Positions 1-64,000 of a stretch of DNA of 64,000 nt are shown here, one piece after another. Positions within the stretch are counted from its first letter, which is position 1. The number at the start of each line of letters is the position of its first letter. Both the position numbers and the translations under genes were made by a program. Source of the stretch: Microbacterium sp. (GTDB lineage Bacteria > Actinomycetota > Actinomycetes > Actinomycetales > Microbacteriaceae); the NCBI RefSeq assembly GCF_017305435.1, contig NZ_JAFKIP010000003.1:540410-604409 (forward strand), written 5' to 3'. The notes beneath the pieces were generated by a model. That model saw only the letters and a program-made list of their open reading frames with translations. It did no database searches and had not been told where the DNA came from.

Positions 1-2025
1 CGCGTTGCGCTGGATGAACCCGCGCCGCGACTCGACGTCTTCGCCCATGAGGATGGAGAAGATCTCGTCCGCGGCGGCCGCGTCGTCGATCGTCACCTGG
101 CGGAGGGTGCGGGTGTCGGGGTCCATCGTGGTCTCCCACAGTTCCTTGGCGTTCATCTCGCCGAGGCCCTTGTACCGCTGCACGCCGTTGTCCTTCGGGA
201 TGCGCTTGCCGTCTTCGAGGCCGGCGGCGAGGAGCGCGTCGCGCTCCCGGTCGCTGTAGACGTACTCGTGGGCGGAGTTCGACCACTTGAGGCGGAACAG
301 CGGCGGCATCGCGAGATAGACGTAGCCGGCTTCGATGAGCCCGCGCATGTACCGGAACAGGAGGGTGAGCAGGAGCGTCGTGATGTGCTGGCCGTCGACG
401 TCGGCATCCGCCATCAGCACGATCTTGTGGTACCGCGCCCGGGAGACATCGAAGTCCTCGCCGATGCCGGTCCCGAACGCCGAGATCATCGCCTGGATCT
501 CCGCGTTGCCGAGCGCGCGGTCCAGGCGCGCCTTCTCGACGTTGAGGATCTTGCCGCGCAGCGACAGGATCGCCTGCCGCTCGGGGTCGCGGCCGGAGAC
601 CGCGGAGCCGCCGGCCGAGTCGCCCTCCACGAGGAAGATCTCCGAGATCGACGGGTCCTTGCTCGTGCAGTCCTTGAGCTTCTCCGGCATCGAGAAGGAC
701 TCGAACACGCTCTTGCGGCGCGCGGTCTCGCGGGCCTTGCGCGCCGCGAGTCGCGCGGTCGCCGCGTCGATCGCCTTCGTGATGATGCGCTTGGCCTGTG
801 CGGGGTTGCGGTCGAGCCAATCGGTCAGCTGGTCGCCGACGACCTTCTGCACGAACGCCTTCGCCTCGGTGTTGCCGAGCTTGGTCTTCGTCTGGCCCTC
901 GAACTGCGGCTCGGAGAGCTTGACGGAGATGACGGCGGTGAGCCCCTCTCGGATGTCCTCACCCGTGAGGTTGTCGTCCTTCTCCTTGAGCAGGTTGTTC
1001 GCGCGTGCGTACTTGTTGATCAGCGTCGTCAGCGCCGCACGGAAGCCCTCCTCGTGCGTGCCGCCCTCGTGCGTGTTGATCGTGTTCGCGAAGGTGAACA
1101 CGTTCTCGGTATAGCTCGTCGTCCACTGCATCGCGAGCTCGAGCGAGATGTGGCGCTCCGTGTCCTCCGACTCGACCTCGATGATCTCGTCGTTGACGAT
1201 CTCGGCCTTGCGCACCTTGTTGAGGTACTCGACGTAGTCGACGAGACCCCGCTCGTAATGGAAGTCGTCGAAAGGCTGCTTCTCGACCGCCTGGCCGTCC
1301 TCACCGTCGACGACGTACGCGGATGCCGGACGCTCGTCGCGCAGCGTGATCCGCAGTCCCTTGTTCAGGAACGCGGTCTGCTGGAAGCGGGTGCGCAGCG
1401 TGTCGTAGTCGAAGTCGACGGTCTCGAAGATCGTGGCATCCGGCCAGAACGTGATGATCGTGCCGGTCTCGTCGGTCTTCTCGCCCTGTGCGAGCGGGCC
1501 CTGGGGCTTGCCGCCGTCGGCGAAGGTCTGCCGCCAGACGAACCCTTGACGCCGGATCTCGACCTCGAACCGCGTGGAGAGCGCGTTCACGACCGATGAG
1601 CCGACGCCGTGGAGACCACCGGAGACCGCGTAGCCGCCGCCGCCGAACTTTCCGCCGGCGTGGAGGACCGTCAGCACCACTTCGACGGTCGACTTGCTCG
1701 GGTCGGAGCCGTGAGGGTCGACGGGGATGCCGCGGCCACGGTCGATCACGCGGACCGCGCCGTCCTCGAGGATCGTCACGTCGACGAGGTCGTTGTGCCC
1801 CGCGAGTGCCTCGTCGACGGAGTTGTCGACGATCTCGTACACGAGGTGGTGGAGACCGCGCTCACCGGTCGAGCCGATGTACATGCCGGGACGCTTACGG
1901 ACGGCCTCGAGGCCTTCGAGCACCTGGATGGCATCGGCCCCGTACTCGTTCTCGACCTTCTTCGCCTGCGCGGGCTGCGTGGTGGGGATGTCCTCGGGAA
2001 CGCTGTCGGGGGTATCGGATGTCAT
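1..2025 (-). CDS. gyrB: DNA gyrase subunit B (3' end outside window)
   Basis: GyrB is the ATPase subunit of the type II topoisomerase that introduces negative supercoils. The frame is open from an ATG at 2025 down to base 1, 675 codons, and the last visible residues are FIQRNA, so only about ten C-terminal residues are missing. The GHKL ATPase motif NSVDEALAG lies near the N-terminus, followed by the glycine-rich ATP lid (GLHGVGSS). The TOPRIM motifs EGDSAGGS and DADVDGQHI are present in the C-terminal half. The gene closes the recF-side cluster, the usual actinobacterial position; gyrA would be expected just left of the window. Identification is secure. Confidence 0.97.
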
Positions 2026-2168
2026 AGGTTTCGAGCGCTCCTGGCGTGGCGGATGATCGAGGCGCCCGCATTTCGCGGACGTTCCATTCTATCCGGTTCG
2101 CGGTCGGTTTCGTCCGCTGAACGGCCCTGTGGCGCCGTGAAATCGGTCCGGAGGCCGATGGACGTCCC

Positions 2169-2654
2169 TCACCCGTAGGTATCGCGAGGGCCGCGCCCTG
2201 GAACGGCTCTGGGGCCCCATTTCCAGGAGGGGACGTCGGGTCCTACGAAACGGACGTTCTGGACGTTCGCGTCGGGGAAGCGTCGCATCAACTGGGTGAC
2301 GATCTCCGCGCGCATGAGCTGGAGGTTCTTCGCCCATGCCGTCGAATCGCACTGGACGGTGAGGATGCCGCCCTCGAGAGCCACGGGATTCGCGTGCCGC
2401 GCGGTCTCCGCCCCGGTGACCTCTTCCCACTGCAGCACGAGATCCTCACGAGCGAGCTGCGTGTCCCAGCCGGACTGGCGGGTGAGGTCGGCGAGAGCGT
2501 CGCCGAGGCCCTTCGGGTCGCGACCGGGAGCGAACGGCTGCTTGTCCTCGTCGTCGACGGCGCGCTTCCGCCGGCGCCGGGCAGCGCGCGGCGAGGGCTC
2601 GAGGCCGCGCAGACGCAGGTAGGTGCCGACCGTCTCGGGGATGTCATCGGTCAT
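2169..2654 (-). CDS. dciA: DUF721 protein, DciA-type helicase operator
   Basis: This is a 161-residue DUF721 protein. The family includes DciA, which helps load the replicative helicase DnaB in bacteria lacking DnaC or DnaI (family knowledge). The N-terminal third is basic and disordered-looking (ARRRRKRA). The DUF721 core follows with the typical W..vtG..ia.Ha.P....g.L.v...s..Wa..L pattern. The start chosen is the ATG at 2654, which has a GAGGAAGG Shine-Dalgarno about eight bases upstream; an in-frame ATG at 2660 is possible but too close to it. It overlaps the recF stop by about 11 bases, so translation is probably coupled. Its likely partner dnaB lies in the same window at 53998. Confidence 0.85.
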   Translation of the reverse strand: MTDDIPETVGTYLRLRGLEPSPRAARRRRKRAVDDEDKQPFAPGRDPKGLGDALADLTRQSGWDTQLAREDLVLQWEEVTGAETARHANPVALEGGILTVQCDSTAWAKNLQLMRAEIVTQLMRRFPDANVQNVRFVGPDVPSWKWGPRAVPGRGPRDTYG

Positions 2655-3876
2655 CGGCATCCCCTTCCTCGGCTGCGATCTCGGCGACGATCGTGCCGGC
2701 GACGACCCGCACCGTGCGTGCACGCAACGCCGGCGGCACATCGGCTTCGACCGCCGCGGTCACGACGACCTGCTCGTAGCCTTCCACGAGGGCGGCCAGG
2801 CGCGCGCGCCGGTCGGCGTCGAGCTCGGCGAAGACGTCGTCGAGGATGAGGATCGGGTCACCGAGCTGCGACTGTGCGCGCAGGAGCTCGGCGGACGCCA
2901 GACGCAGCGCCAGCGCGACCGACCAGGATTCACCGTGCGATGCATAGCCCTTGACCGGGAGTCCGCGAACGCGCAGCAGCAGATCGTCGCGGTGCGGGCC
3001 GACGAGTGTGAGGCCACGGTCGAGCTCGGAGGCCCGCTTGTCGGCCAGCGCGGAGCGGAACTGCGCCTGGATCTCCGCGGACTGCGAAGCCGCGGAGGTA
3101 CGGCGCGGCTCGCCCGTACCGGTCTCTCCGGTCGCGACGCCTGCCGCCGGCGCCTCGAGATCGTCCTCCGGATCGCCGCCCCCGATGGAGAGGGCCCACT
3201 CGAGCTCGGGACGGTGATCCTCCCCGGCGATCGCGGTGTACGCCGCAGCGACCGGCCCGGCGAGATCCGCCGCGAGCGCCAGCCGCGCCCGGATGATGTC
3301 GGTCCCGAGCGCCACGAGCTTGTCGTCCCAGACATCCAGGGTCGACAGGGCGTCACCGCGGATGCCGCGGGCGCGCGCCGACTTGAGCAGCGCGGTCCGC
3401 TGTTTGAGCACCCGGTCGTAGTCGCCGAGCACGCCGGCCATGCGCGGCGCGCGCTGGATGAGGAGCTGATCCGCGAAGCGCCGTCGCGCAGACGGATCGG
3501 TGCGGACGATCTGCAGATCCTCCGGTGCGAAGAGGACGACCTGCGCGTAGCGGGGCAGCTCGGACGTCTTCACCGGTGCGCCGTTCACGCGTGCCTTGTT
3601 GCTCCCGGTGCGGTTCAGCTGGGATTCCAGCAGGACGCGACGGTCGCCATACGCCAGGCGCATGCGCACGATCGCGGCATCGGCCCCATCGCGGACCATC
3701 GGGGCATCCTGCGAGACGCGATGAGAGCCGAGCGTCGCGAAGTAGCCGATGGCTTCTGCGAGATTCGTCTTGCCTTGGCCGTTGCGGCCGACGAAGACGT
3801 TCGCGCCGGGGGCGAGGCTCACGTCGGCGACCGCGTAGTTGCGGAAGTCGACGAGACTCAGCTGCTCGACGATCAC
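2644..3876 (-). CDS. recF: DNA replication and repair protein RecF
   Basis: RecF is an SMC-like ATPase that recognises gapped DNA and helps load RecA. The protein has 410 residues with a GTG start at 3876, ten bases after the dnaN stop. The Walker A motif GRNGQGKT is at residues 30-37. The ABC-type signature (SHGESWSVALALR) and Walker B (LILDDVFAELD) are in the C-terminal third. A low-complexity insert rich in Gly, Glu and Ala lies around residues 225-265 and is the only unusual part. The gene is in the standard dnaN-recF-DUF721-gyrB order. Confidence 0.96.
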   Translation of the reverse strand: MIVEQLSLVDFRNYAVADVSLAPGANVFVGRNGQGKTNLAEAIGYFATLGSHRVSQDAPMVRDGADAAIVRMRLAYGDRRVLLESQLNRTGSNKARVNGAPVKTSELPRYAQVVLFAPEDLQIVRTDPSARRRFADQLLIQRAPRMAGVLGDYDRVLKQRTALLKSARARGIRGDALSTLDVWDDKLVALGTDIIRARLALAADLAGPVAAAYTAIAGEDHRPELEWALSIGGGDPEDDLEAPAAGVATGETGTGEPRRTSAASQSAEIQAQFRSALADKRASELDRGLTLVGPHRDDLLLRVRGLPVKGYASHGESWSVALALRLASAELLRAQSQLGDPILILDDVFAELDADRRARLAALVEGYEQVVVTAAVEADVPPALRARTVRVVAGTIVAEIAAEEGDADDR

Positions 3877-3886
3877 CGGAACGGGG

Positions 3887-5029
3887 TCAGCGCAGGAGCA
3901 GGTTCGGCTGCAGCAGGTACTTGAAGCTCTCGGGGGTTCCGGACGTCTGCGGCGTGATGAGGACGGGGCTCAGCTTGTTGGCGTTGTCGCTCGAGGTGAA
4001 CGTGATGCGGGCGAACTCGCTCTTGACCGCGCCCAGGGCTTCGAGGAGGTACTGCGGGTTGAGACCCAGCGTGACCTCTTCTCCCGTGAGGGTCGCGTCG
4101 ACCGACTCGGTGGCACGCGCCTGCTCGGTGCCCGCGGCATCCATCGAGACACCGTCCTCGGTGAATGTGAACCGCAGGGGCGCCGACCGGTCCAGCACGA
4201 GCGAGACGCGCCGCACGGCCTCGGCGAGGTCGGCCGTGCCGACGACCGCGTAGTGGTCGGTCTGCTCGGGGAAGAGGCGCCGCACGGGCGGGAAATTGCC
4301 CTTGATCAGGAGGGACGTGACCGTCTTGTTGCCCGAGGTGAAGGCGATGATCTCGCGGTCTCCCGATCCCGAGAACGACACCTGGATGTCGCCCGAGTGC
4401 GCGAAGGTCTTTCCGACCTCGGTGAGCGTGCGCGCCGGCACGAGGGCCGTGGTGGACTCGTCGCCGGCCACGGTGCCACCGTCCCACTGCACGTCGCGAA
4501 GGGCGACGCGGTAGCGGTCGGTCGCGACGAGGCTCAGCGACGTCCCCGCCACCTCGAGCTGCACGCCCGTGAGGACGGGAGTGACGTCGTCGCGCGACGC
4601 GGCGAACGCGACCTGCGAGATCGCCGTCGCGAAATCGTCCGCGGGTACGAGACCGGACTCCCCGGAGACTTCCGGGATCGCGGGGTATTCCTGCACCGGC
4701 ATCGAAGCCAGGGTGAACCGTGCCGAGCCGCACGTGAGGAGGATGCCGTCGTCCTCGGTGACCTCGATCTGGATCGGTGCGTTCGGCAGCCGGCTCGCGA
4801 TCTCGGAGAGCAGCCGGCCGTGGACGAGGATCGTGCCGGGCTCGTCGACGGTCGCCTCGATCGTCGTGCGTGCGGAGGCCTCGTAGTCGAACGCCGCGAG
4901 CGACAGACCCTCGTCGGAGGCCTCGATCAGCACGCCCGCGAGGATCGGCTGCGGGTTGCGCTGCGGCAGGAGCTTGACGACGAATGACACGGCCTCGCTG
5001 AAGACGTCGCGATTCACGTGGAACTTCAC
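3887..5029 (-). CDS. dnaN: DNA polymerase III sliding clamp (beta subunit)
   Basis: This is the processivity clamp of the replicative polymerase. At 380 residues it has the usual length and begins MKFHVNRD, the conserved actinobacterial start. Three repeated clamp domains can be followed, and the C-terminus FKYLLQPNLLLR corresponds to the conserved end near the protein-binding cleft. The start is a GTG at 5029 with an AGGGAG Shine-Dalgarno about seven bases upstream. Transcription runs away from the origin region, in the same direction as dnaA. Confidence 0.97.
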   Translation of the reverse strand: MKFHVNRDVFSEAVSFVVKLLPQRNPQPILAGVLIEASDEGLSLAAFDYEASARTTIEATVDEPGTILVHGRLLSEIASRLPNAPIQIEVTEDDGILLTCGSARFTLASMPVQEYPAIPEVSGESGLVPADDFATAISQVAFAASRDDVTPVLTGVQLEVAGTSLSLVATDRYRVALRDVQWDGGTVAGDESTTALVPARTLTEVGKTFAHSGDIQVSFSGSGDREIIAFTSGNKTVTSLLIKGNFPPVRRLFPEQTDHYAVVGTADLAEAVRRVSLVLDRSAPLRFTFTEDGVSMDAAGTEQARATESVDATLTGEEVTLGLNPQYLLEALGAVKSEFARITFTSSDNANKLSPVLITPQTSGTPESFKYLLQPNLLLR

Positions 5030-5185
5030 TGTGGCTCCCTGGGGGTCGGCTCGGGCGTCTCCATGCTAGTGCCCGGTCTCGTGATTCTCGCAGGGGAGCT
5101 TCTGCGTCGGGCGTCCCGCCGACCTGGTGATCGAATCGGATTCTCTGAGATGGTTCTCTGTCATGGTGTTAACAGCTGTGGAAAG

Positions 5186-5194
5186 TGTGGATAA
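5186..5194 (-). promoter_or_regulatory. DnaA box, perfect
   Basis: TGTGGATAA, the exact complement of the consensus DnaA box TTATCCACA. It is directly preceded by a weaker box (5177-5185), making a tight pair in the origin region. Confidence 0.8.
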
Positions 5195-5353
5195 CCTCGT
5201 CGATCCCTCTCGTTGAGCGGGAACCACACGTCTGTAAGTTGTGAGCGGGCTGCGGATGCCCGTGTGCGAGCGGGATGCGGGCATGCCGCACGTGCGGTCG
5301 ATCATCCACAGTGAGGACGGATTCGCCCACAGGCATCCCGATTCGACGGGTAG

Positions 5354-5362
5354 TTATCCACA
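5354..5362 (+). promoter_or_regulatory. DnaA box, perfect
   Basis: TTATCCACA on the plus strand, the exact consensus. A near-match CTCTCCACA follows three bases later. Confidence 0.8.
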
Positions 5363-5449
5363 GGCTCTCCACACTGTGAAGAACGCGCATGATTGAGCAC
5401 ACCGTTGCCTGGTGTCAAGTCGCGGGCGGTGCGATCGCCCGGCGAGAGG

Positions 5450-6916
5450 TCATCGCGAGACGCGGCCGAGCTGCGTCGTGATCTCCGAGACCTGGTTGTA
5501 GATCGAGCGGCGCTCCTTCATGAGCTCCGCGATCTTCTTGCATGCGTACATCACGGTCGTGTGATCCCGGTTCCCGAAGAGCTGACCGATCTTGGGCAGG
5601 GACAGGTTCGTCCGCTCGCGACAGAGGTACATCGCGATCTGTCGCGCCGTGGCGACCGACTGCGAGCGACTGGAGCCGTAGAGATCGTCGACCGACAGTC
5701 GGAAGTACTGGGCCGTCGCGGCGATGATGTCTGTCGGCAGGATGACGCCCGCATCGTCGGTGTCGACGATGTCCCGGAGCACGGTCTGAGCGAGGGCGAT
5801 GTCGAGCGTCGAGCGGTTGAGGCTCGCGAACGCGGACACCCGGATGAGGGCGCCTTCGAGTTCGCGGATGTTGCTGGAGACCTTGGTCGCGATGTACTCG
5901 AGCACCTCGTCGGGTACGAGCAGGCGTTCGGACTGCGCTTTCTTGCGGAGGATCGCGATGCGCGTCTCCAGGTCGGGCGCCTGCACGTCGGTGATGAGAC
6001 CCCACTCGAACCGGCTGCGCATGCGGTCTTCGAAGCCCGTGAGGTGGCGGGGCGGGACGTCACTCGTGATGACGACCTGCTTGTCGTGGTCGTGCAGGGT
6101 GTTGAACGTGTGGAAGAAGGCTTCCTGCGTCTCGGCCTTCCCCTGCAGGAACTGGATGTCGTCGATCATGAGGATGTCGACGTCGCGGTAGCGCGCTTGG
6201 AAGGCCGAACCCCGGTTGTTGGCGATCGAGTTGATGAAGTCGTTCGTGAACTCTTCGCTCGAGACGTACCTCACGCGGATGCCGCTGTACAGGCTGAGCG
6301 CGTAGTCGCCGATCGCGTGCAGGAGGTGCGTCTTGCCGAGGCCCGAGTCGCCGTAGATGAAGAGCGGGTTGTACGCCTTGGCCGGCGCTTCCGCGACCGC
6401 GACGGCGGCCGCGTGCGCGAAGCGGTTCGACTGGCCGATGACGAAGTTGTCGAACGAGTACTTCGGGTTCAACCGGGTGTCGTTGCGCGAGGTGCCGGGG
6501 GCGATGTCGGGTCCGTCGTCGGAGCCGGGGCGTGAGATCGGCGCGGGGGCGAGTGTTCCGGACAGCGGTGCCGTGCCATCCGGGTGCGCACCGACCCCGT
6601 TCGAGGTCTGGACCGGGATCGGCGCCGTCAGGTGCGCATCGGCGAGCTCGGGATTCACGACGACCCGGAAAGAGGTCGCGCTCGGTTCGGCCTCGGCGCG
6701 GGCGAGGGCCTCCATGATGGGGGCGCGCAGGCGCTTGTTGAGCTGTGCCGCGGTGAGGTCGTTGGGCACGTCGAGGTAGAGGGTTCCACTCATCACGCCC
6801 TGCGCGACGGCGAGGCTGAGAAAGCCCTGCATCTGCGGCGTCACGCGCTCATCGGCATCCAGCAGGGCGCGCGCAGCGGTCCAGACCGGAACATCCGGAA
6901 CGTCGTGCTGAGACAT
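5450..6916 (-). CDS. dnaA: Chromosomal replication initiator DnaA
   Basis: DnaA binds DnaA boxes, melts the origin and recruits helicase. The protein has 488 residues. Domain I covers residues 1-80, a variable linker rich in Pro, Gly and Ser spans about 90-148, and the AAA+ domain starts at [12 protein letters not shown]. Walker A GDSGLGKT is at 189-196 and Walker B LMIDDIQF at about 249-256. The C-terminal DNA-binding helix carries the signature [11 protein letters not shown]. The ATG at 6916 has a GGGGGT Shine-Dalgarno. A DnaA box sits only nine bases upstream of the start codon, so negative autoregulation is likely. Confidence 0.98.
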
Positions 6917-7056
6917 GCAACCCCCTGTGGATAACTACCCGAGCCACGGTAGTCAGCGACCCCGTCGAGGGCAAAATCCACTGTAGTTCCGGCCCGCGTG
7001 TCCCTGCCAGTGCTCATCCACAGGCGGTGGATAATATCCCTTCGGTCCCTGTCGGT
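6917..7056. promoter_or_regulatory. dnaA leader with DnaA boxes
   Basis: The dnaA-rpmH intergenic region holds a perfect box TGTGGATAA at 6926-6934, next to the dnaA Shine-Dalgarno. TCATCCACA lies at 7014-7022 and GGTGGATAA at 7026-7034, separated by three bases in opposite orientation. This layout is typical of DnaA autoregulation. It may also contribute to origin function. Confidence 0.7.
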
Positions 7057-7085
7057 TTGAGGTCTGGGGCGACTCGACGTATCCT
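7057..7085 (+). promoter_or_regulatory. Candidate promoter for rpmH-rnpA operon
   Basis: TTGAGG (7057-7062) and TATCCT (7080-7085) are separated by 17 bases, matching a housekeeping sigma factor promoter. The rpmH start is 93 bases downstream. This is a sequence match only. Confidence 0.45.
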
Positions 7086-7178
7086 CAGTAGGTTGACTTA
7101 TGCCCACCTGGGCAGTCCCCTGTACCTGTGTCCCCGGTCTAGAGCGTTCGGGTGACCCGCCGATCCGGAGTGATCCAC

Positions 7179-7316
7179 ATGAGCAAGCGCACGTTCCAGC
7201 CCAACAACCGCCGCCGCGCCAAGAAGCACGGCTTCCGTGCCCGCATGCGCACGCGTGCCGGCCGTTCGATCCTGTCGGCGCGCCGCGCCAAGGGTCGTAC
7301 CGAGCTCTCGGCCTGA
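7179..7316 (+). CDS. rpmH: 50S ribosomal protein L34
   Basis: This is a 45-residue, strongly basic protein beginning [18 protein letters not shown], the L34 signature. The ATG at 7179 is preceded by a GGAGTGAT Shine-Dalgarno. L34 is a late-assembling component of the large ribosomal subunit. The gene heads the conserved rpmH-rnpA-yidD-yidC-jag-rsmG run on the plus strand, divergent from dnaA. Only ten bases separate it from rnpA. Confidence 0.98.
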
Positions 7317-7326
7317 CCTCCTCGCG

Positions 7327-7677
7327 GTGCTGGCGCGCGGGAATCGCATCACCCGCGGGGCGGAGTACAAAGCCGTCGTCCGCGGTGGGTCCCGTTGCGC
7401 CGGTCCGCACACGGTGACGTACGTGGTCACCTCCTCCGCGTCGTCGCCGAGCGACCGCCCGGCACGTTTCGGCTTCATCGTGAGCAAACAGGTGGGCTCG
7501 GCCGTGACCCGCAACACCGTCCGGCGTCGGCTGAAGGCCGTCTGCGCCGAAGCCCTGCCGAATGTCGCCGCCGGCGCGGACGTCGTGATCCGCGCGTTGC
7601 CGTCCGCGGCATCCGCCGACTTCGCCGCTCTGCGCTCGGAAGTCGTCCGCTGCTTGACCAGGCGAGCGGCCGCGTGA
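7327..7677 (+). CDS. rnpA: Ribonuclease P protein component
   Basis: RnpA is the protein subunit of RNase P, which trims the 5' leader of tRNA precursors. The protein has 116 residues from a GTG at 7327. The start was chosen because the conserved N-terminus (LARGNRITRG) begins there and rpmH ends ten bases upstream; a longer frame would overlap rpmH. The basic RNA-binding signature TRNTVRRRLK is near residue 62. The stop overlaps the probable GTG start of yidD. Confidence 0.95.
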   Translation: MLARGNRITRGAEYKAVVRGGSRCAGPHTVTYVVTSSASSPSDRPARFGFIVSKQVGSAVTRNTVRRRLKAVCAEALPNVAAGADVVIRALPSAASADFAALRSEVVRCLTRRAAA

Positions 7678-8060
7678 GCGTCACGACGCTGCCGTCCTAT
7701 TCCCTCGGGACCGGCCGCTTCATGGCATCCGACCTCCTGGGCGCGGTTCCGCTGCTGCCCCGCAACGCGGGCCTTGCGCTCCTGCACGGGTATCGGGCGA
7801 CGATCTCGCATGTCTACGGCGACGTCTGCAAGTACTACCCGTCGTGCTCGGCATACGCGGTCGGCGCCGTCCAGCAGCACGGGCTGATCAAGGGCTCTGC
7901 TCTCACCGCCGCGCGTCTCGCGCGCTGCCATCCTTGGGCACGCGGAGGCGTCGACGACGTCCCGCTGCACCGCAGTTTCCGACACGAGCTGACCCCGCAC
8001 GGTTTCGTCGTGCCCTCCACTGACGGCCTGCCCGCGGGTACGTCGCCCAGAAAGGACTGA
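7674..8060 (+). CDS. yidD: Membrane protein insertion efficiency factor YidD
   Basis: YidD is a small membrane-associated protein that assists YidC-dependent insertion. The conserved core GYRATISHVYGDVCKYYPSC, then AV..HG..KG....A.RL.RCHPWA.GGVDDVP, is intact, including the conserved cysteines. The GTG at 7674 overlaps the rnpA stop (GTGA) and gives 128 residues. An in-frame ATG at 7722 would give 112, closer to the usual length, so the exact start is uncertain. Confidence 0.92.
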   Translation: MSVTTLPSYSLGTGRFMASDLLGAVPLLPRNAGLALLHGYRATISHVYGDVCKYYPSCSAYAVGAVQQHGLIKGSALTAARLARCHPWARGGVDDVPLHRSFRHELTPHGFVVPSTDGLPAGTSPRKD

Positions 8061-8063
8061 TCC

Positions 8064-9182
8064 GTGCTGGATCTTCTGTACCGCGCCGCCGCCACGCCCA
8101 CCCCGGTGGTGCCGACGCCGACCACGCCGATGCCGGGCACCAGCCTGGACTTCTTCAGCGCGATCATGTGGCCGTTCAAGTGGATCGTCGAGGCGATCCT
8201 CGTGTTCTGGCACTGGATCTTCACCACCGTGGGTCTGCCGGCGGATGCCGGTCTGACCTGGGTGCTGTCGATCATCGGTCTCGTGGTGGTCGTGCGTTCC
8301 GCGCTCATCCCGCTGTTCGTGCGGCAGATCAAGAGCCAGCGCAAGATGATGGAAATCGCCCCTGAACTGCGGAAAGTTCAGGAGAAGTACCGCGGTAAGA
8401 AGGATCAGCTGTCGCGCGAGGCGATGAGCCGCGAGACGATGGCGCTCTACAAGAAGCACGGCACCACGCCCGTGTCGAGCTGCCTGCCCCTGCTCGTGCA
8501 GATGCCGATCCTGCTCGGTATGTTCTACACGCTCTCCGACGTGAAGAAGCACGCGGAGTGGGGCATGGGCGGTGTCGGCCTTCTCAGCAAGGACCTCACC
8601 TGGCAGTTCTACGAGGCCAAGCTCTTCGGCGTCGCTCCCCTGCACACAAGCCTCACCGAGGCCGTCGGCCAGAAGCCGGACGGCTGGGAGGCGACGGTCG
8701 CGATTCTCGTGATTCTCGTGATCCTCATGATCGCGTCGCAGTTCATCACGCAGCTGCAGATCATCTCGAAGAACCTCTCCCCCGAGGCCAAGACCGGCCA
8801 GGCCTACCAGATGCAGCGCATCATGCTCTACATCCTGCCGCTCGCCTTCATCTTCTCGGGTGTGTTCTTCCCGCTCGGCGTCGTCCTCTACTGGTTCACG
8901 TCCAACATCTGGACGATGGTGCAGCAGTTCCTCGTTATCCGGAACCTCCCCACGCCGGGCTCGGATGCGGCGAAGGCGCGTGAGGAGCGCTTGGCGCGAA
9001 AGGGCAAGGCCCTGGATGCCTCGGGCAAGGTGATCCCGATGGAGAAGTACGAGGCCGAGCAGAAGCGTCTGTACGAAGAGGCGCAGAAGGCCAAGGCGGA
9101 GGCGCCGAAGCGGCAGCAGCCGGTCAGCAAGCAGCGTGCGAAGAAGCAGGCACAGAAGAACAAGCCGCAGGACGAGTCCTGA
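8064..9182 (+). CDS. yidC: Membrane protein insertase YidC
   Basis: YidC/Oxa1-type insertase catalyses insertion and folding of membrane proteins, alone or with SecYEG. The protein has 372 residues from a GTG at 8064 with AAAGGA upstream. About five transmembrane segments are visible. The conserved arginine of the hydrophilic groove lies in VVVVRSALIPLFVRQ near residue 78. The cytoplasmic hairpin (KYRGKKDQLSREAMSRETM) follows, and the core ends with LYWFTSNIWTMVQQ. The C-terminal tail (about 310-372) is highly charged and Lys/Gln-rich, suited to ribosome binding. Confidence 0.97.
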   Translation: MLDLLYRAAATPTPVVPTPTTPMPGTSLDFFSAIMWPFKWIVEAILVFWHWIFTTVGLPADAGLTWVLSIIGLVVVVRSALIPLFVRQIKSQRKMMEIAPELRKVQEKYRGKKDQLSREAMSRETMALYKKHGTTPVSSCLPLLVQMPILLGMFYTLSDVKKHAEWGMGGVGLLSKDLTWQFYEAKLFGVAPLHTSLTEAVGQKPDGWEATVAILVILVILMIASQFITQLQIISKNLSPEAKTGQAYQMQRIMLYILPLAFIFSGVFFPLGVVLYWFTSNIWTMVQQFLVIRNLPTPGSDAAKAREERLARKGKALDASGKVIPMEKYEAEQKRLYEEAQKAKAEAPKRQQPVSKQRAKKQAQKNKPQDES

Positions 9183-9200
9183 ACGGGCGGGAGAAGGACC

Positions 9201-9725
9201 ATGAGTAACACGACTGACCAGGCCGGAACGGACTCCGTTCCCGTTGCTGAGGGTGCGTCGACGAGCGTCGAGCAGCTCGAGCAGGAGGGCGATATCGCGG
9301 CCGACTACCTCGAGGGCCTTCTCGACATCGCTGACATCGACGGCGACCTCACCCTCGATGTGCGAGCGGGCCGCGCGTATGTGTCGGTCGAGAACGACGA
9401 TGAGGACGCGCTCACGCTGATCTCATCGCCGGACACCGTCCAGGCGTTGCAGGAGCTCACGCGCATCGCGGTGCAGACGCAGACCGGGCGGTTCTCGCGG
9501 TTGATCCTGGATGTCGGTGGTTCGCGCGACGCGCGTCAGCGTCAGCTCGAGAAGCTGGTGGATCGTGCCATCGCCCGTCTCGACGAGGGGGCGTCGCAGG
9601 CATCCCTGCCGGCGATGTCGAGCTACGAGCGCAAGCTGGTCCACGACGTCGTCGCCGCGCGCGGGCTCGTGTCCGAGTCCTACGGCGAGGGCGCCGATCG
9701 GCACACGGTGATTCGCCGCGGCTGA
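9201..9725 (+). CDS. jag: Jag/KhpB-type RNA-binding protein (KH-R3H)
   Basis: This 174-residue homologue of the SpoIIIJ-associated protein Jag has an acidic N-terminus, then a KH-like region (about 40-100). The C-terminal R3H-type region has RQRQLEKLVDRAIARL and SSYERKLVHDVVA. Homologues bind RNA and affect envelope and cell division. The gene follows yidC by 18 bases in the conserved operon. The ATG at 9201 has a GGGAGAAGG Shine-Dalgarno. Confidence 0.92.
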   Translation: MSNTTDQAGTDSVPVAEGASTSVEQLEQEGDIAADYLEGLLDIADIDGDLTLDVRAGRAYVSVENDDEDALTLISSPDTVQALQELTRIAVQTQTGRFSRLILDVGGSRDARQRQLEKLVDRAIARLDEGASQASLPAMSSYERKLVHDVVAARGLVSESYGEGADRHTVIRRG

Positions 9726-9733
9726 TGCCGGGC

Positions 9734-9747
9734 GTTTCACGTGAAAC
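9734..9747. promoter_or_regulatory. parS site 1
   Basis: A perfect 14-base palindrome GTTTCACGTGAAAC, identical to the parS sequence recognised by ParB in Streptomyces and other actinobacteria. It lies in the jag-rsmG gap, six bases before the rsmG start. Confidence 0.95.
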
Positions 9748-9753
9748 ATCGCG

Positions 9754-10377
9754 ATGATCGAGACGGAGCCGGCAGAGGCATCCCTGGTCTTCGGTGAGCA
9801 GATCGATCGCGCACGCCTGTTCGCGGCGGCCCTCGGCGAGCATGGCGAGGAGCGCGGGCTCATCGGTCCCCTGGAGCCACCCCGTCTGTGGACGCGGCAC
9901 ATCCTCAACTCGGCTATCGCCGCGCCGCTGTTCCCCTCCGGCGGTGTCGTGGGTGACATCGGATCCGGAGCGGGATTGCCGGGTCTCGTGCTCGCGATCG
10001 CGCGGCCCGATGTGCAGTGGGTCCTGGTCGAGCCGATGGAGCGCCGTGTCGCGTGGCTTTCCGAGCAGAAGGAGTCGCTGGGTCTCGACAATGTCGAGGT
10101 GCTCCGTGCGCGCGGCGAGGACTGGACACGCGGCCCCATTCTGGATGCCGTGACCGCTCGTGCCGTCAGCGCGTTGCGTACGCTCATTCCGCTGACCGCG
10201 CCGCTCCTGCGCCCGGGTGGTGAGTTGATTCTGCTCAAGGGCGCCAACGCGCAGAACGAGATCGACGCCGCCGACAAGGCGATCCGCAAGTACAAGCTAC
10301 GAGACGTTCGCGTCGAGGTCGTCGGTGAGGGTGTCATCTCCGAACCGACCCGTGTGATCCGGGCGACCGCCGGCTGA
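9754..10377 (+). CDS. rsmG: 16S rRNA (guanine-N7)-methyltransferase RsmG
   Basis: RsmG (GidB) methylates a guanine in the 530 loop of 16S rRNA using SAM. The protein has 207 residues. The SAM-binding motif GDIGSGAGLPG is at residues 67-77, preceded by the family motif RLWTRHILNS. The ATG at 9754 has no clear Shine-Dalgarno because a parS palindrome occupies the upstream bases, so translation may be coupled to jag or initiation may be weak. It is the last gene of the rpmH operon; a repeat array follows. Confidence 0.95.
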   Translation: MIETEPAEASLVFGEQIDRARLFAAALGEHGEERGLIGPLEPPRLWTRHILNSAIAAPLFPSGGVVGDIGSGAGLPGLVLAIARPDVQWVLVEPMERRVAWLSEQKESLGLDNVEVLRARGEDWTRGPILDAVTARAVSALRTLIPLTAPLLRPGGELILLKGANAQNEIDAADKAIRKYKLRDVRVEVVGEGVISEPTRVIRATAG

Positions 10378-10404
10378 TCTCCTCCCCCTGTCTCTCCGGC
10401 GTTG

Positions 10405-10499
10405 TGATCTCTATACGCCGCGCTGCGCGCGGCACTCGATCACCGGAGGGGATCCGCCCGGTGGTTGAGTAGCCGCCGACGGCGGCGTATCGAAACCAC
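10405..10499. repeat. Paired inverted REP element A
   Basis: This is the first element after rsmG. The left unit reads as the inverted copy (TGATCTCTATACGCC...). The right unit ends GTATCGAAACCAC. The arms carry compensatory changes, so a cruciform or RNA hairpin can form. Confidence 0.85.
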
Positions 10500-10518
10500 T
10501 TCTTTTCATCGCGGGAAG

Positions 10519-10534
10519 TGTTTCACGTGAAACA
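10519..10534. promoter_or_regulatory. parS site 2
   Basis: TGTTTCACGTGAAACA, a perfect 16-base palindrome located between REP elements A and B. Confidence 0.95.
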
Positions 10535-10554
10535 TCATCGGGAGGGGTCAGCTG

Positions 10555-10643
10555 TGATCTCGATACCCCACGCTGCGCGCGGTACTCGATCACCGTGGGT
10601 CGGTGGTTGAGTAGGGCGGCGAAGCCGCGCGTATCGTAACCAC
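10555..10643. repeat. Paired inverted REP element B
   Basis: Same structure as A, with more substitutions (GATACCCCACGC, and GTATCGTAACCAC at the right end). It lies between parS sites 2 and 3. Confidence 0.85.
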
Positions 10644-10662
10644 TGCCTCTCATAGCTGGGAG

Positions 10663-10678
10663 TGTTTCACGTGAAACA
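10663..10678. promoter_or_regulatory. parS site 3
   Basis: TGTTTCACGTGAAACA, a perfect 16-base palindrome between elements B and C. Confidence 0.95.
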
Positions 10679-10697
10679 TCACCTAGGTGGTCATCTG

Positions 10698-10786
10698 TGA
10701 TCTCGATACGCCGCGCTGCGCGCGGCACTCGATCACCGAGGGTCGGTGGTTGAGTAGCGCGGCGAAGCCGCGCGTATCGAAACCAC
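10698..10786. repeat. Paired inverted REP element C
   Basis: A well-conserved copy. Unlike the other full elements it is not followed directly by parS but by the GIY-YIG gene. Confidence 0.85.
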
Positions 10787-10879
10787 ATCCACTCCTCCAC
10801 ATTCGACCAATCGTCGGATCTCTCCACAGATTGATCGGCGTCACCACGGGGCTCTGCCGCCCCCGCGCATCATCGTGGC

Positions 10880-11188
10880 TTGGCATATATGTACATCCTC
10901 GAGTGCGCAGACCACTCCTACTACGTGGGCAGTACGCGCAACCTCGAGCATCGGCTCTGGTTGCACGACATCGGTGAGGGCGCCGAGTACACCAAGCGCC
11001 GACGACCGCTGGAGCTCGTCTACGTCGAGGAGTTCGCCCAGGTGGCGGATGCACTCGCGCGGGAGAAGCAGGTTCAGGGGTGGAGTCGCGCCAAGAGACA
11101 GGCGCTGATCTCGTATCACGGAGACCAACTGCCGGATCTTTCGCGCAAGCGATTCACCCATGACGATGAGTCGACGGGTGCGTTGTGA
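10880..11188 (+). CDS. Small GIY-YIG nuclease-domain protein
   Basis: This 102-residue single-domain protein belongs to the GIY-YIG superfamily (UvrC N-terminal/YhbQ-like). The signature reads MYILECADHSYYVGST, followed by the catalytic-type arginine in NLEHRL and a conserved glutamate in ALAREKQVQGWSRAKR. Such proteins cut or are predicted to cut DNA; the biological role of this subfamily is mostly unknown. The start is a TTG at 10880, or an ATG at 10889. The stop TGA is the first three bases of REP element D. The gene sits inside the parS/REP array between elements C and D, the only coding sequence there, so it may have been inserted into or carried with the repeats. Confidence 0.8.
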   Translation: MAYMYILECADHSYYVGSTRNLEHRLWLHDIGEGAEYTKRRRPLELVYVEEFAQVADALAREKQVQGWSRAKRQALISYHGDQLPDLSRKRFTHDDESTGAL

Positions 11189-11274
11189 TCTCGATACACC
11201 GCGCTGCGCGCGGCACTCGATCAACGAACTCCGGTGGTTGAGTAGCGCGGCGCAGCCGCGCGTATCGAAACCAC
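11186..11274. repeat. Paired inverted REP element D
   Basis: Its first bases TGATCTCGATAC provide the stop codon of the GIY-YIG gene. The right unit ends GTATCGAAACCAC. Confidence 0.88.
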
Positions 11275-11293
11275 AGCCTTTTGCCACGGCAAG

Positions 11294-11309
11294 TGTTTCA
11301 CGTGAAACA
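11294..11309. promoter_or_regulatory. parS site 4
   Basis: TGTTTCACGTGAAACA, a perfect 16-base palindrome between elements D and E. Confidence 0.95.
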
Positions 11310-11328
11310 CCGACTGAAGGGTGCGCCG

Positions 11329-11425
11329 TGATCTCGATATACCGCGCTGCGCGCGGCACTCGATCACCGAGGGGCTCACGCCCGGTGGTTGAGTAGCGCG
11401 GCGCAGCCGCGCGTATCGAAACCAC
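11329..11425. repeat. Paired inverted REP element E
   Basis: A full copy with a longer central spacer (GAGGGGCTCACGCC) between the two REP units. It is very similar to element F. Confidence 0.88.
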
Positions 11426-11446
11426 AGCCTTCTGCCGCGGGCAATC

Positions 11447-11460
11447 GTTTCACGTGAAAC
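11447..11460. promoter_or_regulatory. parS site 5
   Basis: The GTTTCACGTGAAAC core is perfect. The outer base pair is broken (C on the left, A on the right), unlike sites 2-4. Confidence 0.93.
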
Positions 11461-11479
11461 ATGACGGGCGGGTGGGGTG

Positions 11480-11575
11480 TGATCTCGATACACCGCCCTG
11501 CGCACGGCACTCGATCACCGAGGGGGCTCGCGCCCGGTGGTTGAGTAGCCGCCGGAGGCGGCGTATCGAAACCAC
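11480..11575. repeat. Paired inverted REP element F
   Basis: A full copy with a spacer similar to E. Its right unit core is GCCGCCGGAGGCGGC, as in element A (GCCGCCGACGGCGGC), showing compensatory exchange of hairpin stems. Confidence 0.88.
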
Positions 11576-11596
11576 AGCGTTCTGCCGCGGGCAAGC

Positions 11597-11610
11597 GTTT
11601 CACGTGAAAC
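11597..11610. promoter_or_regulatory. parS site 6
   Basis: The GTTTCACGTGAAAC core is perfect and lies between elements F and G. Confidence 0.93.
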
Positions 11611-11631
11611 ATCGTCGGGAGGGGTGAGGTG

Positions 11632-11693
11632 TGATCTCGATATACCACGCTGCGCGCGGCACTCGATCACCGGAGTCCGGGGCGTGGTTGAGC
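11632..11693. repeat. Truncated REP element G
   Basis: The left REP unit is intact (TGATCTCGATATACC...), but the right unit stops after TGGTTGAG. A parS site follows nine bases later. This is the parA-proximal end of the array. Confidence 0.8.
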
Positions 11694-11701
11694 GGCGAGT
11701 G

Positions 11702-11715
11702 TTTCACGTGAAACG
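11702..11715. promoter_or_regulatory. parS site 7, in parA promoter region
   Basis: A perfect GTTTCACGTGAAAC 60 bases before the parA start. A -10-like TACAGT lies at 11742-11747, so the site falls just upstream of the expected -35 position. ParB bound here could regulate parAB. Confidence 0.93.
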
Positions 11716-11741
11716 GGGATGAAGGGGGAGAGGCCTCGACT

Positions 11742-11747
11742 ACAGTG
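11742..11747 (+). promoter_or_regulatory. Candidate parAB -10 element
   Basis: TACAGT in the form TANNNT, about 28 bases before the parA start and followed by an ATAGGAG Shine-Dalgarno at 11765-11771. There is no good -35 match, which would be consistent with regulation from the adjacent parS. Confidence 0.4.
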
Positions 11748-11774
11748 GAATGGTCCCCGAAACGATAGGAGTCC

Positions 11775-12710
11775 GTGGTGCAGGAATCGGAGAACGCGAC
11801 CGCTCCCGCACCCTTCTCTATCGATGACAGCCCGATTGCGCGCGAACTCGCGGACCTCACGTCTCGACGCCGGGCACTGGATGCCGTGTCTCTCGATTTC
11901 GAGGGAAAGACGCGCATCCTCACGGTGTCGAACCAGAAGGGCGGGGTGGGCAAGACCACCACAACCGTCAACATCGCCGCGGCGCTGGCCACACTCGGAG
12001 CACGCGTCCTCGTGATCGACCTCGATCCGCAGGGAAACGCATCGACGGCTCTCGGTGTCCCGCACACGGCCGACATCCCGAGCGTCTACGACGTCCTGAT
12101 CGACGAGTTCCCCCTCGCCGACATCATCCAGACGAGCCCGGAATCCCCGAACCTGCTGTGCGCGCCGAGCACGATCCACCTCGCCGGCGCGGAGATCGAG
12201 CTGGTATCCCAGGTCGCCCGCGAGCACCGGCTGCGCACGGCGCTGGAGGAGTACCTCGCGGCATCCACTGATCGTCTGGACTACGTCCTCATCGACTGCC
12301 CGCCGTCGCTCGGACTGCTCACGATCAACGCATTCACGGCGGCCGACGAGCTCATGATCCCCATTCAGTGCGAGTACTACGCGCTGGAAGGCCTCAGCCA
12401 GCTCCTCGGGAGCATCCGGATGATTCAGAAGCATCTGAACCCCACGTTGCACCTCTCGACGATCCTTCTCACGATGTATGACGGACGGACGCGGCTGGCG
12501 CAGCAGGTCGCGGAGGAGGTGCGCGCGCACTTCCCGAGCGAGGTGCTGACGACCGTCATCCCGCGTACGGTGCGCGTGTCCGAGGCTCCGAGCTTCGGGC
12601 AGACGGTCATCGCGTACGACCCGCAGTCGGTCGGCGCCGTGTCGTACCGTGAAGCAGCGGTCGAGCTGGTGCAGCGACAGCGAGTCAAGGCGAACGAGGA
12701 AGGCAACTGA
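11775..12710 (+). CDS. parA: Chromosome-partitioning ATPase ParA
   Basis: ParA/Soj is a deviant-Walker ATPase that segregates ParB-parS complexes. The protein has 311 residues. The deviant Walker A motif KGGVGKTTT is at about 55-63, with the signature lysine. DLDPQGNAST and the Walker B-like LIDCPPSLG follow. Two GTG codons, 11775 and 11778, are possible starts; 11778 is better spaced from the AGGAG at 11767. It overlaps parB by one base (TGATG). The parS cluster directly upstream is its functional partner. Confidence 0.97.
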   Translation: MVQESENATAPAPFSIDDSPIARELADLTSRRRALDAVSLDFEGKTRILTVSNQKGGVGKTTTTVNIAAALATLGARVLVIDLDPQGNASTALGVPHTADIPSVYDVLIDEFPLADIIQTSPESPNLLCAPSTIHLAGAEIELVSQVAREHRLRTALEEYLAASTDRLDYVLIDCPPSLGLLTINAFTAADELMIPIQCEYYALEGLSQLLGSIRMIQKHLNPTLHLSTILLTMYDGRTRLAQQVAEEVRAHFPSEVLTTVIPRTVRVSEAPSFGQTVIAYDPQSVGAVSYREAAVELVQRQRVKANEEGN

Positions 12711-13786
12711 TGGCGAAGCGCACAGGATTGGGCCGGGGGATCGGTGCCCTCATCCCGACCACCGAGAGCACCGAGTCCCGCCCGGTCGACGTGTTCTTCC
12801 CTGGGGCATCGACCGCAGTGAAAGCGCCCGGAGCGTCGATACCGGCGAAAGATGCCGCGGATGCCGCCGGTGCCGTAAGCCCTTCCGGTACCGGAGCGAT
12901 CGCCGAGGACGCCCCGGTGACGGACGGCGCTCACGCAACGGCCGAGGTCGACGCCGATCTCGTCACGGTCCCGGGCGCGCAGCTCATCGAGATCGACCCG
13001 AACGAGATCGTGCCGAACCCCCGGCAGCCGCGGACCAACTTCGACGCGGACGACCTCGCTGAGCTGGTGCATAGCGTGCGCGAGTTCGGCGTCCTGCAGC
13101 CCGTCGTCGTGCGTCGCAACGATGAAGGCGCGTACGAGTTGATCATGGGTGAACGCCGCACCCGTGCATCGCGCGAAGCCGGCCTCACCTCGATCCCCGC
13201 GATCGTCCGCGACACCGCGGACGACGATCTGCTGCGCGACGCCCTCCTCGAGAACCTGCACCGCTCGCAGCTCAATCCTCTCGAAGAGGCATCCGCCTAT
13301 CAGCAGCTCCTCGAGGACTTCGGCATCACGCAGGAGCAGCTCGCGACGCGCATCGGCCGCTCACGCCCCCAGATCAGCAACACCATCCGCCTGCTCAAGC
13401 TGCCCGTTCCGGTGCAGCAGCGCGTCGCGGCGGGGGTGCTGAGCGCGGGGCACGCGCGGGCGATCCTCTCGCTCGACAACGTCGAGGCGATGCAGCGCCT
13501 CTCGGACAAGATTGTCAACGAGGATCTCTCCGTCCGCGCCGCGGAGGCGGCGGCGAAGGGGGTGGATGCCGCGGCGCACCGCACCCCGGCACCCAAGGCC
13601 GGCGCGCGCCGCGCTCACCTCGACGATGTCGCAGAGCGGCTGGGTGACCGGCTCAACACAAAGGTCAAGATTTCGCTGTCCGCGAGAAAAGGCCAGGTCA
13701 TCATTGATTTCGCGACCGTTCAGGATCTCAACCGGATCCTCGCGGAGATCGGCGAGACCGAGTACGGCGCCACTGCGGGAGCGTAG
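12710..13786 (+). CDS. parB: Chromosome-partitioning protein ParB
   Basis: ParB binds parS and spreads as a CTP-dependent clamp. The protein has 358 residues. The N-terminal motif RTGLGRGIGALIP is the ParA-contacting region, followed by an Ala/Ser/Asp-rich linker (about 20-90). The CTPase/ParB-N domain has NPRQPRTNFD and GERRTRASREAG. The helix-turn-helix follows (EQLATRIGRSRPQISNTIRL), and the C-terminal dimerisation domain ends in FATVQDLNRIL. The seven parS sites at 9734-11715 are its expected targets. Confidence 0.97.
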   Translation: MAKRTGLGRGIGALIPTTESTESRPVDVFFPGASTAVKAPGASIPAKDAADAAGAVSPSGTGAIAEDAPVTDGAHATAEVDADLVTVPGAQLIEIDPNEIVPNPRQPRTNFDADDLAELVHSVREFGVLQPVVVRRNDEGAYELIMGERRTRASREAGLTSIPAIVRDTADDDLLRDALLENLHRSQLNPLEEASAYQQLLEDFGITQEQLATRIGRSRPQISNTIRLLKLPVPVQQRVAAGVLSAGHARAILSLDNVEAMQRLSDKIVNEDLSVRAAEAAAKGVDAAAHRTPAPKAGARRAHLDDVAERLGDRLNTKVKISLSARKGQVIIDFATVQDLNRILAEIGETEYGATAGA

Positions 13787-13795
13787 GCTGGACGG

Positions 13796-14137
13796 GTGAC
13801 CGACCGCCCACCGCTCCCGCGACGCGCCAGCCTCGAGGTGCTGCGCGCCGAGGCATCCGATGAGCTTTCGGTGCTCATCGAGGAGCGGATCCGCGACGGT
13901 GAGGACCCCTGGGACTTCATGGAGGACCTCCCGTCGGTCGACGAACTGGTCGTCCTCACGCTGCGCGCGGAGAACATCGCCGCCGACGGCGGCAACCGCC
14001 CGACCGTCGCGCGCAACTACCGGGTGCTGCGACAGATCTCGCTCGACTACCCGGCACTCACGCGTGCCGTGTGGCGACTGCTCGGCAGCGAGCCGCACCG
14101 CACGTGGGATGCCTCGGTGCGCGTCGAAGCGTCCTGA
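13796..14137 (+). CDS. Conserved hypothetical protein downstream of parB
   Basis: This 113-residue soluble protein has an acidic middle part (EERIRDGEDPWDFMEDLPSVDELV) and no recognised domain. The GTG start at 13796 is six bases after TAGGCT (13784-13789), a -10-like sequence, and there is no Shine-Dalgarno, so a leaderless transcript is likely. Alternatively it is read through from parB, nine bases upstream. A degenerate REP unit begins just after the stop. Function unknown. Confidence 0.7.
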   Translation: MTDRPPLPRRASLEVLRAEASDELSVLIEERIRDGEDPWDFMEDLPSVDELVVLTLRAENIAADGGNRPTVARNYRVLRQISLDYPALTRAVWRLLGSEPHRTWDASVRVEAS

Positions 14138-14180
14138 TGTGGTCTCGATACACCGCGCTCCGCGCGGCACTCGACCGCCG
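14138..14180. repeat. Degenerate single REP unit
   Basis: GGTCTCGATACACCGCGCTC and the following CGCGCGGCACTCGACC match the left unit of the REP elements in the rsmG-parA array, with several changes. It starts directly after the stop codon of the preceding gene. Confidence 0.75.
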
Positions 14181-14219
14181 GCGGGAGCTGCGCGCGGCAT
14201 CCGACCACCGAAGTTGCAC

Positions 14220-14262
14220 GACGCTGCGGCGCTCGACCGATGAACGGGAGCGCCGCAGCGTC
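14220..14262 (-). terminator. Hairpin terminator after trxA
   Basis: Perfect 15-base inverted arms (GACGCTGCGGCGCTC and its complement) are separated by a 13-base loop, five bases beyond the trxA stop. There is no T-tract, as is usual in high-GC actinobacteria. It may stop transcription from both sides. Confidence 0.75.
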
Positions 14263-14267
14263 GGCGA

Positions 14268-14591
14268 TCAGGCGAGGTAGGTGGCGAGGTCCTGCTCGAG
14301 GGCGAACTTCGGCTTCGCGCCGATGATCGTCTTCTCGACCTGGCCCTTGTTGAACACCTTCATCGCGGGGATGGAGGTGATCTGGTACTCCATCGCGAGG
14401 TTGGGGTTCTCGTCGACGTTGAGCTTCAGGACGGTGATCTTGTCGCCGTTCTCCGTCTGGATCTCGTCGAGGATGGGCCCGACCATGCGGCACGGCCCGC
14501 ACCAGGCGGCCCAGAAGTCGACCAGAACGGGGCCTTCCGCGTCGATGACGTCCTGCTGCCAGGTGCTCTCGCTCGTGGCCTTCGCGGTCAT
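14268..14591 (-). CDS. trxA: Thioredoxin
   Basis: This is a small cytosolic disulfide reductase of 107 residues. The active site WCGPC has its cysteines at 31 and 34, and the conserved cis-proline is in SIPAMKVF. The ATG at 14591 has an AAGGAG Shine-Dalgarno. It lies 89 bases downstream of trxB on the same strand, so thioredoxin reductase and thioredoxin are probably co-transcribed. Confidence 0.97.
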   Translation of the reverse strand: MTAKATSESTWQQDVIDAEGPVLVDFWAAWCGPCRMVGPILDEIQTENGDKITVLKLNVDENPNLAMEYQITSIPAMKVFNKGQVEKTIIGAKPKFALEQDLATYLA

Positions 14592-14680
14592 GATGTTCTC
14601 CTTAGGGGTGGTTCGCTGAACTCAAACGCCGAACGCAGCCGGTTTGTTCCGGGGCCGCGACCGGGGCGCCGGAGGTGGTG

Positions 14681-15685
14681 TCAGGCGGCGTCCGCCGCGG
14701 TGTCGCCGTCGGCATCCGTGAGACCGTCGATCTCCGCGGCATCCCGCTCGGGGAGGCCCGCGTCGCCGCGGGCGGCGAGGTAGTGCTCGACGTCGAGTGC
14801 CGCGGTGGTGCCGGAGGCCGCGGCGGTGACGGCTTGCCGGTAGGTCGGGTCGACGACGTCGCCCGCGGCGAACACGCCGGCGACGGAGGTGCGCGACGAG
14901 CGCCCGTCGACCCAGACGGTGCCGTGCTCGGTGAGCCGCAGCTGGTCGTGCACGAGATGCGTGCGCGGGTCGTTGCCGATCGCAACGAAAACCCCGGTCA
15001 CGGGCAGTTCTCGCGTCGTTCCGTCGACGGTGTCGCGCAGCAGCAGGCCGGTGACGGCATCGCCGCCGAGCACGTCCTCGACCTCGCTGTTCCAGACGAA
15101 CTCGATCTTCTCGTTCGCGAAGGCGCGGTCCTGCATGATCTTCGACGCGCGCAGCTCGTCACGGCGGTGCACGATGTAGACCTTCGAGGCGAACTTCGTC
15201 AGGAACGTCGCCTCCTCCATCGCTGAATCACCTCCGCCGATGACGGCGATCTCCTGCTCGCGGAAGAAGAAGCCGTCGCACGTCGCGCAGTACGAGACGC
15301 CGTGGCCGGAGAGACGCTGCTCGCCCTCGATGCCGATCTTGCGCGGCGCGGAACCCGTGGCGAACACGACGGACTCCGCCTCGTGGACGGTGCCGTTGCC
15401 GAGCGTGACCTTCTTGACGTCACCCGCCAGATCGAGCTCCACGACGTCCTGATACAGCACTTCGGTGCCGAACTTCTCCGCCTGTTCCTGCATCTTGGCC
15501 ATGAGATCAGGGCCCATGATGCCCTCGGGGAACCCGGGGAAGTTCTCGACCTCGGTCGTGTTCATGAGCTCGCCGCCGGTCTCGACGGAGCTGGCGACGA
15601 GCAGCGGGGAGAGGTTCGCACGCGCCGCGTAGATCGCGGCGGTGAATCCCGCCGGCCCGGAACCGATGATGATGACCTGTCGCAC
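14681..15685 (-). CDS. trxB: Thioredoxin-disulfide reductase
   Basis: This FAD/NADPH enzyme reduces thioredoxin. The protein has 334 residues from a GTG at 15685. The start was chosen because the conserved VRQVIIIGSGPAGFTAA begins there and a GGAAAGG Shine-Dalgarno lies upstream; the frame stays open far beyond. The FAD motif GSGPAG, the redox-active CATC (Cys133 and Cys136), the NADP motif GGGDSAMEEA and the C-terminal FAD motif GVFAAGDV are all present. The last 20 residues are acidic and variable. Confidence 0.97.
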   Translation of the reverse strand: MRQVIIIGSGPAGFTAAIYAARANLSPLLVASSVETGGELMNTTEVENFPGFPEGIMGPDLMAKMQEQAEKFGTEVLYQDVVELDLAGDVKKVTLGNGTVHEAESVVFATGSAPRKIGIEGEQRLSGHGVSYCATCDGFFFREQEIAVIGGGDSAMEEATFLTKFASKVYIVHRRDELRASKIMQDRAFANEKIEFVWNSEVEDVLGGDAVTGLLLRDTVDGTTRELPVTGVFVAIGNDPRTHLVHDQLRLTEHGTVWVDGRSSRTSVAGVFAAGDVVDPTYRQAVTAAASGTTAALDVEHYLAARGDAGLPERDAAEIDGLTDADGDTAADAA

Positions 15686-15812
15686 TGCTCTGCCTTTCCG
15701 AGGCGATTCGGGGCTTTCCGTGCGGCCCGAGGTCGGGCCACGAAACGTAGAACCCATGGTAGCCGCGGGGCATTCCATGACAGGGCGGACGCTCCGCGTC
15801 AACGCCCGCGCG

Positions 15813-17429
15813 TCAACGTCCGAGGATCCGCCGCACGAGCCGCGTCGCGATACCCAGCTCCGGCGCGCGCAGCACGGCGAGGGCGGCGACATAGACGACG
15901 AGGGATGCCGCGCCGACGATCGCGCCTCCCGCCGCCCCCAGGAACCGGTCGCTCGTCGTCCACCCGCCGGTGCCGCCGAGGAGGAGGAACACGGCCCATC
16001 CCGCGGCGAACGCGGGTACAGCGGCGATAGCGAAGCGGCCGAGTGCGCGCCACGTGGGACGGAGCGCACTCGTGTCGGTGTGACGCCGCAGCAGCCGCAG
16101 CGCGACCGGAAGCTGCACATACGTCGACAGTGACTGGGTGAGCGCGACGGCCGCGGCGAGGAAGGCGAGCGGCAGGATGCCGAGGTTCACGGCGATCACC
16201 GCGATCACGGCTCCGATGGCGGCGAGGGCGGCCTGGACGAAGGAGAACACGAACGGGGTGCGGGTGTCCTGGAAGGCGAAGAACCCGCGGCGCAGCACCA
16301 CCAGCACCCCGAACGGAACGAGCGCGATGAGGTAGGCGCACAGCACCCAGGCCATCGCGATGGCCCCCTCCGAGCTGTTGGTGAAGACGCGGGTGATCGG
16401 GACGGATGCCGCGGCGATGGCGGCCGTGAATCCGAAGGCGAACAGGGCGATCGCCCGGATCGACTCGTCGAGGTTCGGCCCGACGCGGTCGAACCGTCCG
16501 GCGGCGACGTCTTCGGCGAGGCGCGTGAAGTACGTCGTCGAGATCGACATCGCGACGATCGAGTGCGGCAGCATGAAGATGAGCCACGCGTAGACCATGA
16601 CCGACACGCTCGCGGTGCCCGAGGCGAGCGTCACGACCTGGCTCTGCACGATGCCGGCGACCTGCCCCACGACGACCGCGAGGAAGGTCCACCACGCGAG
16701 CGTGCCGATGTGGCGCAATCCGATGCCCCGCCAGCGGAAGTCGGGGCGCACGTGCAGCTTCGTGCGCTTCCAGAAGAACAGCAGCACGACGGTCTGCAGT
16801 GCGATGCCGAGGGTGGCCGTTCCGCCGAGGAGCGCGATCATGCCGGCATCCCAGTCGGACGTCTCGGTGAACGGGCCGCCGAAGACGGCGAGGAAGACAC
16901 CGAACCCGGCGATCGAGACGAGGTTGTTGACCGTCGGCGCCCAGCTGTACGGGCCGAAGACCTTGCGCGCGTTCAGCACTTCGCCCAGCAGCGCGAACAG
17001 GCCGTAGAACAGCAGCTGCGGCAGCACCCAGTAGGCGAACGCGACGGCAAGCGCGTGCTGATCCGGCTTCCAGGATGCGGCGTACAGCCAGACCAGGACC
17101 GGCGCGATGGCCATCATGAGCGCAGTCGCGGCGATGAGGACGACCGCGCCGAGCGTGAGGAGCTTCGACACGTATCGCGATCCGCCGTCGCTGTGGGCCG
17201 CCGCCTTGACGATCTGCGGCACGATGATGCCCGTGATCACGCCCGCGGCGAGCAACTCGTAGACGTTCGTCGGCAGCGTCGCAGCGACGCTGAACGCGTC
17301 GGCGGCGCGACTGCCGTACGAGCCTATGACCGCGACGAGCACGAGCGAGCGGACGAGGCCCGTGATCCGGGAGAAGAGCGTGCCCGCCCCGATGATGGCG
17401 CTGGCGCGACCGAGGCTAGCCATCGGCAT
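15813..17429 (-). CDS. murJ: MurJ/MviN-family lipid II flippase
   Basis: MurJ flips lipid-linked peptidoglycan precursors. The protein has 538 residues and about 14 hydrophobic segments, starting with ASAIIGAGTLFSRITGLVRS. The motif near residue 50, LPTNVYELLAAGVI, is that of the actinobacterial family. There is no C-terminal kinase-like extension of the mycobacterial type. The in-frame ATG at 17423 is better spaced from the GAGAGAGG Shine-Dalgarno than 17429. It overlaps the DUF6049 stop by 8-14 bases, so the pair is translationally coupled. Confidence 0.93.
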   Translation of the reverse strand: MPMASLGRASAIIGAGTLFSRITGLVRSLVLVAVIGSYGSRAADAFSVAATLPTNVYELLAAGVITGIIVPQIVKAAAHSDGGSRYVSKLLTLGAVVLIAATALMMAIAPVLVWLYAASWKPDQHALAVAFAYWVLPQLLFYGLFALLGEVLNARKVFGPYSWAPTVNNLVSIAGFGVFLAVFGGPFTETSDWDAGMIALLGGTATLGIALQTVVLLFFWKRTKLHVRPDFRWRGIGLRHIGTLAWWTFLAVVVGQVAGIVQSQVVTLASGTASVSVMVYAWLIFMLPHSIVAMSISTTYFTRLAEDVAAGRFDRVGPNLDESIRAIALFAFGFTAAIAAASVPITRVFTNSSEGAIAMAWVLCAYLIALVPFGVLVVLRRGFFAFQDTRTPFVFSFVQAALAAIGAVIAVIAVNLGILPLAFLAAAVALTQSLSTYVQLPVALRLLRRHTDTSALRPTWRALGRFAIAAVPAFAAGWAVFLLLGGTGGWTTSDRFLGAAGGAIVGAASLVVYVAALAVLRAPELGIATRLVRRILGR

Positions 17430-19575
17430 CCTCTCTCTCCCCAGCCTCCGGAGCAGCCTCTGGAGCGGCCTCCGGTGTGCTCGCTCCGGCGCGCCGGCGG
17501 CGCAGCTTCAGCACCGTGCGGACGATTCCGAGGATCAGGAGCGCCGCGACGAGTGTGATCATGATGACGAGCCCGACCGACTCCCACTCCGCGTGCACCG
17601 ACACGTGCACCGGGACGGTGTCGCCGATCGTGACACCTGTTGCGCTCCGCAGCTGCAGTTCGAGCGTCGACTCGCCGCTGCCCACCCGCGCCTGCACGGG
17701 CACCTGCACGCGCGTGTTCTGCGAGGGCCCCGCCTCGACCGGAGTCGTGCCCTGCACGATGAGGCGCGGGTCGTTCCGCGTGGCGAAGAGGACCACCGAC
17801 ACGGGCCAGCGCAGGTCGTTGCGCACCGAGAAGCTCAGCGGCGCGCTCGAGGCGGCGAGCGTGATGTCGACCGGCGGGGTGATGGCGACCGCGCCCAGTG
17901 TGTCACGCGTCTGGGTGCGGTGATCGGTGAACGCGGTCGCGGCGGCATCCGCCGTCGCCGTGCGCCAGCCGTTGCCGATGAGCTGCAGGATCGCGGCGCG
18001 CTCGGGGGAGGTCAGCACCGTCGGGTCCGCGAGGATCGACGAGAAGCTCTGCAGCTCGCCCTCGTCGCTCAGCAGGGTGTGCAGCTCGTCGACGCGCTGG
18101 TCGTCGACCGCGTCGGCATGCAGCGTGACGGGCGCGGCCCCGCCGCTCGTGAGGGCGGCGATGTCGGCGACGGCGGTGCGCCCCGCGAGGCTGGATGCCG
18201 TCTGCAGCGCCGCGCGCAGCGAGGGGGCCGCGGCCGTACGGTCGACCGTGACGAGGAGCGTCCCCGCTCCCGCGTCGGATGCCGCGAACTGCGCGTACGC
18301 GGACGCGGCGGCCAGGGCGGCGTCCCGCGTGGGGGTCGCTTCGCTCGCGGCGGCCGCGCCGAGCGCGCGCGACGTGTCGGCGTCGTAGACGAGGAGGCGC
18401 GCGTCGCCGGCGTCGGTCGCGGTCGCCCAGGCGGGAGCCGCGGCATCCGTCACTGCGCTCGAGTCGATCAGCGTGAAGCTGGATGCCGAGGCGAGAGCCC
18501 TCACCGTCTCGGTGCCCGCGGTGCCCGTCGCAGGCCACAGCACCGTGTCGCCGGTGCCCCCGACGTCGGTGAGCTGGGCGAGCGTCGGGAGGTTGTCGGG
18601 TGCGCTGGAGCTTGAGTTGGGACTGGGGCTGGGCGCCGCGGAGGGCGTGCCGGATGCCGCGCGGAAGTCGCGCGCGGCCATGTACGGGTCCAGGGGCAGC
18701 GGCTCGAGCGGGGTGCCGAGCCCGGCCGTGATCTGGGTCGCGAGGTCGGCATCGCCGAACTGCAGCGCGAAGCGCGGGTTCGGCAGGGCCATCAGGTCGG
18801 TGAGCCACGCGCTGGCGCTCGCGGGGGCCGCGCTGCCGAGCACGCGGATCGCGGCGACGATCGCGGGATCCACCGCGAGGACGGACGTCGAACCCGTGAC
18901 CGCATCGAGAGCGCTGCGCAGGTCGCCGCCGGGCGCGGTGAGCGTCGTGAGCTCGTCGGCGGTGAGCAGCCCGGTCGAAAGGGCCGGGGCGGTGATCGGG
19001 ACGACGACGCTCACGGATCCGCCCGTGCCGGCGCCCGGGACCACGAGCACGGTCCGCGCCGTGACCACTCCCTGCGGCGTCGTGTAGTCCGCACGGACGG
19101 GATAGACCCCCGGCGTGCGCGCGGCGAACGCCGCCGGGTCGAGGCTGATCGTCGTCGCTCCGGTCGCGCGGCTCGCGATGCGCGGCAGCGTCGTGTCGGC
19201 GAGGACGGTCTCCGTACGGGCGAGGGCGGAGGCGTCTGCGCCGTCGCCGGTGTCGCCCGAGAGCCACGCGCGCGTCGCCGCCCGGTCGCCGAGGGCCGTC
19301 GCGGACGTCGTCACGTGCACGGCGCCCGCGTCGAGGTCGGCGAGGGTCGGGTTGTAGGCCGAGAGCGTCAGCGCGAGGGCGCTGCTGGTCGACACGACTC
19401 CCGCGCCGGACGGTGCCACGGTCAGTGCGATCGACGACGCGTCGCTCGCGGCGTCGTCGTCGGCGACGGCGGGCGATGCGAGGCCGAGCGCGACCGTGAC
19501 CACCGCCGACAGCGCGAGCACGGCGACCCACGCTCTCGCGAGAGGGCGGGCGCGGCGGGACGGGCTCAAGGTCAT
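17416..19575 (-). CDS. DUF6049 secreted, membrane-anchored protein
   Basis: This 719-residue protein starts at the ATG at 19575, with AGGAG upstream. A signal sequence covers residues 1-38 (ARAWVAVLALSAVVTVALGL, ending AVA). A large extracellular region rich in Ala, Thr and Ser follows, and a single transmembrane helix near 660-690 (VGLVIMITLVAALLILGIV) leads to a short basic tail. DUF6049 genes sit next to murJ in many actinobacteria, and a role in cell-wall biology is inferred from that. The reading frame continues open upstream to 23262 on this strand, but that part is antisense to real genes and was excluded. Confidence 0.85.
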   Translation of the reverse strand: MTLSPSRRARPLARAWVAVLALSAVVTVALGLASPAVADDDAASDASSIALTVAPSGAGVVSTSSALALTLSAYNPTLADLDAGAVHVTTSATALGDRAATRAWLSGDTGDGADASALARTETVLADTTLPRIASRATGATTISLDPAAFAARTPGVYPVRADYTTPQGVVTARTVLVVPGAGTGGSVSVVVPITAPALSTGLLTADELTTLTAPGGDLRSALDAVTGSTSVLAVDPAIVAAIRVLGSAAPASASAWLTDLMALPNPRFALQFGDADLATQITAGLGTPLEPLPLDPYMAARDFRAASGTPSAAPSPSPNSSSSAPDNLPTLAQLTDVGGTGDTVLWPATGTAGTETVRALASASSFTLIDSSAVTDAAAPAWATATDAGDARLLVYDADTSRALGAAAASEATPTRDAALAAASAYAQFAASDAGAGTLLVTVDRTAAAPSLRAALQTASSLAGRTAVADIAALTSGGAAPVTLHADAVDDQRVDELHTLLSDEGELQSFSSILADPTVLTSPERAAILQLIGNGWRTATADAAATAFTDHRTQTRDTLGAVAITPPVDITLAASSAPLSFSVRNDLRWPVSVVLFATRNDPRLIVQGTTPVEAGPSQNTRVQVPVQARVGSGESTLELQLRSATGVTIGDTVPVHVSVHAEWESVGLVIMITLVAALLILGIVRTVLKLRRRRAGASTPEAAPEAAPEAGEREDADG

Positions 19576-19686
19576 GACGGGATTCGACTCCTGTGCGATC
19601 CCAGACCGCACGATCAGGTGCGATTCTAGGGTCACCCCCCTGTGCGCCCGCAGTGACGGGCCGCGCGCGCGGCGAATGGACGACGA

Positions 19687-21327
19687 ATGGATGCCTCGGT
19701 GACGGATTCCCCGACCCCCCTCCGTACCCCCTCCCCGGCAGCGCCGGTGACCCCCGACCCCGCGGCCGCCGCGGCGCTCCGCGCCGATCTCGCGGCCGCC
19801 GGCTACACCGCCGACGCGGTGCGGGCCGCGTGGGGTCGCCTCGCCGACGAGGCGATCGGCCACGGGCTCGCCGGTCCTGCGCTGCGGGCGCTGGACGCGG
19901 CCGCCGCGGGCGGCTCCGGCGTCGGCGCGGCGACGCCCGCACTCGCGACCCTCGCTCGCCTGCTTTTCCTGGGGGTGCCGGCGCCGGTGGCATCCGTCGA
20001 CGCGGCCCTGCCGACGGCGGGCAGCGCGGGGCTCGCGGCGCTCGGGCTCGCCGCGATCGAGGGCGACGTCGTCGTGCCGCTCGCGCTCGTGCGGCCGCAG
20101 GAGTACGTCGAGTCCGGCGGCGCCGGCGAGTGGTGGATCGCGAGCGACCTCGACGAGACGGCCCTGAACGTTCGGGGCGCGGGCGGCACCCTGCCCACGG
20201 GGCACGTGCTCGGCGTCGGGGGCGCGTCGCTGACCCTCGCCGGTCTCCACCTGCCGACGCCGGCGCTCCGGGTGCTCGACGTCGGCACCGGCTGCGGCAT
20301 CCAGGCCCTGCGCGCGCGGCGCACCGCCGCGGAGGTCGTCGCGACCGACGTCTCGGAGCGGGCGCTCGCCTTCACACGCCTCAACGCGCTGCTGAACGGC
20401 GTGGACGGCATCGAGACGCGCCACGGCAGCCTGTTCGCCCCTGTCGCGGGTGAGGTGTTCGACCGGGTGGTGTCGAACCCGCCGTTCGTCATCACTCCGC
20501 GCGCCGCGGGGGTGCCCGAGTACGAGTATCGCGACGGTGGACTCGCCGGCGACGACCTCGTGGCCGCGTTCGTGACCGGGGTCGGCGACGTGCTGGCCCC
20601 GGGCGGCATCGCGCAGCTGCTCGGCAATTGGGAGTACCGCGGCGCGGAGGACGGCCTCGACCGGGTGCGCGAATGGGTGGATGCCTCGCCGGTGCCGCTC
20701 GACGCGTGGATCATCGAGCGCGAGCAGCTCGACCCGCTCGCCTACGCCGAGCTGTGGGTGCGCGACGGCGGCACGGCTCCGGGAACCCCCGATCACGGCG
20801 CGCTCGTGGAGGCGTGGCTCTCGGACTTCGCCGTGCGCGGCGTCACCGCGGTCGGGTTCGGCTACCTGCTGCTGCGGCGCGCGGCATCCGGTACGCCGTC
20901 GCTCCGCCGCTTCGAGCGGATCACGCAGCCCCTGTCGGACGGGGCGCTCGGCGATCACCTCGCGGCCGCGCTGGCCGCGCACGACGCCCTGGCCCCCCTG
21001 GCCGACGACGCGCTCGCCGCCGAGACGTTCGTCGTCGCGGGCGACGTGACAGAGGCGCGGCACCACCTGCCCGGGTCGGAGGACCCGTCGGTCATCGAAC
21101 TGCGCCAGGGCGGCGGGTTCGCTCGCGTGATCGAGGTCGACCCGGCCCTCGCCGCCCTCGTCGGCGCCTGCGACGGGGACCTGCCCGTCGGCGTCCTCTC
21201 CGACGCGATCGCGGAGCTGCTCGACGTGGATGCCGCCGCGCTCCGCGCGGACCTGCTGCCGCGCGTGCGGGAACTGGCCTTCACGGGGTTCCTGCGCCGC
21301 GCCCGGGCGGAGGGCCCCGCGCGATAG
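19687..21327 (+). CDS. SAM-dependent methyltransferase, HemK/RlmG-like
   Basis: This 546-residue protein has a class I methyltransferase core in its middle. Motif I is LDVGTGCG (Asp198), and the catalytic NPPF motif at 264-267 is typical of enzymes that methylate glutamine amide or base amino nitrogens. The flanking N-terminal (about 1-180) and C-terminal (about 380-546) regions resemble two actinobacterial DUFs found with this enzyme, the latter winged-helix-like. The substrate is unknown. The gene ends nine bases before the LuxR regulator. Confidence 0.8.
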   Translation: MDASVTDSPTPLRTPSPAAPVTPDPAAAAALRADLAAAGYTADAVRAAWGRLADEAIGHGLAGPALRALDAAAAGGSGVGAATPALATLARLLFLGVPAPVASVDAALPTAGSAGLAALGLAAIEGDVVVPLALVRPQEYVESGGAGEWWIASDLDETALNVRGAGGTLPTGHVLGVGGASLTLAGLHLPTPALRVLDVGTGCGIQALRARRTAAEVVATDVSERALAFTRLNALLNGVDGIETRHGSLFAPVAGEVFDRVVSNPPFVITPRAAGVPEYEYRDGGLAGDDLVAAFVTGVGDVLAPGGIAQLLGNWEYRGAEDGLDRVREWVDASPVPLDAWIIEREQLDPLAYAELWVRDGGTAPGTPDHGALVEAWLSDFAVRGVTAVGFGYLLLRRAASGTPSLRRFERITQPLSDGALGDHLAAALAAHDALAPLADDALAAETFVVAGDVTEARHHLPGSEDPSVIELRQGGGFARVIEVDPALAALVGACDGDLPVGVLSDAIAELLDVDAAALRADLLPRVRELAFTGFLRRARAEGPAR

Positions 21328-21336
21328 GTTGACGGC

Positions 21337-22989
21337 GTGGACCGGATCGCGGCGCTGCGCGAGGCGACGGATCTCGTCGTCGCGGGGCATTCCGCGCGCC
21401 CGGCCGACGGCGCGGCAGACCCCGAGGACGGCTGGAGCCTCGCGCTGGCGTCGTTCGCGGCATCCTTCGCCGGCCGACACGACGAAGCACTCGGCGGCGC
21501 TCGCCGCGCGCTCGTCGCGAGCGCGAACGGGGATGCCGCCGAGCGCGTGCTCGCCGCGGCCGTCCGCGCCCTCGCGGCGGCCGGGTGCGGAATCTCGGGG
21601 ACATGGCGTGACACCGCTCCGGGGGAGACCACGTCGGGCGACCCGCTGATGGACACGCTGCCGCTGCTCGCCCGCCTCGGGGACGGCGACGCCGACGCCT
21701 TCGCCCGCTACGCGTTCGCGGAAGCGGCTCTCACCTGCGCGCGCGTCGGCCTGGCCCACCAGGCCGCGGCAGGTCTCGGCGACGTCTGGCTCGGCGGACA
21801 CCCCTTCGGTGCCGTCATGGGAGTGCTCCGGGCACGTGCGTTCGCGTTCTCGGGACGGATCGACGACGCGATCGCCGTCGTCCGGCGCATCCCCCGCACG
21901 GCGACGCGCATCGACCTGCTCGTCGACGCGACGCGCGCCTTCATCGCGGGCAACGCCGCCGACCGCGCCGACGTGCTCGCGCTCGTGCAGCGCATCGAAG
22001 ACCTGCCGCCCGCGGGTCTCGACAGGCTCGACGGCGGCGCCGTGCTGCTCGGGTGCTACGGACTCCTGGGCCTCGGCGAGCCGATGGCGGCCGGGCGTCT
22101 CGTGTCGCGATTCGGCTGGGATGACGCGATGGTCATCGACCGCGCACTCGTGCACGAGCTCTTCGTCGAGGGTGCCGTGCGCGTGGAGGACGCCGAGGCC
22201 GCGGACGCCTGGCTCGCACGCGCAGAGGAGGCCGACGGCGACCCGATCGCCGACTCGACCCTCGACCGCACCCGCAGCCGCGCGGCCCTGGCGGCCGGGC
22301 GGGTCACCGAGGCCGCCCTGGCCGCCGATCGTGCCGTCGCCGCCGCCGAGCGCGAGGGTCGCGTCATCGAGGCGATGGAGGGTCGCATCGTCGCCGCCCG
22401 GGCGCGGGTGTCGGCGGGGCGGTCGGCGGATGCCGCGAGGCTCCTCCGCTCGGCGACGCGCGACGCCGAGCGGGACGGGCATCGGTCGATGCGGCGACAG
22501 GCCGACCGGGTCCTGCGGGCGACCGGACGGCGGCTGCCGCCGGCGCACGGCGCCGCGCTGTCCGCACGCGAAGCGCACGTGTGCGAACTGATGCTGCGCG
22601 GCTGCGAGAACCTCGAGATCGCCGCGCTCCTCGACATCTCGGAGAACACCGTGCGCGGACACGTCTCGCGGGTCCTCGCGGCGCACGGCGTCCACACGCG
22701 GATCGCGCTCATCGCACGGGCGCACTGGCCCGACGGCGCGTGCGACGTCAGGACTCTCACTGGCCTCACACCCCGCCAGCGCGCCGTCGTCGCGGAGCTG
22801 ATCGGCGGGCGCGGCACCGCGGAGATCGCCGCGCGGATGGGTGTGCGGGAGCGCACGATCGAGAAGCACCTCGACGACGTCAAGGAACGATGGGGCTGCC
22901 GCACGCGCGTCGACATCGTGCGGTACGCGGCCGCCCTCGCCGCCGACGCTGTGACGGATGCCGCGACCGATGCCGCGATCGGCGAATAA
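21337..22989 (+). CDS. LuxR-type regulator with two C-terminal HTH domains
   Basis: The 550-residue protein has an Ala-rich helical N-terminal region (about 1-400) that looks like TPR-type repeats. Two consecutive LuxR-type helix-turn-helix domains follow at about 407-462 (LSAREAHVCELMLRGCENLE) and 477-533 (LTPRQRAVVAELIGGRGTAE). Most LuxR-type proteins have only one. The GTG start at 21337 lies six bases after TAGGTT (21325-21330), suggesting a leaderless transcript. The lipoprotein gene pair follows 48 bases downstream and is a plausible target. Confidence 0.8.
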   Translation: MDRIAALREATDLVVAGHSARPADGAADPEDGWSLALASFAASFAGRHDEALGGARRALVASANGDAAERVLAAAVRALAAAGCGISGTWRDTAPGETTSGDPLMDTLPLLARLGDGDADAFARYAFAEAALTCARVGLAHQAAAGLGDVWLGGHPFGAVMGVLRARAFAFSGRIDDAIAVVRRIPRTATRIDLLVDATRAFIAGNAADRADVLALVQRIEDLPPAGLDRLDGGAVLLGCYGLLGLGEPMAAGRLVSRFGWDDAMVIDRALVHELFVEGAVRVEDAEAADAWLARAEEADGDPIADSTLDRTRSRAALAAGRVTEAALAADRAVAAAEREGRVIEAMEGRIVAARARVSAGRSADAARLLRSATRDAERDGHRSMRRQADRVLRATGRRLPPAHGAALSAREAHVCELMLRGCENLEIAALLDISENTVRGHVSRVLAAHGVHTRIALIARAHWPDGACDVRTLTGLTPRQRAVVAELIGGRGTAEIAARMGVRERTIEKHLDDVKERWGCRTRVDIVRYAAALAADAVTDAATDAAIGE

Positions 22990-23037
22990 TCCCGAATCCC
23001 ACTGTCGCGGACCGCGTCGGCGTGAACAGGATGAGGC

Positions 23038-23592
23038 ATGCGTCACCCTGGCATCCGTTCCCGCACCCGACCCGCCCGCTTCGCGGGCTGCGTGATCGTC
23101 GCGCTTGCCCTGGGGGGTGCTCTGGGGAGTGCTCTGGCGGGCTGTGCGGCGGGGGCGCCGACGGGTGACGAGCGCGGCACCGCGGGCACGGCGGATGCCG
23201 GCGATTCGGGAACCTCGGCACTCTCCTGCGACGGGGTGACGACTGGGGGGTTCGGGCTGCACCGCGACGCGCGCGTCACGGTGCAGCCCGACGCCGGAAT
23301 CGTGCCGCTCGCATCGGATGCCGACGCGATCGAGTTCACCGACGCGGGGTACGCCGACGGCACGACCTACGGCTGGGAGCTGGCGTACGTCGACGGCGCC
23401 TCGGCGTTCCCCGTCCAGGGTTCGTTCTTCTTCGATGCCGACGGCGGGACGTTCCGGCTCGCCGGCCCCCTCGCGCCGCTGGGCGCGGACGGCGGTCCCT
23501 ACGCGGGCATCCTCACCGTCACGGCGACGACGACCACGGAGGGGACCGTCGAACTGGCCCAGGTCTGCGTTGCGCTCGCGAAGGACGGATGA
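23038..23592 (+). CDS. Putative lipoprotein (small partner)
   Basis: This 184-residue protein has a lipoprotein signal peptide: basic N-terminus, hydrophobic core and lipobox SALAGC with Cys36. The mature part is rich in Asp, Gly and Thr and has no recognised domain. A second cysteine pair (SCDG and QVCVAL) could form a disulfide. The ATG at 23038 has an AGGATGAGG Shine-Dalgarno. Its stop overlaps the start of the next lipoprotein (ATGA), so the two are translated together. Confidence 0.7.
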   Translation: MRHPGIRSRTRPARFAGCVIVALALGGALGSALAGCAAGAPTGDERGTAGTADAGDSGTSALSCDGVTTGGFGLHRDARVTVQPDAGIVPLASDADAIEFTDAGYADGTTYGWELAYVDGASAFPVQGSFFFDADGGTFRLAGPLAPLGADGGPYAGILTVTATTTTEGTVELAQVCVALAKDG

Positions 23593-25412
23593 TGCTGCGC
23601 GCGCGGATCGCGCTTGCCGCGCTTCTCGCGGCCGCCCTCGCGGGTGCCGGGCTGAGCGCCTGCCGCCCGAGTGAGAGCGACGCGAGCGGGGCGAGTGGTG
23701 ATTGGCGGCGTGAGCTCGCGGGATGGGGCATCGCGACCGTGCCGTTCGAGGGCGGAGAGCCGCTCCAGCCGGTGACCGGCGACACGGTTCTGGTGCTGAC
23801 GGACTGGCAGGCCGCGGCGCTCGCGCACGGGATGCCGGCCGGTGACGACGACGCGACCGTCTTCGACGGCACGCCGACGGAGCTCCTCGATGCGATCGGT
23901 GCGGACGGTGCAGAAAGCGCGCGCGGCGATGCCCTGACGACCTCCGGGGTCATCGCGGCGTGGTGGGCGCACGCCGACACGCCGCGGGCCGCCGCGGCCC
24001 GCGGCTTCCAGGCGCCGATTGCGGGTGTCGTTCCCGACGTCGTCCTGCTGCTGTTCACCGCGGACGCGCTCGACGACGCCGGTCGCACCGTCGACACGAG
24101 TCCGCCCGGAGCCGTGCCCGCCGTCGGCGGGCGTGCGCCCGCGGTCGCCGCGCCCCTGCCCGGACCACCGACCTCCGCGCCGCTCGCGGCGGGTACAGAC
24201 GGCCGCGTCGCCGCGCCCGATCCCTGCGGCACCGTCGGCGACGCGATCGGGAGCGTCAATGCGTTCCTCGACGACATGGGCGATCTCGGCACCGTCATCC
24301 GCGGTGCCCTCGAACAGGCCTACGGCGCCCTCGACGCCGTCACGGGCGGCGCGCTCGCCGCCGTCAAACGCGCTATCGCGGTCGCCAACGTCGTGTTGAA
24401 CATGGGCTCGCTCCTCACGCCGTGGACGGTGCAGTGGGAGACAGCGCCGTCCGGCGCGCTCGAGGTCGGCCTGAACGGGGCGTCACCCATGGCGTTCACC
24501 GACACCGTGCGCCTCGTCGGCGCGGCGGCGTCGCCTCCGGTCGCGGTGCAGAGCTGCCTCAGCCTTCTCGGCATCCTCGATCCGACCAGCCAGAAGGGCA
24601 CGAAGCTCGACTGGCAGTTCCAGGTCGGCGTCGTGCCCGAAGTGCCGGACGGGGTGATCGTTCCGGGCACGCCGCCGACCGCCCTCGGGGCCGACAACGC
24701 GGCCGCCCTCGACCTCACGACCGGTGTCGAGAGTCTCACTGCCGAGAAGCGGGTGGTCCGTGCCGCGCCCGCCCTCGTCATCGTGTCGATGCAGCGCGCG
24801 GATGCCGAGCGGGTGACCTCGTACATCCGCTCGCTCGGCGGGGGTCTCGTCGACGCGGTTCTGGGGGGCGCGCTGGACCAGGTAGCGACGGCGATCGAGC
24901 TCGCCGTGAATCCGACGTTCGAGGTGCGCCAGCACGTCGTGCGCTACTGGGAGGCCGACGAGACGCCGGACCCGCCCGCGGCCGATCCGCCCGGTCCGGC
25001 GGTTCCTCCGGCGCAGCCCCCGCTCGACACCCCGATCGAGTGCTCCGTGAGCGCGCAGGACGTCGCCGCCGTCTCCGGCCGCGAGATCACGAGCGTGCGC
25101 TACGGCGAGTTCGGCGACCCGACCAACGGGCCGCTCCGCGCGTGCCTGTACGACGTGAGCGGCGGCGGGATGATCGTCGTCGGCGAGGGCATCTACCCGG
25201 ATGACCCCGCGGCGGTCGACCCCGGGTTCACCGGCATCCTCACCGACGGCGCGTGCAACCGCGCGTCCGGCTACCTCGAGCTCGGGCCCGATGTCTACGG
25301 GTACCTCGTGTGGTCGGGGTATGCCCTCCGCGGCACGTACTACTACCAGCTCGGGATGGACGATCCCGGGCGGGTGCTGGCGACCCTCGCGCGCATCGCG
25401 GCGTTCTGCTGA
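23589..25412 (+). CDS. Large putative lipoprotein of unknown function
   Basis: This 607-residue protein has a lipobox LSAC (Cys25). A proline-rich segment lies near 175-215 (PLPGPPTSAPLAAG), and a second linker at about 465-485 (PPAADPPGPAVPPAQPP). The region between them has beta-rich and helical stretches without a family I recognise. The C-terminal domain (about 485-607) contains four cysteines (ECSVS, ACLYD, GACNR and the last residue). It overlaps the smaller lipoprotein, so a joint surface function is inferred. Confidence 0.7.
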   Translation: MMLRARIALAALLAAALAGAGLSACRPSESDASGASGDWRRELAGWGIATVPFEGGEPLQPVTGDTVLVLTDWQAAALAHGMPAGDDDATVFDGTPTELLDAIGADGAESARGDALTTSGVIAAWWAHADTPRAAAARGFQAPIAGVVPDVVLLLFTADALDDAGRTVDTSPPGAVPAVGGRAPAVAAPLPGPPTSAPLAAGTDGRVAAPDPCGTVGDAIGSVNAFLDDMGDLGTVIRGALEQAYGALDAVTGGALAAVKRAIAVANVVLNMGSLLTPWTVQWETAPSGALEVGLNGASPMAFTDTVRLVGAAASPPVAVQSCLSLLGILDPTSQKGTKLDWQFQVGVVPEVPDGVIVPGTPPTALGADNAAALDLTTGVESLTAEKRVVRAAPALVIVSMQRADAERVTSYIRSLGGGLVDAVLGGALDQVATAIELAVNPTFEVRQHVVRYWEADETPDPPAADPPGPAVPPAQPPLDTPIECSVSAQDVAAVSGREITSVRYGEFGDPTNGPLRACLYDVSGGGMIVVGEGIYPDDPAAVDPGFTGILTDGACNRASGYLELGPDVYGYLVWSGYALRGTYYYQLGMDDPGRVLATLARIAAFC

Positions 25413-25437
25413 CTCCCCGCCCGCTACCCTGGAATCC

Positions 25438-26895
25438 ATGCTCAACATGGCCGAGGGGCTCGACCGCCTGGGGGCGCTCGCGACCTCGCCGATCATGGCG
25501 CGCCTGGGCGCGGCGTTCGCGCAGGCCGGGTTCGAGCTCGCGATCGTCGGGGGGCCCGTGCGCGACGCGATCCTCGGCCGCGGAACGCACGACCTCGACC
25601 TCACGACGAACGCCCGCCCGGACGACATACTGCGGATCGTGAAACCCCTGGCATCCGCCACCTGGGACATCGGGCGTGCGTTCGGCACGATCGGTGCGAA
25701 GATCACGGGCCCCGGGGCGTCCGGAGAGCCAGGCGTCGCCGAGCAGGTCGAGATCACGACCTACCGCGCCGACAGCTACGACGGCGTGACCCGCAAGCCG
25801 ACGGTCGCCTTCGGCGACGACCTCGAGGCCGATCTCGCCCGCCGCGACTTCACCATCGGGGCGATGGCGCTGCGGCTGCCCGTGCCGGCGCTCGTGGATC
25901 CGACGGGAGGCGTCGAGGACCTCATCGCGGGCGTCCTGCGCACGCCCGGAGACCCCGACGTGAGCTTCGGCGACGACCCGCTGCGCATGCTGCGCGCGGC
26001 GCGATTCAGCGGCCAACTCGGGTTCGCCGTCGCGCCCGAGACGCTCGAGGCGATGACGCGGCTGCGCGCCTCGATCGGGATCGTGAGCCCCGAGCGCGTG
26101 CAGGCCGAGCTCGTGAAGCTGCTCGCCTCCGCCGACCCCGTCCGCGGCATCCGGCTGCTCGTCGACACCGGCCTCATGGACGAGATCCTGCCCGAGGTCC
26201 CCGCGCTGCGCCTCGAGATCGACGAGCACCACCACCACAAGGACGTCTACGAGCACTCGCTCACGGTGCTGCAGCAGACGATCGACCTCGAGCACGCCCG
26301 CCACCCCGGCGCGGCACCCGACGTGACGCTGCGCCTCGCCGCGCTCCTCCACGACATCGGCAAGCCCGCGACGCGCAAGCTCGAACCGGGCGGCGGCGTC
26401 AGCTTCCACCACCACGATCTCAAGGGTGCGCGGATGGCGCGCAAGCGCCTGCAGGCGCTGCGCTTCGACACCGACACGATCTCCTCGGTCGCCCAGCTCA
26501 TCGAGCAGCATCTGCGATTCTTCGGTTACTCCGAGGGCGCCTGGACCGACTCCGCCGTCCGCCGGTACGTGCGGGATGCCGGCGCCGAGCTCGAGCGCCT
26601 CCACATCCTCACCCGTGCCGACGTCACGACGCGCAACAAGCGCAAGGCGGCGCGCCTTTCGGCCGCGTACGACGACATCGAGCGGCGCATCGACGAGCTC
26701 GCCGCACAGGAAGAGCTCGACGCGATGCGCCCCGAGCTCGACGGCAACCGCATCCAGGAGGTCCTCGGCATCGGGCCGGGGCGCGAGGTCGGCGAGGCCT
26801 ACCGGTTCCTCCTGGATCTGCGCCTCGACGAGGGCATCATCGGCCCGGATGCCGCCGAGGAGCGCCTCCGCGACTGGTGGGCCGCGCGAAGCTGA
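25438..26895 (+). CDS. pcnA: CCA tRNA nucleotidyltransferase
   Basis: This enzyme adds or repairs the 3'-CCA end of tRNAs. The protein has 485 residues. The nucleotidyltransferase head has GGPVRDAILG and the metal-binding DLDLTT, then RRDFTIGAMAL and DPLRMLRAARF. An HD domain follows (HHHHKDVYEHSL, LHDIGKPATR). The ATG at 25438 is seven bases after TACCCT (25425-25430) with no Shine-Dalgarno, so it is probably leaderless; the ATG at 25447 is an alternative. In many actinobacteria the gene is divergent from DUF6049-murJ; here four genes lie between them. Confidence 0.94.
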   Translation: MLNMAEGLDRLGALATSPIMARLGAAFAQAGFELAIVGGPVRDAILGRGTHDLDLTTNARPDDILRIVKPLASATWDIGRAFGTIGAKITGPGASGEPGVAEQVEITTYRADSYDGVTRKPTVAFGDDLEADLARRDFTIGAMALRLPVPALVDPTGGVEDLIAGVLRTPGDPDVSFGDDPLRMLRAARFSGQLGFAVAPETLEAMTRLRASIGIVSPERVQAELVKLLASADPVRGIRLLVDTGLMDEILPEVPALRLEIDEHHHHKDVYEHSLTVLQQTIDLEHARHPGAAPDVTLRLAALLHDIGKPATRKLEPGGGVSFHHHDLKGARMARKRLQALRFDTDTISSVAQLIEQHLRFFGYSEGAWTDSAVRRYVRDAGAELERLHILTRADVTTRNKRKAARLSAAYDDIERRIDELAAQEELDAMRPELDGNRIQEVLGIGPGREVGEAYRFLLDLRLDEGIIGPDAAEERLRDWWAARS

Positions 26896-27099
26896 GCGAT
26901 CCGACCCGCCCCGCCCGGCCCGGCCCGCCCGGCCCGGCTGGGCCTGATCGGCGTCGCAAAAGCAGGCCGGATCGGCCGCAGGGCGGCCTGCGCGGCCCCG
27001 AAGGGTCGATCCGCCCTGCTTTTCGAACGGGTTCCGTTCCATGCGGTCGCCCGCCGACCTAGACTGACGGCACGCTCCTCACCGTCGATCGGAGTCGCC

Positions 27100-28440
27100 G
27101 TGCCCTCGCCGTGGTCGCCCCGGCGCGAGGTCTCGCCGGAGACATCGCGCCTGCTGATCGAGCGCGCGCACGACGAGTTCGTCGGGGGCAATGCCGGTGA
27201 CCCCCGGCTGCGGCAGGTGCGCGATCTCGTGCAGGACTCGTGGCGGCGCTCGCTCGCCCACCTCGTCGGTCCCGACGGCACGCCGCCGCTCGACCTCAGC
27301 GAGGAAGAGATCGAGGCCTACCGCAGCGCTCATCCGCTGGCCGGCGCGATGGACATGATCCGGTCGCTGCTGCTGCCGGAATCGGATGCCGGAGTCGTGG
27401 TCGCCGTCGGCGACGCCGCCGGACGCCTCCTCTGGGTGGAGGGCGATCGGCGGGTCCGCGATCTCACCGGCGGCATGGGCTTCGTCGCCGGGGCGAACTG
27501 GTCGGAGGACGTCGTCGGCACGTCGGCTCCCGGTACCGCCCTCGCTCTCGGACGGTCGGTGCAGATCCATGGCGCCGAGCACTTCAACCGGCTCGTCGCC
27601 CCGTGGTCGTGCACGGCCGCGCCGGTGCACGACCCGGAGACCCGGCGCCTGCTCGGTGTCATCGACGTGACCGGCGGCAGTGAGGCGGCGACCCCGCAGG
27701 CGCAGCTGCTGGTGGATGCCACGGCGCGTGCCGTCGAGAGCGAGCTGCTCGTCGCGCGGCTGCGCGCGCGGGCTGCGGCGACGGCGCCCATCCCCGTTCG
27801 CCGCGGACCGGCGCGCGGCTCCGTCCGCGCGCCCCGCGCGCCCGAGACGGCGATGCTGCGCGTCCTCGGACGCGAGCGCGCCCTCCTGGAGGTGAGCGGC
27901 GCCGACGGCGAGAGGATCGCCGAGATCTCGGGTCGTCATGCCGAGATCCTGCTGCTGCTCGCCGTCCATCCGCAGGGCCTGTCGGCCGACCGGCTGACGG
28001 AGCTCGTCTACGGACCCGACGCGGGCGAGAAGACGCTCCGCCCCGAGATGGTGCGGCTGCGCAAAGTGCTCGAGCGCATCGCCCCGCAGCTCGTGCCCCG
28101 GTCGCGCCCCTACCGCCTTCCGGCCGAACTCGACACGGACGCCCACCAGGTGATGTCCCTCGTGGGCCGCGGCGCGCATCGGGTGGCCCTCGCGGCCTAC
28201 CGCGGACCGGTGCTCCCCGACTCGACGGCGCCGGGCGTGGAGGAGTTCCGCGACACCGTGCGGCTCGGCCTGCGCGACGCGCTCCTCACCGAGGCATCCG
28301 TCGATGTGCTCCTCGCCTACGTCGAGACGGTCGACGGTCAGCAGGATGCCGAGGTCCTCCGCCTCGCGCTCGAGATGCTGCCCGCGCGATCGCCGCGGCG
28401 CGCCGCGCTCGTGACGCGGATCGAGAAGCTCGAGGCCTGA
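27100..28440 (+). CDS. GAF-domain regulator with winged-helix/BTAD-like C-terminus
   Basis: The 446-residue protein has an N-terminal half resembling AcoR-type sensors: a helical lead-in (VRDLVQDSWRRS) and a GAF domain with TGGMGFVAGANWSEDVVGT and LGVIDVTG. The AAA+ and Fis domains of classical AcoR are absent. Instead, residues about 280-345 look like an OmpR-type winged helix (SGRHAEILLLLAVHPQGLSA), followed by a helical region like a bacterial transcriptional activation domain. Family context suggests it controls the aldehyde dehydrogenase at 30884, two genes downstream. The start is a GTG at 27100. Confidence 0.75.
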   Translation: MPSPWSPRREVSPETSRLLIERAHDEFVGGNAGDPRLRQVRDLVQDSWRRSLAHLVGPDGTPPLDLSEEEIEAYRSAHPLAGAMDMIRSLLLPESDAGVVVAVGDAAGRLLWVEGDRRVRDLTGGMGFVAGANWSEDVVGTSAPGTALALGRSVQIHGAEHFNRLVAPWSCTAAPVHDPETRRLLGVIDVTGGSEAATPQAQLLVDATARAVESELLVARLRARAAATAPIPVRRGPARGSVRAPRAPETAMLRVLGRERALLEVSGADGERIAEISGRHAEILLLLAVHPQGLSADRLTELVYGPDAGEKTLRPEMVRLRKVLERIAPQLVPRSRPYRLPAELDTDAHQVMSLVGRGAHRVALAAYRGPVLPDSTAPGVEEFRDTVRLGLRDALLTEASVDVLLAYVETVDGQQDAEVLRLALEMLPARSPRRAALVTRIEKLEA

Positions 28441-28509
28441 CGAGCGTCGCCCCGCGGCGACGGTGGCGGAACCGCGCCCGCCTGGCAGGATGGCGGTACG
28501 GAGGTGGCC

Positions 28510-30672
28510 ATGACCGCAGACATCCCGAGCCCCGATGTCCCCGGCGTTCCCGGGGACGCGCTGGTCCGTCTCGCCGACGCGCACGGCATCGCGACCGAGT
28601 ACTGGTCGTTCTTCGGCGAACGGGTGCAGGTCCCCGCCGCGACGCTGCGCGCTGTGCTGCGGGCGATGGGCGTCGCCGCCGTGACGGATGCCGAGGTCGC
28701 CGCCGCGCTCGCCGCCGTCGAGGAACGCCCGTGGCTCGCGCTCCTGCCGGCATCCCACGTCACGCGGCCCGGCGTGCGCTCCCTGTTCGTCCACGTGGTC
28801 GACGGCCACGACGTGCGTCTGACGCTCACGTGCGAGGACGGGTCGACGCGAGACCTCGCGATCCCCGCGCAGAATCCCTCGGCCCGGCTCGCGGGCGGCG
28901 TGCTGCGGTGGCGGGTGGAGGTGCCGCTGCCGACAGACCTGCCGCTCGGCTGGCACACGGTGTCGGCGACCGAGACGGCGTTCGGCCACAGCGAGCCCGC
29001 GCGCACCGCGACGGCGACGCTCGTCATCACCCCCGAGCGCATGCCCGACCCGCCGACGCGGCCCGGGCGCGATCGTGGCTGGGGTCTCATGGCGCAGCTG
29101 TACTCGGTGCGCTCACGGGCGTCGTGGGGGCTCGGAGACTTCGCCGACCTCGGCGACCTCGCCGCGATCGCCGGCGGGGAGGGCGCCGACTTCCTCCTCA
29201 TCAACCCCGTCCACGCGGCGGAGGTCACGAGCCCCATCGAGCCGTCGCCCTACCTCCCGGCGACGCGGCGCTTCCTGGCCCCGCTGTACGTGCGGCCGGA
29301 GGACATCCGCGAGGTCGCGTACCTGACGCCCGTCGAGCGCGCCCTCGTAGAGGCCGCCCGCGCCCCGGTCGCCGCGATGGACGCGGACGCCTCCACCCGC
29401 ATCGACCGCGACGCCGTCTGGGCGGCGAAGCGCGCCGCGCTCGACGCGATCTTCGCCGTGCCGCTCAGCGCCGCTCGCCGCGCCGAGCTCGACGCATTCG
29501 CCGCGCGCGAGGGCCGGCCCCTCCAGGACTTCGCGCTGTGGTGCGCCCTCGAGGAGCACTACGACGGCGCCGAGCGACCGGGCGAGGCGTGGGACATCTC
29601 CTCCCCGCTCGTCGCCGAGCTCCGTCGCGACCTCGCCGGCCGAGTGGCCTTCCACGTCTGGCTGCAGTGGATCTGCGATCAGCAGCTCGAGCGCGCGCAG
29701 GCGGCAGCCGTGGCATCCGGCATGTCGATCGGCGTCATGCACGACCTCGCCGTGGGCGTGCACCAGCGCGGGTCGGATGCCTGGTCGCTGCGCGGGATGT
29801 ACGCGCGCGGCATGGCCGTCGGCGCGCCGCCGGACATGTACAACCAGCAGGGGCAGACGTGGAATCAGCCGCCGTGGCTGCCGGCCGCGCTCGCCGATGC
29901 GGGGTACGCGCCGCTGCGCGACATGATCCGGACGCTCCTGCGCCATGCCGGCGCGCTGCGGATCGACCACGTGATCGGGCTCTTCCGCCTGTGGTGGATC
30001 CCCGAGGGACTGTCGCCCGCGGGAGGGACCTACGTGCGCTACGACCACGAGGCGATGATCGGCGTGCTCATGCTCGAGGCCCAGCGCGCGGGTGCGGTGC
30101 TCATCGGCGAGGACCTCGGCAACGTCGAGCCCTGGGTGCGCGATTACCTGTCCGCCCGCGGCGTGCTCGGGACCAGCGTGCTGTGGTTCGAGCGAGAGGG
30201 CGACGGGTTCGTGCCGCCCGAGCACTACCGCCGGTCGCTGCTCGCGACGGTCAACACGCACGACCTGCCGCCGACCGCCGGCTACCTCGCCGACGAGCAC
30301 GTCGCCCTGCGCGCGCGGCTCGGTCTGTTGACGCGGCCCGTCGAGGAGGAGCTCGCCGACGCGGACGCCGAGCGCGCCGCCATGCTCGCCCTGCTGCGCG
30401 AGCGGGGGCTGCTGGGCGACGCCCCGACCGAGCAGGAGGTCATCGAGGCGCTCTACGCCTTCATCACGGCGACCCCGTCCCAGCTCGTGGGCGTGGCCCT
30501 CGTGGATGCCGTCGGCGAACGCCGCACGCAGAACCAGCCGGGCACCGACACCGAGTACCCGAACTGGCAGATCCCGCTCGGGGGACCGGACGGCCGCGCC
30601 ATGCTGCTCGACGACCTGGCATCCGACCCTCGCCTGCGCTCGCTGCTCGCCGCGGTCGACGCGAGGATCTGA
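28510..30672 (+). CDS. malQ: 4-alpha-glucanotransferase (amylomaltase)
   Basis: MalQ transfers alpha-1,4-glucan chains in maltodextrin and glycogen metabolism (GH77). The protein has 720 residues. The N-terminal region (about 1-170) is the actinobacterial MalQ extension. The catalytic barrel shows [19 protein letters not shown], then [16 protein letters not shown] with the nucleophile Asp in RIDH, then [10 protein letters not shown] with the acid/base Glu, and [11 protein letters not shown]. The ATG at 28510 follows a GGAGG sequence; the GTG at 28504 is too close to it. The gene separates the GAF regulator from the aldehyde dehydrogenase. Confidence 0.94.
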
Positions 30673-30686
30673 CCTTCGCCGTCCCG

Positions 30687-30753
30687 CGAGAGAACAACCC
30701 ATCGCCGAGAGCCCGGGTATCACCCGTTCCCTCGGCGATGGCGTGTTCTCTCG
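30687..30753. terminator. Long inverted repeat between malQ and aldehyde dehydrogenase
   Basis: Arms of 23 bases (30687-30709 and 30731-30753) pair with two mismatches around a 21-base loop. The left arm begins CGAGAGAACA and the right arm ends TGTTCTCTCG. It begins 14 bases after the malQ stop and is probably a terminator. It could also be a dispersed repeat. Confidence 0.6.
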
Positions 30754-30790
30754 AGGTCAGGTGTGGTCGGCCGCGTCCAGTCCGCGACCC

Positions 30791-30814
30791 GCGCAACGGA
30801 ATGCAACGTTGCGC
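30791..30814. promoter_or_regulatory. Candidate operator upstream of aldehyde dehydrogenase
   Basis: A perfect 10-base palindrome GCAACGTTGC at 30803-30812 overlaps a wider inverted repeat GCGCAAC (30791-30797) / GTTGCGC (30808-30814). It lies 70-93 bases before the start codon. It may bind the GAF regulator; this is inferred from position. Confidence 0.4.
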
Positions 30815-30883
30815 GGCGTAGGTTCCTCGGCATCCGAGAAGCGGCGCTGCTGCCGCCCCCGAAGGACTGTCGAAGGAGACATC

Positions 30884-32431
30884 ATGACCATCGTCGAAGA
30901 AGGCGTCTCGAGCGTGTACGCCGCCCCCGGTCAGCGCGGCTCGGTCGCCGAGTACCGCCCCCGCTACGGCCACTACATCGGCGGCGAGTTCGTCGAACCC
31001 GCGAAGGGCGGGTACTTCGAGAACATCACGCCCGTGACGGGCAAGCCGTTCTGCGAGGTCGGCCGCGGCACCGTCGAAGACATCGACCGCGCGGTGGACG
31101 TCGCGTGGAAGGCGTTCGAGTCGTGGAAGAAGACGACACCCGCCGACCGCGCGAACATCCTCAACAAGATCGCCGACCGCATGGAGGCGAACCTCGAGAA
31201 GATCGCCGTCGCAGAGACGTGGGAGAACGGCAAGCCCGTTCGCGAGACGCTCGCCGCCGACATCCCGCTCGCGATCGACCACTTCCGCTACTTCGCCGGC
31301 GTCCTCCGCGCCCAGGAGGGCACGCTCAGCCAGATCGACGAAGACACCGTCGCGTACCACTTCCACGAACCGTTGGGCGTCGTTGGTCAGATCATCCCGT
31401 GGAACTTCCCGATCCTGATGGCCACGTGGAAGCTCGCCCCGGCGCTCGCCGCGGGCAACTGCGTCGTCCTGAAGCCGGCCGAGCAGACCCCGGCATCCAT
31501 CCTCTTCCTCTTCGACATCATCGGCGATCTGCTGCCGGCGGGCGTCGTGAACATCGTCAACGGGTTCGGCATCGAGGCGGGCGCGCCGCTCGCGCAGCAC
31601 AAGCGCATCCGCAAGGTCGCCTTCACCGGTGAGACGACGACGGGCCGTCTCATCATGCAGTACGCGTCGCAGAACCTCATCCCGGTGACGCTCGAGCTCG
31701 GTGGCAAGAGCGCCAACATCTTCTTCGAGGATGTCGCGCGTCAGCAGGATGCCTACTACGACAAGGCGCTCGAAGGGTTCAGTTTCTTCGCGCTCAATCA
31801 GGGCGAGGTCTGCACGTGCCCGTCGCGCGCGCTCATCCAGCGCTCGATCTACGACCAGTTCCTCGGCGATGGACTGGAGCGCGTCGGCAAGATCGTGCAG
31901 GGCAACCCGCTCGACCCCGCGACGATGATCGGCGCCCAGGCATCCAACGACCAGCTCGAGAAGATCCTCAGCTACATCGAGATCGGCAAGGCCGAGGGCG
32001 CGAAGCTCCTCGCGGGCGGCGAACGGGTCGACCTCGGCGGCGAGCTGTCGGGCGGCTACTACGTGGCGCCGACGGTGTTCGAGGGGCAGAACTCGATGCG
32101 CATCTTCCAGGAGGAGATCTTCGGGCCGGTCGTTTCGGTCACGTCGTTCGACGGGTTCGACGACGCGATCCACACCGCGAACGACACCCTGTACGGCCTC
32201 GGGGCGGGGGTGTGGAGCCGCTCCGCCGACACGATGTACCGCGCCGGGCGTGCGATCGAGGCGGGCCGTGTCTGGACGAACACGTACCACCAGTACCCGG
32301 CGCACGCGGCTTTCGGCGGGTACAAGCAGTCGGGCATCGGCCGGGAGAACCACCTCAAGATGCTCGACCACTACCAGCAGACGAAGAACCTGCTCGTTTC
32401 CTACGCGGAAGGCGCGATGGGCTTCTTCTGA
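30884..32431 (+). CDS. NAD-dependent aldehyde dehydrogenase (ExaC/AcoD type)
   Basis: This enzyme oxidises aldehydes, probably acetaldehyde or related short-chain compounds, to acids. The protein has 515 residues starting [10 protein letters not shown]. The catalytic Cys310 is in [10 protein letters not shown] and the general-base Glu271 in ELGGKS. The NAD-binding PWNFPILM and the C-terminal [13 protein letters not shown] are intact. The ATG at 30884 has a GAAGGAGA Shine-Dalgarno. A DUF779 gene directly downstream is the usual companion of acetaldehyde dehydrogenase II, which supports the substrate guess. Confidence 0.92.
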
Positions 32432-32445
32432 GCCCGCGCCACCCC

Positions 32446-32539
32446 TTGTCCCACTTGGGGCACCGGTTGTCCCACTTGGGGCACTGCTTGTCCCACTTGT
32501 GGTCGCTTCCGCGTATCAGAAACAGCCACAAGTGGGACA
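32446..32539. repeat. Tandem and inverted TTGTCCCACTT repeats
   Basis: Two near-identical 21-base units (TTGTCCCACTTGGGGCAC plus three bases) at 32446-32466 and 32467-32487 are followed by a third partial unit at 32488-32502. The last 14 bases of that unit (TGTCCCACTTGTGG, 32489-32502) form a perfect inverted repeat with CCACAAGTGGGACA at 32526-32539. The hairpin could act as a terminator between aldehyde dehydrogenase and DUF779, reducing expression of the second gene. Confidence 0.8.
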
Positions 32540-32570
32540 GGGGCGGGGACAGGGGAGGGAAAAGGATGCC

Positions 32571-32984
32571 ATGACCATCACACTCAGCAGGGTCGCCGTG
32601 ACGGATGCCGCGGCGGCTCTGCTGCGCCAACTGACGGCGCAGCACGGGCAGCTCATGTTCCACCAGTCCGGCGGGTGCTGCGACGGGAGCGCCCCGATGT
32701 GCTTCCCCGTCGGGATGTTCCTCACCGGACCCTCCGACGTGAAGCTCGGCGACCTCGAGGTCGGCCTCGACGACCCGATCGAGGTGTTCATCTCGGCCGC
32801 GCAGTTCGAGTACTGGAAGTACACCCACCTCACGATCGACGTCGTGCCCGGTCGGGGTGCGGGCTTCAGCGTCGAGGGGCCGACGGGGAACCGGTTCATC
32901 ATCCGCTCGCGCATGCTGACGGATGCCGAGTTGGCGGCCTTCGGCCTGGCATCGCACGCCGGCTCCGCCGACGGAGAACCCTGA
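32571..32984 (+). CDS. DUF779 protein
   Basis: This 137-residue protein has the DUF779 core HQSGGCCDGSAPMCFP with three cysteines (CC..C) that may bind metal, followed by beta-rich sequence ending in the conserved ...GFSVEGPTGNRFIIRSR. The family is almost always next to aldehyde dehydrogenases of the ExaC/AcoD type, as here. Its biochemical role is unknown. The ATG at 32571 has an AAAAGGA Shine-Dalgarno. Confidence 0.88.
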   Translation: MTITLSRVAVTDAAAALLRQLTAQHGQLMFHQSGGCCDGSAPMCFPVGMFLTGPSDVKLGDLEVGLDDPIEVFISAAQFEYWKYTHLTIDVVPGRGAGFSVEGPTGNRFIIRSRMLTDAELAAFGLASHAGSADGEP

Positions 32985-33000
32985 GGCAGGCCGCTCCGCT

Positions 33001-33070
33001 CAGAGCCACCCGTTCAACGTCACCCGTTCAGAGCCACCCGTTCAGTGCCACCCGCTCAGAGCCACCCGTT
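33001..33070. repeat. Five tandem 14-base repeats at a gene end
   Basis: The unit CAGAGCCACCCGTT occurs at 33001, 33029 and 33057, and degenerate copies (CAACGTCACCCGTT and CAGTGCCACCCGCT) lie at 33015 and 33043. The last copy overlaps the final codons and stop of the response regulator (ENGWL-stop), so the array looks like slipped duplication of that gene end into the intergenic space. Confidence 0.88.
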
Positions 33071-33682
33071 CTCGTCCGCGATGCGGGCGGCGTCGGCGCG
33101 GTTGCGCGCCCCGGTCTTGCCGATCGCGGCCGACAGGTGGTTGCGGACGGTGCCCTCGGACAGGTGCAGGGCGCGCGCGATCTCGGCGATCGATCCGCCC
33201 GTGCGCGCGAGCGCGACGACGTCGGTCTCGCGTTCGGTCAACGGCGAATCGCCTTGCGCGAGCGAGTCGGCGGCGAGTGCCGGGTCGACGACGCGCAGCC
33301 CCTGTTCGACGCGGCGGACCGCGTCGGCGAGCTGGGCGGCGGGCGTGTCCTTCACGACGAAGCCGGCGGCGCCCGCCTGCATCGCGCGTTTGAGGTAGCC
33401 CGGGCGGCCGAACGTCGTCACGATGATGACGCGACACGAGGGCAGCGCGGCGCGGAGGTCGGCCGCGGCCTGGATGCCGTCGATGCCGGGCATCTCGATG
33501 TCGATGAGCGCCACGTCCGGCGCGGCCGCGCGCGCGGCATCCACCACCTCATCGCCCCGCCCGACCTCGGCGACGACCTCGATGTCGCTCTCGAGGCCGA
33601 GCAGCGCCGAGAGCGCACCGCGCACGAGCGCCTGGTCGTCGGCGATCAACAGCCGGATGCCGCCCGGCTTGCCGCCCGTCAC
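33056..33682 (-). CDS. NarL/FixJ-type response regulator
   Basis: This is a 208-residue two-component regulator. The receiver domain is at about 9-125, with acidic residues IADD and phospho-acceptor Asp61 in ALIDIEMPG. The LuxR-type helix-turn-helix is at about 145-205 (LTERETDVVALARTGGSIAE). The GTG start at 33682 overlaps the kinase stop (GTGA), so both are co-translated. A frame extending to 33922 would overlap the kinase and was rejected. The ABC transporter genes upstream are its likely targets. Confidence 0.93.
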   Translation of the reverse strand: MTGGKPGGIRLLIADDQALVRGALSALLGLESDIEVVAEVGRGDEVVDAARAAAPDVALIDIEMPGIDGIQAAADLRAALPSCRVIIVTTFGRPGYLKRAMQAGAAGFVVKDTPAAQLADAVRRVEQGLRVVDPALAADSLAQGDSPLTERETDVVALARTGGSIAEIARALHLSEGTVRNHLSAAIGKTGARNRADAARIADENGWL

Positions 33683-34839
33683 AGCCGCACCCGCAGTCGG
33701 AACCCGCCGAGGTCGCTGCGCCCGACCGACAGCACGCCGCCCGCCGCCTCGACGCGTTCGCGCAGGCCGGCGAGTCCGTTCCCCCCGCTCGTGTCGGCGG
33801 CGGCGACGACGGGACCCATCCCGTCGTCGTCGATCGCGATCTCCGCGGCATCCAGGCGGACGCGGCAAACGGATGCCGCGGCGTGCCGCACCACGTTCGT
33901 CACGCCCTCCCGCACGACCCACCCGGCGAGCTCACGCTGCGCGGGCGCGACGGCGTCGATCGACCCGGGGAGGTCGGGCGTGATCCCGGCCGCCTCGAGC
34001 GCCGCGCGTGCCGCGACGAGCTCGCCCGCGACGCTCACGCCGCGATAGCCCGCGACCGTCGACCGTACGTCGGCGAGCGCGCCACGGGCGAGCTGTTCGA
34101 CATCGCCGATCTCGGTGCGGGCACGGGCGGGGTCGGCGTCGACGAGTCGCCCGGCGAGCTCGGCCTTCACCGTGATGACGGTGAGCGAATGACCGAGGAT
34201 GTCGTGGATGTCGCGGGCCACGCGGGAGCGTTCCCGCTCCACGGCGAGCTGTGCCATCCGGTCCCGCGTGGCGCGCAGTTCGTTCATCGCCGCGAGGTTG
34301 CGGGCGAACGCCGCCATCATGGCCGAGATCGACACGATGATCGCCGGGATCCAGAAGACGTTCTCGTCCCACCCCTCGGTGAGCACCCCCGCGAGCACCG
34401 CGAGCGCTCCGAGCCCCAGGAGCGCCGCCCAGGTCACGAGGATCGGCATGACCGCCATGCCGATCGCGACGCCGACGTACGTCCAGATCCCTCGCACGCC
34501 CCAGCCGATCCAGGGGAAGAGCGTGAACGACAGGGCGAGCAGGATGCCGGCGGGCGCGAGCCGCAGGTGACGCGGCAGGGTCCAGGCCAGGGGCGCGCTC
34601 GCAAGAAAGGCGAGCGCGAAGACGATGACCAGCAGGATCCCCGCGACGGTCGCGAGCACTCCGCTCGACTGCGTGACGACATCGGGGGCCACCGTGACGA
34701 GCCACAGGAGCGAGAACGCCGCGCCGAGGTACCAGCGCATCGCAGGCCGCGTCGTGAGCGACGCGAACGGCGCACGGACGGGGCCGGAGTGGATCTCCCA
34801 CCCCGGCCCGCCGAACCGGTCGCTCGTCACGCTCATCAC
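33679..34839 (-). CDS. Sensor histidine kinase (HisKA_3, DesK-like)
   Basis: This membrane kinase of 386 residues has about five hydrophobic segments in the N-terminal 180 residues. The dimerisation/phospho-acceptor helix has the site in RDIHDILGHSLTVITVK, and the C-terminal ATPase has DDDGMGP and GNGLAGLRERVEAAGG. The start is uncertain: GTG 34839, ATG 34836, or a leaderless GTG at 34830, seven bases after TACAGT. The adjacent two-gene ABC exporter suggests sensing of a membrane stress or antibiotic, but the signal is unknown. Confidence 0.92.
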   Translation of the reverse strand: MMSVTSDRFGGPGWEIHSGPVRAPFASLTTRPAMRWYLGAAFSLLWLVTVAPDVVTQSSGVLATVAGILLVIVFALAFLASAPLAWTLPRHLRLAPAGILLALSFTLFPWIGWGVRGIWTYVGVAIGMAVMPILVTWAALLGLGALAVLAGVLTEGWDENVFWIPAIIVSISAMMAAFARNLAAMNELRATRDRMAQLAVERERSRVARDIHDILGHSLTVITVKAELAGRLVDADPARARTEIGDVEQLARGALADVRSTVAGYRGVSVAGELVAARAALEAAGITPDLPGSIDAVAPAQRELAGWVVREGVTNVVRHAAASVCRVRLDAAEIAIDDDGMGPVVAAADTSGGNGLAGLRERVEAAGGVLSVGRSDLGGFRLRVRL

Positions 34840-34854
34840 TGTAGGGCGGGCCCG

Positions 34855-35685
34855 TCAGACGCGCTTCGTGTCGCGCCGGAACGCCCACGTCGTGCCGGCG
34901 ATGAAGACCGCCAGCCACACGAGCGCGTTCACGAGCCACAGCCCGTCGAAGCCCTCGCCGGTCAGGGGCGAGCGGGCGAGCTCTCCGATGCCGTACACGG
35001 GTGTGAAGTGCGCGAGCGTCTGCATGAAGTCGGGCATGCTGCTGAGCGGGTAGAAGAGGCCGCCGAGGAACGACAGGAACACGACGACGAGGCTCGTCAC
35101 CTGCGCGGCGTTCTCGCTCGGCATGAGGTACCCGACGAAGAGGCCGAGCGTCGTGAAGACGGCGCCCGCGAGCACCCAGCCGACGAGTCCTGTGCCGATC
35201 CACTGCACGGGGCTCAGCTGGATGCCGCTGATCGCGCCCGCGATGTACGTGGCGACGACCGCGAGCAGGCCCAGCACCATGCCCGCGATCATCTTGATGA
35301 TGACGTTGACGACGGGGTTCAGCGGGGTGAGGCGCAGTTGGCGGCTCCAGCCCTGCGCGCGTTCGACGGCGACGGCGGCTCCCGTCTGCGTCGCCGACAT
35401 CATCGCGCCGTAGAGCGCCATCGACACCATGATGTAGGCGGCGACGGACACTCCGCCCTGAGCGACGGGCACGTCGGTGAGGGCCTCGTCGCGCAACGGC
35501 AGCCCGATGAGCACGTACATGACGACCGGGAAGGCGATCGTGAAGAACAGCGTGCGCCGGTTGCGCAGCCGGCGGACCAGCTCGATGCGCAGGTAGGTGA
35601 GAGTGAATCCACCGAGCGGCGGGACGCGCCGGTCGAGCGTGACGCGCTCGTTGGCCGTCGCCGAGGGGAGGGATGCCGTGCTCAT
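34855..35685 (-). CDS. ABC-2 type transporter permease
   Basis: This 276-residue membrane protein has six hydrophobic segments of the ABC-2 exporter family (for example TLFFTIAFPVVMYVLIGL and SLVVVFLSFLGGLFYPLSSM). The conserved C-terminal F..P.y...e..R motif is present (FTPVYGIGELARSPL). The ATG at 35685 overlaps the stop of the ATPase gene by four bases. With the ATPase and the downstream two-component genes it forms a compact operon like those for drug or antimicrobial peptide export. Confidence 0.9.
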   Translation of the reverse strand: MSTASLPSATANERVTLDRRVPPLGGFTLTYLRIELVRRLRNRRTLFFTIAFPVVMYVLIGLPLRDEALTDVPVAQGGVSVAAYIMVSMALYGAMMSATQTGAAVAVERAQGWSRQLRLTPLNPVVNVIIKMIAGMVLGLLAVVATYIAGAISGIQLSPVQWIGTGLVGWVLAGAVFTTLGLFVGYLMPSENAAQVTSLVVVFLSFLGGLFYPLSSMPDFMQTLAHFTPVYGIGELARSPLTGEGFDGLWLVNALVWLAVFIAGTTWAFRRDTKRV

Positions 35686-36587
35686 GCGGATGCTCCTTCG
35701 GAGGTGAGGGCGAGGAAGACGCTCTCGAGGTTCTGCGCCGTGATCTCGACGTCGCGGGCGGTGGTCTGGGTCAGCAGGTAGCGGGCCGCGGCATCCGAGT
35801 CCTTCGTGTGGATCGTGATGCGGTCGCCCGCGCACTCGACGTCGCTCGCGCCGGGGAGGGCGGCGAGGGATGCCGGGTCGGCGCCGGGCAGTGTCGCCCG
35901 CACGATGCGACCCGACACCAGGTTCTTGATCTCGGCGGTGGTGCCGTCCGCGACGATGCGCCCGCGGCTCATCAGCACGATGCGGTCGGCGTACTCGTCG
36001 GCTTCGTCGAGGTAGTGCGTCGCGAACAGGACGGTGCGACCGCGCGCGGCATCCGTGCGGATCGCGTTCCAGAACGCGCGCCGGCCCTCGACATCCATTC
36101 CGGTGGTCGGTTCGTCGAGGATGAGGAGGCCGGGGTCGCTGAGGAGGGCCATCGCGAACCGCAGGCGCTGCTGCTGGCCGCCCGAGCAGACGCCGACGCG
36201 GCGGTCGGCGATCTCGGTGATGCCCGCGCGCCGCATGACCTCGTCGAGGGGGCGCGTGTAGGCGAACAGGCTCGCCGTGAGCGCCAGCGTCTCGCGGACG
36301 GTGATGTCCTTCAGGAGCCCGCCGGTCTGCAGCACGGCCGAGACGAGGCCGTGCGCGATCGCGCCGCGCGGGGTCTCGCCGAAGATGCGGACCGCGCCCG
36401 CGTCGGGATCGGCGAGCCCCAGCAGCATGTCGATCGTCGTCGTCTTGCCGGCGCCGTTCGGTCCGAGGAAGGCGACGATCTCGCCCGGGCGCACGCGCAG
36501 ATCGACGCCGTCGACCGCACGGACGGTGCCGTAGCTCTTGCGCAGCCCCGCGGCATCCACCGCGAGGGGAGTCTGGTTCTCGTTCAT
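35682..36587 (-). CDS. ABC transporter ATP-binding protein (exporter type)
   Basis: The 301-residue protein has Walker A GPNGAGKTT at about residues 43-51, the Q-loop near LQTGGLL, the signature CSGGQQQRL (normally LSGGQ; the first residue is Cys here), Walker B LLILDEPTTGMD and the switch His in ATHYLDEA. The C-terminal region after 220 is the accessory domain of DrrA/YhaQ-type exporters. It is the first gene of the exporter/two-component operon. Confidence 0.93.
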   Translation of the reverse strand: MNENQTPLAVDAAGLRKSYGTVRAVDGVDLRVRPGEIVAFLGPNGAGKTTTIDMLLGLADPDAGAVRIFGETPRGAIAHGLVSAVLQTGGLLKDITVRETLALTASLFAYTRPLDEVMRRAGITEIADRRVGVCSGGQQQRLRFAMALLSDPGLLILDEPTTGMDVEGRRAFWNAIRTDAARGRTVLFATHYLDEADEYADRIVLMSRGRIVADGTTAEIKNLVSGRIVRATLPGADPASLAALPGASDVECAGDRITIHTKDSDAAARYLLTQTTARDVEITAQNLESVFLALTSEGASA

Positions 36588-36811
36588 GTTCCGACTCTCT
36601 CGCTGGCCGGATCCATGGGCCTCACACGGGCGTCATCGATCGCCCGTGACATCCGTCACCCGTCCCGCATCGGGGAGCGCGGAGAGCGGCACTGGGTTTC
36701 AGTCTCGTTACGAAGTGAGCGCGAACCCTGCAACCGCGACCCGCCGGGTGAAAGATAGCCCAATGGCCCCGTCACCCTGCGGGGCGCCCTTCACACAGCA
36801 GAGGTATTCGA
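36588..36811. other. Divergent intergenic region, exporter / peptide importer
   Basis: A 224-base gap between divergently transcribed operons must hold promoters for both. No confident promoter pair was found. A weak AGAGG Shine-Dalgarno precedes the substrate-binding protein start. Confidence 0.5.
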
Positions 36812-38452
36812 ATGGCACTGCATCACTCCACGCGCGCGCGCCTGATCGGCGCCGCTTCGGCGCTCGGCGTCGCGACGCTCCTTCTGGCGGGCTGTTCCGG
36901 CGGCGGCACGACCGGCGGCGCCTCCGGCGGCGGCGACGCCTCGGGCGAGCCCATCATCGTCGGCACCACCGACAAGGTCACGACGCTCGACCCCGCCGGC
37001 TCCTACGACAACGGCTCGCTCGCCGTGCAGACGCAGGTCTTCCCGTATCTCGTCAACACCGACTACAACTCCAACGAGGTCGTCCCCGACCTCGCCGAGT
37101 CGGCCGAGTTCACCGCGCCCAACGAGTACACCGTGAAGCTCCCGGCGGGTCTGAAGTGGTCCAACGGCCATGACCTGACGAGCTCGGACGTGAAGTTCTC
37201 GTTCGACCGCAACGTGAAGATCGCCGACCCGAACGGCGCGTCGAGCCTCCTCTACAACCTCGACAGCGTCGAGACGCCCGACGACACGACCGTCGTCTTC
37301 AAGCTGAAGACCGACAACGACCAGGTCTTCCCGTTCATCCTGACGAGCTTCCCGGGCGCGATCGTCGACGAGGAGGTCTTCTCGGCCGACGCGGTCACGC
37401 CCGACCAGGACATCGTCGACGCGGACGCGTTCGGCGGCCCCTACAAGATCACCTCGTGGGACTTCAACAAGTCGGTCGAGTTCACCCCGAACGAGAACTA
37501 CAAGGGCCTCCTCGACGCGCCCGTCAACGGCGGCGTCATCCTGAGCTACTTCGCCGAGTCGTCGAACCTCAAGCTCGCCGTGCAGCAGGGTGACGTGGAT
37601 GTCGCGTACCGCAGCCTCTCGGCGACCGACGTCGAGGACCTGAAGGGCAACGACGCCGTCAAGGTCGTCGACGGCCCCGGCGGCGAGATCCGCTACATCG
37701 TGTTCAACTTCAACACGCAGCCGTACGGCGCGACGACCACCGAGGCCGACCCGGCCAAGGCGCTCGCCGTCCGTCAGGCCGTCGCCGATCTCGTCGACCG
37801 CGACGCGATCAGCGAGCAGGTCTACAAGGGCACCTACACGCCGCTCTACTCGTACGTCCCCGAGGGCTTCGCCGGCGCGACCGACGCGCTGAAGGGTCTC
37901 TACGGCGACGGCAACGGTGGGCCGGATGCCGCGAAGGCGAAGGCCACGCTCGAGGCGGCCGGCGTCACGACGCCCGTTCAGCTCAGCCTGCAGTACAGCC
38001 CGGACCACTACGGCCCCTCGTCGGGTGACGAGTACGCGCTGGTCAAGTCGCAGCTCGAGAAGGACGGCCTGTTCCAGGTCGACCTGCAGTCGACCGAGTG
38101 GGTGCAGTACTCGAAGGACCGCACCGCCGACGTCTACCCCGCGTACCAGCTCGGCTGGTTCCCGGACTACTCCGACGCCGACAACTACCTGACGCCGTTC
38201 TTCCTGAAGGACAACTTCCTCGGCAACCACTACGACAACCCGGCGGTCAACGACCTGATCCTCCAGCAGGCGGTCGAGACGGACGCCGCCACGCGCAAGG
38301 CGGACATCGAGAAGATCCAGCAGCTCGTCGCCGCTGACCTCTCCACGGTGCCGCTGCTGCAGGGTGCTCAGGTCGCGGTGACCGGCAAGGACGTCAGCGG
38401 GGTCACCCTCGACGCGTCGTTCAAGCTGCGTTTCGCGCCCATCACCAAGTAG
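36812..38452 (+). CDS. ABC transporter substrate-binding lipoprotein, family 5
   Basis: This is an extracellular solute-binding protein of the DppA/OppA family, 546 residues. The lipoprotein signal ends LLLAGC with Cys28, and a Gly/Ser linker (GGGTTGGASGGGDAS) follows. The family signature appears as YTVKLPAGLKWSNGHDLTSSDVKFSF. It binds peptides or another compound of that transporter class; the ligand cannot be predicted. The permease and ATPase genes follow in the same direction. Confidence 0.93.
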   Translation: MALHHSTRARLIGAASALGVATLLLAGCSGGGTTGGASGGGDASGEPIIVGTTDKVTTLDPAGSYDNGSLAVQTQVFPYLVNTDYNSNEVVPDLAESAEFTAPNEYTVKLPAGLKWSNGHDLTSSDVKFSFDRNVKIADPNGASSLLYNLDSVETPDDTTVVFKLKTDNDQVFPFILTSFPGAIVDEEVFSADAVTPDQDIVDADAFGGPYKITSWDFNKSVEFTPNENYKGLLDAPVNGGVILSYFAESSNLKLAVQQGDVDVAYRSLSATDVEDLKGNDAVKVVDGPGGEIRYIVFNFNTQPYGATTTEADPAKALAVRQAVADLVDRDAISEQVYKGTYTPLYSYVPEGFAGATDALKGLYGDGNGGPDAAKAKATLEAAGVTTPVQLSLQYSPDHYGPSSGDEYALVKSQLEKDGLFQVDLQSTEWVQYSKDRTADVYPAYQLGWFPDYSDADNYLTPFFLKDNFLGNHYDNPAVNDLILQQAVETDAATRKADIEKIQQLVAADLSTVPLLQGAQVAVTGKDVSGVTLDASFKLRFAPITK

Positions 38453-38462
38453 GACACCCGTC

Positions 38463-38501
38463 CGGACCCCCGCGCACCGAATCCCGGCGCGCGGGGGTCC
38501 G
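38463..38501 (+). terminator. Hairpin between substrate-binding protein and permease genes
   Basis: A perfect 13-base stem, CGGACCCCCGCGC and its complement, has a 13-base loop, starting ten bases after the stop codon. It may be a partial terminator that keeps permease levels below those of the binding protein, or stabilise the upstream mRNA. Confidence 0.75.
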
Positions 38502-38520
38502 TTCCGTAAGGTAGACATCC

Positions 38521-39609
38521 ATGACCATCGACGCTGCGGTCACCGAGCCGCCGCCCGCCCTCGAGGTGACCGGGCGCCGCGGATCCGGGGGGAGCACCCT
38601 CGCCCGGTACATCCTGATCCGGTTCCTGCTCATCTTCCCGACGGTGCTGATCCTCGTGACGCTCGTGTTCTTCCTCATCCGGATGACGGGCGACCCGATC
38701 ACCGCCGCCCTCGGAGGGCGCCTACCGGCCGACCAACTCGCCGAGCGCATCCACGAGGCGGGGTACGACCGCAACATCTTCATCCAGTACTTCGAGTACC
38801 TGGGCCAGATCTTCACCTTCGACTTCGGCACGACGATCACCGACAAGCAGCCCGTGATCCACGTGCTCGCGACGTACGGTCTCGCGACGCTGGAGCTCGT
38901 GCTCTACTCCCTCGTCGTCGCCTTCATCGTCGGCATCCCGCTCGGCATGGTCGCCGCCGCGATGCGGGACCGGTGGCCGGATGCCGTGCTGCGCGTGTCG
39001 GCCATCCTCTTCTACGCGACGCCCGTCTTCTTCGCGGGCCTCGTCGCCAAGCTCGTCTTCTCGGTGTGGCTCGGCTGGCTGCCCGTCTCGGGGCGCGCGA
39101 ACGTGCGGACCGAGATCGCGCTGAATCGCGACGGCGGGACCGGTATCTACCTCATCGACGCGATCGCGAGCGGCAACCCGAACTACGTCTGGGACGTCCT
39201 CTCGCACGCGATCCTGCCGGCCCTCACGCTGGGCCTTCTCACGGCCGGGATCTTCCTGCGACTCGTCCGCACCAACGTCATCGGCACGTACAACATGCCG
39301 TACATCGACGCCGCCCGCTCCCGCGGTGTGCGGGAGAGCCGGCTCGTGCGGACGCACGCATACAAGCCCGCGCTCATCCCGATCATCACGGTCATCGGCC
39401 TGCAGATCGCGCTCATGCTCGGTGGCGCCGTGCTGACCGAGACGACCTTCGAGTGGAAGGGACTCGGCTTCCAGCTGGCCGCATACCTCTCCGCGCGCGA
39501 CTTCGTGGCCGTGCAGGGCATCGTCGCGATGATCGCGATCATCGTCGCGGTGACGAACTTCCTCGTGGACATCATCGCCGCGTTCATCGACCCGCGAGTG
39601 AGGTACTGA
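38521..39609 (+). CDS. ABC transporter permease, DppB type
   Basis: This 362-residue inner-membrane permease has the DppB/OppB layout: first helix (YILIRFLLIFPTVLILVTLV), a long loop with GDPI..ALGG, then five further helices. The EAA-type cytoplasmic loop reads YIDAARSRGVRESRLVRTHA. The ATG at 38521 has no good Shine-Dalgarno but TAAGGT (38507-38512) lies eight bases upstream, so a separate leaderless promoter after the hairpin is possible. Confidence 0.92.
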   Translation: MTIDAAVTEPPPALEVTGRRGSGGSTLARYILIRFLLIFPTVLILVTLVFFLIRMTGDPITAALGGRLPADQLAERIHEAGYDRNIFIQYFEYLGQIFTFDFGTTITDKQPVIHVLATYGLATLELVLYSLVVAFIVGIPLGMVAAAMRDRWPDAVLRVSAILFYATPVFFAGLVAKLVFSVWLGWLPVSGRANVRTEIALNRDGGTGIYLIDAIASGNPNYVWDVLSHAILPALTLGLLTAGIFLRLVRTNVIGTYNMPYIDAARSRGVRESRLVRTHAYKPALIPIITVIGLQIALMLGGAVLTETTFEWKGLGFQLAAYLSARDFVAVQGIVAMIAIIVAVTNFLVDIIAAFIDPRVRY

Positions 39610-39610
39610 G

Positions 39611-40621
39611 ATGGCGCGCCGCCCGATCATCGACCGCCTCCCTGTCGTCCACCAGCTGCGCCAGAGCGTCGGGCTCCAGCGCGGCATGCTCGTCGCCGGA
39701 CTCGTCCTCACGGGCGTGTTCGTCCTCATGGCCCTCCTCGCGCCGTGGATCGCGCCGTACAGCTACAGCCAGCTGACGTATGCCGACGGCTCCAACTTCG
39801 GCGCACAGCAGCCGCCGAGCGCGCAGCATCTCCTGGGCACCACGGTCGGCGGGTACGACGTGCTCTCCCGGGTCATCTGGGGGGCGCAGACCGCCCTGAT
39901 GGTCGTCGTCGTGGCGATCGCGATGTCGGTGTTCATCGGCATCCTTCTGGGGCTTCTCTCCGGCTACCTCGGCGGCTGGGTCGATCGCCTGCTGGTGGTC
40001 GTGGCGGATGCCATCTACGCGTTCCCGACGCTCCTCCTCGCGATCGTCGTGGCGATCGCGATCTCGGGGGGCCAGTCCGATCTCCGCTCGGGCATCATCG
40101 CGGCCGCGGCATCCATCACCGTCGTCTTCATCCCGCAGTACTTCCGGGTCGTGCGGGCGGAGGTCGTCCGGGTGAAGAGCGAGGCGTTCGTCGAGTCGGC
40201 GAAGGTCATCGGCGCCTCGACGCCGCGCGTCATGTTCCGGCATGTGCTGCGCAACTCGACGCGGACGCTGCCCCTCATCGTGACGCTCAACGCCTCCGAG
40301 GCGATCTCGACGCTAGCCGCGCTCGGCTTCCTCGGGTTCGGCATCCAGCCGACGGCCGCGGCCGAGTGGGGCTACGACCTCAACAAGTCGATCTCGGACG
40401 TCGCCGCCGGCATCTGGTGGACGGCGATCCCGCCGGGCGTCGCGATCGTGCTGACGATCCTCGGGATCACCCTCATCGGCGAGAGCCTCAACGACCTCGC
40501 CGACCCGCGCCTGCGCGCGCGGCGCCGCTCGGGCGGGAAGGCCAAGGCGGCGCAGACCCCCGCCGACGCCGTCGCCGCGACGCAGCCGACCGCGCAGGAG
40601 TTCCTCGGAGAGGTGCCGTGA
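39611..40621 (+). CDS. ABC transporter permease, DppC type
   Basis: This is the second permease subunit, 336 residues, one base after the first. The N-terminal helix is MLVAGLVLTGVFVLMALLAPW, and LLGTTVGGYDVLSRVIWGAQ is the family motif. The EAA loop reads FVESAKVIGASTPRVMFRHV. The C-terminal extension is Lys/Ala-rich. The stop overlaps the ATPase start by one base (TGATG). Confidence 0.93.
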   Translation: MARRPIIDRLPVVHQLRQSVGLQRGMLVAGLVLTGVFVLMALLAPWIAPYSYSQLTYADGSNFGAQQPPSAQHLLGTTVGGYDVLSRVIWGAQTALMVVVVAIAMSVFIGILLGLLSGYLGGWVDRLLVVVADAIYAFPTLLLAIVVAIAISGGQSDLRSGIIAAAASITVVFIPQYFRVVRAEVVRVKSEAFVESAKVIGASTPRVMFRHVLRNSTRTLPLIVTLNASEAISTLAALGFLGFGIQPTAAAEWGYDLNKSISDVAAGIWWTAIPPGVAIVLTILGITLIGESLNDLADPRLRARRRSGGKAKAAQTPADAVAATQPTAQEFLGEVP

Positions 40622-42279
40622 TGAGCCCCAACGAACAGCTCGCCGTCGAGATCCGCGATCTCGACATCACCTTCTCGACCGACGGCGGTGATGTGCACGC
40701 CGTGCGTGATGTGTCGCTCGACGTGCACCCCGGCGAGGTGCTGGCGATCGTCGGCGAGTCCGGCAGCGGCAAGACGGTGACGGCGCGGTCGATTCTGGGG
40801 CTCCTGCCCGAGACGGCGACCTCGCGCGGCGCCGTGATCCTCGACGGCACGGAGGTCGTGGGGCTCTCCGGCGAGAAGCTGCGGGAGGTGCGCGGCACGA
40901 AGGCTGCGATGATCTTCCAGGAGCCCTCGACGGCGCTGAACCCCGTCTTCACCGTGGGCTGGCAGCTCGCGGAAGGCCTGCGGGCGCACGGCGAGTACTC
41001 GAAGGCGGATGCCAAGGCCACGGCTGTCGAGATGCTCCGCCGCGTCGGCATCCCCGAGCCCGAGCGTCGCGTGAACGACTACCCGCACCAGTTCTCCGGC
41101 GGTCAGAAGCAGCGCATCGTCATCGCGATGGCGCTCGCCCTGAACCCCGCGGTGATCCTCGCCGACGAGCCGACGACGGCACTGGATGTCACGGTGCAGG
41201 CGGAGATCCTTGACCTGCTCCGGCGGCTGCGCGACGAGACCGGTACGGCGATCGTGCTCATCACGCACAACATGGGCGTCGTCGCCGACCTCGCTGACCG
41301 CGTGGCGGTCATGCTGAACGGCGAGCTCGTCGAGACGGGGCCCGTACGGGAGATCTTCGCGGACCCTCGCCACGAGTACACGCGCAAGCTCCTCGCGGCG
41401 GTGCCGCGCGTGCAGCTCGTCGACCGGCCGCTGCCGGCGTCGGTCGCCGCGGAGGCCACGCCCGTCGTCGAGGCGAAGGGGCTCGTGATCGAGTACCCCG
41501 GGCGCCTGGGGAGCCCGACATTCCGTGCCGTGCACGGGATCGACTTCGCGATCCGCCCCGGCGAGGTGCTGGGGCTCGTCGGCGAGTCGGGATCGGGGAA
41601 GACCACGATCGGCCGGGCGATCGCGGGCCTCACGCCCGTCGTGGGCGGGTCGCTGAGGGTGCTCGGCACCGAGATGAACGGGGTGCGCGAGCGCGAGTTC
41701 CGGAAGCGCCGCAAGGACCTCGGGTTCGTCTTCCAGGATCCGGCGACGAGTTTCAACCCGCTGCTGACGATCGCGGAGTGCGTCGCCGAGCCGCTCATCG
41801 TGCACGGGGGTGCGCGCGACGCGGCATCCGCCCGCGACAAGGTCGACGAGCTCCTCGAGGCGGTGCAGCTGCCGAAGGCCTTCGGCGACCGCTACCCGCA
41901 CGAGCTGTCGGGCGGCCAGCGCCAGCGCGCGTCGCTGGCGCGGGCGCTCGCGCTCGATCCGAAGCTGCTGATCGCCGACGAGCCGACGAGCGCGCTCGAC
42001 GTGTCGGTGCAGGCGCGCGTGCTCGAGCTGTTCGGCGAGCTTCAGGAGCGGTTCGGGTTCGCGACGCTCTTCATCACGCACGACCTCGCGGTCGTCGATC
42101 TGCTCGCGCATCGCGTCGTCGTGCTGCACCGAGGTCGCATCGCGGAGGAGGGGCGCACCGCCGACGTGCTCGGGAACCCGCGGGACGCCTACACCCGCAA
42201 GCTCATCGCGTCGCTCCCCGTGCCCGACCCTGCCGAGCAGGCGGTACGCCGGGCGGCGTGGGAGGCCGAACGGAGCTGA
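40621..42279 (+). CDS. Fused dipeptide-type ABC ATPase (DppD-DppF)
   Basis: This single 552-residue protein carries two complete ATPase domains that are separate subunits in E. coli Dpp and Opp. Domain 1 has Walker A GESGSGKT at 45-52, signature FSGGQKQR and Walker B VILADEPTTALD. Domain 2 has Walker A at 321-328, signature LSGGQRQR and LLIADEPTSALD. The oligopeptide-type C-terminal motif after domain 1 (HEYTRKLLAAVPRV) is present, and its equivalent ends domain 2 (DAYTRKLIASLP). Fused forms are common in actinobacteria. Confidence 0.95.
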   Translation: MSPNEQLAVEIRDLDITFSTDGGDVHAVRDVSLDVHPGEVLAIVGESGSGKTVTARSILGLLPETATSRGAVILDGTEVVGLSGEKLREVRGTKAAMIFQEPSTALNPVFTVGWQLAEGLRAHGEYSKADAKATAVEMLRRVGIPEPERRVNDYPHQFSGGQKQRIVIAMALALNPAVILADEPTTALDVTVQAEILDLLRRLRDETGTAIVLITHNMGVVADLADRVAVMLNGELVETGPVREIFADPRHEYTRKLLAAVPRVQLVDRPLPASVAAEATPVVEAKGLVIEYPGRLGSPTFRAVHGIDFAIRPGEVLGLVGESGSGKTTIGRAIAGLTPVVGGSLRVLGTEMNGVREREFRKRRKDLGFVFQDPATSFNPLLTIAECVAEPLIVHGGARDAASARDKVDELLEAVQLPKAFGDRYPHELSGGQRQRASLARALALDPKLLIADEPTSALDVSVQARVLELFGELQERFGFATLFITHDLAVVDLLAHRVVVLHRGRIAEEGRTADVLGNPRDAYTRKLIASLPVPDPAEQAVRRAAWEAERS

Positions 42280-42285
42280 GCGTCG

Positions 42286-42323
42286 CGGGCTCAACGCCCG
42301 AGCGTCGGCGGGCTCAGCGCCCG
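42286..42323. terminator. Duplicated small hairpins between convergent genes
   Basis: Two copies of CGGGC-(5 bases)-GCCCG at 42286-42300 and 42309-42323 lie between the ATPase gene and the convergent DUF3137 gene. The second contains the DUF3137 stop codon. They sit in 23-base near-identical units (GCGTCGCGGGCTCAACGCCC and GCGTCGGCGGGCTCAGCGCCC), so they arose by duplication and may terminate both transcripts. Confidence 0.6.
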
Positions 42324-43492
42324 AAGACGGCGGCGAGGATCGGCGACACGAAGCTCCACGCCCAGATCGCGAGGAAGCCGACGACGAGGATCGCGCCGAA
42401 CACCGAGAAGCGCGACTTCAGCCGTCGGCCCTGCGGTGCGACCCCGACCGGGGGTGTCGTCAGCGTCCCCGGCGGCGTGAGCGCGGACGTCGGCGCGGCG
42501 AAGGGCAGGGCGGCGCCGCCGGATGCCGCGGCGCGGGTCGTCGCGGCATCCGTCAGACGGTCGTCGCGCCAGCGCTCCCACTGGGCGAGCTTGTCGAGGA
42601 GCGACCGGACGACCGAGAACAGCCACTCCCACGTCGCCGGGTCGAGGGTCGACAGGTCGCGCTGCGCATAGAGGAAGAGCCAGTCGTCGACGATCTCGAC
42701 ATCGAGGGCGGCGGCGTTGTCGACGAAGCGCGCCATGATGTCGGGGGTGAAGAGGTACAGTGCGTCGCGCTCGTAGCCCTCCGGGCAGTACAGCGCGAAG
42801 TACCTGTCGAAGTCGCCCTCGAGACTCAGACGCTGGTGCGTGTCGAACGACTCGGGCAGGTTCGATCCGAACCAGCCGTTGTTGCCCGTGGCATCCAGCA
42901 CGATGTGGGGCAGCGGATTGGCGAGCTTCACCGCGACGTAGCCCCAGGTGTGCGTCGACTCGTTCTTGCCGGAGCCCGTCTTGTAGCGGTAGTTCGCGAA
43001 CTCGACGAGGCGGGGCCGATCGCCGCGCAGGATGTCGGTCGCGACGCGGGAGTGCCCGGCATCGAAGATCATCCCGGGGAGCGCGGGTGCCTTCGCCTCC
43101 GGGTACCAGGTCATGCCGTTGGCCTGCGCGAACCGGTCCAGGCGATAGGCGCGCAGCGGACCGGCGCCGATCCGCCCTGTGAACAGGCCCCAGATCACGA
43201 AGCCCGCGGCGAAGACGAGCGCCGTGAAGACGAGCACCGGGGCGATCGCGAAGACGCTGGCCTCGCCGCCGCGCAGCGAGAGGATCGATCCGATGATGCC
43301 GACGAACACGCTGCCGAACATCAGCAGGAACACCGCGAACACGACGACGCCGATGATGAGGCCGACGGGGGATGCCGACGGCATCCGCCCTGCCGCCTTC
43401 AGCTGCTTCACATAGGCGCGCGCCGTGCGGCGGTCGACGGGTTCGGTGAGCGCACGGGCATCGAAGGGACGGGATGCCGAGGGTGCGCTCAC
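42314..43492 (-). CDS. DUF3137-like membrane protein
   Basis: This 392-residue protein has two N-terminal transmembrane helices (about 44-70 and 78-105). A soluble domain follows with NGMTWYPEAKAPALPGMIF and FANYRYKTG. A Pro/Ala/Thr linker (PFAAPTSALTPPGT) leads to one C-terminal helix (FGAILVVGFLAIWAWSF). The pattern matches DUF3137-type proteins, of unknown function. There is no evident operon partner. Confidence 0.7.
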   Translation of the reverse strand: MSAPSASRPFDARALTEPVDRRTARAYVKQLKAAGRMPSASPVGLIIGVVVFAVFLLMFGSVFVGIIGSILSLRGGEASVFAIAPVLVFTALVFAAGFVIWGLFTGRIGAGPLRAYRLDRFAQANGMTWYPEAKAPALPGMIFDAGHSRVATDILRGDRPRLVEFANYRYKTGSGKNESTHTWGYVAVKLANPLPHIVLDATGNNGWFGSNLPESFDTHQRLSLEGDFDRYFALYCPEGYERDALYLFTPDIMARFVDNAAALDVEIVDDWLFLYAQRDLSTLDPATWEWLFSVVRSLLDKLAQWERWRDDRLTDAATTRAAASGGAALPFAAPTSALTPPGTLTTPPVGVAPQGRRLKSRFSVFGAILVVGFLAIWAWSFVSPILAAVFGR

Positions 43493-43519
43493 GCCGCCAG
43501 GTTACCGGCGCGCTGTCGC

Positions 43520-45157
43520 TCAGGCGGGGATCACCGCTTGAGTCGGGCGATGCCGAAGGTCGAACTTCTGCACTTTGCCGGTGGCGGTGTGGGGGAGCTC
43601 AGCGACGAACAGGAACTCGTCGGGCACTTTGAAGGCCGCCACCAGCCCGCGGGTGTGGATGCGCAGTTCGGCGTCGCCTACGTCGTGCCCCTTGCGCAGC
43701 ACCACGTAGGCGATCGGCCGCTCCCCCCAGCGCTCGCTCGGCACTCCGATGACGGCGACTTCGAGCACGGCGTCGTGGGAGACGACGGCCTGCTCGACCT
43801 CGACCGTCGAGATGTTCTCGCCGCCCGAGATGATGATGTCCTTCGCTCGATCCTTCAGCTCGATGTAGCGGTCGGGATGCATGACGCCGAGGTCGCCCGT
43901 GTGGAACCATCCCCCGCGAAAGGCCTCGCGGGTGGCGCGGCGGTCGCGGAAGTACTCGAGCATGACGTTATTGCCGCGCAGGACGATCTCACCGAGCGTC
44001 TTGCCGTCGGCAGGCACGTCCCGGTCGTGCTCGTCGACGATGCGCGCCGACTCAGCCTGCAGCATCCCGACGCCCTGACGGGACAGGCGGGTGGCGCGCT
44101 CGCCGGGCTCGAGCTCATCCCAGCGCGACTGGTACTCGCAGATCGTGAAGGGACCGTAGACCTCGGTGAGGCCATACACGTGCACGACCGTGATCCCGAG
44201 TTCCTCGAGCTGGCCGATGATCGTCGGCGACGGAGGCGCCCCCGCGGTGGTGATCCGCAGCGGCGCATCGACGACGTGCGCCGCCGGAGCGGTCGCGATG
44301 ATCGTGCATACGGTCGGGGCGCCGCACAGGTGCGTGATCGCCTCATCGTCGATCAGCGCCCAGATCGTCTCGCTGCGGACCGCGCGCAGGGCGACGTGCG
44401 TCGCGCCCGTGGCGGTGACCGCCCACGGCATGCACCACCCGTTGCAATGGAAGGTGGGGAGCGTCCACAGGAACACCGACGAGCTGTTGAGCTGCTGATG
44501 GATGATCTCGCCGAGCACATTCAGGTACGCGCCGCGGTGCGTGTAGACGACGCCCTTCGGCTTGCCCGTGGTGCCTGACGTGTAGTTGATCGAGATCGGC
44601 GCGCGCTCGTCTTCGACGTGCCAGCTGATGTCTTCGGACGACGCGGCGGCCTGCGCGAGGAAGCCCGCGTAGCCGATCTGGCCCGCCGCGACGTGCCCGC
44701 CGGGGTGCCCGAACTCGGGGTCGGCGACCTCGACGACCTCTTCCAGGGTCGGTACGGTGGCGCGGATGTCACCGATGGATGCCAGCAGCTCGGCATCCAC
44801 GATGAGGATGCGAGCACCCGAGTGCAGCAGGATGTACTCGATCTCGTGTCGGCTCAGACGCGAGTTGATCATCACGAGCACGCCCCCGGCCAGGGGCACG
44901 GCGAAGTGGCCGATGATCGCCTCCGGCGTGTTCGGCATGAGGTACGCGACTCGGTCACCAGGCTCGATCCGATCGGCGATCACCGAGGCGAGAAGCTCGG
45001 CCTCGTGGGCCATCTCTCGATAGGTGTGGCGCCGCCGCCCGTAGATGATGGCGGTCTTGTCGGGGAACACTTCGGCGGAGCGCTGCAGGAAGCGCAGCGG
45101 AGTGAGCGGTTCGTCGTTGGCGGAGGTGAGTGTCGACGCCAGGGAGATGGTGGACAT
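43520..45157 (-). CDS. Acyl-CoA synthetase (AMP-dependent ligase)
   Basis: This 545-residue adenylate-forming enzyme probably activates a fatty or aromatic acid to its CoA thioester. The P-loop YTSGTTGKPKG is at 192-202. The adenylation motif YGLTEVYGP, the hinge/core FHTGDLGVMHPDRYIELKDR, and the C-terminal lysine in TGKVQKFDLR are present. Overall it resembles medium-chain acyl-CoA ligases (AlkK-like). The MHS transporter gene 39 bases upstream on the same strand suggests uptake and activation of the same acid. Confidence 0.9.
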   Translation of the reverse strand: MSTISLASTLTSANDEPLTPLRFLQRSAEVFPDKTAIIYGRRRHTYREMAHEAELLASVIADRIEPGDRVAYLMPNTPEAIIGHFAVPLAGGVLVMINSRLSRHEIEYILLHSGARILIVDAELLASIGDIRATVPTLEEVVEVADPEFGHPGGHVAAGQIGYAGFLAQAAASSEDISWHVEDERAPISINYTSGTTGKPKGVVYTHRGAYLNVLGEIIHQQLNSSSVFLWTLPTFHCNGWCMPWAVTATGATHVALRAVRSETIWALIDDEAITHLCGAPTVCTIIATAPAAHVVDAPLRITTAGAPPSPTIIGQLEELGITVVHVYGLTEVYGPFTICEYQSRWDELEPGERATRLSRQGVGMLQAESARIVDEHDRDVPADGKTLGEIVLRGNNVMLEYFRDRRATREAFRGGWFHTGDLGVMHPDRYIELKDRAKDIIISGGENISTVEVEQAVVSHDAVLEVAVIGVPSERWGERPIAYVVLRKGHDVGDAELRIHTRGLVAAFKVPDEFLFVAELPHTATGKVQKFDLRHRPTQAVIPA

Positions 45158-45196
45158 GTCGTTCCTTGTGGGGTGTGCGATCTAGGCGGCGTGATG

Positions 45197-46597
45197 TCAG
45201 AGCGTCGCGGCGGCAGGGGTGTCGTCGACGGCGGGGTCGGCGGATCCCGTGGTCGCGTGCTCGGTGTCGAGCGACGTGCCACCGGTCTCGCGCAGTGCGA
45301 GAGCGCACACAATGCTCAGCGCGCTGACGCCGGCCAGCAGGTAGCCGATCGCCATGCCGCCGAAGCTCGCCGCGAGGGCTGCGGCGACCAGGGGTGTCAC
45401 GCCACCGCCGACGAGGGCGGCGAGGTTGTACGCCGTCCCGGCACCCGTGTAGCGGTAACGGGTCTGGAAGAGCTCGGGCAGGTACGAGCCGAACGGGCCG
45501 TACGAGCCGCCGACGATGAACATCGTCACGGAGAGGCCGAGCACGAAGGCGCCGTACGAGCCCGAGTCGAGCAGGGGGAACAGGAGCAGCGACCACGGCA
45601 GCGCGACGATGACAGAGGTGAGCACGACGGGACGGCGGCCGAAGCGGTCGGAGAGCACTCCGGCGAGGACCGTCCCGCCTGCGAACACGAGGGCGGCGAT
45701 GATGCCGGCGGTCAGGACGGCCGGGCGGGAGTGACCGAGCACGGTCGTCCCATAGCTGGTCAGGAACGCGGTCGAGATGTAGAAGAACGCGAACAGCATC
45801 GCGGCCGCGCCGCCGCCGAGGAGGATCTCGACCGGCTGGATGCGGATGGACTCCCATACCGGCAGGGTGCGCGGCACGGTCGCGACGGGCGACGCGGCGG
45901 CGCTGCGCTCCTGCTCGCGCCGGAACACCGGCGTCTCTTCGACCTTGAGACGGATGTAGAGGCCGACGACGACGAGGGCGGCGCTCAGGATGAAGGGGAT
46001 GCGCCAGGCGAAGCCGACGAACGCCTCGGATGTGTCGCCGAGGGTGAGGTTGATCACCAGGAAGGTTGCGCTCGCCAGGACGAAGCCCAGCGACGGGCCC
46101 AGTTGGGGGAACGATGCCCACAGTCCGCGGCGGTGCGCGGGTGCATGCTCGGTCGCCATAAGGGTCGCTCCGGCCCACTCGCCGCCGACCGCGAGGCCCT
46201 GCAGGAACCGGAGGGTGACGAGGATGAGCGGAGCCGCGACGCCGATCAGAGAGGCGTCGGGGAGGACTCCGACCAGAAAGGTCGCCCCACCCATGATCAG
46301 CAGCGTGAGGATGAGGGTCTTCTTGCGGCCCAGTCGATCGCCGTAGTGCCCGAAGATGAGGGCGCCCAGGGGGCGGGCGACGAACGCGACCGCGAACGTG
46401 GCGAAGGCGGCGACGGTTCCTGCGCCCGTGCCCAGTGCCGGGAAGAACACGGCGGGGAAGACGAGTGCGGCGGCCGTGCCGTAGATGATGAAGTCGTAGA
46501 ACTCGATGACGCTGCCGATCGTGCTGGCGGCGGCGACGCGCTTCATCGAGACCGGTGAGGTCTCGGCGGACGGCACGGGGGATGGGATCTGTGACAT
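45197..46597 (-). CDS. MFS transporter, metabolite:H+ symporter type
   Basis: This 466-residue membrane protein has about 12 helices. The MHS-family N-terminus reads AAASTIGSVIEFYDFIIYGT, followed by the loop motif GHYGDRLGRKKTL and, in the second half, GVLSDRFGRRPVVL. Members import organic acids such as shikimate, ketoglutarate, aromatic acids or proline/betaine. The ATG at 46597 has an AAAGGAG Shine-Dalgarno; the frame extends upstream to 46666 without support. It is co-directional with the acyl-CoA ligase. Confidence 0.9.
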   Translation of the reverse strand: MSQIPSPVPSAETSPVSMKRVAAASTIGSVIEFYDFIIYGTAAALVFPAVFFPALGTGAGTVAAFATFAVAFVARPLGALIFGHYGDRLGRKKTLILTLLIMGGATFLVGVLPDASLIGVAAPLILVTLRFLQGLAVGGEWAGATLMATEHAPAHRRGLWASFPQLGPSLGFVLASATFLVINLTLGDTSEAFVGFAWRIPFILSAALVVVGLYIRLKVEETPVFRREQERSAAASPVATVPRTLPVWESIRIQPVEILLGGGAAAMLFAFFYISTAFLTSYGTTVLGHSRPAVLTAGIIAALVFAGGTVLAGVLSDRFGRRPVVLTSVIVALPWSLLLFPLLDSGSYGAFVLGLSVTMFIVGGSYGPFGSYLPELFQTRYRYTGAGTAYNLAALVGGGVTPLVAAALAASFGGMAIGYLLAGVSALSIVCALALRETGGTSLDTEHATTGSADPAVDDTPAAATL

Positions 46598-46729
46598 CTC
46601 GGTCTCCTTTGACAGATGTGGTCGCCGTGCGGCGGTGCAACGGGTGGCGACAACATTCACACGCATCGGATCGGCCCCCGTACCCCCCGATGGGGGGAAA
46701 GCGGAGAGAGGATGCCGATCGCGCGGAGG

Positions 46730-47584
46730 TCAGGGGAGGAGGTGCAGGCGGCGTGCGGTGGCGACGGCCTCGTGCCGCGAGTGGGCGCCCAGCTTGCCCA
46801 TGACCGTCTGCATGTAGCTCTTGACGGTGCCGGCCTGCAGCCCGAGGCGAGTGGCGGCCTCGGGGTAGCTGCATCCGAGCGCGATCTGGGCGAGGACGTC
46901 GGACTCGCGTCGCGTGAGGGTGGGTGCGCCCAGGCTCGGCGCGTCGCCGGCGAGGCGCTGGGTCACCGCCAGGATGCGTCGTGACAGTTCGGCGTCGTCG
47001 GTCGTGCTGGCCAGGGCCAGCAGCTCACCGTGCGCGGTCCTGATGGCTTCGCGCAGGTCGTGACTCTCGGGGCCGGCCGCGAGCGGCTCGCTGCCGCGCA
47101 GGAGCGCGACCCGCCGGTCGACCTCGTCGCGCGTGCGCAGCTCGTTCGCGATGACGCGGGCAGCGTCCACGAGCTCGGTCGAGAGGCGATCGCCGATCGT
47201 GACCCGCTCGCGGGTCGCCGCGTACATGATCACCCGTGGCTGGCCGTCGACGGTGACCGGCAGGGCGACCATCGAACGCAGCCCTTCGCGGCGCACGGCT
47301 TCGTCGTGCTGATGCGAGATCTGTGCTGCCTCGACGTAGTCGGCCACCGCCGTGGGCTTGCCGCGGGCGAGGGCGCCTCCGCCGACGCCTTCGCCGCGCT
47401 GCACGAACAGCTTGTCGAGGCTGTTCGTGGTGGTGCCGATGAACTCGGTGATGGTGAGCGCGCCGTCCTCGACGAGTCCCGCGAAGAGGATGCCGACACG
47501 CGCCTGACCGGCAAGGCGCCTCAACGACGATCGGAGGAGATCCCGGTCGTCGGGGCGCAGGACCGATGCCGGGTCGTCACGCAT
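46730..47584 (-). CDS. GAF-LuxR transcription regulator
   Basis: The 284-residue protein has a GAF-like sensor region at about 20-160 (VGILFAGLVEDGALTITEFI, LRSMVALPVTVDGQPRVIMY). A helical linker leads to a LuxR-type helix-turn-helix at about 220-280 (LTRRESDVLAQIALGCSYPE). It is like regulators of aromatic-acid and acyl-CoA catabolic operons. It lies just upstream of the transporter and ligase genes, its probable targets. The ATG at 47584 has a GAGGGGAG Shine-Dalgarno. Confidence 0.87.
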   Translation of the reverse strand: MRDDPASVLRPDDRDLLRSSLRRLAGQARVGILFAGLVEDGALTITEFIGTTTNSLDKLFVQRGEGVGGGALARGKPTAVADYVEAAQISHQHDEAVRREGLRSMVALPVTVDGQPRVIMYAATRERVTIGDRLSTELVDAARVIANELRTRDEVDRRVALLRGSEPLAAGPESHDLREAIRTAHGELLALASTTDDAELSRRILAVTQRLAGDAPSLGAPTLTRRESDVLAQIALGCSYPEAATRLGLQAGTVKSYMQTVMGKLGAHSRHEAVATARRLHLLP

Positions 47585-47667
47585 GACGGCGCTCCCCTCG
47601 TCGGTTGCGCGGAATCGTAGCATCCCCACACGCTCGGAGGATCGGGTGTGCGGTGCGCTATCTCGGG

Positions 47668-47726
47668 GGGCGGCGTGAGTGCGGACGTCGGCGCGGCAAG
47701 GGCGAGGGCACCGCCGGTGGCATCCA
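47668..47726. repeat. Sequence duplicated from the DUF3137 gene linker
   Basis: This stretch (GGCGGCGTGAGTGCGGACGT, then CGGCGCGGC) is nearly identical to the part of the DUF3137 gene around 42470-42535 that encodes the AAPTSALTPP linker. In the same orientation it would still encode ALAAPTSALTPP, but it is not part of an intact gene. It may be a gene remnant or a dispersed repeat. Confidence 0.55.
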
Positions 47727-47731
47727 TTTCG

Positions 47732-49306
47732 CTACGCGACCGGGGCGTCCTCACGCGCGTAGCGCTCGCGCAGTCGCTTCTCCTCAGCCGGCGACGGCAG
47801 CCCGAACACCACGACGAGGAACCCCAGTGCGATCGCGATCCCGCCCACGAGGTACGCCGCCCAGGTGCCGTCGACGAAGCTGATGCGGGCGGCCTCGATG
47901 ATGCGGTCGGCGTAGTCGGGGTTGTCGGAGGCGACGTGCAGCGCCGACGCGTACGAGGACTGCAGCGCCCGGGCGACGTCGGCGCCGATCGTCGTCGCCT
48001 CGGGAGAGGCGCTGATGAGGTCGCCGAAGACACGCGCGAAGCCCCCCGCGAGGACGGCGCCCAGGAGCGCCTGCAGGATCGCCCCGCCGAGGTCGGTCTG
48101 CAGGTCGGTCGTGGCGGATGCCATGCCCGCGCGCCGCACCGGCGTGCTGCTCATGAGAGAGCGGGATGCCGCCGTCATGACGAACGACGCGCCGCCGCCG
48201 ACGAGAGCGAAGGCGAGTGCGACGACCCAGGAGGGCGTCGCCTGTGCCCAGGTGAGCATCGTGGCGAAGGCGCCCGCGAGGAGCACATAGCCGACGACCA
48301 TGCTGGGGCGGACGCCGCGGGACACGAGGATGCTCGCCGGCACCCCGCACAGGAGCAGCGCGACCGCCGCGGGAACGAGCGCGAGGCCGGCCTGCATCGC
48401 GTCGTAGCCGAGGATGTTCTGCAGGTACTGCTGGCCGACGAACATCGCGCCCTCGAGGGCGCCGAACGCGAGAGCACCGGCGACGGCCGGCACCCAGAAG
48501 AGGCGCCGTCGCGCGACCTGCAGATCGTAGAGGGGGGATGCCGCGGCCCGCTGTCGAGCGAAGAACAGGGCCAGCAGGGCCGCCGCCGCGAGAAGCAGCC
48601 CGCCGCCCAGGGCCGTCTCGCCCGGGGCGAAGACGATCTCGACCCCCAGCACGAGCGCGGCGACCGCGACCACCGACACGACCCCGCCGAGATGGTCGAC
48701 CGGCTTGTCCGACTCTTCGACACCGCGCGGCACGGTCCGCGCCGCGAGGGCGAGGGCGACGAGCGCGAGGGGAACGGGAGCCCCGATCGCGACTCGCCAC
48801 CCCACCGTGTCGACGAGGGCGCCCGACACGATCGACCCGCCCACCGTCGCCCCCGCGCAGATCGCGGTCCACAACGCGATCGCCCGGCCGCGCGCGGGCC
48901 CGTCGGCCCAGAGCGCCGTGATGAGCGCGAGCGTCGTCGGGAACGCCATCCCCGCCGCCATCCCGGTGAGGACGCGCGCGGCCATGAGTGTCTCCGCGGA
49001 GGGCGCGAGCGCGGCGGCGGTGCCGGTGACGAGGAGCGCGATGAGCCCGATGCACAACACTCGGACGCGCCCGTAGCGGTCGGCGATCGCGCCCGCGTAG
49101 AGGACCGTCATCGCCATGCCGAGTCCCGTCCCGAGGGCGATCAGGTTGAGCGCCGTCTGAGAGGCGTCGAAATCCGCGGCGATCTGCGGCAGCGCGACGG
49201 TGGCGCCCGCGAGGGTGAGGTTGCAGATCGCGGCCGTCAGGACGAGCGCCGTCAGCACGGCGGCGGAGCGCGGAGGTGCGGCCGAGGGTGCGGTCGTGCG
49301 CGGCAT
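47732..49306 (-). CDS. MFS drug efflux transporter, DHA2 (14-helix) family
   Basis: This 524-residue protein has about 14 hydrophobic segments. The antiporter motif A is in GAIADRYGRVRVL, and motif C-like Gly/Pro-rich helices follow (AICAGATVGGSIVSGALVD). It probably exports drugs or other toxic compounds using the proton gradient. The ATG at 49306 has a GAGAGGA Shine-Dalgarno; an upstream extension to 49375 is not supported. No adjacent TetR or MarR regulator is visible. Confidence 0.9.
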   Translation of the reverse strand: MPRTTAPSAAPPRSAAVLTALVLTAAICNLTLAGATVALPQIAADFDASQTALNLIALGTGLGMAMTVLYAGAIADRYGRVRVLCIGLIALLVTGTAAALAPSAETLMAARVLTGMAAGMAFPTTLALITALWADGPARGRAIALWTAICAGATVGGSIVSGALVDTVGWRVAIGAPVPLALVALALAARTVPRGVEESDKPVDHLGGVVSVVAVAALVLGVEIVFAPGETALGGGLLLAAAALLALFFARQRAAASPLYDLQVARRRLFWVPAVAGALAFGALEGAMFVGQQYLQNILGYDAMQAGLALVPAAVALLLCGVPASILVSRGVRPSMVVGYVLLAGAFATMLTWAQATPSWVVALAFALVGGGASFVMTAASRSLMSSTPVRRAGMASATTDLQTDLGGAILQALLGAVLAGGFARVFGDLISASPEATTIGADVARALQSSYASALHVASDNPDYADRIIEAARISFVDGTWAAYLVGGIAIALGFLVVVFGLPSPAEEKRLRERYAREDAPVA

Positions 49307-49500
49307 CCGTCGTCCTCTCGCACCGCGGGTGGTCTCGAGCAGAGCGTACTGGGGATTCGGCGTGGGCCGCGGCATCCGCTAGACTGTTGTGGTTGTCCGT
49401 CTGTCTGCGCCGTTCCGGCGCGCGCGGCCGGGCACGTGCATCAACCCTCCTGATGCCGGGAAGTGCCCGGCATCCGTTCTAGTCCGAAGGAGGTGGGTTA

Positions 49501-49866
49501 GTGACGCACTCACACCAGTACGAGCTCATGGTCATCCTCGACCCCGAGATCGACGAGCGTCAGGTCGCCCCCAAGCTCGACGGATTCCTGAAGGTCATCA
49601 CCGCTGATGGTGGCTCGATCGACAACGTCGACGTCTGGGGCAAGCGCCGCCTGGCATACGAGATCCAGAAGAAGAACGAGGGCATCTACGCCGTCGTCAA
49701 CTTCACCGCCACGAGCGAGGCCACGCAGGAGCTCGACCGTCAGCTCAAGCTGAACGAGCAGATCATGCGTACGAAGGTCCTGCGTGCCGAGGAGGCGATC
49801 GCCCAGGTCGCCGCCGAGAAGGAGCGCGCCGAGGCCAAAGCCGCCCGCAAGGCAGCGAAGGCGTAA
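49501..49866 (+). CDS. rpsF: 30S ribosomal protein S6
   Basis: The 121-residue S6 begins with the conserved [12 protein letters not shown]. The motif [14 protein letters not shown] is present. The C-terminus is Ala/Lys/Glu-rich. The GTG at 49501 has an exceptionally strong Shine-Dalgarno, AAGGAGGTGG. A -10-like TAGACT lies at 49380-49385, giving a leader of about 110 bases, long enough for feedback control of the rpsF-ssb-rpsR operon; such control is known in other bacteria and is not shown here. Confidence 0.97.
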
Positions 49867-49872
49867 CGGACG

Positions 49873-50382
49873 ATGGCCGGCGAGACCGTCATCACCGTCG
49901 TGGGCAACCTCACGGCAGACCCCGAGCTGCGGTACACGCAGAACGGCCTGCCCGTCGCGAACTTCACGATCGCGTCGACTCCGCGCAACTTCGACCGTCA
50001 GGCGAACGAGTGGAAGGACGGCGAAGCGCTGTTCCTCCGCGCGAGCGTGTGGCGCGAGTTCGCCGAGCACGTGGCCGGGTCGCTCACGAAGGGTTCCCGC
50101 GTCATCGCGACCGGCCGGTTGAAGCAGCGCTCCTACCAGGACCGCGAGGGCAACAACCGCACCGCGATCGAGCTGGAGGTCGACGAGATCGGCCCCTCGC
50201 TCCGGTATGCCACGGCTCAGGTCACGCGTGCCGCGTCCGGCGGAGGCAACTTCGGCGGCGGCGGTGGCCAGCAGCGCCCGCAGCAGGTCCAGCAGGCGGA
50301 GGAGCCGTGGGCGACCCCCGGCTCGGCCGCCCCGGACGCCTGGAGCGCTCCCGGTTCCTACGGCGACGACACGCCGTTCTGA
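49873..50382 (+). CDS. ssb: Single-stranded DNA-binding protein
   Basis: SSB coats single-stranded DNA in replication and repair. The protein has 169 residues. The OB-fold at about 1-112 starts [21 protein letters not shown] Gly/Gln/Pro-rich linker follows ([16 protein letters not shown]). The acidic C-terminal tip is DDTPF, the partner-binding end. The stop codon TGA is the first three bases of a REP unit that fills the gap to rpsR. It is in the rpsF-ssb-rpsR-rplI operon. Confidence 0.97.
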
Positions 50383-50421
50383 TCTCGATACACCGCGCTG
50401 CGCGCGGCACTCGATCACCGA
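50380..50421. repeat. Single REP unit between ssb and rpsR
   Basis: TGATCTCGATACACCGCGCT, then GCGCGCGGCACTCGATCACC, is the left REP unit of the rsmG-parA array, without its inverted partner. It supplies the ssb stop codon and ends 17 bases before the rpsR start. It can form a hairpin inside the operon mRNA. Confidence 0.9.
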
Positions 50422-50438
50422 AAGATTAAGGAAAAACA

Positions 50439-50693
50439 ATGGCTGGAAAGGCTACCGGCGATCGCCGCAAGCCGCGGAAGGGCGCGAAGAACGCCGCTCC
50501 CGCGAAGGCGATCCGCGTCGGCGTCATCGACTACAAGGATGTCGCGACGCTTCGCAAGTTCATCTCGGAGCGCGGCAAGATCCGCGCCCGTCGTATCACC
50601 GGTGTCTCGGTGCAGGAGCAGCGTCTGATCGCCAAGGCGATCAAGAACGCGCGCGAAATGGCGCTCCTGCCTTACGCCGGCGCTGGCCGCTAA
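50439..50693 (+). CDS. rpsR: 30S ribosomal protein S18
   Basis: The 84-residue S18 has the core [18 protein letters not shown] and [12 protein letters not shown], followed by the basic end [10 protein letters not shown]. There are no N-terminal zinc-binding cysteines, so this is the zinc-independent form. The ATG at 50439 has an AAGGA Shine-Dalgarno directly after the REP unit. Confidence 0.97.
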
Positions 50694-50703
50694 GGAGCAC
50701 CTC

Positions 50704-51156
50704 ATGGCAAAGCTGATTCTCACGAACGAGGTTGCCGGGCTCGGAAGCGCCGGTGACGTCATCGAGGTCAAGAACGGGTATGCCCGTAACTACCTCATCC
50801 CCCAGGGCTTCGCAGTGGCCTGGACCCGCGGTGGCGAGAAGCAGGTGGCATCCATTCGTGCCGCCCGTGACGCCCGCGCGATCCACGTGCACGAAGAGGC
50901 CGTGGCGCTCAAGGACGCCCTCGAGGCGAACAAGGTCCGCCTCTCCGTCAAGGCCGGCAAGGAAGGTCGCCTCTTCGGCGCCGTCAAGCCCGCCGACGTC
51001 GCCACCGCGGTCGCCGCGGCAGGCCTGGGCGAGCTCGACAAGCGCAAGATCCACATCCCCGCGCCGATCAAGGCCGTGGGCGAGCACGAGGCGACCGTTC
51101 GCCTCCGTGACGACCTCACCGCTGTCATCACGCTGCAGGTGGTCGCCGCGAAGTAA
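50704..51156 (+). CDS. rplI: 50S ribosomal protein L9
   Basis: The 150-residue L9 has its N-terminal domain motif [21 protein letters not shown]. The long connecting helix and the C-terminal domain [20 protein letters not shown] are intact. It is the last gene of the operon, followed by a strong hairpin. Confidence 0.97.
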
Positions 51157-51170
51157 TTCGCGCTCGCCGG

Positions 51171-51206
51171 ATGCCGCGACCTCTCCTTCGGGAAAGGTCG
51201 CGGCAT
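51171..51206 (+). terminator. Strong UUCG-loop terminator after rplI
   Basis: The 12-base arm ATGCCGCGACCT pairs perfectly with AGGTCGCGGCAT. After one mismatch, three more pairs close a TTCG tetraloop at 51187-51190. It starts 14 bases after the rplI stop and also faces the end of the convergent surface-protein gene. Confidence 0.85.
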
Positions 51207-51224
51207 TCGCCGTTCATGCGACGC

Positions 51225-52520
51225 TCAGGCGGTGATGCGGCGCCGCGCGGTGAGCAGCGCGCCCGTGCCGAGCGCGAGCACTCCCGCCAGGAGCGGCAGC
51301 CAGGGCAGGATGCCCCCCGTCTGCGCGAGCGTGCGCACCGATCCGACTGCCGCAGCCATGCCCACGGTGCTCGTCGTGCCGGGGGTCACCGGCGTGACCG
51401 GGGTCACCGGGGTCACCGGGGTCACGGGCGTGACAGGCGTGACAGGCGTGACCGGGGTCACCGGAGTGCCCGTCGTCGAGCCCGTCGTCGTCGCGTCGCC
51501 GATGACCGACACGGCGTTGCCGCCGATGGTGATCGGCAGGCTGATCGGGGCGATGAGCTGCGTGCCGCCGAGGATGCTGTCGTCACCGCTCGTGGTGGCG
51601 CCGCCGGCCGAGCCGGCCGTGGGCGTGCCGCCGGTCGTGGTGGCATCCGTGCTGGTCGCGTCGCCGACGACGGAGACGGCGTTGCCGCCGATCGTGATCG
51701 GGGCGCTGACGGGCGCGATGAGCTGCGTGCCGCCGAGGATGCTGTCGTCACCGCTCGTGGTGGCGCCGCCCGCCGAGCCGGCCGCGGGCGTGCCGCCGGT
51801 CGTGGTGGCATCCGTGCTGGTCGCGTCGCCGATGACCGACACGGCGTTGCCGCCGATCGTGATCGGCAGGGTGATCGGGGCGATCGCCTGCGTACCTCCG
51901 AGGATGCCGTCGGCACCGCTTGTTGTCGCGTCGCCGGCCGGGCCGGTGGCGGGTGTGCCGCCGGTGGTCTTGGCATCCGTGCTGGTCGCGTCGCCGATGA
52001 CCGAGACGGCGTTGCCGCCGATCGTGATCGGAACGCTGATGGGCACGACGGCCTGCGTGCCGCCGCCGATGCTGTCGTCACCGCTCGTCGTCGGAGCGGC
52101 GGCGGGCTCGGCGGCCGGTGCCGCGGCCTCCGCGGGTGCGGCGGTCGTGGCATCCGCCGACTCGGCGTCGCCGATGACCGATACCGCGTTGCCGCCGATC
52201 GTCACCGGGACGGCGACGTCGATGAGCGCCTGTGTGCCGGAAAGGATGCCGTCGAGGCCCGACGTCGAGACGCTCCCGCTCGGGGCGTCCGTGGCGGCCG
52301 GGGCCGTCGTCGTGGCGTCGGTGCTCGTGGCGTCGCCCAGGATCGAGACGGCGTTGCCGCCGATCGTGACGGGCACGTCGAGCGAGATGAGGGCCTGCGT
52401 GCCGGACAGCAGTCCGTCGTCGCCCGTGGTTTCGGCCGCTTGAGCGACCGTCGTGCCGAGGAGCGTGATGCCCCCGGCCAGCAGCGTGCCCCAAAGAGCG
52501 CGCGAAACAATGGTGTTCAT
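51225..52520 (-). CDS. Chaplin-like repeat protein with LAQTG sorting signal
   Basis: This 431-residue secreted protein has a signal peptide at residues 1-28 (cleavage after AQA). Six repeats follow, each with GTQ...P(V/I)TIGGNAVSVIGDA, centred near residues 54, 110, 168, 224, 278 and 334. They resemble the chaplin/GNAVSVIGD repeats of actinobacterial surface proteins but contain no cysteine. A rigid stalk of nine VTP triplets (354-380) leads to a sorting signal: LAQTG at 398-402, a hydrophobic helix and the basic tail ARRR. LAXTG is typical of class E sortase substrates. The ATG at 52520 has an AAGGAG Shine-Dalgarno. The ORF beyond it to 52568 was excluded. Confidence 0.8.
   Translation of the reverse strand: MNTIVSRALWGTLLAGGITLLGTTVAQAAETTGDDGLLSGTQALISLDVPVTIGGNAVSILGDATSTDATTTAPAATDAPSGSVSTSGLDGILSGTQALIDVAVPVTIGGNAVSVIGDAESADATTAAPAEAAAPAAEPAAAPTTSGDDSIGGGTQAVVPISVPITIGGNAVSVIGDATSTDAKTTGGTPATGPAGDATTSGADGILGGTQAIAPITLPITIGGNAVSVIGDATSTDATTTGGTPAAGSAGGATTSGDDSILGGTQLIAPVSAPITIGGNAVSVVGDATSTDATTTGGTPTAGSAGGATTSGDDSILGGTQLIAPISLPITIGGNAVSVIGDATTTGSTTGTPVTPVTPVTPVTPVTPVTPVTPVTPVTPGTTSTVGMAAAVGSVRTLAQTGGILPWLPLLAGVLALGTGALLTARRRITA
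51381..51461. repeat. Nine-base tandem repeats encoding the VTP stalk
   Basis: Nine consecutive 9-base units of the type GGGGTCACC/GGCGTGACA encode (VTP)9. Copy number could change by slippage and thereby alter stalk length. Confidence 0.85.
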
Positions 52521-52595
52521 GATGTCTCCTTCGAGAGGGTGTGCGGGTGCGCGAACGCGCGGAACCATGCCGCTCGAGGAGCGGCCGCAACCCGG

Positions 52596-53483
52596 TCAGT
52601 CGGGAGAGACGTCGGTGGCGAAGGTCGGCGACGACGGGACGGACTCGTCCCCCGGGCCGCGCCGCCATGCCCAGGCACGGTGCATGGCGAACAGTCCGAA
52701 GGCGAGCGCGGCGGCCGCGCCGAAGCCGAAGGCGGATGAAGACGAGAAGAAGGATGAGGTCGCATCGAGCGCTCCGCTGAGCGGCAGCACGGGGCCCACC
52801 GTCGAGGCGAGTGCGCTCACCGTGGTCGAGACGACGATGGATGCCGTGACCAGCGCTGGCGCAGCGTCACCGACCGCGCACGCGAATGTCGGCGCGCCGG
52901 CTGCAGCGAGGGCGAACGATGATGCGGTGACGCCGATGCCGGACGAGTCCGTCGGGAGGGCAGGATGCGCCGGAGCGGAGCCGCTGGATGAATCGATGGG
53001 CGAGCCGGTCGCTGGGGAAGAGGGCTGCAGGATGCCGTCGATCGGCAGCACCGGCGCGACGATCGTGCCGACGGGCGCGAGCACGGGAGCGAGGGGCGCG
53101 ACGACCGTCGCAACCGGCTCCAGAACGGGCTGCAGGACCGGGGCGAGTGAGTCGACGACCGGGCCGAGCACCGGCGTTACGGCGGGCGCGACCGCCTCGA
53201 CGACGGGGGCGACGGCGTCGGTGACCGGCGCGATCGTATCCAGGACCGGGGCGGCGGCATTCGCCACCGGGGTGAGAACGGGCGTCGTCACGGAACTGAG
53301 CGTTCCGGCGATCGAATCGAGGGCGTTGCCGAGCACTCCAGGGTCGTCATCGTCGGCGGCGTGGGCGGCACCCGCACCGAGGGTGAGGGTGAGCAGCAAC
53401 CAGGCGAACATGACGCCCGCCGCGATCGCGAGCAGTCGCACGAGGCGCGAAATGCGCACGACGACATCGCTTGATGTATCCAC
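52596..53483 (-). CDS. Secreted Ala/Pro/Val-repeat membrane protein
   Basis: This 295-residue protein starts at the GTG at 53483, with GGGAGG upstream. A signal sequence at about 10-42 ends AHA. Residues about 55-150 are a quasi-heptad repeat of APV, such as APVLDTIAPVTDAVAPV, without recognised family. A Ser/Ala-rich domain with a single cysteine follows, and a helix near 245-265 (SAFGFGAAAALAFGLFAMHRA) leads to a cytoplasmic tail. It lies upstream of the LAQTG protein on the same strand (75-base gap), so a joint surface role is inferred. Confidence 0.65.
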   Translation of the reverse strand: MDTSSDVVVRISRLVRLLAIAAGVMFAWLLLTLTLGAGAAHAADDDDPGVLGNALDSIAGTLSSVTTPVLTPVANAAAPVLDTIAPVTDAVAPVVEAVAPAVTPVLGPVVDSLAPVLQPVLEPVATVVAPLAPVLAPVGTIVAPVLPIDGILQPSSPATGSPIDSSSGSAPAHPALPTDSSGIGVTASSFALAAAGAPTFACAVGDAAPALVTASIVVSTTVSALASTVGPVLPLSGALDATSSFFSSSSAFGFGAAAALAFGLFAMHRAWAWRRGPGDESVPSSPTFATDVSPD

Positions 53484-53997
53484 GTTCACCTCCCACGACT
53501 GATGGTCGGATGTCGACGTCACGGTCGACTCTGGAGTGCCTGGACTCGTGACTGTACTCCCGTCGGAGACCCGTGTCCAGGCCCCCTTCCGCTGTTTCGG
53601 CCCCGCCGCCGGGTCACGGGCGTCCGCACGCGCGGAGTGTGACCTCGTGTGTCGGGTACGCGACGCGCCCGAGGGAATCGGACTTGACAAAGCGCACGTT
53701 ATCCCCGTGGTTGTCCCCAGGCAGGGGGTTGGGGGCCAACCTTCAACCCACACTTCAGACATGATCTCTGTCCACAGGGTGTGGAACAGAAAAGACCTGA
53801 CCAGATCATCATTCGAAGCCATAGAAAACTGCAAGTTAGCTGAGTTTCCACAGACGCTGTACACAGGCATCCCGGCGTTTCTCGCACACTCTCCACACAG
53901 TTGTCCACAGGTGGGTTTGCGGGTGTCGGAACCCGTCTCTAGCGTGTCTTGAGGCTCGGAGGATGAGACGAGGACGAGCTGGGAACAGGGGCGCTGC
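53484..53997. other. dnaB upstream region with DnaA-box-like sites
   Basis: This gap of 514 bases has no gene and is visibly more AT-rich around 53690-53860. DnaA-box-like sites are TTGTCCACA at 53901-53909, CTGTCCACA at 53768-53776 and TTTCCACA at 53845-53852, with CTCCACA near 53891. None is a perfect TTATCCACA. It probably carries the dnaB promoter, possibly under DnaA control. Confidence 0.5.
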
Positions 53998-55377
53998 ATG
54001 TCGATCGCGGACATCTCGAATGAGCGCCTCGGCGGAGCGCCGGAACGCGGAAACGAGCGCACGCCTCCGCACGATCTGCTGGCCGAGCAGTCCACTCTCG
54101 GCGGCATGCTGCTCTCGCCGGATGCCGTGGCCGACGTCGTCGAGTCGATCCGCGGCACCGACTTCTACGTCCCGAAGCACGAGCTGATCTTCGAAGCGAT
54201 CCTCAGCCTGTACTCGCACGGTGAGCCCACCGACGTCGTCGCCGTCACCGACGAGCTGATCAAGACCGGCGACCTCATGCGCGCCGGTGGTGCCGACTAT
54301 CTGCACTCTTTGACGTCGATCGTCCCGACGGCGGCGAACTCGGCCTACTACGCGTCGATCGTGCGCGAACGCGCACTGCTGCGACGGCTGGTCGAGGCGG
54401 GCACGCGCATCGTGCAGATGGGCTACAACGGCCAGGGCGAGGCGCTCGATCTCGTCAACAACGCGCAGGCCGAGATCTATTCGGTGACCGGTGCCGAGCA
54501 GTCCGAGGACTACGTCCCGCTCGAGGTCGCGGTCGGGGCAGCGATCGAGGAGATCGAGGCCGCCCGCGGACGCGATGGCCAGATGACCGGCATCCCGACC
54601 GGTTTCGCCGGGCTCGATCAGCTGACGAACGGCCTGCACCCCGGGCAGATGATCGTGGTCGCGGCACGGCCCGCGATGGGCAAGAGCACCTTGGCTCTGG
54701 ATTTCGCGCGTGCGGCGGCGATCAAGCACGACCGGCCGACGATCTTCTTCTCGCTCGAGATGGGGCGCAGCGAGATCGCGATGCGCCTCATGAGCGCAGA
54801 GGGTGCCGTGCCGCTGCAGTCGATGCGTAAGGGGTCGCTCGATTCGCGCGACTGGACGACGATCGCCTCGACGCGCGGCCGCATCAACGATGCGCCTCTC
54901 TACATCGACGACTCGCCGAACATGACGCTCGTCGAGATCCGCGCGAAGTGCCGCAAGCTCAAGCAGCGCGTCGGCCTGCAGATGGTCGTGATCGACTACC
55001 TCCAGCTGATGACGTCGGGCAAGCGGGTCGAGTCGCGTCAGCAGGAGGTCTCGGAATTCTCGCGTGCGCTGAAGCTCCTCGCGAAGGAGCTGCAGGTGCC
55101 GGTGATCGCGCTGTCGCAGTTGAACCGTGGCCCCGAGCAACGCGCGGACAAGAAGCCCGCGATCAGCGACCTGCGCGAATCGGGCTCGATCGAGCAGGAT
55201 GCCGACATGGTGATCCTGCTCCACCGCGAAGCCGCCTACGAGAAGGACAGCCCCCGTGCCGGCGAGGCCGACTTGATCGTGGCCAAGCACCGAAACGGCC
55301 CGACCGACACCGTGACCGTCGCCTTCCAAGGCCACTTCTCACGCTTCACCGACATGGCGCCGGGGGACTTCGGGTAG
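53998..55377 (+). CDS. dnaB: Replicative DNA helicase DnaB
   Basis: DnaB is the hexameric helicase of the replication fork. The protein has 459 residues. The N-terminal domain has PHDLLAEQSTLGGMLLSPDA. RecA-like motor motifs are Walker A ARPAMGKS at 223-230, FFSLEMGRSEIAMR, and Walker B VVIDYLQLM. The end motif reads LRESGSIEQDADMVILLHR. There is no intein, unlike many actinobacterial dnaB genes. DciA at 2169 is its probable loader. The resident gene order ends here; DNA to the right is accessory. Confidence 0.97.
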   Translation: MSIADISNERLGGAPERGNERTPPHDLLAEQSTLGGMLLSPDAVADVVESIRGTDFYVPKHELIFEAILSLYSHGEPTDVVAVTDELIKTGDLMRAGGADYLHSLTSIVPTAANSAYYASIVRERALLRRLVEAGTRIVQMGYNGQGEALDLVNNAQAEIYSVTGAEQSEDYVPLEVAVGAAIEEIEAARGRDGQMTGIPTGFAGLDQLTNGLHPGQMIVVAARPAMGKSTLALDFARAAAIKHDRPTIFFSLEMGRSEIAMRLMSAEGAVPLQSMRKGSLDSRDWTTIASTRGRINDAPLYIDDSPNMTLVEIRAKCRKLKQRVGLQMVVIDYLQLMTSGKRVESRQQEVSEFSRALKLLAKELQVPVIALSQLNRGPEQRADKKPAISDLRESGSIEQDADMVILLHREAAYEKDSPRAGEADLIVAKHRNGPTDTVTVAFQGHFSRFTDMAPGDFG

Positions 55378-55470
55378 ATGTAGGTTCCACGCCGAAATGA
55401 CATATTCCACGGGTAGTTGGCAGGCACTTGGCATCCCTGCCATTTGCTGTGGACGATTGAGGGGTTCGGT

Positions 55471-58400
55471 GTGACTGATGCCAGCGAGACGGTGACCAGT
55501 CCACTGAGGCTCGAGTCGCTCGTTCCACGGTTCGTGAGCGACCAGCACGGCACTTATCGCGACGAGCTCGTCGACCTGCTCACCGACGACGATCGACGCG
55601 CGCGCGTATGGAATATCGCGTTGACCGGGGGGTACGGCAGCGGGAAGAGTAGCGTGCTCGCGGGCGTGCGAGACCAGCTCGGCAAGCGCGTGGTTGAGAT
55701 CTCACTGTCGTCGCTCAGCGACGTCGGTGTTGAGCGTGGTGACGACCTCAACAACTACATCCAGAAGGAGATCGTCAAGCAGCTGCTCTATCGTGAGCGC
55801 CCCAGCCGCGTCCCGGGATCGAGGTTCAAGAGGATCAGCAGGCTGCCAGTAGGGCGAACGCTGGTTGCATCCGCGCTGGTCGCTGTCCTCATAGCACTCA
55901 CCTTATGGATCACAGGTTGGGGAGCACCGTTCCAACTCGCCCCCGCCAACGAGGGCATGCGAGTCCCATTGCTGCTTTCTGCAGCGTTGATCGCCGGCGT
56001 GATCGCGTACGTGGTTATGGCGCTCCTGCACAACCGGATCCGAATCGACAAACTGGGAACCTCAGCGACGTCGGTGAGCCTGACCGCGGAGTCCGACGGT
56101 GGCAGCTACTTCGATGAGTACCTCGACGAGATCGTCTACTTCTTTGAAAAGACTCGTCGCGACATCGTGATCATTGAGGACCTGGACCGGTTCGAGGACC
56201 CGACAATCTACGCGTCTCTGCGTGAGCTCAACACCGTGCTCAACACGTCGCGACAACTTCGAAAGCGTCCGGTCCACTTCGTTTACGCTGTCCGGGACAG
56301 CATCTTCGAAGACCTTGAGGTGCCGCGCGATACGCCGGATGGCCCGGACGCAGCACCGGGCGTGTGGCAGGCCGACCGCGGACTGTCGGATGCGGCGACG
56401 CAGCGAACCAAGTTCTTCGAGCTCGTTGTCCCGATCGTGCCGTTCATCACACACCGCTCGTCTGCCGACCTCCTGTTCGATCTGGCCGCCGAGGTTGACT
56501 CGGCGATCTCCTTCGAGGCGGTCCGCGTGGTGGCGAAGCACGTGACAGATATGCGGCTTCTGCGCAACATCCTGAACGAGTTTCGGGTCTTCCACGCTCG
56601 TGTGCTGGCGGGCGGAAAGCTCGGCGGGCTCACCTCAAGCGGGTTGTTCGCGCTTGTTGCTTACAAGAACACCCATATGAAGCAGTTCGAGCTGATCCGG
56701 GTCGGATCAAGTGAGCTGGACGTGCTGTACCGACGCTCGCGAGAAATCATCGCGAGTGGGATGGATACTGCGTCGGCGACGCTCGCTGCGCTGCGTGAGC
56801 AGGGTACGCAGATTGCAGCGACTGATGCGCGCGCTGAGCAACTTGGCGCTGCGCTCCAAGATCTTGTCGAACGCTGGCTTCCACGGGTACATAGGCGTGG
56901 ACACACTGCGACCTATCGAATTGGCGGAGCCGATTGGGCACCCGCCGCGCTCAGTACTGCCCGCTTCTGGGAAGCGGCAATCGACTCCGGCCACGCTCTG
57001 CAGGTCGTCGTGAATGGAGAGGTTCTTTTCGAGCTCACCGCTGACGAGATCGCTGCGGATCTGGGCGTGCCCGTCCCGGCGCGTTGGAGCGACCAAGTCG
57101 TCGCCGATACCGCGGCGGCTTCTGAGGATGCGCGCGCTGAGCTGCAGTGGTACCGCACGGCCGACTTCCAACAGTTGCTGATGCGACAGACGAGTGACTC
57201 TTCCTCGAGACTTATCCGCGGCACCGTCGACCCGCTTCTGCACGACCTCCTCGCAGAAGGGCTGATCGATAGGAACTTCGCACTCTACGCTTCCGAGTTT
57301 TACGGCGTCATTGCCTCTGCAGCAGCGATGACCTACGTGATCCAACACCTGCAAGCAGACACCCCGGATCACGACTACCCACTCGACGAGAAGGACGTCG
57401 ACGCGGTGCTCGAGCTCGGCGGCCCGCGCGCGTTCGAATCGACCGGGCTGTTCAACATCGCGATCTACGACCAGCTGCTGGCGCGAGAAGACGGTCGGTT
57501 GGCGAAGAACATCGCCGCTCTCGCCGTTGCTGACCCCGCCGCCGTCGGCTTCATGCGCAGCTATTTGCAGCGTGGTCGGCTCCCAGCGACGCTCATCAGT
57601 CGCGTCGCAGCGCAGTGGGACGGGGTCTTCAAGTTCATCGATACTGAAGGACCCGCCGTCGCGGCGGATCAGCTCGATCTCGTCGTCGCCGCCTTCGAGT
57701 CCTTGAATCCAGAGCTGGAGTACGAGGTACCCGACGACGTCAAGCGACTTCTCGCTGAGAACCCAGGGCGCCTCACGGAACTGAGTGCTGACGGTACGCC
57801 CCAGCGAGCGACTGCTGCGCTTACCCAACTCGGCGTCAGTCTCGCAGATATCCGAGCGCTCCCACCGGCCGCGCAGCGGTCTGTCGTGGTCGCGCGCCGT
57901 TACGAGGTAAATGCGCCGAACCTCGAGGTGGCAGTCGGCGGGGGCGACATCGCGCTCGATGCAATCATGCAACTCGAGGATCCGACGTTCGACCACGTTC
58001 TCGGGCACTTCGAGGCGTACCTGTCAAGCATCGACGCATCCCACCGCCCGAGTATCACCGACGTTGACATGGCAGTGGATGTGATGGAGGCCGCGGAGCT
58101 TTCAAGGGCCGGCGCGGCAAGCGAGATCGCGCGGCGGATGCCCGCGGAGATGCTCATCCGAGACATCAATGCAGTGCCGGCGACGCTGCTTCCCGTTCTT
58201 GCTGAATCACACCGATTCCCCCTCACCTTCGCGAACGTCACGAACTACATCGCCGTACGCTCCCTGGACGCTCCTCTGATCGAGTACCTCGCTGCTTCGC
58301 CCACTCTCGCCGTCCCGCCAGAGACCGACGTGACCGCGCGCATCACTCTCGCCGCGCGCCTCGTCTCTGAGGATGAGCTCGATGTCGCCGCTCGTGTCAC

Positions 58401-59055
58401 GCTTGCCGGACAGCTCGTAGACACGGTCCCAGCATCACGATCGATGGGGGATGAGGCGGATCTTGTCACGGCACTCATGAACGCAGGATTGCTCGACGAC
58501 AGCGCTAGCACCTTCCAAGCTCTCGCCACCGCGCACGCACAGGAAGCATTTGTCGTGGAGTCTCAGACGGCGCCAGACTGGATCGTTTCGTCGAACGCGT
58601 CGGCGACATTGGTGGCGTCGCTCCTTCGCAATCCCGATGTCTCACCCCGGGTCAAGACTCTGCTTGCTGATGCGATTCCTCGAAACGCCGCTTGGGGATC
58701 AACCGATGTGCTTGAGGCGCTCGGCGCCTGGGCGGAGGTGACCCGCGAGCCCCTACCAGCCGAAACTCTACAGTTGATGCAGATGTCGGGAGCGTCGACC
58801 AGCTCAAAGGTCGCTGCGCTCAGCGCATCCGTGGCGACCGTGCCCGGCCTCGTACCCCAATACGTGGCCCAACTCGGCGGTGCGTACGCCGAGGTTCTTC
58901 AGCCCGCAAACACTTATGTCGATCTTCCGCTCGTCCCAGATCCGACACCGTTCCTGGAGTTGCTCAAGGACTCGGACACCGCCGTCTCATCCTTCAATGA
59001 AGTCGACGGCGTCATGCGTGTATACCGACACCGCCCGAGACCCAACGGTGACTAA
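55471..59055 (+). CDS. YobI/KAP-type membrane P-loop NTPase
   Basis: This 1,194-residue protein starts at the GTG at 55471, with GAGGGG upstream. The N-terminal NTPase domain has Walker A GGYGSGKS at 53-60, in WNIALTGGYGSGKSSVL. Two transmembrane helices (about 129-149 and 165-186) are inserted before Walker B DIVIIEDLDRFEDP (231-244). TM insertion between the two Walker motifs is the hallmark of KAP and YobI-like NTPases. The following 700 residues are helical and repeat-like, with no catalytic domain I recognise. Related large NTPases are predicted to act in biological conflict. The gene lacks the GGATGCC/GGCATCC heptamer common in resident genes, pointing to transfer. Confidence 0.75.
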   Translation: MTDASETVTSPLRLESLVPRFVSDQHGTYRDELVDLLTDDDRRARVWNIALTGGYGSGKSSVLAGVRDQLGKRVVEISLSSLSDVGVERGDDLNNYIQKEIVKQLLYRERPSRVPGSRFKRISRLPVGRTLVASALVAVLIALTLWITGWGAPFQLAPANEGMRVPLLLSAALIAGVIAYVVMALLHNRIRIDKLGTSATSVSLTAESDGGSYFDEYLDEIVYFFEKTRRDIVIIEDLDRFEDPTIYASLRELNTVLNTSRQLRKRPVHFVYAVRDSIFEDLEVPRDTPDGPDAAPGVWQADRGLSDAATQRTKFFELVVPIVPFITHRSSADLLFDLAAEVDSAISFEAVRVVAKHVTDMRLLRNILNEFRVFHARVLAGGKLGGLTSSGLFALVAYKNTHMKQFELIRVGSSELDVLYRRSREIIASGMDTASATLAALREQGTQIAATDARAEQLGAALQDLVERWLPRVHRRGHTATYRIGGADWAPAALSTARFWEAAIDSGHALQVVVNGEVLFELTADEIAADLGVPVPARWSDQVVADTAAASEDARAELQWYRTADFQQLLMRQTSDSSSRLIRGTVDPLLHDLLAEGLIDRNFALYASEFYGVIASAAAMTYVIQHLQADTPDHDYPLDEKDVDAVLELGGPRAFESTGLFNIAIYDQLLAREDGRLAKNIAALAVADPAAVGFMRSYLQRGRLPATLISRVAAQWDGVFKFIDTEGPAVAADQLDLVVAAFESLNPELEYEVPDDVKRLLAENPGRLTELSADGTPQRATAALTQLGVSLADIRALPPAAQRSVVVARRYEVNAPNLEVAVGGGDIALDAIMQLEDPTFDHVLGHFEAYLSSIDASHRPSITDVDMAVDVMEAAELSRAGAASEIARRMPAEMLIRDINAVPATLLPVLAESHRFPLTFANVTNYIAVRSLDAPLIEYLAASPTLAVPPETDVTARITLAARLVSEDELDVAARVTLAGQLVDTVPASRSMGDEADLVTALMNAGLLDDSASTFQALATAHAQEAFVVESQTAPDWIVSSNASATLVASLLRNPDVSPRVKTLLADAIPRNAAWGSTDVLEALGAWAEVTREPLPAETLQLMQMSGASTSSKVAALSASVATVPGLVPQYVAQLGGAYAEVLQPANTYVDLPLVPDPTPFLELLKDSDTAVSSFNEVDGVMRVYRHRPRPNGD

Positions 59056-59056
59056 C

Positions 59057-59374
59057 CTACGATGCGGAGCGCTCGGTAGCGCGATCCTCTTCGACGTACT
59101 GGCTCGCCGCATTCCACCAGGGATTCTCGCGGACCCGATACAGAATGGTCCGCTCTCCAGGCACGCGCTCCACGAACTCGATGAAGTTCGCGCGGCGGAG
59201 CTTCTGGATCAGCGGATGCACGATTCCAGGAGAGAGTCTCGTCGCGTCGGTGATCGTCTTCGATGAGAACTTCCCGCCGCGCAGGCCCGCGATCTCGACC
59301 ATGACGCTGTACATGTAGCTGTTGCCGAAGACGAGCCGGGATTCCTCCGGCGCGATGGGCTCCAACATCGTCAT
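59057..59374 (-). CDS. Small winged-helix DNA-binding protein
   Basis: This 105-residue protein has a winged helix-turn-helix of the MarR/ArsR/PadR type: SSKTITDATRLSPGIVHPLI as the helix-turn-helix and FIEFVERVPGERTILYRV as the wing. It probably represses transcription. The stop is one base from the stop of the convergent NTPase gene. It is divergent from the TnsA gene across a 212-base AT-richer gap containing a palindrome, so it may regulate the transposition genes. The ATG at 59374 was chosen; ATG 59368 is also possible. Confidence 0.7.
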   Translation of the reverse strand: MTMLEPIAPEESRLVFGNSYMYSVMVEIAGLRGGKFSSKTITDATRLSPGIVHPLIQKLRRANFIEFVERVPGERTILYRVRENPWWNAASQYVEEDRATERSAS

Positions 59375-59586
59375 GTCCTTGAGTGTCGCACACGCGGCCG
59401 ACGTGGGGTTCAGGCGGGCCTGCGCGCGTTGATTTCGTGGTCCCTATATTTGTATCCCTGACGGTGACTGTTGTGTATATGACATCGACTACAGTGAATG
59501 TCACATTCATTGGTATTCGTAAATCGCATATACCGAAGTAGCCCAGGAAATCAAGAGCGCGATCCTGAATCGTAATTCGCGAATCT
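59375..59586. other. AT-rich gap upstream of the Tn7-like operon
   Basis: This 212-base gap is much richer in A and T than its surroundings. It contains a 15-base near-perfect palindrome TGAATGTCACATTCA at 59495-59509 and ATTCGCGAAT at 59575-59584, immediately before the TnsA start. It should hold divergent promoters and possibly the transposon end with TnsB-binding repeats. No clear set of end repeats could be identified by eye. Confidence 0.5.
59495..59509. promoter_or_regulatory. Palindromic candidate operator
   Basis: TGAATGTCACATTCA, palindromic except for the central base. It lies about 78 bases before tnsA and 120 bases before the winged-helix gene, and may be bound by the winged-helix protein. 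Confidence 0.4.
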
Positions 59587-60396
59587 ATGGCAGAAGCGTG
59601 CATTCTCCCGGACCGATTCGACCCTCACGCTGGCTTCATGACGGCGCGCGAGCAACTCGAGACGCGGGGCGGAACGCGCCAGGCGGATGTCGGGCTGATG
59701 GTTCGCAAAATGGGTGGCGAGGTGGACGTTGTTCCGCTGCAGTCAGCTCGATTGAGCGTCTTCGACGCCGCCGTCCCGTGGCGTGAGTTCCGCTGGTACC
59801 GGGGGCAGCGGCACTTCTCGGGCAGCTACTGGTCGGCGACCATGCAAGCGCATGTCGGGTACGAGTCGCGACTCGAGTACGCGAACCTGCTGCTGGCCGA
59901 CTTCGACCCTCGCGTCGACTGGATTCTCTCTCAGCCGTTCCTCCTCGAGGGGGAGGACAAGGGCGCACGCCGTCGCCACATTCCCGACTATCTGATGGTC
60001 CACGCGGACCACACCGTCTGCGTGGTGGATGTGAAGCCCGCCGCGAAGCTCACCGTCCCGAAGGTGCGTGACTCGCTGAGCTGGTCGCGGCGCGTGATCG
60101 AACCGCACGGGTGGAAGTACCGCGTCCAATCCGAGCCCGATGAAGTGTTGCTGCGCAACGTCCAGTTCCTTGCCGGCTACCGCCGGTCGTTCCAGTTCGC
60201 CGGCGGCGACGTCACCGCCGCGCTCGGCGAGCTGAGATCGCCCATGGCGTTCGGCGAGGCAGTGCGCGCGATCGTGCCCGTCACCGGCGGGCTTCTCGCA
60301 GCACGCGCGCTCGTCCTGCACCTGCTGTGGGCTCGCCGGCTGAGCACCGACCTGACTCGACTTCTGAGCGCCACGAGCATCGTGACGCGGGCCTGA
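59587..60396 (+). CDS. TnsA-like transposase endonuclease subunit
   Basis: TnsA cuts the 5' ends of the element so that it leaves the donor completely. The protein has 269 residues. The restriction-endonuclease-like active site is recognisable: Glu93 in GYESRLEY, Asp134 in RHIPDYLM and Lys150 in VVDVKPAA, matching the E-D-QXK/DXK pattern of TnsA. The C-terminal part (about 180-269) is helical and would contact TnsC. The ATG at 59587 lacks a Shine-Dalgarno; the ATG at 59638 is an alternative. Confidence 0.85.
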   Translation: MAEACILPDRFDPHAGFMTAREQLETRGGTRQADVGLMVRKMGGEVDVVPLQSARLSVFDAAVPWREFRWYRGQRHFSGSYWSATMQAHVGYESRLEYANLLLADFDPRVDWILSQPFLLEGEDKGARRRHIPDYLMVHADHTVCVVDVKPAAKLTVPKVRDSLSWSRRVIEPHGWKYRVQSEPDEVLLRNVQFLAGYRRSFQFAGGDVTAALGELRSPMAFGEAVRAIVPVTGGLLAARALVLHLLWARRLSTDLTRLLSATSIVTRA

Positions 60397-60430
60397 GATA
60401 CCACCACCTCAACACTTGAAGGAGATAGCG

Positions 60431-62587
60431 ATGAGCAGCACGTGGACCCTGAAACCAGGCGTGGATATCGTCTACGACGGCGACGCCTGCACTGTTGCGG
60501 AGATCTGCGATGGCGCGGTCGTCGTCCGCACTCGAACTGGGCAGGTTCGGCGCCTGCGGATGATCGACCTCCTGCGCCCCCGCGCTGAGGGAGGTACGAC
60601 ACGCATCCCCGGAAACAGTCGCGATGAGGACGCGGCTCCACTGGGTGTCGTCTGGGCCGATGCCAGCGACGCGGCCCGCGCGGTGTCCGCCGAGCGCGCT
60701 GATCATGTGCGAGAGGTCCTCACCGGCTACCGGTCGGGGGCGGCCGAGATCGCACGTGAGGGCGAACCGAAGCTCGCCTACCATCCGGAGCGTCGCATCG
60801 AGGAGCGGATCGCGGCGAAGGCGCTCGAGCTCGGTAAGGGTCGCCGGACCGTCGCGAGGTGGGTGGCGCGGTATAAGGATGCCGGCGAGATCGGACTGAT
60901 CGATCACCGCAAGGCGCAGCCGGGCAATCTGCTCGTCAACTTCGACGACCGCTGGGTCACGGCGGCACGTGAGGTCATCGATGAGCAGACGCCGGAGTCG
61001 AAGGTCGCGAAAAGCATCATCATCGCGAGAGTCAACGCCCGAGCCGACCGCACCCACGGGCCAGGTATCGTCGCCGCCCCTTCTCGAAGCGCCGCATACA
61101 AGATCCTCGACGAGCTCTCCCGTGGCCGCGCGACCTTCTCCGGGAGCACCAAGCGCAAGCGCTCCAACGCGAACCGGCCGCCCGCTCCGTACGGACGCCT
61201 GCACGCCACCGCGCCCGGCCAATACGTTCTCCTCGATACGACGCCGCTCAACGTCTTCGCCGTGGCCCCGGTGACGGGCAAGTGGGTCGCCGCAGACCTC
61301 ACGGTCGCGATCGACCTCTACTCCCGCTGCATTCTCGGCATGCGGCTGACGCCCGGCTCAACGAAATCCATCGACGTATCCGGCGTGCTCATGGAAGCGT
61401 GCCAACCCTTCGACACTCCCGCGGAGTGGGGCACGAGCGCACGATGGCCCTTCCACGGTGTCGCCGGTTCCGTGCTCGTCGACCCGACGCGCATCCGCGT
61501 CCCGCGGTTCGTCCGTGCGGGGATCCTGCCCGACACGATCATCGTCGACCACGGCGCACCGTACCTCTCGGAGCACGTGACCAGCGCGTGCGCACGCCTG
61601 GGCATATCCATCCAGCCGGCCCGCGTCTACCAGCCCACCGACAAGAGCCCTGTCGAGAGGTTCTTCCGCACCCTCGACACGTTCCTCCAGGAACTCCCTG
61701 GCTACAAGGGCGCGGACGTCGGCGGCCGCGGCGACGACGTCGAAGCCGACGCGGTCTACACGGTCCCGCAGCTGGAGCAGATCATCCGCGAATGGGTCGC
61801 GACGGTCTACCACCTCCGACCCCACGACTCCCTCGAGGATCCCCGCCTCCCCGGCGTCAAGCTCAGCCCCGCCGAGAGATACGACCAGGGGCTCGCCGTT
61901 GCCGGGCAACTGCGGATGCCGATCGACCGGAGCGTTCTCCTCGAGCTGCTGCCGGTGGTGAAACGGCAGTTCAATCACTACGGCGTCGAGATCCACAAGC
62001 TGCGCTACACCGGAGACTCGGTCGCGAAGTACCGCAACCGCGCCCGGTCGATCCACCGAGACAAGGGCACGGAGTGGCCGTTCGTGGTCAACCCCGACGA
62101 CTTGACGCAGATCTACTTCCACGACCCCGAGGACGGCACCTGGCACACCCTCGAGTGGGAGCACAAGGGAGCCTTCGACACACCGTTCAGCCTCGACGCG
62201 CTGGAGTACGCGAAGAAGATCGCGATCCGCCAGGGTCGCCCCTCTCAGGTCGACGACGTCGCCGCGCAGCTGCTCGAGGACTGGGGCGCGGGACGCGCGC
62301 TCACCCCATCGGAGAGGCGGATGAGTTCCCGCATGGCCGCGCAGCTCAACGAGAAGGATCCCGCGGCTGACGGGGTGTGGTCGCTGCGCACCGTCACCGT
62401 GCAGCGGATGCTCGAGGCCGAACTGAACCCCACCACAGATCTCGGACGGGAGCTCACCGGCGAGGTCCGCGACCCACGCAAGCGCGTCGACATTCCCGAA
62501 ACGGGCGATGACGACGACGAGGACGACATCGACGAGCCCACGATCCGATCCGACTACCACTTCGAGCCGATGGAGATGATCCAATGA
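60431..62587 (+). CDS. TnsB-like DDE transposase
   Basis: TnsB is the retroviral-integrase-type transposase that joins the 3' ends. The protein has 718 residues from the ATG at 60431 with GAAGGAGA upstream. N-terminal helix-turn-helix regions (about 100-165, KALELGKGRRTVARWVARY) bind the ends. The catalytic triad is Asp269 (LLDTTPL), Asp373 (IIVDHGAPY) and Glu409 (SPVERFFRT). The Mu-type C-terminal domain follows (about 520-590). The tail is acidic (DDDDEDDID), as in TnsC-binding tails. It overlaps the TnsC start (ATGA). Confidence 0.92.
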   Translation: MSSTWTLKPGVDIVYDGDACTVAEICDGAVVVRTRTGQVRRLRMIDLLRPRAEGGTTRIPGNSRDEDAAPLGVVWADASDAARAVSAERADHVREVLTGYRSGAAEIAREGEPKLAYHPERRIEERIAAKALELGKGRRTVARWVARYKDAGEIGLIDHRKAQPGNLLVNFDDRWVTAAREVIDEQTPESKVAKSIIIARVNARADRTHGPGIVAAPSRSAAYKILDELSRGRATFSGSTKRKRSNANRPPAPYGRLHATAPGQYVLLDTTPLNVFAVAPVTGKWVAADLTVAIDLYSRCILGMRLTPGSTKSIDVSGVLMEACQPFDTPAEWGTSARWPFHGVAGSVLVDPTRIRVPRFVRAGILPDTIIVDHGAPYLSEHVTSACARLGISIQPARVYQPTDKSPVERFFRTLDTFLQELPGYKGADVGGRGDDVEADAVYTVPQLEQIIREWVATVYHLRPHDSLEDPRLPGVKLSPAERYDQGLAVAGQLRMPIDRSVLLELLPVVKRQFNHYGVEIHKLRYTGDSVAKYRNRARSIHRDKGTEWPFVVNPDDLTQIYFHDPEDGTWHTLEWEHKGAFDTPFSLDALEYAKKIAIRQGRPSQVDDVAAQLLEDWGAGRALTPSERRMSSRMAAQLNEKDPAADGVWSLRTVTVQRMLEAELNPTTDLGRELTGEVRDPRKRVDIPETGDDDDEDDIDEPTIRSDYHFEPMEMIQ

Positions 62588-63762
62588 CCGCCACAGTCCC
62601 GGGCGAGCACGACGCGCCTCGCCGGCAGCGGAGCCTGTCGACCTACGAGGGATGGAAGGACTTCGCCGAACGTCCCCCGCGCGATAAGCCCGCGTTGCTA
62701 ACGACCGAGCAGCTCGGATCGCTCGGCCCGGACGAGTTCGCGCGGTACAACGCGGACCGGCGGGCGTGGCACGCGAACATCCTGCTGCGCACCCGGCAGG
62801 TGCACGGGGTGCACCTGCAACTGGGCGACATCCTGGACAGCAACCTGCAGGACTCCGACCGGGTCAAATCCGCCGCCGCCCTCGACGCCCCACCGGCCCT
62901 CGGGAAGTCGACGGTGGTCAACACGTTCGGGCGCGACTTCCACCGTCAGCGGATCGCGGAAGTGGGCGAGTACCTCGACGAGGATCGCGACATCCTCCAC
63001 CTCCCGGTCTGCCACATCACCGTCCCAGGGCGCCTCACGATCAAGGGCCTGCACATGATGATCCTCGGGTTCTATGCCCACCCCGCGACCGCGGGCATCC
63101 TGCACCGTTCGATGGCCGGCCGAGATCTGGCGCGGGCGGCCGCGGACTGCATCGAACGGCACGACACCCGCCTCGTGATCATCGACGATCTGCACTTCAT
63201 CCAGATGCGCACCCGCGACGGTGTCGAGGTCGCGAACCAGCTGAAGTGGCTGTCCAACGAGTACAGCGCCACCTTCCTGTTCGCCGGCGTCGCGCTCCGC
63301 GAACGCGGCCTCGTCGGCGAGGGCGCGACCGGGAAGGAAGCGGCGATGGCGCAGACGTTCCGCCGCTGGACCGTGCTCAGCCTCGACCCGTACAGCCTGC
63401 GCACCAAGCAGACCCGCCAGGAGTGGGACAGCCTGCTCTGGCACATCGAACAGGCCCTCGTGCTCGCGGACGCGCACGAAGGGATGCTCGTCGACATGTC
63501 GCGGTACCTGTTTGCCCGCACCACCGGCAACATCGGCTCGCTCATGGACCTCATCCGCCGCGGCGCGTCCCGCGCCATCCGCACCGGCGCCGAGCGGATC
63601 GACCGGAAGCTCCTCGACGACATCCGCATCGACGAGGGAGCAGAAACGGAGCGCACCGAGCTGCAGGCCAAGCACGACCAAGAGGATCGGGCACGCCGTG
63701 AGCGGCGCCGACGCCGACTGAAGAGCGACGGCGCCGAAGAGACCGGCGAGGAGGCCGCCTGA
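62584..63762 (+). CDS. TnsC/TniB-like AAA+ ATPase
   Basis: This regulator of Tn7-like transposition links target selection to the transposase. The protein has 392 residues. The Walker A motif is APPALGKS at 102-109, still fitting [AG]-x4-GK[ST] although the first position is Ala. Walker B is LVIIDDLHF with Asp200 and Asp201. The sensor region FLFAGVALRERGL and a TniB-type C-terminal part (TTGNIGSLMDLIRRGASRA) follow. The tail is strongly basic then acidic. It overlaps TniQ by one base (TGATG). Confidence 0.9.
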   Translation: MTATVPGEHDAPRRQRSLSTYEGWKDFAERPPRDKPALLTTEQLGSLGPDEFARYNADRRAWHANILLRTRQVHGVHLQLGDILDSNLQDSDRVKSAAALDAPPALGKSTVVNTFGRDFHRQRIAEVGEYLDEDRDILHLPVCHITVPGRLTIKGLHMMILGFYAHPATAGILHRSMAGRDLARAAADCIERHDTRLVIIDDLHFIQMRTRDGVEVANQLKWLSNEYSATFLFAGVALRERGLVGEGATGKEAAMAQTFRRWTVLSLDPYSLRTKQTRQEWDSLLWHIEQALVLADAHEGMLVDMSRYLFARTTGNIGSLMDLIRRGASRAIRTGAERIDRKLLDDIRIDEGAETERTELQAKHDQEDRARRERRRRRLKSDGAEETGEEAA

Positions 63763-64000
63763 TGAGCGAGACGGCCGGTGCCGTGCGCGTCCTTCCGTTC
63801 CGGGTCCGCCCCTTGCCGGATGAGCCGTTCGACTCCTGGCTGGAGGCCTCGGCGGCCGCGAACCGCGCGACTGTCGCGGAGATGGCGTGCGCGCTCGGCC
63901 TGGTGGAGCAGGAGGGCGGCAGGGCGGTGTCAGCGACATCGTGGATGGCCGCGCAGTGGGCGACCGAGCTCACCGATGAGCAGGCGTCCCGGCTGGAGCG
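63762..64000 (+). CDS. TniQ family protein, 3' end outside window
   Basis: Only the first 79 codons are visible. They begin MSETAGAVRVLPFRVRPLPD, and the pattern EPFDSWLEASAAANRATVAE matches the TniQ N-terminus. TniQ/TnsD proteins choose the target, by binding DNA directly or, in CRISPR-associated elements, through Cascade or Cas12k. The full length decides between a short TniQ and a longer TnsD-like DNA-binding protein, and cannot be judged here. Confidence 0.85.
   Translation, partial: MSETAGAVRVLPFRVRPLPDEPFDSWLEASAAANRATVAEMACALGLVEQEGGRAVSATSWMAAQWATELTDEQASRLE

Follow-up and report, generated by a model that had tools for sequence, protein, structure and literature searches.

The stretch of DNA analysed here (the window, 64 kb of a Microbacterium sp. 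chromosome) raises the question of why the parS sites between rsmG and parA alternate with paired inverted REP hairpins, and whether these repeats are part of the centromere. We consider it probable that a GIY-YIG nuclease gene and the REP hairpins cognate to it together make up the array, which would reside among the parS sites of the rsmG-parA gap. The hairpin repeats appear to belong to the nuclease, whose gene lies midway through the array, and the pairing recurs in other actinobacteria.

Organization of the parS cluster

The window contains seven exact parS sites (GTTTCACGTGAAAC), and the whole-genome search placed every exact site of the 3.5-Mb genome, seven in total, within positions 9734–11714, confirming the seven perfect sites within 2 kb described by the sequence-only reading. 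When up to two mismatches were allowed, eight sites were found against 0.08 expected from shuffles, the eighth being a parS-like site at 5011 with two mismatches. The features of the locus are listed below in window positions; parS sites and REP pairs carry no strand.

9734..9747: parS 1, exact match, upstream of rsmG
9754..10377, + strand: rsmG (gidB), PF02527 8e-44, left border of the gap
10404..10499: REP pair 1 (A, then inverted B), REP matches
10520..10533: parS 2, exact match
10554..10643: REP pair 2, REP matches
10664..10677: parS 3, exact match
10697..10786: REP pair 3, single REPs with z −3.4 and −4.1, pair with z −6.0
10880..11188, + strand: standalone GIY-YIG nuclease, 102 aa, UPF0213-like, PF01541 6.8e-17, 1zg2 6e-14
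11185..11274: REP pair 4, its first bases providing the nuclease stop codon
11295..11308: parS 4, exact match
11328..11425: REP pair 5, REP matches
11447..11460: parS 5, exact match
11479..11575: REP pair 6, REP matches
11597..11610: parS 6, exact match
11631..11692: REP pair 7, second REP cut down to its first bases
11701..11714: parS 7, exact match, adjoins parA
11775..12710, + strand: parA, PF13614 6e-59, right border of the gap
12710..13786, + strand: parB, PF02195 2e-33 and PF17762

The first parS lies 656 bases ahead of the first REP; the other six are located in the rsmG-parA gap, at spacings of 144, 631, 152, 150 and 104 bases. Canonical parS palindromes adjoining parA and parB are what this locus shares with the parS clusters of chromosomal ParABS systems, and the sites are putative ParB-binding sites. 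The locus differs from such clusters in that mobile-looking repeats and a nuclease gene lie between the sites, and in that the units were duplicated together. The best named match of ParA was from Microbacterium sp. MYb54 (75%). An ORF of 113 aa after parB (13796–14137) had no Pfam match at 0.001. No known RNA element was recognized, since positions 9000–14500 had no Rfam match at the gathering score, and a plasmid origin of the array was rejected because positions 10388–11770 had no match in the plasmid collection.

The REP hairpins

In the 1.4-kb gap, seven inverted REP pairs alternate with six parS sites, the last pair being truncated. REP A has the form GTGATCTCGATAC-stem-GCACTCGATCACCG and REP B, its inverted relative, the form GGTGGTTGAGTAG-stem-GTATCGAAACCAC; they represent one hairpin family. 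The alternation recognized from the letters alone thus holds, but one interval, that of 631 bases, is occupied by the nuclease ORF, which had been overlooked. A REP pair is followed by a parS after 20–21 bases (5 cases), and a parS by another REP pair after 18–20 bases (5 cases, not counting the interval that holds the nuclease ORF). These near-constant distances point to tandem duplication of whole units.

Two single REPs (z −3.4 and −4.1) and three REP pairs (z −3.3 to −6.0) folded more stably than shuffled sequence. Arm sequences of family-1 hairpins vary while their pairing is kept: the paired fraction was 0.83, versus 0.56 with arms exchanged (n=94), and none of 500 shuffles was as high. 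Two REP families were modelled, and the shuffled control gave no matches at 12 bits. At the 10-bit threshold, which is not chance-free (two matches in about 1.2 Mb of shuffled control), the family-1 model found 15 matches in the window, 13 of them in the 1.4-kb gap. The remaining two are single matches outside the array, at 14136 and 50376. In stretches sampled from the rest of the source genome (L304–L319), REPs of the same family are dispersed away from parS, mostly as single copies of type A.

The GIY-YIG nuclease gene

The nuclease ORF sits between parS 3 and parS 4. It starts at TTG 10880 or ATG 10889, and its stop codon (11186–11188) falls within the REP that begins at 11185. The GIY-YIG domain scored 62 bits in Pfam, against a cut-off of 22.6. 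Residues Y5, Y15, G17, R25, H29 and E62, which we take to be the catalytic-type residues of GIY-YIG nucleases, are invariant among 22 aligned sequences. The nearest solved relatives are the standalone UPF0213 proteins 1zg2 and 1ywl, which have the same domain and length; unlike them, the nuclease described here is tied to a REP family, a tie for which our literature searches gave no counterpart. No NCBIfam family was assigned to it at 0.001. A second GIY-YIG match in the source genome, the only other one, lies in a 729-aa frame taken to be UvrC. The other GIY-YIG locus of this genome (L002) has no REP-model matches within 1.5 kb. Phage copies were rejected; the 23 phage records with GIY-YIG relatives all showed identities below 60%.

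Distribution in the genus

The genus search covered 149 genomes, of which 143 carry exact parS and 142 gave an RsmG match. Regions of low quality or with rsmG at a contig end (G003, G022, G043, G045, G054, G090 and G104) were excluded, as were G065 and G142, where a contig ends, and G040, which gave nothing better than a weak match; G108 and G123 were retained though less than 90% complete. The 132 rsmG-parA regions kept have gaps of 86 bp to more than 6.5 kb, the whole gap being spanned in 117, and among these 117 the number of parS rises with gap length (rho 0.70).

REPs are present in 31 of the 132 gaps and a standalone GIY-YIG gene in 24. Both occur together in 24 gaps, the nuclease gene alone in none, REPs alone in 7 and neither in 101 (Fisher p=1.9e-20). 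In three genomes (G017, G046 and G109) the nuclease gene was matched in two pieces, as if decaying. REP density per kb is 18-fold higher in the gaps (269 in 317 kb) than in the flanks (41 in 863 kb), a ratio that would be smaller with non-coding DNA alone as the reference. A tree of RsmG, ParA and ParB (116 rows) requires 15 changes of the REP state and 12 of the state of the nuclease gene, which implies frequent gains and losses, the two being inseparable from each other on this tree.

A ParA search of genome contigs added 80 loci, mostly from distant lineages, of which eight (L003–L010) were mapped, while L011–L082 served only as control windows. The rsmG-parA gap of Homoserinibacter gongjuensis (L006:3817-4970) contains REPs and a GIY-YIG gene matched in two pieces. 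Five parS gaps devoid of REPs have inverted repeats near both ends: G014 (L188), G074 (L215), G115 (L223), G123 (L195) and G110 (L231). The gap of G014 seems, by eye, to have an ORF in its middle.

REPs and the number of parS sites

The sequence-only reading suggested that the whole REP-REP-parS unit had been duplicated, judging by related bases beside each parS, and that the repeats thereby amplify parS. The first part is supported. With REPs masked, 7 of the 15 pairs of parS flanks in the source genome lie above the 99.5th percentile of between-genome pairs. Duplicated flanks were detected under the same masking in 13 of 26 REP-bearing genomes versus 6 of 94 REP-less ones (p=1.5e-6), the 26 being those with enough unmasked sequence among the 29 REP-bearing genomes that have two or more parS; the unmasked figures are 19/29 and 7/94. 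The duplicated flanks in the masked test indicate that the duplicated unit comprised both REP and parS. A REP lies between consecutive parS in 73 of 95 intervals from 27 gaps, compared with 59.2 (sd 3.8) after shuffling, and none of 2000 shuffles was as high. Other species carry similar REP-parS composites with different unit lengths.

The second part fails as a rule: parS numbers are equal, with a median of 4 in 27 REP-bearing gaps versus 5 in 88 REP-less ones (p=0.79), which rules out a general REP-driven gain of parS, and REP-less gaps hold up to 12 parS (G101). The expected covariation of REP and parS copies was found in part, within the REP-bearing gaps (rho 0.45, p=0.018), but in the same gaps the length of the gap is the stronger correlate of parS number (rho 0.77). 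In the tree, the closest relative is G047, whose 1.5-kb gap has seven parS and no REPs; it comes close to the refuting case named by the sequence-only reading, a relative with the same parS spacing but free of REP units, though its spacings differ. The gap of the window can be aligned with that of G047 only from parS 7 onward. The equal parS numbers and the REP-less G047 indicate that REPs rearrange parS and do not multiply them.

These results bear on the idea that the REPs are a host device which builds or tunes the centromere, either by amplifying parS or through hairpins that restrain the sliding of ParB or are bound by a chromosome protein, and which is retained for that purpose. The regular alternation at constant spacing, the recurrence of similar composites in several species and the correlation within REP-bearing gaps agree with it. 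We nevertheless regard it as unlikely, given that REPs occupy 31 of 132 gaps, that parS number is indifferent to their presence and better explained by gap length, that G047 keeps seven parS with zero REPs, and that the same REP-nuclease pairs are found at parS-free loci. The REP family is also found with GIY-YIG genes at loci that lack parS, and it is not a part of the centromere in general. In the source genome, the REPs would have reshuffled the centromere and not built it.

Nuclease and REPs beyond the parS cluster

The best 30 GIY-YIG loci of the genus, 12 of which are at the parS locus, all have REP-model matches within 1.5 kb. At 10 bits or more and within the same distance, matches accompany 25/25 genes of the parS locus, 19/19 other GIY-YIG genes of the genus (18 distinct, as L279 repeats L087) and 38/50 genes of other genera; several of the 12 loci without matches carry other repeats. 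A model-free search gave a similar picture, repeats of at least three copies being present in 29/30, 24/28 and 21/25 GIY-YIG loci versus 4/96 and 2/56 control windows. Together these are 74 of 83 loci, two duplicates included (L279 and L280, in the set of 25), versus 6 of 152 control windows, which are mostly coding.

In a tree of 70 GIY-YIG proteins (98 columns, branch support 83), the REP family requires one change, compared with about 20 if shuffled, six unclassified proteins not being counted. The family-1 nucleases sampled within the genus are all from the parS locus. In these sequence comparisons, nuclease and REPs go together, and the family of the REPs corresponds to the clade of the nuclease. 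A single locus inherited as one block could give the same appearance of co-evolution; the many gene contexts argue against this, since, with loci shorter than 3 kb left out, 13 contexts were found in the genus among 17 loci away from parS, one of them counted twice, and 40 in the 49 loci from elsewhere.

On the two sides of the nuclease gene, the nearest REPs tend to be oriented toward each other: the nearest upstream REP is '+' in 61/80 cases and the nearest downstream one '-' in 53/75 (p=4e-9, all loci). An insertion sequence with terminal inverted repeats would have such ends, but the tendency was not significant among the 19 loci of the genus away from parS (p=0.33) or by a k-mer test (41/66 loci). 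The downstream REP match begins a median of 9 bases past the stop codon and reaches or overlaps it in 27/75. The comparisons of G073 with G061/G105, G000 with G047 and G066 with G118 yielded no clean empty site, the gaps aligning little beyond their ends. Between REP-bearing pairs (e.g., G094 and G017), the gaps align in part and the nuclease gene is at the same place.

Among distant GIY-YIG relatives outside the class, repeats of at least three copies were found at 4 of 25 loci. Near L329, L333, L338 and L327 there are GTCATTGCGAG, GTCATTCTGAG or GTCATTCCG-type repeats, a hint that the system may reach beyond the class.

A further explanation is that the nuclease is a bystander and the REPs are ordinary intergenic repeats, which gather in long non-coding DNA such as the parS gap. 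That gap is indeed long and variable, and seven gaps have REPs and no GIY-YIG gene. Yet every one of the 24 gaps with the nuclease gene has REPs, and 101 of the 108 gaps lacking the gene have none, long ones included; moreover, the REP family follows the GIY-YIG clade, and the control windows, mostly coding, are without such repeats. We give this explanation a small probability, slightly below that of the host device.

Comparison with REPtrons and proposed mechanism

A REPtron (PMC8266576, PMC3116915 and PMC2817692) is a RAYT (TnpA-REP) transposase together with its REPs, and RAYT-type REPs carry GTAG before the hairpin (PMC8266576). The elements described here resemble REPtrons in their short imperfect hairpins, in the association of a repeat family with a single nuclease gene, around which the copies are sometimes concentrated, and in the inverted pairing of the short palindromes (REPIN- or BIME-like). 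They differ in several respects. The enzyme is a GIY-YIG nuclease and not a Y1 HuH transposase, and it would be this nuclease that cleaves the REPs; the GTAG tag is present on some REPs, namely REP B of the window, and absent at that place from REP A and REP family 2; and the REPs in most loci appear to flank the gene as facing ends and in the window continue through the parS cluster. By analogy, the system may work like a REPtron without its defining gene.

That the REPs were spread long ago by a RAYT transposase since lost, with the GIY-YIG gene settling among them later, is the least likely of the explanations considered, very improbable in our judgement: the GTAG of REP B does match RAYT-type REPs as the cited text describes them, but A hairpins and family 2 lack it, the REP family matches the GIY-YIG clade, and the Y1 domain PF01797 is confined to one of 149 genomes (G040), which has neither exact parS nor this REP by pattern. 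A RAYT was also rejected as the present mover, being absent from the source genome and 147 others.

We therefore return to the nuclease and its cognate REPs, a pairing that seems to have settled in a bacterial centromere and shuffled it. In the mechanism that we propose, the nuclease would cut REP hairpins, single-stranded or in cruciform, near the replication origin. Repair of the break by recombination or replication slippage could then duplicate, delete or disperse REPs, and a parS located between two REPs would be carried along. The outcome would be a quick turnover of parS units with no net gain of parS, and decay of the nuclease gene would leave REPs behind. The centromere may tolerate this turnover, since any intact parS would serve ParB as a loading site.

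For a broader reading, the chances are about even: a RAYT-independent REP system would operate in actinobacteria, in which each GIY-YIG nuclease spreads its own hairpins, and in this genus the centromere would have been occupied more than once and remodelled by duplication of REP-parS units. Among the matches listed in our literature searches, we found no paper tying GIY-YIG nucleases to REPs, and an earlier report may exist, as preprints and subscription papers were mostly outside the search; for parS with Microbacterium and parS with REP sequences, nothing on point was among the matches listed.

In the literature considered here, REPs whose spread is explained belong with a single family of enzymes, the RAYTs. 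Another REP-tied nuclease, found in many actinobacterial genera, would represent a second route to this common class of repeats. Its home in the parS cluster would provide a natural example of a repeat, selfish in appearance, that lives in, and rearranges, a bacterial centromere.
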